IMG/VR virus record: IMGVR_UViG_3300012954_001164
Span: 1-22,654 of that record
Reading direction: 5' to 3' (one strand)
Length of the DNA: 22,654 bases
Origin: a virus
A program made the translations under genes and the position numbers. Under the pieces are notes generated by a model. The model did no database searches and was not told where the DNA came from. It saw nothing but the letters and a program-made list of their open reading frames with translations. This document shows, piece by piece, positions 1 through 22,654 of this stretch; position 1 is the first letter of the stretch, and every line of letters begins with the position of its first letter.

Positions 1-1508
1 CCATAGGCAGAGTTGAGTTGGATCTTTCTTGCCATTTGGATGTTGTTGAATCTTGCAATATCTTTTTGTACATCCAGGGACGGGGAGGTTTCATACTCCT
101 GCTTAGCAGCAAGCATCTTTCCCTTATAGATCTTACGGTCGTCATAGATACGCTGCATCATTTCAGGTAGGAAACCATGTATGTCTTTACGATACTGAGC
201 ACCGTTAGCACACACAGCATACTCCCCGTCGATCTCCACCTCTTGTGCTAGCAGTTTTTCAACAGTCACTGTGGGGTGACGCCTCTCAACCAGGGTCTCT
301 GGTGAGATGTTGTACTGCATGATCAGGTGGGGATACAGGGAGTTAAGGTCAAAGGACACCACCCAGTCGTATCCGCCTGGTTCAGGGTCCTTCACGTAGG
401 CACCAGCATATTGTTCACTCTTGTCACTACGATGCACTGGTGGCACCACGATGTTACGTTGTTTCAGGTCGTTGTAGATGAGGGTGTCCCACATCCTGAC
501 CTGAGAATATACATCACCGAGGTTGACCTTGGCGTCATAGGCAAGGGTGAGTGCCAACTCAATCAGTTTCATCTTGTCTTCCAGACGGTCAACAAGTTCA
601 ACGTCAACGATGTTGTACTCTACAAACTTCTGCCAATCTTTTGTATAGAACTCCTTGAAGTTCTCGTACTCACTGTGGTCAATCTTTTTCTGACCCAGTT
701 CGACATTTGCAATGTGATCAAGACGGTAGGATTCTTGTGCGGAGTATGTGAACTTGCGATACAAGTCCAGGTAGTCCAGGATAGCGACACCAGAGATGTC
801 ATACTGGATCTGTTTACGACCACGAATCTCTACCTCTCTTTCAATCACACGGTTCCAAGGAGAGAGGGACTTTTTCCACTTCTCTCCTAGTACCCGTTGA
901 AGACGACGGCATATGTAAGGAATATCATACAGGTTGCAGTTCCAACCAGTGATGATGTCGGGAGTATTGTTGGTCCACCATAGATGGAAGTCCTCTAACA
1001 TCTCCACTTCCTTCCAGAACACACGATACTCTGTGCCCTTCGGTACAAATTCCCTGGTGCCCCAAGTTATCACCTCCTTGGTGATCAGGTTCTTGACGGT
1101 GATGCAAAGCATCTCCTCTTGACATGCTTCCACAGAGGGAAAACCGTTGTCGCATCCAACCTCAATGTCAATCGTATAGATCGACATTTGATCCATGTCA
1201 AACCTGACCTCATCAGGGAACTTGTCAGCGATGAATTGGTACACGAACCTGTCATACCCATGCACTTCCATACCATCTACACCTGCGTATTGCTCTATGG
1301 CATTACGTGCCTCCCTAGCGCCGTCGAAACGCTTGGGGTGAGCATAGCGACCATCCAGAGTCCTGAACTTGGACTCCTTCTGCTGGTTCTTTGGTACGAA
1401 AAACAAGGTAGGACGAATCTTCTCCCTGTATGAAACAGGTTCTCCGTGCTCATACCCTCGGTAGAGGATATCGTCACCGAGCAAGAGTACGTCCGTGTAA
1501 AACTTCAT
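1..1508 (-). CDS. 43: DNA polymerase gp43, family B (partial, 3' end beyond window)
   Basis: This is the replicative DNA polymerase with 3'-5' proofreading exonuclease. I translated 502 codons from the ATG at 1508 to the window edge without a stop. Exonuclease motifs are Exo I TIDIEVG (Asp114, Glu116), Exo II NCNLYDIP (Asp195) and Exo III YNIVDVELV (Tyr298, Asp302). Polymerase motif A SFDLNSLYPHLIMQYN holds Asp387, and motif B KIQLNSAYG lies at the very edge. T4 gp43 has about 900 residues, so the palm motif C and thumb lie to the left, outside the window. The start is fixed by a TGATG overlap with the stop of the upstream small ORF, implying translational coupling. The family assignment is firm; whether the full gene is intact or split cannot be seen here. 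Confidence 0.97.
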   Translation of the reverse strand, partial: MKFYTDVLLLGDDILYRGYEHGEPVSYREKIRPTLFFVPKNQQKESKFRTLDGRYAHPKRFDGAREARNAIEQYAGVDGMEVHGYDRFVYQFIADKFPDEVRFDMDQMSIYTIDIEVGCDNGFPSVEACQEEMLCITVKNLITKEVITWGTREFVPKGTEYRVFWKEVEMLEDFHLWWTNNTPDIITGWNCNLYDIPYICRRLQRVLGEKWKKSLSPWNRVIEREVEIRGRKQIQYDISGVAILDYLDLYRKFTYSAQESYRLDHIANVELGQKKIDHSEYENFKEFYTKDWQKFVEYNIVDVELVDRLEDKMKLIELALTLAYDAKVNLGDVYSQVRMWDTLIYNDLKQRNIVVPPVHRSDKSEQYAGAYVKDPEPGGYDWVVSFDLNSLYPHLIMQYNISPETLVERRHPTVTVEKLLAQEVEIDGEYAVCANGAQYRKDIHGFLPEMMQRIYDDRKIYKGKMLAAKQEYETSPSLDVQKDIARFNNIQMARKIQLNSAY

Positions 1509-1696
1509 CAACTAACCATCTTCTTGTACTTATCCGCCAGTGAGGGGGACGGATCTAGTATAGAGAAGATCAGGTCAGAAGTCAAGAACAGATCTCTTTG
1601 ATCTGTGTGGAGTGGGAAGGGTGTAATAGTCTGGTCCTCATGGACTCGGAAGCAATTCTCAATCAGAATCGACGGTTCCTCGTCCAGTTCCGTCAT
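1508..1696 (-). CDS. Small conserved-looking protein coupled to gp43
   Basis: I do not recognise this protein of about 62 residues. It is acidic and has a central segment rich in Leu, Phe and Ile that contains the motif SDLIFSILDPSPSLAD. There is no signal peptide or obvious catalytic motif. Its stop overlaps the gp43 ATG (TGATG), which supports a real gene in the polymerase transcript. The start is uncertain. The ATG at 1696 has GGGGA just upstream but only 3 nt away; other in-frame ATGs lie at 1705, 1738 and 1750. All of these overlap the preceding Sm-like gene, which ends at 1659. The reading frame is likely real; the function is unknown. Confidence 0.6.
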   Translation of the reverse strand: MTELDEEPSILIENCFRVHEDQTITPFPLHTDQRDLFLTSDLIFSILDPSPSLADKYKKMVS

Positions 1697-2072
1697 TGTC
1701 CCCATGAGGTACAGACTCGGGTCGTTCCTCAACAACATCAATTTCAGCATGTTCGGCAGTTAGTTCGTTGTACTTTTCGACCACTTGGTCGATTGGATTG
1801 TATATGAATGCCACACTAGGTAGTGGCAGATAAATGTGCGATGACTTAGAAAATGGAACGAAAGCAGTGAACTCGATGTCCATCTGATCCAGTGTCTTAG
1901 GTTCATCACCATACGCAGGTTCTTCAAACAGGTTATGTTGCTGCTGAATCACGATAGTGTATGGTTTCTCTAACTTATATGCAAGAGGTGGTGCCTCTTT
2001 ACCATCGCGCATCTCGTAGACATCAGCGATTACGTCCTCGCCGTTTGCCATTCTTACGATTCTTACGCTCAT
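1659..2072 (-). CDS. Sm-like (Lsm-fold) protein, putative
   Basis: This 137-residue protein opens with VRIVRMANGEDVIADVYEM, which resembles the Sm1 strand pattern (hydrophobic strand, NGE/NGD turn, hydrophobic strand). A second beta-rich block follows (YTIVIQQQ ... FTAFVPFSK), then a helix (IDQVVEKYNELTAEH) and an acidic tail. From memory, an Sm-like protein of putative cyanophage origin has been solved by structural genomics, and this ORF has the same look. The role is unknown; Sm folds usually form rings that bind RNA. The start at 2072 overlaps the end of the upstream gene by 50 nt. It is kept because the Sm1-like strand begins at once after it; an alternative ATG at 2051 would cut that strand. 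Confidence 0.75.
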   Translation of the reverse strand: MSVRIVRMANGEDVIADVYEMRDGKEAPPLAYKLEKPYTIVIQQQHNLFEEPAYGDEPKTLDQMDIEFTAFVPFSKSSHIYLPLPSVAFIYNPIDQVVEKYNELTAEHAEIDVVEERPESVPHGDNDGTGRGTVDSD

Positions 2073-2265
2073 AGTCTTTTTGCATTAGGTTTTCATAGGT
2101 ATACTTTACCATATCGGTAAAGGCGCGTCTAGCTGATATGTTCTTTTCCTCAGCAAGGATGTGAACATACTGCATGAATTGATCCATCTCATCAGTTGGA
2201 ACATCCACAGTCAGCGATTCACTTTTCTCTGTGTACGCGGGACACAGATTGACATACATGTTCAT
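2023..2265 (-). CDS. Hypothetical 80-residue protein with basic tail
   Basis: I do not recognise this protein. It has a short N-terminal segment (MNMYVNLCPAYTEKSE), a predicted helical middle (EMDQFMQYVHILAEEKN, then SARRAFTDMVKYTYENLM) and a strongly basic tail (ERKNRKNGKRRGRNR) that could bind nucleic acid. It has the best ribosome site in this part of the window: GGAGG four bases before the ATG at 2265. It directly follows a minus-strand terminator, so it probably heads a transcript or depends on readthrough. The last 50 nt overlap the Sm-like gene downstream. The gene is likely real; the function is unknown. Confidence 0.7.
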   Translation of the reverse strand: MNMYVNLCPAYTEKSESLTVDVPTDEMDQFMQYVHILAEEKNISARRAFTDMVKYTYENLMQKDYERKNRKNGKRRGRNR

Positions 2266-2278
2266 TTTACCTCCATAT

Positions 2279-2307
2279 AAAAAGAGACCCCCAGGCGGGT
2301 GGTCTCT
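2279..2307 (-). terminator. Rho-independent terminator after ferredoxin gene
   Basis: Read on the minus strand, a seven-base-pair stem AGAGACC/GGTCTCT with a GC-rich loop is followed by five T and an AT-rich run. It lies 26 bases past the ferredoxin stop and 14 bases before the next ATG, so it separates the ferredoxin transcript from the gp43-proximal genes. Confidence 0.8.
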
Positions 2308-2332
2308 TCGGATGTCACCACTATATAGGTGA

Positions 2333-2620
2333 TCAATAAAGTGACTCTTCCTGTTCGCTAAGAATCACCACATCGGAGGTTGGATACGATACACATGTGA
2401 GAAGAAATCCTGATTCAATCTGATCATCATCCAGGAAAGATTGTTCTTCCTGATTTACTGTGCCTGATTCAATCTTACCTGCACATGTGCTACAAGCACC
2501 TGCACGGCATGAGTATGGCATATCTACTCCTGCTTCTTCTGCTGCATCAAGAATGTATGTATCCTCGTCACATTCAAAACTTGTTTCGGTTCCGTCTGGT
2601 GCTTTAATCGTTACGTTCAT
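2333..2620 (-). CDS. petF: Plant-type [2Fe-2S] ferredoxin
   Basis: This is a 95-residue electron carrier of the photosynthetic ferredoxin type. The cluster cysteines are Cys38, Cys43, Cys46 and Cys76, in the classic spacing C-x4-C-x2-C-x29-C (CRAGACSTC ... LLTC). The length matches chloroplast and cyanobacterial ferredoxins (about 97 residues). The start chosen is [10 protein letters not shown]; the open frame runs further upstream but that part has no ferredoxin character and lies over the promoter. Phage ferredoxins are presumed to feed electrons to reductases such as phage bilin reductases or host enzymes during infection; that link is inferred, as no reductase is in the window. The gene has its own sigma70-like promoter and a terminator, so it looks monocistronic. 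Confidence 0.96.
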
Positions 2621-2644
2621 CTGAGTTATAAGACGCTCAACACC

Positions 2645-2674
2645 AGTATATATGATACTAGTAGTCGTTGTCAA
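2645..2674 (-). promoter_or_regulatory. Sigma70-like early promoter of the ferredoxin gene
   Basis: On the minus strand a perfect -35 box TTGACA (2669-2674) and a -10 box TATACT (2645-2650) are separated by 18 bases. The expected transcript start is near 2638, giving a leader of about 18 bases before the ferredoxin ATG at 2620. The -35 box lies inside the last codons of the upstream small membrane-protein gene. Confidence 0.75.
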
Positions 2675-2855
2675 TGAACCTGGCACACTTTTCAGTGTTC
2701 TTTTTACACCAGTTCCTGACATAAGAGTCAGCATCAACTTCCATAGTGTAGTGAGCGTGGTTATGTAGCACGCCCACGATCAATAAGAACCCTACAAACA
2801 GACCATTAATCAGAGTCACTGGGTGTGACAGGATCGCTAGTGTCCTTGATATCAT
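2658..2855 (-). CDS. Small single-pass membrane protein
   Basis: I do not recognise this 65-residue protein. One hydrophobic segment, about residues 15-31 ([17 protein letters not shown]), is long enough to span a membrane. It is followed by a His-rich turn (HNHAHY) and a polar tail with two cysteines. It starts inside the 3' end of the Hsp20 gene: the ATG at 2855 overlaps by 50 nt, and a GTG at residue 13 would reduce the overlap to about 14 nt. No clear ribosome site is visible. It probably shares the late Hsp20 transcript. Its 3' end carries the ferredoxin promoter. Confidence 0.5.
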
Positions 2856-3288
2856 AGATTTTTAACTTCTGGTGGTCAGGAATGATCTTCTGCAATTCTA
2901 CCACCAATAGTCCGTTTGTAAACGTGACGTTGCCGATTTCCACATCGTCTGAAAGGTTGAACCCCCTAGCGAAGGTACGTGTGGAGATACCCCTATGCAG
3001 GAACTCGTCCTCTCCTTTGTTCTTTGCTGTCTTGGACCTGATCAGAAGGACATTACTCTCTGTTGTGACTTCAACTTCATCCTTTGACCACCCAGCAAGT
3101 GCTAGTTCGATCCTCCACTTGATATTTGATTCCTTTACCAAATTGTATGGTGGGTATGCTTCATTGACTGACCCCATTCCATATGAATGTAGTCTATAAA
3201 CGATATCATCTAGTCCCACACTGTATTTTTCAACAGCATCTACCACGGCATTAAGATCTTTTGCCGTGAACTTTTTCAGTCCAGTCAT
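2806..3288 (-). CDS. hsp20: Small heat shock protein, Hsp20 family
   Basis: This 160-residue alpha-crystallin-type chaperone holds unfolding proteins in a refoldable state. The alpha-crystallin domain spans about residues 50-145. It includes IELALAGWSKDEVEV, the strand VLLIRSKTA, the loop EFLHRGISTRTFARGFNL, and GLLVVELQKI, which fits the usual GxLxV/I region. The N-terminal arm is about 50 residues and the C-terminal tail ends in acidic and Ser residues. A good ribosome site (AGGAGA) lies seven bases before the ATG. A T4-late-like GATAAATA box about 57 bases upstream suggests late expression. Hsp20 is common in T4-like cyanophages; its client is unknown. Confidence 0.95.
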   Translation of the reverse strand: MTGLKKFTAKDLNAVVDAVEKYSVGLDDIVYRLHSYGMGSVNEAYPPYNLVKESNIKWRIELALAGWSKDEVEVTTESNVLLIRSKTAKNKGEDEFLHRGISTRTFARGFNLSDDVEIGNVTFTNGLLVVELQKIIPDHQKLKIYDIKDTSDPVTPSDSD

Positions 3289-3344
3289 TTAACTTCTCCT
3301 AGTAAGCGAGATTGTATTGTGTGGTCCCCGAAGGCAACCAAAAT

Positions 3345-3352
3345 TATTTATC
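3345..3352 (-). promoter_or_regulatory. T4-type late promoter box before hsp20
   Basis: The minus strand reads GATAAATA, fitting the late-promoter pattern NATAAATA used by gp55-type sigma factors in T4-like phages. With T4 spacing, transcription would start near 3339, giving a leader of about 51 bases that keeps the hsp20 ribosome site. It is divergent to the matching plus-strand box at 3392-3399. Confidence 0.6.
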
Positions 3353-3391
3353 AAGAAAGGTCATGAGGTTTACCGTACAACGTTTGAATTT

Positions 3392-3399
3392 GATAAATA
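3392..3399 (+). promoter_or_regulatory. T4-type late promoter box before the secreted-protein genes
   Basis: GATAAATA on the plus strand lies directly before an AGGAGG ribosome-like site (3399-3404) and the ATG at 3414. It is the likely late promoter of the three plus-strand genes. With T4 spacing the transcript would begin about 3405, that is after the AGGAGG, which is odd and is discussed as a finding. Confidence 0.6.
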
Positions 3400-3413
3400 G
3401 GAGGTAGGTCCCT

Positions 3414-3920
3414 ATGTATGACGCGATGAAAAATCTCATCCCAGTCGCAATGATTTTGATGACCGCCACTGCTGCAAATGCAGGCGGACTTGTTACTAAG
3501 CACGCTGCTAGTGTGCAGTTGACCGTGGATGCTGCAAGGAGCACGTCGTCTCGAATTGGGTCGTCGTTCAGTATCTCAGGATCAAATATAGATACAACCG
3601 ATGGGAATACTGCGGGAGTAGTTTCCGCTGGAACTATTACTTCGGGTGTATATAGTCCAGGAACTATTAGTGCCACGCAGGATACTGCTGGTTCTGCATT
3701 TAGTTTCAGTCAATCTTATAACCAAGCTGATGCAATCCCTACCTCTGCTCCTACTACTGGTGCTGTTCCGAACTTCGGTTCAGTTACAAGTTATACAGCG
3801 GGAACAGCAGGATCGCTTGCTGGAACAGTCACTAGTGCGGGTAACCTCACGGTGACGGCTGGTGGAGCGGGTAGCAGTGCAATCGGACAATTCGTTTCGG
3901 AAATTACTGTAATTGACTGA
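3414..3920 (+). CDS. Secreted Ser/Thr/Gly-rich protein 1, late, unknown function
   Basis: This 168-residue protein is of unknown function. It has a Sec signal peptide: a Lys after the second Met, the hydrophobic run LIPVAMILMTATA, and an ANA cleavage site after residue 23. The mature part is rich in Ser, Thr, Gly and Ala with no cysteine, so it is probably beta-rich and extracellular, periplasmic or part of the virion. The motif GSAFSFSQSY recurs in altered form in the next gene (GDAFQFTETY), suggesting the two are diverged duplicates. The start could be 3414 (AGGAGG nine bases upstream) or 3426, which begins MKNLIP like a normal signal peptide. It is the first gene of a plus-strand late operon in an otherwise minus-strand region. 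Confidence 0.8.
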   Translation: MYDAMKNLIPVAMILMTATAANAGGLVTKHAASVQLTVDAARSTSSRIGSSFSISGSNIDTTDGNTAGVVSAGTITSGVYSPGTISATQDTAGSAFSFSQSYNQADAIPTSAPTTGAVPNFGSVTSYTAGTAGSLAGTVTSAGNLTVTAGGAGSSAIGQFVSEITVID

Positions 3921-3931
3921 CGGAGGGTCCA

Positions 3932-4369
3932 ATGAAAACTTTGATTCATTGGTCTGTTCTAACTGTGGTGGGTGCAAGTGCCATACTTGCTCCTGCCCAG
4001 GCGGTCCCCGTGGTCCCGAACTTCACACAGGGAAGTATGTCGAGCCACACAGAGACAACTCAGACCATAACCGAGACCATAAATTCAATGGACTATTCGA
4101 CTGGATATCAGTATTCAGCGACTGGTTCAGGCGTAACCGCTAATGGGAACTTGTCACCTGGCACAGGTTCCACCAATGTAACTATTAATGGAGTGACTTC
4201 GCAATGGACGGGAGCAACAAGCAAACCACAGTTCACACAAACAGTACCAGGGGACGCATTTCAGTTCACAGAAACTTACTCAGGTCCTGGTTTACAAAAT
4301 CATACGATTATCCAAAGAGTGACAGAGGTCACCAGCGTAACAGACACTACAAGTATCTTCTCGCAATAG
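3932..4369 (+). CDS. Secreted Ser/Thr-rich protein 2, late, unknown function
   Basis: This 145-residue protein is of unknown function and is the probable paralogue of the preceding gene. It has a clear signal peptide (MKTLIHWSVLTVVGASAILA) with cleavage after AQA at residue 24. The mature chain is rich in Thr, Ser, Gly and Gln, contains GDAFQFTETY near residue 110, and ends in repeated Val-Thr segments (RVTEVTSVTD). It has no cysteine in the mature part. GGAGG lies five bases before the ATG, and the gene begins 11 bases after the previous stop, so the two are co-transcribed. It could be a secreted envelope factor or a minor virion component; nothing in the sequence decides. Confidence 0.85.
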   Translation: MKTLIHWSVLTVVGASAILAPAQAVPVVPNFTQGSMSSHTETTQTITETINSMDYSTGYQYSATGSGVTANGNLSPGTGSTNVTINGVTSQWTGATSKPQFTQTVPGDAFQFTETYSGPGLQNHTIIQRVTEVTSVTDTTSIFSQ

Positions 4370-5214
4370 GTCTTACATGTGTATTCCCATCTCAATCTTT
4401 GGCAGAAACTATTGGCGGCGTCTCCGCTACTGCTTCTCCTGTTGCTAATTCCTCAGGTAGCGTTACAAATCAGGCGATCCAGGTATTACAAGGACCGTAC
4501 ATTACTAACACCTATGGTAATGGTATTCAATGTCAAGGTCCCACTAGAAATTTCACACCGTATCTAACAGGAACTGCATCTGCTTCTAAACCTTTTGAAG
4601 GTTACTATGATGATCCTGTATATGATGTCAGTGACATAAACGAAGATGGTTTGATAGACAATCCAGGCTCCATTCTCTTCCACAAGAGAACAAGAACGGG
4701 ACAGAAAGATAATTATAGTCTCGGTGCAGGATTCTCTATCACATGGTCCACACCATTAGATAAGAAATTACAGGACCAATGTAAGGAAGCAGCACAAGCG
4801 AACATCGACATGATGACTCAGTTGACTGCTAATAAAAGATTAGATTTTGAGATCGCGAGACTCAAAAATTGTGGCGAATTGATGAAGGCTGGAATTATGT
4901 TTGCACCTGGTACACAGTATGCAAAGATATGTGCTGATGTCATGGTGATGAACGTGACCCATGTTAAGGATCACCGTCACTCTATTTCCCCTTCGGTTTC
5001 AAGACCTTCCTCAACGCAGCAATCGCTTGATTCCGATCCCTCTGCTCAGAGCGACGCTCCCGTACGCTTAGAGGTCGTACCTTCTTCCCACGAAGAGTCG
5101 CAATCTTCTTCATTACCTTCTTCACAGTCGGCTTCACAACTTTCAGAAGCAGATCGGCAAAGGGTTTTGCGAGCAGTGCAGAAGTCGTCGCAACGACAGC
5201 AATACTCGCAGTAG
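4204..5214 (+). CDS. Secreted protein 3 with Ca-loop-like motif; start uncertain
   Basis: This 336-codon frame is of unknown function; I recall similar proteins in other cyanophages. A signal-peptide-like stretch (KYLLAIGLTCVFPSQSLA) occurs at residues 50-67, then a Ser/Thr/Gly/Asn-rich region with LQGPYITNTYGNG. The segment DINEDGLID (144-152) resembles the DxNxDG calcium loop of dockerins and EF-hands. A helical part with Cys residues follows (RLDFEIARLKNCGELMKAG), then a low-complexity Ser/Gln tail. No ATG, GTG or TTG lies close to the signal stretch. The nearest in-frame ATG is 4204, 166 bases inside the previous gene, with GGAG ten bases upstream. The tail from 4982 on overlaps the minus-strand gene on the opposite strand. 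Confidence 0.75.
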   Translation: MDGSNKQTTVHTNSTRGRISVHRNLLRSWFTKSYDYPKSDRGHQRNRHYKYLLAIGLTCVFPSQSLAETIGGVSATASPVANSSGSVTNQAIQVLQGPYITNTYGNGIQCQGPTRNFTPYLTGTASASKPFEGYYDDPVYDVSDINEDGLIDNPGSILFHKRTRTGQKDNYSLGAGFSITWSTPLDKKLQDQCKEAAQANIDMMTQLTANKRLDFEIARLKNCGELMKAGIMFAPGTQYAKICADVMVMNVTHVKDHRHSISPSVSRPSSTQQSLDSDPSAQSDAPVRLEVVPSSHEESQSSSLPSSQSASQLSEADRQRVLRAVQKSSQRQQYSQ

Positions 5215-5782
5215 TTGTTACTGTTCCTATGGGTGGTATAGCATTTACCACCTGTTCAGTTAGTCTTACATCTTCTACCAGTCGTACACACTGCTTACCT
5301 TCTAGTCTGTAACCAGTAACTCTCTTACGACCACTGTCAAAGATGAATCCAACGGGTTCTTCTGCCAGTTGTTTGTTTGTAGGACACTGTATTTTTACAA
5401 CCTGAGGTGGAGTCCCAGGCACCTCTGTCTGTGGTGTCTCTGTCCGAGGTTTTTCTTTTGTTCTTGTGTCTACATTGGGAGCAGGTGTCATTAATATCTG
5501 CTCAGGTTCAAACTGCATGGGATTGAAGTTTGGCATCCCTGCATCACAGTATGTCACGGTGCCCTTAGGGTCGTCACCGATGGCATTTTTATTCTTTTTA
5601 TTGTTAGTGGTGTGTGCTTCTACACAACCAGGCATGTTGACAATGGGTGTCCCGATATCGACAACAACAGGCGCAACAATGTACCCTCTTGCTGAGGGTT
5701 CATTGAAGTTCCATGTGGGTATTTCAAGGATTTTAATATCTCGGATACCAACAGTGTTGGTGCCGATCTCAGGAATTTCCAT
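4982..5782 (-). CDS. Membrane-anchored late protein with Pro-rich middle and basic tail
   Basis: This 266-residue protein is of unknown function; I recall relatives in other T4-like cyanophages. The N-terminal part (MEIPEIGTNTVGI) carries cysteines 53 and 79 around DPKGTVTYCD. A Pro/Thr/Glu-rich linker spans about 95-127, a second small domain has cysteines 133 and 165, and one hydrophobic segment lies at about 186-206. It ends in a strongly basic tail of about 60 residues (VKKVMKKIATLRGKK, RERRSEQRDR). The order suggests a large domain outside the membrane and a basic cytoplasmic or nucleic-acid-facing tail. It is last in a three-gene minus-strand run starting at 6346. Its 3' 233 bases overlap the plus-strand ORF ending at 5214. 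The AGT/GAG before the ATG is a weak ribosome site. Confidence 0.85.
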   Translation of the reverse strand: MEIPEIGTNTVGIRDIKILEIPTWNFNEPSARGYIVAPVVVDIGTPIVNMPGCVEAHTTNNKKNKNAIGDDPKGTVTYCDAGMPNFNPMQFEPEQILMTPAPNVDTRTKEKPRTETPQTEVPGTPPQVVKIQCPTNKQLAEEPVGFIFDSGRKRVTGYRLEGKQCVRLVEDVRLTEQVVNAIPPIGTVTTTASIAVVATTSALLAKPFADLLLKVVKPTVKKVMKKIATLRGKKVRPLSVRERRSEQRDRNQAIAALRKVLKPKGK

Positions 5783-5790
5783 AATCTAAC

Positions 5791-6069
5791 TCAGAAAGGA
5801 AGTCCGATGCCTCCACCAGTTGCAGGAGCACCAGTTGCACCAGGAAGTACGCCACCAGTGGCACCAGGAAGTTCAGGAACCTCTGGCATGAGACCACCGA
5901 CCAGACCAGGCAGAGCACCTACGACTGCTTCGGTTGCTGCTGCTGTTGCTGCCTCTTTGGCAGACTCAATCAGAGCATCTTTTTGGATGTACACATAGGC
6001 ACCTGCTCCTACAATGGATGCGGTTCCTAGGAACGATAGCACTGCGAGTGCATTAATTACTTTTTGCAT
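5791..6069 (-). CDS. Small signal/anchor protein with Gly-Pro-Ala-rich tail
   Basis: This 92-residue protein is of unknown function. It starts MQKVINALAVLSFLGTASIV, a hydrophobic segment that could be an anchor or an uncleaved signal. It continues with YVYIQKDALIESAKEAATAA, a helical stretch, and ends in a low-complexity Gly, Pro, Ala, Thr tail (ELPGATGGVLPGATGAPATG) with an imperfect LPGATG repeat. GGAGGA five bases before the ATG at 6069 fixes this start over a longer open frame. It overlaps the upstream gene by 17 bases. Together with its neighbours it forms a set of membrane-associated late proteins; its role in envelope or virion is not resolved. Confidence 0.85.
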   Translation of the reverse strand: MQKVINALAVLSFLGTASIVGAGAYVYIQKDALIESAKEAATAAATEAVVGALPGLVGGLMPEVPELPGATGGVLPGATGAPATGGGIGLPF

Positions 6070-6346
6070 TGTCTTCCTCCTTTTTACCGATGGATGGTGC
6101 CTTTTTAGGAGCACTGCCGTTCTTGGCAGGACTCAATCCGAACGCAGCTAGCGATCCAGAAAAGACCGAGGCGATGAACGTGGGATCAAAATCTAAAATC
6201 TTCTGACCGTTAGGCAGTCGGACGTAGGAAAATGTGAGAAGGGACGCAGACCAAATAAGTACAACGACTTTCACTAGATTACCAAGGACTTCACTTTTAT
6301 CTTCATCTTGGTCTTCCTTCTCTACTTTGGGCTTGGTATCAGCCAT
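6053..6346 (-). CDS. Small late membrane protein (two hydrophobic segments)
   Basis: This 97-residue protein is of unknown function. A charged N-terminus (ADTKPKVEKEDQDEDKSE) is followed by a hydrophobic segment at about 22-42 (LGNLVKVVVLIWSASLLTFS), a short loop, and a second segment at about 57-71 (TFIASVFSGSLAAFGL). A Lys-rich tail (KNGSAPKKAPSIGKKEED) follows. Size and topology would fit a holin-like or virion membrane protein, but no holin motif is recognisable and there is no endolysin next to it, so I do not name it so. A late-type CATAAATA box lies 23 bases upstream. There is no obvious ribosome site in the short leader. Confidence 0.8.
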   Translation of the reverse strand: MADTKPKVEKEDQDEDKSEVLGNLVKVVVLIWSASLLTFSYVRLPNGQKILDFDPTFIASVFSGSLAAFGLSPAKNGSAPKKAPSIGKKEEDNAKSN

Positions 6347-6367
6347 GAATAGAGGGGTAAGGCACCA

Positions 6368-7819
6368 CTATTTATGTAGCACATCATTACCGATGAAGAG
6401 GAAATCAACACCCTTTTTAGAGAAGAGTTCCTTTGCTTCCCATTTCTTACCAGCAATAGGACTTCCACCTATATTCAGTGAAGTATTGAGCAGTACACTG
6501 TCACCTGTGAGTTCTTTGTACTTCCTCATGAGTCTTGCAAAGCAATCATCACCCTCTACTGTCTGTATTCTGGTAGATTTATCGATGTGAGTAACAGATT
6601 CTAGTCCAGGATCTATACACTCTACGTTGACATTCATCCAGGGCACTGCTGCATCAGGATGTACATCAAAATACTTGTGTGCATCACCTCTCAGCACTGC
6701 TGCACCGAATGGTCGGAAGGACTCACGATGCTTGACCTTAGAGTTCAATACATCCTTCATGTTTTTGAGTCTAGGATTGCACAAAATGCTCCTATGACCC
6801 AATGCACGGGGTCCAATCTCTCCATGACCCTGATACCATGCAATGATATTACCTGCTGCTAGTTCTTCTGCTGCCAAGGTAATGGTGTCATCATTAACTT
6901 CCTCTGTACCCTCGTCAGATTGCCAGAATGGGAACCCTGTGGAGTCAAATTCTTCCTCATGGAAGTGTTGACGAAGGAACTCAACAGCACCAAGTGAGAG
7001 ACCACAATCGTTGGCATGTGGGATGGTGTTAAGGGATGTACCAGTACGTGCTATTGCACCATTAAACATGGAATTCTGTGCCACACCACCAGTAAACCCA
7101 ACAAGTTCCTCACTGGGTCCGAGGTACTCTGCTAAAAGTTCGGCCGTGAACTCATGCACCGTGCGTAACCAGTTAATATCGAACTCTCCGTCCCACTTTC
7201 GGGTCCACTGATCGTAGTTCCAGATGTGTTTGATCTGACTGATAGGGAACTGACGTAGGAATTTAATATAGTCCTGGTCAACCAGTCCATATGCTGCTAG
7301 ACCCATCACTTTTCCTGCCAAATCTAGACCATCTGGGGTCACATCTTTGAGTCCAAGGGTAGCACCTACCTTTGCCATCTCAATACCGATGGAACCATTC
7401 TTGTCAAGGGTATGTGCAATCTCTAATTTGTTACCTAGGAACAGAGAATGGGACCTTTCATTGCTACCATACCCATCAAACACATAGTTTAGATAGGGAA
7501 TAGGACCAGCAGGCCATTGAGACAGAACGTGTGCCCAGTGGTGATCAATAGCGAAGGCACGACATGTCACACCGAGGTCAATTTCACGGTATAATTCACC
7601 CTCTTCAAAGGTTATTTGATCACTGACAATACAGATAGCATCCAGTTCAGCAGTGTGAACACCCCAATCATTTAGGATGTCTTCCCACTGCCATGTATTG
7701 TTCAGTCCATGGTGCTTGACACCAAAATACCTCTCCGTAGAGAGGTACTTGACTTTCTTACCATCAGTATAACAAATGTTGGAGTCGTGGTCTTCGACTC
7801 TCAGTCCAAGAAATTTCAT
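6368..7819 (-). CDS. Carbamoyltransferase, NodU/CmcH family
   Basis: This 483-residue enzyme belongs to the family that transfers a carbamoyl group from carbamoyl phosphate via an adenylate onto a hydroxyl or similar acceptor (NodU, CmcH, TobZ). The N-terminal Kae1-like half has HHWAHVLS, matching the metal-binding HxxxH of the family, and later VGFTGGVAQNSMFNG. The C-terminal half has GHGEIGPRALGHRSIL, KHRESFRPFG and LLNTSLN, all hallmark blocks. At 483 residues it is shorter than typical NodU proteins (about 550-600). The acceptor is unknown; a nucleotide, glycan or protein is possible. The gene follows the 62-residue gene with a TAAATG junction and ends where the late island begins. Confidence 0.93.
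   Translation of the reverse strand: MKFLGLRVEDHDSNICYTDGKKVKYLSTERYFGVKHHGLNNTWQWEDILNDWGVHTAELDAICIVSDQITFEEGELYREIDLGVTCRAFAIDHHWAHVLSQWPAGPIPYLNYVFDGYGSNERSHSLFLGNKLEIAHTLDKNGSIGIEMAKVGATLGLKDVTPDGLDLAGKVMGLAAYGLVDQDYIKFLRQFPISQIKHIWNYDQWTRKWDGEFDINWLRTVHEFTAELLAEYLGPSEELVGFTGGVAQNSMFNGAIARTGTSLNTIPHANDCGLSLGAVEFLRQHFHEEEFDSTGFPFWQSDEGTEEVNDDTITLAAEELAAGNIIAWYQGHGEIGPRALGHRSILCNPRLKNMKDVLNSKVKHRESFRPFGAAVLRGDAHKYFDVHPDAAVPWMNVNVECIDPGLESVTHIDKSTRIQTVEGDDCFARLMRKYKELTGDSVLLNTSLNIGGSPIAGKKWEAKELFSKKGVDFLFIGNDVLHK
6369..6376 (-). promoter_or_regulatory. T4-type late promoter box before the minus-strand late genes
   Basis: The minus strand reads CATAAATA, fitting NATAAATA. It overlaps the carbamoyltransferase stop codon (TAG at 6368-6370). 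With T4 spacing the transcript would start near 6363, giving a leader of about 17 bases for the gene at 6346. It marks the boundary between the early replication genes and the late island. Confidence 0.6.
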
Positions 7820-8008
7820 TTAGCAATCATCAGAGTGTTCTTTGTTCCATTTTTTACGGACTTTTTTGAGTTCTTTCAACTCCATCTTAATGTTAGCGTA
7901 GGCGGTCTCGGCACTTAGTTTCTTTCCCATTTCCATGGCACAGATCATGCCAACTCTTCTTCCAAAAAGTTGGATCGCCTTATCATAGCAGTCCATATCC
8001 TCATACAT
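7820..8008 (-). CDS. Hypothetical 62-residue helical protein
   Basis: I do not recognise the function; I recall similar short proteins beside RegA in other cyanophages. The chain has a first part FGRRVGMICAMEMGKKLSAE and a helical basic part MELKELKKVRKKWNK, which might form an amphipathic or coiled helix. It fits exactly between RegA (three bases away) and the carbamoyltransferase (TAAATG junction), with the same strand and tight spacing, so it is almost surely translated. No motif points to a reaction. Confidence 0.8.
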   Translation of the reverse strand: MYEDMDCYDKAIQLFGRRVGMICAMEMGKKLSAETAYANIKMELKELKKVRKKWNKEHSDDC

Positions 8009-8011
8009 AAA

Positions 8012-8431
8012 CTACGACTCTGATACTACTTTCTTTTTACCGATGTTGTACTTAGATTCAAGTGTCCATTCGGACTTATCTTTGTAAGAGAGAACTTTAA
8101 TCTGGTTCAGTGGTGCAATGTCCACCAGACCTTCTGCCTCAAAATCTACTAGACCCCAGTCAAACAGGAGTTTAGCAATACGATTGCGTCTTTCGATGTC
8201 GTTCTTAGTAATGTTAGCAGGTTTGCCATCGAGTGCAAACAACTCCTTAAAATGAACGATGTAATACTTGCCCTTCTTGTGAAGGATATGGCAGGATTGA
8301 TACAGCTTACGATCTTTGCGAGATGCAACACCGATGCGGGTTAGAGTTTCGCGCACTTTTAGGAAGTCATCTGGTTCCTTCAATGCCACTTCTAACATCA
8401 TATCCTGAGACCATCTGATCTCGTCACTCAT
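8012..8431 (-). CDS. regA: RegA translational repressor
   Basis: This 139-residue RNA-binding protein corresponds to T4 RegA, which represses translation of many early mRNAs by binding near their start codons. The core matches T4 RegA closely: EPDDFLKVRETLTRIGVA, LYQSCHILHKKGKYYIVHFK and WTLESKYNIGKKK. It is slightly longer than T4 RegA (122 residues), with an N-terminal extension (MSDEIRWSQDMM) and a longer C-terminus. It overlaps gp62 by ATGA, as expected in the conserved 45-44-62-regA order. In T4, regA is followed by 43; here the late island and other genes separate them by some 6.5 kb. Confidence 0.97.
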   Translation of the reverse strand: MSDEIRWSQDMMLEVALKEPDDFLKVRETLTRIGVASRKDRKLYQSCHILHKKGKYYIVHFKELFALDGKPANITKNDIERRNRIAKLLFDWGLVDFEAEGLVDIAPLNQIKVLSYKDKSEWTLESKYNIGKKKVVSES

Positions 8432-8820
8432 TTTCTTCCTCCAACGTTTAATTTAGATCTGATGACTTCTAACTGATCCTTGTTGAGCAGTTTCAGGGCA
8501 TCTCTCGCCTTGTCGGTGCTGTATCCGTAGAACTGTTTTACAAGTTCTAGATCATTATCTGTCTGAAATTTATCCCAAGGCGCGAAGCGTTTGGATTTCC
8601 TAATACTATATAGGTAATAGTTATATTGCAGATCGTTGTCGAGTTGGTGATAACGATTCATCTCATTGACATGCATGATGCAGTCAATAAAACCAGCGAG
8701 GCACTTATTTACGACGAAGGAAGGATACTTTCTCATAGCACGTTCGTCTTCATGAACGTTGCCTTGCTTCAAGTTGATACCGTTGAGGTAATCTTTGAGT
8801 TGGAATTCGTAATCGCTCAT
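8428..8820 (-). CDS. 62: Clamp-loader small subunit gp62
   Basis: This 130-residue protein is placed as gp62, the partner of gp44 in loading the gp45 sliding clamp. Support is mainly from position (upstream of regA, ATGA overlap with it) and from the family-like content: FQLKDYLNGINLKQGN, FVVNKCLAGFIDCIMHVNEM, RFAPWDKF and a C-terminal helical part. T4 gp62 is longer (187 residues); cyanophage versions are shorter, as here. Unusually it is not next to gp44: a Dam-type methylase and a 2OG oxygenase lie between, each joined by ATGA overlaps. In T4 the 44-62 pair is translationally coupled, so coupling would here run through the inserted genes. Confidence 0.9.
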   Translation of the reverse strand: MSDYEFQLKDYLNGINLKQGNVHEDERAMRKYPSFVVNKCLAGFIDCIMHVNEMNRYHQLDNDLQYNYYLYSIRKSKRFAPWDKFQTDNDLELVKQFYGYSTDKARDALKLLNKDQLEVIRSKLNVGGRK

Positions 8821-9647
8821 GAGAAAAACTTATCTAATGATGTAGGAGTTGTATCGTAGTTTGTAATGAGAAGTTCAGTCTTCCTGTTGTTCTCACGATG
8901 TTTCATACCGTAGGTAATGTCAAAGTATCTTTGATGATAGTCTTTGAACATCTCTTCGATCTGTTCATCTACATTATAGGTCACCATCCATCTGTTTTGG
9001 CACTGCTTACAGTCCGCTCCGAACCTATCGTGATCAAAATCCTTATGCATTTCGGCATTGGTCCCGTAGAGATAGGATCCAATTTTATAAGGTGGGTCAA
9101 GAAATGTTAAGATTTCAGATCCACCGTCCATGAGTTCAGCATAATCAAGGTTCGTTATACGCCAGTGAGATATGATATCACCATACTTCCTGAGGTTTGC
9201 TGCACCACGCAATGTGAAGTTCTGTTTAGATGCAGACTGAGAGAACGAAGAGTTCTCAGTCAACCCAGAGTAAGAACACTTATTAAGAACCCAAAATAGA
9301 ACAGCTTGGCGAAAAGGATCGGCGTCGGATATCTCTTCTTTACTTCGGATGAACAACTCCTTAGCAAGGTCAACGGTGCTATGCTCCTGCTTGATTGCAT
9401 AGCAGACATCAGACAGTAAGTCAGCGTCTTCTTGTAAGTGGACCCAGAAATTATAGAGGTAAAAGTATTTGTCATTAACCCACACAGGAGAATCAGGATG
9501 TAACTGGGAGTAATACAGTGCCATAGAGGCACCACCTAGGAAAGGTTCTCTATATTCCTTAGCGTCAATAGGGAACCACTTGTAGAGTTGTGCTGCTGCT
9601 CTCGATTTACCACCAGGGTATCGGAGTGGTGTCTTCAAAGGTTTCAT
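8817..9647 (-). CDS. dam: DNA N6-adenine methyltransferase, Dam/D12 class
   Basis: This 276-residue enzyme would methylate adenine N6 in DNA using S-adenosylmethionine. The D12-class hallmarks are all present: PLRYPGGKSR near the N-terminus (residues 7-16), EPFLGGASM (34-42, SAM-binding FxGxG region) and FLDPPYKIG with the catalytic DPPY at about 186-189. The length matches T4 Dam (259) and E. coli Dam (278). The target is probably GATC but cannot be read from sequence; GATC sites are plentiful across the window. It lies between gp44/oxygenase and gp62, with ATGA overlaps on both sides. It may protect phage DNA from host restriction or mark it for modification. Confidence 0.93.
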   Translation of the reverse strand: MKPLKTPLRYPGGKSRAAAQLYKWFPIDAKEYREPFLGGASMALYYSQLHPDSPVWVNDKYFYLYNFWVHLQEDADLLSDVCYAIKQEHSTVDLAKELFIRSKEEISDADPFRQAVLFWVLNKCSYSGLTENSSFSQSASKQNFTLRGAANLRKYGDIISHWRITNLDYAELMDGGSEILTFLDPPYKIGSYLYGTNAEMHKDFDHDRFGADCKQCQNRWMVTYNVDEQIEEMFKDYHQRYFDITYGMKHRENNRKTELLITNYDTTPTSLDKFFS

Positions 9648-10270
9648 AATACATTAATGTTCGCCATAGGTACACCCTGAGGTCCAGCATTGACTGGTCC
9701 ATGGGGTAATGAGTTGAACGACATAGTGTAACGTGAGTTCTCACCAGCGTGAGGGTTACTGTAATGTCTCAACCATCCAGGGAAGACAAGAAGTTTACCA
9801 GGTTCTGCCTTAAATCTTTCATAGGGTCCGTCGAACCAATCCCTAGTGATCTCCAAGGTATCAAGATTACGGATATCAACAGGGTCTTGAAAGACAGTAT
9901 CACTTCCCTCGGTGAAGTAGTATACGCCAGAGAGATAAGAATAATTATGCCGATGAAGAGGATGACCAGCACCTGATCCAGGTGGTGCATAATTCGCCCA
10001 TGACAAAGAGATGCGAAGTTCCTCAACTTGGAGAGCGAGGTCACAACGAATGTAGTCCAGACAGTCATGGAAGAAACCACACAGAGGTTGCATTTCGTCT
10101 TCCTTATGTATATCTCCACGACTGGTTCTAACACCAGCAGGGAAGTTATACATCTGCATATTGAGAGTCTTAATGAATGCCAATGCCTGATCCGACATCT
10201 CCATATCATCTGGGTCCAGATTGAACTGGTACACAGTAGTAGGGAATAGATCGTGCTTGGTTATACTCAT
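9644..10270 (-). CDS. Putative 2OG-Fe(II) oxygenase (TIGR02466-like)
   Basis: This 208-residue predicted iron(II)/2-oxoglutarate-dependent dioxygenase would hydroxylate an unknown substrate. It shows the phage family pattern HPLHRHNYSYLSGVYYF (His103, His106, His108), then GKLLVFPGWLRHYSNPH with His169 as the likely second iron ligand, and Arg180 in SRYTMSFN as the 2OG carboxylate ligand. It begins MSITKHDLFPTTVY, usual for this group. Its stop overlaps the Dam start and its start overlaps the gp44 stop, both by ATGA, so it is made together with clamp-loader proteins. Protein, nucleic acid or small-molecule substrates are all possible. Confidence 0.88.
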   Translation of the reverse strand: MSITKHDLFPTTVYQFNLDPDDMEMSDQALAFIKTLNMQMYNFPAGVRTSRGDIHKEDEMQPLCGFFHDCLDYIRCDLALQVEELRISLSWANYAPPGSGAGHPLHRHNYSYLSGVYYFTEGSDTVFQDPVDIRNLDTLEITRDWFDGPYERFKAEPGKLLVFPGWLRHYSNPHAGENSRYTMSFNSLPHGPVNAGPQGVPMANINVL

Positions 10271-11208
10271 TTGAATTCACACCTCATCATGATCTCAGTC
10301 ATGAATGCAACGAGGTTGATCTCCTGATCCATGACAAAGTTTGCTTTGTATTGGTACTCACCGATAACAAGCACTGCTTCGGGAATACTCTTGGGTTGTA
10401 AGTATGTATACAGCGAGTCGTACACATTTCTCATGATGATATGAGGTTCGTTGTCCATGTTGGATACGACCCACTTCTTCATGTCAGTATACTTACGTGC
10501 TTTCAGGTAACCCATGAGATCATTCATACCTGTATCAGACACCTGACCCAGAATACCCACGTCGATCTTGCCCTTTGAGGCATAACGTTGCAGTTCATTC
10601 AGAGTGCGACGGAAGTCAGGGAAGTGCTTCATCACGATCTCTCGCAGCACTGCCATCTCAAAGTCAACACCCTCCTCAGCGAGGATGGTATGCACACGTT
10701 TGAAGAATGAGGCAGCAAGATTGACCTTCTCTTTGCCCTTGACGTTGAACTCCACAACAGAGCAACGTGAGTGCAGAGGTTGGATGATGCGGTTCTTGTA
10801 GTTGCAGGTGAAGATGAACCTACAAGTGCCCTGAAACTCCTCTACGAACGCCCTCAGGAGCATCTGTACGTCCTGAGTGGTGTTGTCTGCCTCATCGATG
10901 ATCAGCACCTTGTGCTTCGCCTTAGAGGTCAGGGAGACAGTGGACACAAATGACTTAGCACGGTTCCGAACAGTGTCCAGGAAGCGTCCTTCGTCCGATC
11001 CGTTGATCACATAGTAGTCAGCACCCAGTTCATTACAGAGTGCTTTGGCAATAGTAGTCTTACCAATACCAGCGGGTCCTGCTAGTAGCAGGTTAGGGAC
11101 TTCACCTTGTTCGATGAACCCCTTAAACATCACAGCAGTCTCCTCAGGCAAGATGCATTCGTCAACCGTCTGTGGACGGTACTTTTCAACCCAAAGGAAA
11201 TCATTCAT
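10267..11208 (-). CDS. 44: Clamp-loader ATPase subunit gp44
   Basis: This 313-residue AAA+ ATPase opens and loads the gp45 clamp at primer ends, working as a complex with gp62. It carries Walker A GPAGIGKT (44-51), Walker B VLIIDEAD (101-108), sensor 1 FTCNY (133-137) and the SRC arginine-finger motif HSRC (146-149). The N-terminus WVEKYRPQTVDECILP is the usual RFC-box start. Length matches T4 gp44 (319). It is followed by the oxygenase gene with an ATGA overlap. No strong ribosome site precedes the ATG. The upstream gene (11218-11745, with an amber codon) ends nine bases before it. Confidence 0.97.
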   Translation of the reverse strand: MNDFLWVEKYRPQTVDECILPEETAVMFKGFIEQGEVPNLLLAGPAGIGKTTIAKALCNELGADYYVINGSDEGRFLDTVRNRAKSFVSTVSLTSKAKHKVLIIDEADNTTQDVQMLLRAFVEEFQGTCRFIFTCNYKNRIIQPLHSRCSVVEFNVKGKEKVNLAASFFKRVHTILAEEGVDFEMAVLREIVMKHFPDFRRTLNELQRYASKGKIDVGILGQVSDTGMNDLMGYLKARKYTDMKKWVVSNMDNEPHIIMRNVYDSLYTYLQPKSIPEAVLVIGEYQYKANFVMDQEINLVAFMTEIMMRCEFK

Positions 11209-11217
11209 AATTAAGTG

Positions 11218-11745
11218 TCAAACCCATTCGGGTTTACGATGTGGAAGTTTAATATAGTTATCTGCTACCCATGGTTTAGATGCAATGTACATCTTATAGG
11301 CAGTGTAGATATCGATGCTTGTATCATACTTGAACTCATCAGGTCCTGCAAACACAAAAGGTTTAGGTCCCTTGCCAGAGCGTCCTGTGGGATCACCCGT
11401 GGGTAGGATCTCTTTTGCTGCACAGAGAGTCAAGAAGCAAGTATGAACTTTACCATAGCGAGCGGCATACTCTTCACACAGGGCGAACCCATGTGCGAGT
11501 AACCACTGCCAGTTCATGACAAAATCATTCGCCCACTTGGTACATGGGTGGTTACGAAAAGCACCCTTCTCAGTAGCATAGGGAGTACCGTCTGCTTTGG
11601 GAAGGGTGCCAAATCCATGACCCTATTTGTCAGAGCATACAATAGCAAGCATCTGACAGGTCTCCAAGGGCATCTTGACAATGTGCTTGTCAGGAAGAAC
11701 CATAGCAGACTTGTATGGGGATGGGTCCGTAACGAAGATGTTCAT
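11218..11745 (-). pseudogene. Conserved phage protein interrupted by one in-frame amber codon
   Basis: The frame from the ATG at 11745 to the stop at 11218 would encode 175 residues but codon 41 is TAG (11623-11625). The part before it (MNIFVTDPSPYKSAMVLPDK, then HIVKMPLETCQMLAIV) and the part after it (HPCTKWANDF, NWQWLLAHGFALCEEYAARY) read as one protein of a phage family I recall but whose function I cannot name with certainty. TGATG with the gp45 stop fixes the start. There is no other stop or frameshift in 134 codons after the TAG, so the lesion is recent, a sequencing error, or read through. If not read, only the 99 codons from the ATG at 11517 could be made. Confidence 0.75.
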
Positions 11746-12467
11746 CAGTATTCGGAATCAGGTTCCAGGGCGATCATCAGTTCAAGGTTTTGTACTGAAC
11801 TGTTCTCACTAACGATACCATACAGTTTAGCAACTTTCTGCTCGTACAGGTCCACTTTGAAACCCTTCACAGCACGACAAGGAGTACCACCAGACATAAC
11901 CACTGCCATGTTCTCGATCTTCATGCAGAAGCAGAACTCACGATCAGTCTCACCCAGTTCAATTTCAAGGGTGTTAGCAGTAGAGTTGCGCTTGTCAGTC
12001 ACGATGGCATACAGAATACCATTCTTACCTTGGAAGCACAGATCAGGCAGTTGATAACTAGCAGCAGCAGAGAAGATCTGGAACAGTTGCTCGTTGAAAA
12101 TCTCAGTAGTGATAGCAGGTTCACCCAGACTGTTGATCTTCTCAGGTGGAACTGTGATCATACGCTCCTCAGCATAGTAATACTTCATGCGAGAACGTGC
12201 CAGAGAGATGTCAACAAACTTCTCGTCGAAGTTCACGTCAGGAGTGGAAGAAGTATTACGAGACAAGACCTTGATGGTCTTCATCATGTTACCAAGGTCA
12301 TAGATAGGTGCCTTGCGCTCAAACTCGATGTCCTTGAAGACACAAGAACCGAGGATGTTACGGTTGTTAGAGATAGTGGACACCTTCTGACCAGGTTTGA
12401 ACATAATCGAAGGATTGATGTTCATAAAGAGTCCCAAGATATCCATCTGGGGTTCGGAAAATTTCAT
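11745..12467 (-). CDS. 45: Sliding clamp gp45
   Basis: This is the trimeric sliding clamp that tethers gp43 to DNA; in T4 it also activates late transcription with gp55 and gp33. It is about 240 residues (T4: 228). The N-terminus MKFSEPQMDIL followed by NINPSIMFKPGQKVSTIS is the cyanophage clamp pattern, and the position just upstream of gp44 is canonical. I chose the ATG at 12467, giving MKFSEPQ like related clamps. An ATG at 12476 overlaps the preceding stop (ATGA) and would add three residues. Neither has a clear ribosome site. The C-terminus (LELMIALEPDSEY) ends in a TGATG overlap with the amber-interrupted gene. Confidence 0.95.
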   Translation of the reverse strand: MKFSEPQMDILGLFMNINPSIMFKPGQKVSTISNNRNILGSCVFKDIEFERKAPIYDLGNMMKTIKVLSRNTSSTPDVNFDEKFVDISLARSRMKYYYAEERMITVPPEKINSLGEPAITTEIFNEQLFQIFSAAASYQLPDLCFQGKNGILYAIVTDKRNSTANTLEIELGETDREFCFCMKIENMAVVMSGGTPCRAVKGFKVDLYEQKVAKLYGIVSENSSVQNLELMIALEPDSEY

Positions 12468-12472
12468 ACAGG

Positions 12473-12769
12473 TCATCGGTTAGGGTATTCTTCGGTAATG
12501 GTTGCTTGATCGTTGAAGTGCATCAGTAGCACTGCGTAGTGTAACACCTTCATGATGTCACGTCTAGCGGTCCCTTTCTTATCGTATCGAGATGCGTACT
12601 TCAAGATGTTGCTACGACAGAATGCCTCACCATCACCAACGGCATTGATTAGGTCCAGGGTCTGAACACTATCAGGTCCAGCAGAATAATGCTGGTTGTA
12701 GGTGGCAATAATATACTGGCGAAGTTCTTCCAGGGTTGCGTCTTCATTGTACTTTAAGTTCATAATCAA
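12473..12769 (-). CDS. DUF3310 (SaV-like) protein
   Basis: This 98-residue protein fits the phage family DUF3310. It has an HYSAG start to the domain, then VQTLDLINAVGDGEAFCRSN, ILKYASRYDKKG and DIMKVLHYAVLLM. These match the usual pattern HY..G, FCRGNA.KY..R.GKK, DL.KA..YL. Related domains occur in T7 gp1.7, reported as a nucleotide kinase; I recall this and do not see proof of such activity here. It overlaps the oxygenase stop upstream (ATGA) and the possible gp45 start downstream, so it is part of the replication operon and may act on nucleotides. Confidence 0.85.
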   Translation of the reverse strand: MIMNLKYNEDATLEELRQYIIATYNQHYSAGPDSVQTLDLINAVGDGEAFCRSNILKYASRYDKKGTARRDIMKVLHYAVLLMHFNDQATITEEYPNR

Positions 12770-13329
12770 CAGAATCTTTCAAGGGTTGCAGTGTGAAGAT
12801 CCACTCGCTTAGGGAGTTTGTTCAGTTGAACAATAGAGTCTCTAATGAATGGATTCTGCACGTTAGATTCGTCCCACCAGTGAATGACTTTACGTACTCC
12901 TGAGATGACAGGGGTCACTCTGTGAATGATACCTGTCGGGTACATAACGGCATGACCTGCGGGAAGTTTAATACTAACACCAAAGTCGCCAAAACGCAAC
13001 TCTAACTCTCCACCCTCGTAATCTGTTGGTTCGTTAAGGAAGAGTGTGGTAGAAACATCGAGTCTCAAACCATCGATGTTAGTAACTTCATCTTGGTGCC
13101 AATCATAATCTTGATCAACACCATACTTCTTGTATGTGTACCCAGTTCTACCGCTGCTGAGTGATAGATCTGGGTGGAGAGACTCACCGACTCTCTCGTC
13201 TAACCAGTCAGGATCAACTCCCTTGTGTTCCTCAACATTTTTGAACGGTGTGGTCACAAGGACAGGATCAACCTGACCAAGCAGGCGATCTACGCCTGCT
13301 TTATCAAGGATTTGTGTGCGATATAGCAT
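12766..13329 (-). CDS. PKHD-type 2OG-Fe(II) oxygenase
   Basis: This 187-residue predicted 2-oxoglutarate and iron(II)-dependent hydroxylase has iron ligands WHQDEV (His78, Asp80) and His136 in PTGIIHRVTPV, with Arg146 as the 2OG ligand in GVRKVIHWW. The block DYEGGELELRFG is the classic P4H/PKHD signature. Proteins of this type are widespread in cyanophages; the substrate is unknown (prolyl or other residues, or nucleobases). Its start overlaps the CobS-like stop by TGATG, and its stop overlaps the DUF3310 start by ATGA. This is the second 2OG oxygenase in the window and is not closely similar to the one at 9644. Confidence 0.92.
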   Translation of the reverse strand: MLYRTQILDKAGVDRLLGQVDPVLVTTPFKNVEEHKGVDPDWLDERVGESLHPDLSLSSGRTGYTYKKYGVDQDYDWHQDEVTNIDGLRLDVSTTLFLNEPTDYEGGELELRFGDFGVSIKLPAGHAVMYPTGIIHRVTPVISGVRKVIHWWDESNVQNPFIRDSIVQLNKLPKRVDLHTATLERFC

Positions 13330-14423
13330 CAGGATTCAAGGAGGGGTGATTCAGAGAGTTCAACCTTAGCATCAATCTTTGTGTAAAGTTCAAGGAAGGA
13401 GGTTTTAGTCTCTTCATCGAAACGATTGAGGCACAACTTGATCGCTTTGATACGGTTGTTGAAGATAGCGAAGGCACGAACAACGTGGACAAGACGACGG
13501 GTGCTGATCACTTCGTCACAACCACCCTCAGCGAAAGTCTTACGGATGATGTCTGCCCAGTTCACAAGGTTGTCCATGAATTCTTGATCACAGCAACCGA
13601 GTTCCTTGCAGTAGTTGTTGAGCATCTTGATCTCAACAGTAGGGGTAGGATACTCCTGCTCAAAGGTCAGAGGGAAACGTTCTAGGAACGCTTCGTTGAG
13701 CACGTTAGTTCCAATGAATCGTCCGTCGTCGCTACCCTTACCCTTAGTGTTGGCTGTGGCGATGACGTTGAATCCACTTGCAGGAGAAACCCATCTTCCG
13801 ATTTTTTTAAGGTAAACTCCTTTCCCTTCAAGGATAGATTGGAGACAGAGAATTTTGTTACTAGCGAGGTCGATCTCATCAAGGAGCAGTACAGATCCTC
13901 TTTGGAGTGCTTCAATGACTGGGCCATTGTGCCAGACGGTGTTGCCATCAACAAGGCGGAAACCGCCAATAAGATCATCTTCATCAGTTTCTACGGTAAT
14001 GTTTACGCGGATCAGTTCACGACCCAGTGATGCACATGCTTGCTCAACACCGAAGGTCTTACCGTTACCAGAGAGACCAGTGATGAACAGAGGGTAAAAG
14101 ATGTTGGACTTGATAACCTTCTTGACATCAGTGAAGTTGCCAAAAGGAACATAGTTGTTATCGATTGCAGGGACCAAGTTGACTTCGTGTGCAGGGAGGA
14201 CAGCAGGTGCTGAGAGAGTTTTTTCAAGTTGCTCAACAGCAGTCAGGTTCCACTTGCCGATGCCTGCCTTGTGACCTTTCAGACGCTTCTTCACGGTAGC
14301 GAAGGAGCAGTTGAAGTGATCAGCAGCACCCAGCAATTCCTGAGTACCTACGGTTTCACCATGCTTGTCAGAAAGGAACTGGATGAGGTCGTCTGTGGTA
14401 ACGGGAACAGGAGCGAAAGGCAT
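13329..14423 (-). CDS. cobS: MoxR/CobS-like AAA+ ATPase
   Basis: This 364-residue AAA+ ATPase carries Walker A GLSGNGKT (116-123), Walker B VLLLDEID (178-185), sensor-1 ATANT (222-226) and a probable arginine finger in FLERF (Arg249). Cyanophage copies are usually called CobS, the cobaltochelatase ATPase subunit; the same fold serves MoxR chaperones that work with VWA proteins, and the next upstream gene is such a VWA protein. The first 60 residues (TVGTQELLGAADHFNCSFAT, VKKRLKGHKAGIG) look like a helix-turn-helix rather than ATPase. The gene follows a strong terminator by about 40 bases, so it likely has its own promoter or relies on readthrough. No CobN-like subunit is in the window. Confidence 0.93.
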   Translation of the reverse strand: MPFAPVPVTTDDLIQFLSDKHGETVGTQELLGAADHFNCSFATVKKRLKGHKAGIGKWNLTAVEQLEKTLSAPAVLPAHEVNLVPAIDNNYVPFGNFTDVKKVIKSNIFYPLFITGLSGNGKTFGVEQACASLGRELIRVNITVETDEDDLIGGFRLVDGNTVWHNGPVIEALQRGSVLLLDEIDLASNKILCLQSILEGKGVYLKKIGRWVSPASGFNVIATANTKGKGSDDGRFIGTNVLNEAFLERFPLTFEQEYPTPTVEIKMLNNYCKELGCCDQEFMDNLVNWADIIRKTFAEGGCDEVISTRRLVHVVRAFAIFNNRIKAIKLCLNRFDEETKTSFLELYTKIDAKVELSESPLLES

Positions 14424-14462
14424 AATCGTGTGTGTTTGTTTGTATGTATATACAATAGCAAT

Positions 14463-14484
14463 AAAAAACCCCCTGGTCAGGGGG
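14463..14484 (-). terminator. Rho-independent terminator after the cobT-like gene
   Basis: On the minus strand a GC-only stem (CCCCCT/AGGGGG with loop GACC) is followed directly by six T. It lies 25 bases after the stop of the metallopeptidase/VWA gene and 40 bases before the cobS-like ATG, dividing two genes that are thought to work together. Confidence 0.9.
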
Positions 14485-14508
14485 TAGTGGACACTTATCC
14501 AAGTGGTT

Positions 14509-16704
14509 TTATGCGATCTGAGAAGCGAAGGATGAGAGCATCTTACGGTTCACACCCTTGGACTTCAAGGTCTTCTTGAAGGCAGTCCTGATCTGACCCT
14601 TGGTTGCATCCTCTGCAACTTCCATCTCAACATCTTCCTTGTAGGAGTTTGACTTGATGACATACAACTCAGTGTAAGGAGAGTTCTTGATAACAACAGA
14701 GGAATCCTTCTTGAATGTCTTGTTGTACTTATCTGCCTCGTCCCACATATCCATGTTGTGAAGATAGTAAGTCAGTGCTCGTGGTTGACAGATTCTGAAT
14801 CCAAGGATGCTGCAATCAGAATACTTCTGACGGAGCACACGAAGCAGACCAGCAGTACATGAACTGTTTGCATTGTGGATACCTGAGTAGTAACGTCCAC
14901 GGTCACGGATAACAGTGTTGTATCCAAGAGTACGAGGATACTTGTGGGACATGTATGGAGACTCCTCAGCACCTGCTGTACGACCGATGCACTGTGATTC
15001 ACCATCAGTCAGGATGATCAGGTGACCCTTCTCTACACCTACTTTACGCTGCCACTCACCGAAATACTGGTGCATAACCACGAGAGCATCGTTCAGAGGG
15101 GTGCCACCGAGTCCTAGGAAGTGTGGAGGTGCAACACGGAACTCGTAGTAACCACGCTCCTCCCAGTATGCTGCCACACGGAACAGCATGTTGCACTGAT
15201 GTTTGAAGTATTTGTTGTTTCCTTCGCTAGTCAACAGGTTGACCAGTTTGAATCTCTTGTCAACCCAGAACTCACCGACATTACGAGTCTGGTGGTCAGG
15301 AATGTCCCTGTAATCAGCATCAGTAGGAAGACCGAAGAACTGATTTTGTCCTGCATCAGTCACGAAAGAGTACACATCGAAAGGAATACCGACTTTCTTA
15401 CAGAACTGAGCAAGATTGATGACCTGTTTTACTGTGTCGAAGATCTCTCCTGACATAGAACCAGACCAGTCAAGCAGGAATACAAGACCATGATTCTTAC
15501 CATCAGGTGTACGTGTCACCTTACGGAAGATGTCTTCACTGAACTTGTAATTGTGGAGTTTCTTAGTGTCAAGAACACCAGTACGTGATGTAGTAGCACG
15601 AGCGTATGAAGATGCAGACTTTTTGCACTCGAACTCCTTGACCAGGTAGTTCACATCCTTAGCAGTAGAGTTGCAGAACTTCTGGAACTTCTCATCTACT
15701 GCTGCGAAGACGTTACGACCCTCTGCAATGTGGTCAGCATAGTAATCGTTCCAGTATTCTACTGTTCTCTCCCAAAGTGCTTTGTTAGGAGTGACGATTT
15801 TACTCATGTCAAACTTAGGATAAGAGACATACTCAGGTGGAGTAGCATTCGGATCGATCAGACCCTTTGCTGACTCATCGAAGTTGCGTTGAGTTGCAAC
15901 ATTGTTGATGTCAGGTTCGTGATACTCAAAGGAAGGAGTGTCAAGGTCTGCTGGATCATCATTCTTGCTGGTGCCAGTGTCCTCTCCCTCGTCAGTATCG
16001 AACCAGGGACGTGACTCTTCCTTCTCATCATCACCTTCACCGTCAGAATCCTCAGGACTCTCACTCTTTTTCTCCTGTTTGGTCTCTTCTTGACCAGTGC
16101 TAGGACCAGAAGATTGCTGTGGTTGAGCGGGTATTGAGGTCTTCTGCTTGTCCTCTTGCTGCTCCTTAGCAAACTTGTAAATAGCGACAGCAGCAGCAAC
16201 TGCTTCCTCAAATGTCTCAGCAGCGCCCACAGCGTCTCTCAGAGGGGTCTCAGAGGCACTGAATGGGAGCATTGCGTAAGCACCAATCTTGAAGTGAAGA
16301 TTGATTCTGTCGATCAAAGTCATCTGAGAGAGATCTTCGTCTGCTACGCAGAAGAAATCGTCATCATGGAGTTCCTGATAACCTTTGTAGAAGTCCTTGG
16401 TGAGACCAGGGAACTTACGTTTCATATGTTTCTCAATGCGAGCGTCCTCAGTGACGTTCACGTATGCCTTAGGGCACTCATCGGTGAAGGAGAAGTCGTT
16501 AGGAGTAAACAGAGCGTGTCCTACCTCGTGTCCAACGAGCATGGTGTATACAGTCTTGCTTGCACGTTGCCAGATAGGCAGGGTAAGCACACGCTTGTCA
16601 ACGTCAAAGGAAGCAGTCTGGACTTCCTTGTGCTCCACCAAGAGGTTCTCGGTAGCGAGCAGTCTAGCAAGGTTACCTTGAATTTCGTGGGAGTTTTGAC
16701 GCAT
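14509..16704 (-). CDS. cobT: CobT-like metallopeptidase/VWA protein
   Basis: This 731-residue protein has three parts. The N-terminal domain carries GHEVGHALFTP, an HExxH zinc site (His59, Glu60, His63), with VTEDARIEKHM 22 residues on as a possible third-ligand region. A long acidic, low-complexity linker lies at about 185-255. The C-terminal von Willebrand A domain has MIDAS residues DWSGSMSG (412-419), Thr535 in GGTPLNDA and IILTDGES (563-570). Phage copies are called CobT or peptidase. The HExxH makes a protease or peptidase-like chaperone role at least as likely as cobalt chelation. The ATG at 16704 (MRQNSHEIQG) is chosen over 16743, which lies inside the upstream terminator. Partner: the CobS-like ATPase downstream. 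Confidence 0.92.
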   Translation of the reverse strand: MRQNSHEIQGNLARLLATENLLVEHKEVQTASFDVDKRVLTLPIWQRASKTVYTMLVGHEVGHALFTPNDFSFTDECPKAYVNVTEDARIEKHMKRKFPGLTKDFYKGYQELHDDDFFCVADEDLSQMTLIDRINLHFKIGAYAMLPFSASETPLRDAVGAAETFEEAVAAAVAIYKFAKEQQEDKQKTSIPAQPQQSSGPSTGQEETKQEKKSESPEDSDGEGDDEKEESRPWFDTDEGEDTGTSKNDDPADLDTPSFEYHEPDINNVATQRNFDESAKGLIDPNATPPEYVSYPKFDMSKIVTPNKALWERTVEYWNDYYADHIAEGRNVFAAVDEKFQKFCNSTAKDVNYLVKEFECKKSASSYARATTSRTGVLDTKKLHNYKFSEDIFRKVTRTPDGKNHGLVFLLDWSGSMSGEIFDTVKQVINLAQFCKKVGIPFDVYSFVTDAGQNQFFGLPTDADYRDIPDHQTRNVGEFWVDKRFKLVNLLTSEGNNKYFKHQCNMLFRVAAYWEERGYYEFRVAPPHFLGLGGTPLNDALVVMHQYFGEWQRKVGVEKGHLIILTDGESQCIGRTAGAEESPYMSHKYPRTLGYNTVIRDRGRYYSGIHNANSSCTAGLLRVLRQKYSDCSILGFRICQPRALTYYLHNMDMWDEADKYNKTFKKDSSVVIKNSPYTELYVIKSNSYKEDVEMEVAEDATKGQIRTAFKKTLKSKGVNRKMLSSFASQIA

Positions 16705-16728
16705 GTGATTTTTGTGTTGTATGAATAT

Positions 16729-16757
16729 AGTATAAAACCCCATGGTTCAAAAACCAC
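16729..16757 (-). promoter_or_regulatory. Possible sigma70-like promoter of the cobT-like gene
   Basis: The minus strand has a TATACT -10 box at 16729-16734, identical to that of the ferredoxin promoter, giving a start near 16722 and a leader of about 17 bases. No good -35 box is seen at 17 bases, so the call is weak. The box overlaps the T-tract of the speD terminator. Confidence 0.4.
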
Positions 16758-16761
16758 AGGG
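16731..16761 (-). terminator. Rho-independent terminator after speD
   Basis: The minus strand folds into a ten-pair stem (CCCTGTGGTT with AACCATGGGG, two G-U pairs, loop TTTG) followed by TTTTATA. It starts 14 bases past the speD stop. Confidence 0.8.
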
Positions 16762-16775
16762 TCTGTGCCACTAAT

Positions 16776-17138
16776 TTAACTGTCTTGATGTCCGTGTGGA
16801 TCCTGGTCCAACGGACGGATGAACTGTGAATGGATTATCTCATGTGCTTCTAAGTATTCAGAGATGTATGTTACTGCGTATTCAGGCACTGCCCTCGTGC
16901 CACACGTAAACACATCACATACTGCCATGTTCTTCTCTGGCCAGGTATGAATACTGATATGAGACTCTGCGAGTAATGCAACTGCTGTAACCCCGAGTGG
17001 ACTAAACTTGTGGGATACGATATCTAGCAGTTCTGCTTGTGCAATGCTCGCTGCATTCGCTAACATAGTACGAATGAGAGGTTCATCATCTAATAGAAAC
17101 AGTGGACAACCTTTGAGGGTGAATAGAATGTGTTTCAT
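16776..17138 (-). CDS. speD: S-adenosylmethionine decarboxylase proenzyme
   Basis: This 120-residue pyruvoyl enzyme makes decarboxylated SAM, the aminopropyl donor for spermidine. The prokaryotic class signature LAESHISIHTWPE is present. Self-cleavage would occur between Glu58 and Ser59, Ser59 becoming the pyruvoyl group; His64 and Cys79 (CDVFTCG) keep the 5- and 20-residue spacing of the catalytic His and Cys. Length is normal for the bacterial class (about 115-130). It overlaps the gp46 stop by ATGA, so polyamine synthesis is tied to recombination gene expression. Polyamines could help DNA packaging or keep host photosynthesis stable; this is inference. A terminator follows the gene. Confidence 0.97.
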   Translation of the reverse strand: MKHILFTLKGCPLFLLDDEPLIRTMLANAASIAQAELLDIVSHKFSPLGVTAVALLAESHISIHTWPEKNMAVCDVFTCGTRAVPEYAVTYISEYLEAHEIIHSQFIRPLDQDPHGHQDS

Positions 17139-18850
17139 CCTTGGATATTCGACATGGTGGAGAAGTCCCCATCTTTTGAGAACTCTACGATGCGATCGAA
17201 CTTGTCGAACAATACATCGCCTTTATGTGAGATCACAAATAGATTGGTCTTCTCCCCCAGTCCTTTCAATATCCTCATCAGTTCATCCGTAGCAGACTGA
17301 TCGAGCGAGGAATCAAACACTTCATCCAGAAGGAGAAGGTTTGTGCTGACGCTGTTCTTTAACTGAGCGACTTCTCGCCAGGTGAACAGCAGTGCCAGGT
17401 CGATCTTTTGTTTCTCACCCTCGGAGAATGAGGCGTAAGAAAAATCATCACGGAAGCGAGAAAGAATTTTCTCGTTGAAGTTATCGTCAAGCGTGAAGTT
17501 CACGTAGAAATCCATGCTTTGTAGATACTTATTTATCCTCTGATTAATTATGGGAACAAACTTAGAGATAATCTTAGTTTTGATACCACCGTCTTTCAGG
17601 AGATTAGCAACCGTTTTGAGATGATCCGTCTGCTTGTTTATATTAGAACATGAATCTTGTTTGTTGTCAAGTAGTTGTTGCATTTTGAGAAGATCTTGCT
17701 TCTCACTTTCCAGATTAGTGCAGTCACTACCTACATCAGTCATGATCTGAGTGTTCTCTTTCAGCAGACGCATCTCTTCCTTGGTGAGAGATTGAATCTG
17801 ATAGCGTAGATCATTGAGAGAAGATGCTTTCTCACGTAGTTCCTTGATAGTTTTACCAAGGGTTGTGATCTGCATCATGATCTGAGAACCTGCGTCAGTC
17901 AGTTCAACACATTTCTGATTGAGTTCTGCTTGCTTATCAATACGAAGTTCTTTATCGATCTCCTGTGTACAGGTGGGACAAGTTTTATTCTCTACAAAGA
18001 AATCATAGTTCTTCTTAGATGTATTCAACTTGTGATAGATCTTGGACTTCATGTCCTTGAACTTCTCATGCTTCTCTACGGTGACATCTAGTTTGAGAAT
18101 CTCAGGTTCTAGAAGAGTGATCTGTTTATTGAGTTCTTTGATCTCACCTTTGATATCTACTACACGGTTCTCATTCTCTACAAACTTTGCTTGCTTGTCT
18201 TCGATTTGTTTCTGATCAACTGCTGACAAATTCTCAATGTTACGAATCTGCATGTCAACTTTCTGTTGAGCAATCTCTAATTCGTACTCACACTGTCGTT
18301 GTTGATCTTTTACATCTTTGATCCTCTCTTTGAGGATACCATTCATCTGAGAAAAGATTTGGATATCCAGGATATCTTCGATAACTTCTCTTCGATGAGC
18401 AGCAGGTAACTGCATGAAAGGAACAAAAGTTGAACTACCAAGAATAATAACCTGAGTGAAAGACTTGTAGTTAAGTTTAAGTATGCTCTGTTCCAGGTAC
18501 TTCTGGTAGTCCTTGTTAGCAGCATTCTGGTCCACCAGTTCTGAGTTACGGTAGATCTCAAACACATTAGGTTTGACCCCACGACATATTTTATAACTCA
18601 TCGTGCCGATTTTGAACTCAACCTCACACAAAAGTTCACGTTCGTTCACGCTGTTCATCAGTTGTGACTTGGTGATCTTCCTGAACGGTTTATTGAACAA
18701 GACAAAACAAAGCGCATCAAGAATGGTACTCTTGCCTGCGCCGTTATTGCCTACGATCAATGTTGTAGGGGATTCAGTAAGATCGACTTCGGTGAACTGC
18801 TGACCAGTGGACAGGAAATTCTTCCATCGGATCTTTTCAAAAACAATCAT
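17135..18850 (-). CDS. 46: Recombination endonuclease subunit gp46 (Rad50/SbcC-like)
   Basis: This 571-residue SMC-type ATPase works with gp47 to resect DNA ends for recombination-dependent replication and host DNA breakdown. It has Walker A GNNGAGKS (34-41), Q-loop region TQVIILGSS, a zinc hook CPTC (291-294) in the middle of two coiled-coil arms, ABC signature FSEGEKQK (475-482) and Walker B LLLLDEVFDSS (505-515). Length matches T4 gp46 (560). The start ATG at 18850 lies one base after the stop of the 87-residue gene, and speD overlaps its end. Confidence 0.98.
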   Translation of the reverse strand: MIVFEKIRWKNFLSTGQQFTEVDLTESPTTLIVGNNGAGKSTILDALCFVLFNKPFRKITKSQLMNSVNERELLCEVEFKIGTMSYKICRGVKPNVFEIYRNSELVDQNAANKDYQKYLEQSILKLNYKSFTQVIILGSSTFVPFMQLPAAHRREVIEDILDIQIFSQMNGILKERIKDVKDQQRQCEYELEIAQQKVDMQIRNIENLSAVDQKQIEDKQAKFVENENRVVDIKGEIKELNKQITLLEPEILKLDVTVEKHEKFKDMKSKIYHKLNTSKKNYDFFVENKTCPTCTQEIDKELRIDKQAELNQKCVELTDAGSQIMMQITTLGKTIKELREKASSLNDLRYQIQSLTKEEMRLLKENTQIMTDVGSDCTNLESEKQDLLKMQQLLDNKQDSCSNINKQTDHLKTVANLLKDGGIKTKIISKFVPIINQRINKYLQSMDFYVNFTLDDNFNEKILSRFRDDFSYASFSEGEKQKIDLALLFTWREVAQLKNSVSTNLLLLDEVFDSSLDQSATDELMRILKGLGEKTNLFVISHKGDVLFDKFDRIVEFSKDGDFSTMSNIQG

Positions 18851-18851
18851 A

Positions 18852-19115
18852 CTATTCTAAATCCTTTGGAGGAAATACTATATCGTGAGGTCGAATGACC
18901 GTGTAATTGTAACCGAATTGATTGCAGTTTTCTTTAACGACATCTTCTTCTACTTCCAGAACTTCAAGCGCCCTTTTGTAGTTGTCAGCAATCAGATAAC
19001 CATGGTAACGCTGAGCGTCGTCCTCGTCTTCAAAGATCTGGACTACCCTTTCGTCGATGGTGTCATCCCGAACAGCGTACACTCCACCAGATTTTTTGTC
19101 AACTAGTACGAACAT
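18852..19115 (-). CDS. DUF3110-like protein
   Basis: This 87-residue protein is of unknown function. The pattern GGVYAVRDD, VQIFEDEDDAQRYHGYL, ALEVLEV and ENCNQFGY matches the domain DUF3110, a family I know mainly from cyanobacteria and plants (typical FEDEDDA.RYA..LEAQ). It is fixed between gp46 and gp47: the start overlaps the gp47 stop by TGATG, and the stop is one base from the gp46 ATG. This suggests it is made in step with the nuclease complex and could be an accessory factor. The domain match is from memory; a profile search would settle it. Confidence 0.85.
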   Translation of the reverse strand: MFVLVDKKSGGVYAVRDDTIDERVVQIFEDEDDAQRYHGYLIADNYKRALEVLEVEEDVVKENCNQFGYNYTVIRPHDIVFPPKDLE

Positions 19116-20143
19116 CAGAGTCTTAGTGCTTCTACATATAATGATTGTAGGATACCAAAGATCTCATCTTTGTTGTCGATTTCCTTGACACAATTTTGAA
19201 GAATACTAAGAGTATCTTCTGATTCTAGACTATCGTCTACGTCGTCAAGGTGTACGAAGGTATCCTCTATGATTTTAAGATCAGCGATATCTGAATCGGT
19301 AATCTTTTTGAGAGTTTTATCGAAGAGAACTTGGTCCTCTTTCTTCTCTACAATCAGTTTGACGTAACTACCATTCAATTTCTTATAATCAATAGTGGCA
19401 GTTTCGGAATCGCGATAGTAGATCTTGTGGAACATACTATTCGGATTTTTTACAAAGGAAAGTTTTTTCGTATTTGTATTTAGTACGTTAAACCCCCTAT
19501 CACAACCGTAATCATTCCAGAACATTTGGTACGGATTACCGAGGTATGTGATGTTACCTTTGGTAGATCTGTGGTGGTAATGACCACTACACACTAGATC
19601 AAACTTGGCAAACATATTCGGGTCATCCCCATGTTCCATGGTATATCCAGGAATAGGTTCAAAATCATTAAGTTCCAGATGACCGAGGCAGATAGAAGAC
19701 TTACTATTTTCAATCGCTTCGATGGATTCTCTTCGATTGTCATCACAAATCCAAGGCAGAAGAAGAATATCCAAACCACCAAAAGATAGTTCAGTAGGAT
19801 TAGTAACGACAGTAATGTTGGGATAGTCACCCAAGAGCAAGTCTGGGGAATTAGTTCGTAGAGTATTCTTGTAGTAAATATCATGGTTACCCACAAGCAT
19901 GTGCATTTTCACATCACGCTCACGAAGAGGGTCAAACCACATGTCCTTTGCTGCTTGCAACGAACTATAATTTACATACTTACGTCTGTCAAAAGTATCA
20001 CCCAGGCAGAGTACCTGAGTGATCTTATGTTTATCGATATAAGGTAGTACAGTTCCTTCGTAGAACTTACGGTACTTATTTACATAGACAAGACTATCAT
20101 TTCTGGCACCGAAATGCTGGTCAGTTATTAGTAGTAACTTCAT
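19115..20143 (-). CDS. 47: Recombination nuclease subunit gp47 (Mre11/SbcD-like)
   Basis: This 342-residue metallophosphoesterase nuclease is the partner of gp46. Metal ligands are seen in order: ITDQHFG (Asp8, His10), LGDTFDRR (Asp49), VGNHDIY (Asn86, His87), CLGHLELN (His155) and SGHYHHR (His188, His190). Length matches T4 gp47 (339). I use the ATG at 20143 (MKLLLITDQH); two codons upstream, a TTG could also be read but is not needed. The gene overlaps the 61-residue gene upstream by about 23 bases. Confidence 0.97.
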   Translation of the reverse strand: MKLLLITDQHFGARNDSLVYVNKYRKFYEGTVLPYIDKHKITQVLCLGDTFDRRKYVNYSSLQAAKDMWFDPLRERDVKMHMLVGNHDIYYKNTLRTNSPDLLLGDYPNITVVTNPTELSFGGLDILLLPWICDDNRRESIEAIENSKSSICLGHLELNDFEPIPGYTMEHGDDPNMFAKFDLVCSGHYHHRSTKGNITYLGNPYQMFWNDYGCDRGFNVLNTNTKKLSFVKNPNSMFHKIYYRDSETATIDYKKLNGSYVKLIVEKKEDQVLFDKTLKKITDSDIADLKIIEDTFVHLDDVDDSLESEDTLSILQNCVKEIDNKDEIFGILQSLYVEALRL

Positions 20144-20306
20144 ATTCAAATACCAGTTTCTTGTACTGCTTGCCTGCGCTTGTCTTGCAGGATTGTGTAT
20201 ATGTTACACCACCAAGGATGCTGGTAAGTTCTTCACAAAGTTCGCGGATCCGATCTCGATCTTTTCCACCGTGCCAGTAACGCGCCATGTAACGGTCGTT
20301 CGCCAT
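20121..20306 (-). CDS. Hypothetical 61-residue protein between gp55 and gp47
   Basis: I do not recognise this protein. It starts MANDRYMARYWHGGKDRDRI, has a helical part (ELCEELTSIL) and ends in a beta-like segment (YKKLVFEYEVTTNN). It sits three bases after the gp55 stop and overlaps the start of gp47, in the same direction, so it is likely translated. No motif points to function. It resembles other short accessory ORFs in the 55-47-46 cluster of cyanophages. Confidence 0.75.
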   Translation of the reverse strand: MANDRYMARYWHGGKDRDRIRELCEELTSILGGVTYTQSCKTSAGKQYKKLVFEYEVTTNN

Positions 20307-20309
20307 GAA

Positions 20310-20798
20310 TTAGTACCTCGTGTTGGTTTCAACTCGTGCTTTAATATAATTCATATCGGAGATATTGTCAAGGTCATCCGTGTGGAACACCTCTTCATAT
20401 CCCTTACGTTCTAGGATCTTCTCTCGGATTGCTTGCTGTCTCTTCTCCTTAGCAATCCTCCTCAGGTATGCATAGTACACGATCTGTGTGAAATATGCAA
20501 ACGGGTTGGACGACTTCTCTGGATCAAAGTTGTGGATGTACTGGATACAGTTCTCGATACCATCACCAATCATGTCCTCTCGGTACATGTAGTTAATGAA
20601 GTTCGGACGATAGGACAGGTGGGTTGCGATTTTAAGGAAGCATTCACCAATGTAATTAGACACCCGAGGTTTGGGCAGTTCCTTTTCCTTAGCAACTGCA
20701 CACTTGTTACGATAGATAATCAGTTCGTGTAAGAACTGTTTGTTATCTACATAGTGTTCTTTCTTTTTGGCATTCTTCCGTGGCATAGTAATCGGCAT
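20310..20798 (-). CDS. 55: Late-transcription sigma factor gp55
   Basis: This 162-residue phage sigma factor directs host RNA polymerase to late promoters (TATAAATA type). The sigma region 2-like core reads IGECFLKIATHLSYRPNF, REDMIGDGIENCIQYIHNFD and NPFAYFTQIVYYAYLRRIAKEK, matching T4 gp55. The C-terminus is short. The first ATG (20798) is four codons before a second (20786, MPRKNAKKKEHY); neither has a clear ribosome site. Its targets are probably the NATAAATA boxes found at 3345, 3392 and 6369. A possible sigma70 promoter lies just upstream. Confidence 0.95.
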   Translation of the reverse strand: MPITMPRKNAKKKEHYVDNKQFLHELIIYRNKCAVAKEKELPKPRVSNYIGECFLKIATHLSYRPNFINYMYREDMIGDGIENCIQYIHNFDPEKSSNPFAYFTQIVYYAYLRRIAKEKRQQAIREKILERKGYEEVFHTDDLDNISDMNYIKARVETNTRY

Positions 20799-20821
20799 AG
20801 TGGATTATCACGGATGTCATA

Positions 20822-20850
20822 ATGTTACCTTATCGTGACCAATAAGTCAA
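20822..20850 (-). promoter_or_regulatory. Possible sigma70-like promoter of gp55
   Basis: On the minus strand TTGACT (20845-20850) and TAACAT (20822-20827) are 17 bases apart, giving a start near 20815 and a short leader before the gp55 ATG at 20798. The -10 box is imperfect (four of six). Confidence 0.45.
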
Positions 20851-20888
20851 GAAAACCCAAGTGACAAGGTGACACACGTTCATAGGGC

Positions 20889-20917
20889 TTGACAGCATAA
20901 TAATAATTAATTATACT
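20889..20917 (+). promoter_or_regulatory. Near-consensus sigma70 promoter on the plus strand
   Basis: TTGACA (20889-20894) and TATACT (20912-20917) are separated by exactly 17 bases. It points right, against all nearby genes, so a transcript from about 20924 would be antisense to the gene at 20953-21405. The spacer and -10 box contain the 12-base palindrome ATAATTAATTAT (20903-20914), a possible operator. On the minus strand the same place gives TATAAT. No plus-strand gene or clear terminator follows. Confidence 0.6.
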
Positions 20918-20952
20918 AACACTGCAAGGGTTCAGAGACAGAGAGCTCTTAG

Positions 20953-21405
20953 TTACTTAGATGACTTATCATTGAACAAACGTTCCAGTAGACTCCTTGC
21001 GTCCTCTACTTTACCAAGGAGTCCCATGCTTTCATTGATGGGCACCTCAGTTTCTTGTGTCTCTTCGTTCCCGAGTTCTTTACGTACCCACCTCTTGTAC
21101 ATCATAACTGCTTCCTTTGACATAGGAGCAATAGAGATGAGAGAGGATTCGTCTAGGACATAAAAATCTTCATCTGAGAAGTTCATCCAGCGGATGAACC
21201 CCATAGCGACTTTATGCTTATTGGTGTCTGTGGGATCTTCACTATTCATATCGATCACCTTAGTCTTTGCTGGATTCTGTACAAAGATCATATCTTTCTT
21301 TGAATCAGGATCTTCACTAATAAGTACCTCACCGAGGATTTCTTCCCCAGTAATTAATTTTATTGTTGCAAAGAATTGTTCGTCGTGTCGAATGTAATTA
21401 ATCAT
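20953..21405 (-). CDS. Sm-like protein, putative, second copy type
   Basis: This 150-residue protein has near its N-terminus FFATIKLITGEEILGEVLIS, an Sm1-like pattern as in the ORF at 1659-2072 (strand, NGE/TGE turn, strand). The beta segments MIFVQNPAKTKVIDM, KVAMGFIRWMNF and DFYVLDESSLISIAPMS follow, then a helical C-terminal part (SKEAVMMYKRWVRKEL) and a polar tail. The two proteins share this layout but little exact sequence. Function is unknown, with RNA or nucleic-acid binding the obvious guess. It overlaps the uvsW stop by eight bases. A plus-strand promoter lies just past its 3' end. Confidence 0.8.
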   Translation of the reverse strand: MINYIRHDEQFFATIKLITGEEILGEVLISEDPDSKKDMIFVQNPAKTKVIDMNSEDPTDTNKHKVAMGFIRWMNFSDEDFYVLDESSLISIAPMSKEAVMMYKRWVRKELGNEETQETEVPINESMGLLGKVEDARSLLERLFNDKSSK

Positions 21406-22654
21406 GTTTTAATTTGATCTCCTTAATTTCGTAATCGAATGACTCTTCTTGATAGATCTTGATACGTGCAGCAAGATGACGAAGGGTATAATTACTTTTG
21501 GATCCTCGGGCGCAGTTATCTGCAATGTCATACAACACTGCCTGTGCCTTGTTATCACCCTTACGGAGGACACGTCCAATAGATTGGAGGTTCCTCACTC
21601 TCGACTTGGATGGACTCGCAAAGATAACATTATGCAAGTTCTTGATATTGATTCCTGTTGAGAAGGTTCCGTATGATGCCAATATGATTGCATCCTTTTC
21701 CTTCTCACAAATAGATCGCGCTTCTTCGCGATCATATGCATCAATACCACCGTGAATAAAGAAAATCTTACGACCTTCTGTTACCTTATTATTTAGCATC
21801 TCCCACAAAGGTTCCCCGTGCTTCTCGATGTAGTTGAATAGGATGAGAGTATTACCACCCAGGTCACACGCTAGGTTAGTAATGAGATTGTTTCTCTTGG
21901 GATGACTGACGATGTAGTCCATCTCTTGTTGATAGTCATCAAACGGTACATATCCATGCTTCAATACCAGACACTTCACTTTCAGAGGTGTGAGGTGTCC
22001 CTTCTTCATTAGATCAATAGTCTTAGTCACTCGGTCACATCGACCAAACAAACCTTCCAGCACTAACTGGTGAGTGTGCATACCATCGAGAGTACCTGTC
22101 AGTCCTATACGGTATTTGCAGTCATGCAGTTTAGTAAGAATACCTGACAGACTTTTCGCCTTGTAGAGATGTGCCTCGTCACCGATGACCACATCAAACT
22201 CCTTGAAGAACTTACGTGGTTCCTTGTAGATACTCTGCCATGTAGAGATGACCACGGGGGCATCGTTGTACTTCTCTGTACCACCCATGATCTTGTGGCA
22301 GTATGCATCTGCCTTCCATCCGTACTGTTGGAAGTCCTTATACATCTGTTCAACCAGGGACACAGTAGGAACAATGATCAATGTCCTACGTCCCATACCT
22401 TGATGCCAACGCACCAGGGCATAGATGATTAGGGATTTTCCTGATCCTGTCGGGGATAATAGAAGGCGGCGATTAAACCTAAGTGCTTGGTAAATTGCTC
22501 GTAACTGGTAGTCTCGTGCCTTAAAAGGTAGTCCCAGAGATCTAACATACCCCGCAACTGCCTCAGGAGATACGAGAAGTTCTGATTCATTTGGTTTTCC
22601 ATAGTGTTTGGATTCTTCTACTTCCCACTCATATCCTTTCTGATCAAGGAACTC
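21398..22654 (-). CDS. uvsW: DNA/RNA helicase UvsW (partial, 5' end beyond window)
   Basis: This is a superfamily 2 helicase that unwinds recombination intermediates and R-loops and helps stop origin-type replication in T4. In-window there are 418 codons open to the right edge. Motifs seen: Q-motif region KARDYQLRAI, Walker A LSPTGSGKS, motif Ia IIVPTVSLVEQM, DEAH box VIGDEAH, motif III GLTGTLDG, and motif VI QSIGRVLRKG. The first part in the window (EFLDQKGYEWEVEESK) is the N-terminal accessory domain, whose start lies outside. It ends eight bases inside the Sm-like gene start. Confidence 0.97.
   Translation of the reverse strand, partial: EFLDQKGYEWEVEESKHYGKPNESELLVSPEAVAGYVRSLGLPFKARDYQLRAIYQALRFNRRLLLSPTGSGKSLIIYALVRWHQGMGRRTLIIVPTVSLVEQMYKDFQQYGWKADAYCHKIMGGTEKYNDAPVVISTWQSIYKEPRKFFKEFDVVIGDEAHLYKAKSLSGILTKLHDCKYRIGLTGTLDGMHTHQLVLEGLFGRCDRVTKTIDLMKKGHLTPLKVKCLVLKHGYVPFDDYQQEMDYIVSHPKRNNLITNLACDLGGNTLILFNYIEKHGEPLWEMLNNKVTEGRKIFFIHGGIDAYDREEARSICEKEKDAIILASYGTFSTGINIKNLHNVIFASPSKSRVRNLQSIGRVLRKGDNKAQAVLYDIADNCARGSKSNYTLRHLAARIKIYQEESFDYEIKEIKLKHD

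Follow-up and report, generated by a model that had tools for sequence, protein, structure and literature searches.

Here we describe, in a 22,654-nt stretch of DNA from a T4-like marine cyanophage (the window; its nearest records belong to Kyanoviridae), an island of six genes, O1 to O6, in which O3 is predicted from the sequence to start within O2. This dual coding of O2 and O3 is a strong finding and is new here. The island as a whole is a real, conserved and partly known cluster, for which we propose a role in leaving the host; its function, be it lysis, exclusion or release, is something that we infer. Prochlorococcus and Synechococcus are the most abundant photosynthetic bacteria of the ocean, and lysis by their phages moves a large share of ocean carbon. 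To our knowledge, no gene is known for the outer-membrane exit step in these cyanophages. Twenty phages of these hosts are among those for which a spanin survey found no identifiable outer-membrane lysis gene (PMC6139136), and the module provides a named, conserved and late candidate set for this step.

Results

Two facing late operons

The island is bordered by hsp20 and a carbamoyltransferase gene, with O1-O2-O3 facing O6-O5-O4 (Table 1). An earlier note, made from the sequence alone, had described three plus-strand ORFs facing three minus-strand ORFs, each set headed by a late promoter box, and both the coordinates and the boxes confirm this layout. The same-strand overlap of O2 and O3, the O3/O4 overlap and the late box of hsp20 were absent from that note. 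The O3/O4 overlap is present in 110 of 116 relatives, with a median length of 101 nt. None of the PHROG or Pfam families of O1-O6 has a known function, except for the 'plasmid stability' label of O5. We found no structured RNAs, terminator-like sites were at about chance level, and the cassette holds no endolysin.

Table 1. Features of the island and its surroundings in the window
Feature	Position	Strand	Description
hsp20	2806-3288	-	island border
ATAAATA box	3345-3351	-	third box; precedes hsp20
ATAAATA box, GATAAATA	3393-3399	+	late promoter box of O1-O2-O3 operon, before O1
O1	3414-3920	+	Sec-exported Ser/Thr/Gly-rich protein, 168 aa; phrog_564 / T4-GC237
O2	3932-4369	+	Sec-exported long-beta-strand protein, 145 aa; phrog_650 / PF19847 (DUF6322) / T4-GC236
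GGAGTG	4190-4195	+	Shine-Dalgarno-like motif before predicted O3 start, within O2
O3	4204-5214	+	exported protein, 336 aa (start predicted); phrog_848 / T4-GC235
O2/O3 overlap	4204-4369	+	predicted dual coding, O3 in -1 frame of O2
O3/O4 overlap	4982-5214		tail-to-tail (antisense), 233 bp
O4	4982-5782	-	C-terminal membrane segment; phrog_570 / T4-GC234
O5	5791-6069	-	N-terminal TMD protein; phrog_568 ('plasmid stability') / T4-GC414
O6	6053-6346	-	two-TMD holin-like protein; PF20048 (DUF6450) / phrog_721 / T4-GC218
ATAAATA box	6369-6375	-	late promoter box of O6-O5-O4 operon, before O6
Carbamoyltransferase	6368-7819	-	island border
ATAAATA box	17530-17536	-	fourth box; intragenic

Four boxes per 22.6 kb are not rare, being reached in 19 of 100 shuffles. 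The position of the boxes, unlike their count, is non-random. Among myovirus-type loci the exact box lies at most 100 nt upstream of O1 in 38 of 108 and of O6 in 59 of 86 (~1.5% expected in each case), with a spacing of ~28 nt before both genes, and it was never found upstream of O2-O5. Enrichment before O1 and O6, together with absence before O2-O5, argues for two facing late operons.

O3 starts within O2

O3 is predicted to start at position 4204, inside O2 and in the -1 frame. Its export signal is encoded at the end of O2, with no start codon close by, which led us to consider a non-AUG start near the signal or a programmed frameshift; both were rejected because O2 contains an ATG or GTG at a constant, conserved distance upstream. 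Nearly all myovirus-type loci have an in-frame ATG 166-178 nt before the end of the O2 stop codon. This ATG uses the wobble base of the codon preceding a conserved Trp of O2, and that codon (TCA, ACA, CAA, AGA or AAA) ends in A in 47 of 48 sequences, against 29% expected. P-SSM2 has no Trp at this site, and its O3 start lies further upstream. At podovirus-type loci the start is at -208 and is ATG in 69 sequences and GTG in 6, a choice that fits what a start codon would allow. The Shine-Dalgarno-like motif precedes the O3 start in 42 of 50 loci (GGA in 40 and GTG in 46 of the 50).

We compared the O3 frame with a null model in which the O2 amino acids were fixed, the codons redrawn and the stops in the O3 frame counted. 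A stop interrupts the frame in 1 of 48 myovirus-type sequences versus 47 expected (98%), and in 0 of 75 podovirus-type sequences versus 72 expected (96%); the sequences counted are related rather than independent draws, and cover 15 O2 lineages of <80% identity. The sole broken sequence is that of MED4-117, whose own O3 start lies further downstream. Wobble-position identity in O2 is 0.34-0.48 in codons 25-74, rises to 0.60-0.64 in codons 75-114 and then drops. Public records place O3 inconsistently or, as for S-SCSM1, omit it altogether, so that a conserved gene with a nested start is misplaced or missed in them.

Exported and membrane proteins

By hydropathy, each of the six proteins has a predicted export or membrane segment, in agreement with the signal-like segments on the plus-strand ORFs and membrane segments on the minus-strand ORFs of the earlier note. 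O1 and O2 have N-terminal hydrophobic signals and are paralogues (hhalign probability 96%, E = 4.6e-9); comparison of O3 with O2 revealed no relation. Their Ser, Thr and Gly together make up 41% (O1), 40% (O2) and 26% (O3) of the residues. Some records label O1 'OMP1'. O3 begins with a basic extension of ~50 aa, followed by a signal-like hydrophobic core at residues 51-67, which sits so far in because the true start, as predicted, lies inside O2. The protein also has four Cys that do not vary among relatives, and a long helix. No lipoprotein Cys was found in O1-O3: O1 and O2 contain no Cys, and the Cys in the signal core of O3 is not conserved.

In the AF2 model of O2 (pLDDT 63) strands of 24-25 residues are predicted at 33-56 and 120-144, and in that of O3 (pLDDT 47) a beta region and a 42-residue helix. 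Sequence searches of the PDB gave no matches for O2, O3, O4 or O6, and for O1 only sub-threshold antibody matches. Foldseek returned nothing significant from the PDB for the O2 model (best E 0.5). With VIA-align its best match (Z 3.8) was to lysenin and other beta-pore stems, and beta-pore stems, fibres and phage collar proteins are frequent at the weak end of its structural match list; this likeness may just be that of a generic long hairpin. A known fold for O3 was rejected, since the significant BFVD matches were almost all to its own family.

O4 (266 aa) has a Pro-rich N-terminal part, a hydrophobic segment at 188-204, a strongly basic C-terminal tail and a conserved Cys. In O5 a hydrophobic segment at 3-19 is followed by a short helix and a Pro/Gly-rich tail. 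A relationship of O5 to phi6 P10 was dismissed as too weak (E 0.0025, 17.6 bits versus a cut-off of 90). The hydropathy of O6 peaks at 24-40 and 56-72 of its 97 aa, both segments are kept across 26 aligned relatives, and its only families are DUF6450 and phrog_721/2714.

Distribution across phages

tblastn detected O3 in 443, O6 in 440, O1 in 412 and O4 in 408 phage records, all of them cyanophages or uncultured marine viruses. O1, O2 and O3 on one strand occur together with a convergent O4 in all 50 of the metagenomic myovirus-type loci whose flanks are long enough, which bears out the co-occurrence raised in the earlier note; O5 is also present in 46 of these loci and O6 is nearby in 38. The siphovirus MED4-117 carries all six genes, and O6-O2-O3 is found in 40 of 40 podovirus-type (T7-like cyanophage) loci. 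Since myo-, sipho- and podoviruses that infect the same hosts all carry it, the module is not tied to tail type. O2, O3, O4 and O6 were undetectable in S-PM2, Syn5, P60, P-SS2 and S-SZBM1, so that the virion proteome of S-SZBM1 is uninformative on the module, and S-CREM2 gave a single weak, stop-broken match to O6. That every phage of these hosts needs the module was accordingly rejected on the evidence of S-PM2, Syn5, P60 and P-SS2. Cellular homologues of O3 were rejected as well: eight matches in genomes (MAGs, a SAG and an isolate assembly) were judged to be cyanophage contigs, and each of the three that were checked (L068, L072 and L073) contains the whole module.

The T7-like cyanophages have the order tail fibre, O4-like gene, O6, O2, O3, TerS, TerL, conserved in genomes of only 38-47 kb. 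In T7 the same interval is occupied by the holin 17.5 and the spanins 18.5/18.7. In several of these phages the protein encoded before O6 (P-SSP7_042, CYPG_00010 of NATL2A-133, CYZG_00013 of KBS-P-1A and SWVG_00013 of S-RIP1) is small and Pro-rich, with a C-terminal membrane segment, resembles a reduced O4 and is probably its counterpart. The O4 profile is significant at this position in 9 of 40 podovirus-type loci; the match of the window's O4 to phrog_9426, the family of the P-SSP7 protein, is weak (E 0.44), so the link is based mainly on position and features. P-SCSP1d has a weak O4 match, again tail-to-tail with O3. The corresponding interval of Syn5, a phage without the module, encodes a different small protein, gp47, with an N-terminal TMD and a coiled coil.

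Relation to a known gene cluster

Passages of Sullivan et al. 2010 (PMC3037559) describe a cluster of T4-GC 218/219/234/235/237 in 15 of 16 cyanomyoviruses, often accompanied by a 'plasmid stability' gene, mobile and with no function assigned, whose genes the authors considered to cluster for functional reasons. PHROG and Pfam matches, together with syntenic T4-GC-annotated records (S-SM1, Syn33, P-SSM2 and P-HM2), place the island in this cluster, matching in genes and in phages alike, although no GC219 counterpart was identified in the window. GC236 (O2) is missing from the list in those passages, which also do not mention dual coding, export signals, carriage by podo- or siphoviruses or a mechanism. 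The earlier note's late set of secreted and membrane proteins holds as a coherent late module, but its suggestion that the module may be undescribed does not, given these passages.

Discussion

Four features point to release from the cell: late expression, carriage regardless of tail type, confinement to a single host group and, in podoviruses, a location between the tail fibre gene and TerS. We therefore tentatively favour, with confidence somewhat short of even, the reading that phages of marine Synechococcus and Prochlorococcus use the island as a late envelope-exit (lysis) module that does the job of spanins. Two gp55-type late promoters would activate both operons once virions are made. 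The small two-TMD protein O6 would act like a class II holin in the inner membrane, and Sec would export O1-O3 to the periplasm, where the long-beta-strand paralogues O1 and O2 and the Cys-rich O3 would engage the outer membrane. O4, anchored in the inner membrane by its C-terminal segment, would span the periplasm, assisted by O5, and the proteins would jointly breach the outer membrane, as spanins do elsewhere; the O3 start nested in O2 would couple the output of both partners. A more specific version, which we regard as doubtful, is a machine, unrelated to spanins or disruptins, that would breach the outer membrane independently of lipoproteins and in which the dual-coded Sec-exported pair and its paralogue would form a beta-structured assembly with a C-terminally anchored inner-membrane driver and a holin-like trigger, exchanged among picocyanobacterial myo-, sipho- and podoviruses.

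With two-component spanins (lambda Rz/Rz1, T7 18.5/18.7) the island shares late genes, exported partners and an out-of-phase start of one gene inside another, and its podovirus copies sit in the T7 lysis interval. Nested starts are frequent in spanin pairs and are not required. The o-spanin, however, is a lipobox lipoprotein, whereas the island has no lipobox, and without a lipoprotein it is by definition not a spanin; O2 and O3 are also, unlike spanins, beta-rich or Cys-rich exported proteins. An i-spanin is anchored in type II orientation by an N-terminal TMD and its periplasmic part is a coiled coil, while in the candidate partner O4 the TMD is C-terminal; O5 combines an N-terminal TMD with a short helix-like part. 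O6 resembles class II holins in having ~100 aa, a pair of hydrophobic segments and charged ends, and in being late, and in podoviruses it adjoins the exported genes; the likeness lies in size and topology, as no holin family matched O6 in sequence. Disruptins and other non-spanin disruptors of the outer membrane are an alternative for spanin-less phages. O4 is akin in that a basic tail follows its hydrophobic segment, but it is a 266-aa anchored protein within a gene set, whereas a disruptin is a short cationic peptide.

The spanin survey found none in P-SSP7, P-HM2, P-SSM2, P-SSM4, Syn1, Syn33, S-SM1, S-SM2 and others, and suggested, as a solution that may have gone unrecognised, an inner-membrane protein with a C-terminal TMD paired with an OMP (PMC6139136); O4 and O1-O3 look much like this. 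Its authors also suggested that outer-membrane disruption is perhaps unneeded in these hosts, and listed S-PM2 and Syn5 as spanin-less (PMC6139136). The module-less phages count against our reading. Two of them, S-PM2 and Syn5, infect WH7803 and WH8109, whose other phages carry the module; being spanin-less and module-less on the same hosts, they show that the module is not the sole way out, and it is one lysis solution among several. The weak AF2 models of O2 and O3, the lack of a significant PDB match for O2 and the absence of an endolysin from the cassette also speak against our reading. An N-out topology of O4 without a signal peptide would be unusual.

The exported proteins might instead alter the host surface late in infection, coating or plugging it so that superinfection, or binding of progeny to receptors on debris, is blocked; T5 Llp stops progeny from binding in this way. 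O1 and O2, as exported Ser/Thr/Gly-rich paralogues, and the confinement to one host group regardless of tail type would suit such a role. Exclusion genes are usually early, however, which makes exclusion less likely than exit for genes with late boxes, and neither the holin-like O6 nor the podovirus position between tail fibre and TerS is accounted for. We consider surface alteration unlikely.

Late expression would equally be expected of proteins carried in particles that act on the envelope at infection, and the membrane segment of O4 recalls some ejection proteins; virion mass spectrometry of S-SM1 detected 18 hypothetical proteins. Yet head and tail assembly takes place in the cytoplasm, from which the Sec signals on O1-O3 would remove these proteins, and the export or membrane segments of all six proteins argue against plain virion parts. 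The set is moreover common to three tail types, and the portal-tail model of P-SCSP1u lists no proteins other than portal, adaptor, nozzle and fibre. A virion or DNA-entry role thus appears less probable still. Last in our ranking, and improbable, is a module that steadies the envelope or thylakoids or moves nutrients, prolonging production. Many cyanophage genes prolong host metabolism, and the adjacent hsp20 also has a late box; but none of O1-O6 is similar to transport or chaperone families above the curated cut-off, and the module is kept in the small podovirus genomes. Exit from the host therefore ranks first, followed by surface alteration, a virion role and membrane maintenance.

Engineering by recombination is already feasible in S-TIP37 and Syn9, which both infect Synechococcus WH8109 (PMC8776855), and makes the exit role directly testable. 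S-TIP37 carries O6-O2-O3, and carriage of the cluster by Syn9 would follow from passages of the 2010 survey (PMC3037559).

Genes flanking the module

The gene hsp20 is headed by a late box (the late promoter motif) of its own, and is therefore probably a late gene despite its early-type neighbours. In S-SZBM1, which lacks the six-gene module, the carbamoyltransferase adjoins hsp20; this arrangement suggests a clean absence, or a clean insertion, of the module at this site. A ferredoxin-like 2Fe-2S ORF was recognised by eye in the window, and a small single-TMD ORF overlaps its start.

Positions of individual features
Feature	Position	Strand	Remark
Nol-like carbamoyltransferase (PF16861/PF02543)	window 6368-7819	-	directly behind module
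Late box of hsp20	window 3345-3351	-	separate from module's
hsp20	window 2806-3288	-	among early-type genes
Ferredoxin-like ORF	window 2333-2737	-	
Single-TMD ORF	window 2658-2855	-	
Syn5 gp47, 86 aa, N-TMD and coiled-coil	L245:8393-8653		directly after tail fibre

Overlapping frames and Syn5 gp47

The facing genes O3 and O4 overlap tail to tail (window 4982-5214). Almost every relative shares this overlap, with a median length of 101 nt, and both late transcripts should therefore be complementary at their 3′ ends. O3 is without annotation in the S-SCSM1 record (L063:5282-6190), apparently because it overlaps O2; the S-SCSM2R record has no feature under its O3 match either. In podovirus-type loci (L155-L234), the O3 frame is often open upstream across nearly all of O2 and has a second ATG at -364 (nt before the end of the O2 stop).

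Syn5 gp47 looks like an i-spanin or similar lysis protein; Syn5 is among the phages recorded as spanin-less in a spanin survey (PMC6139136).
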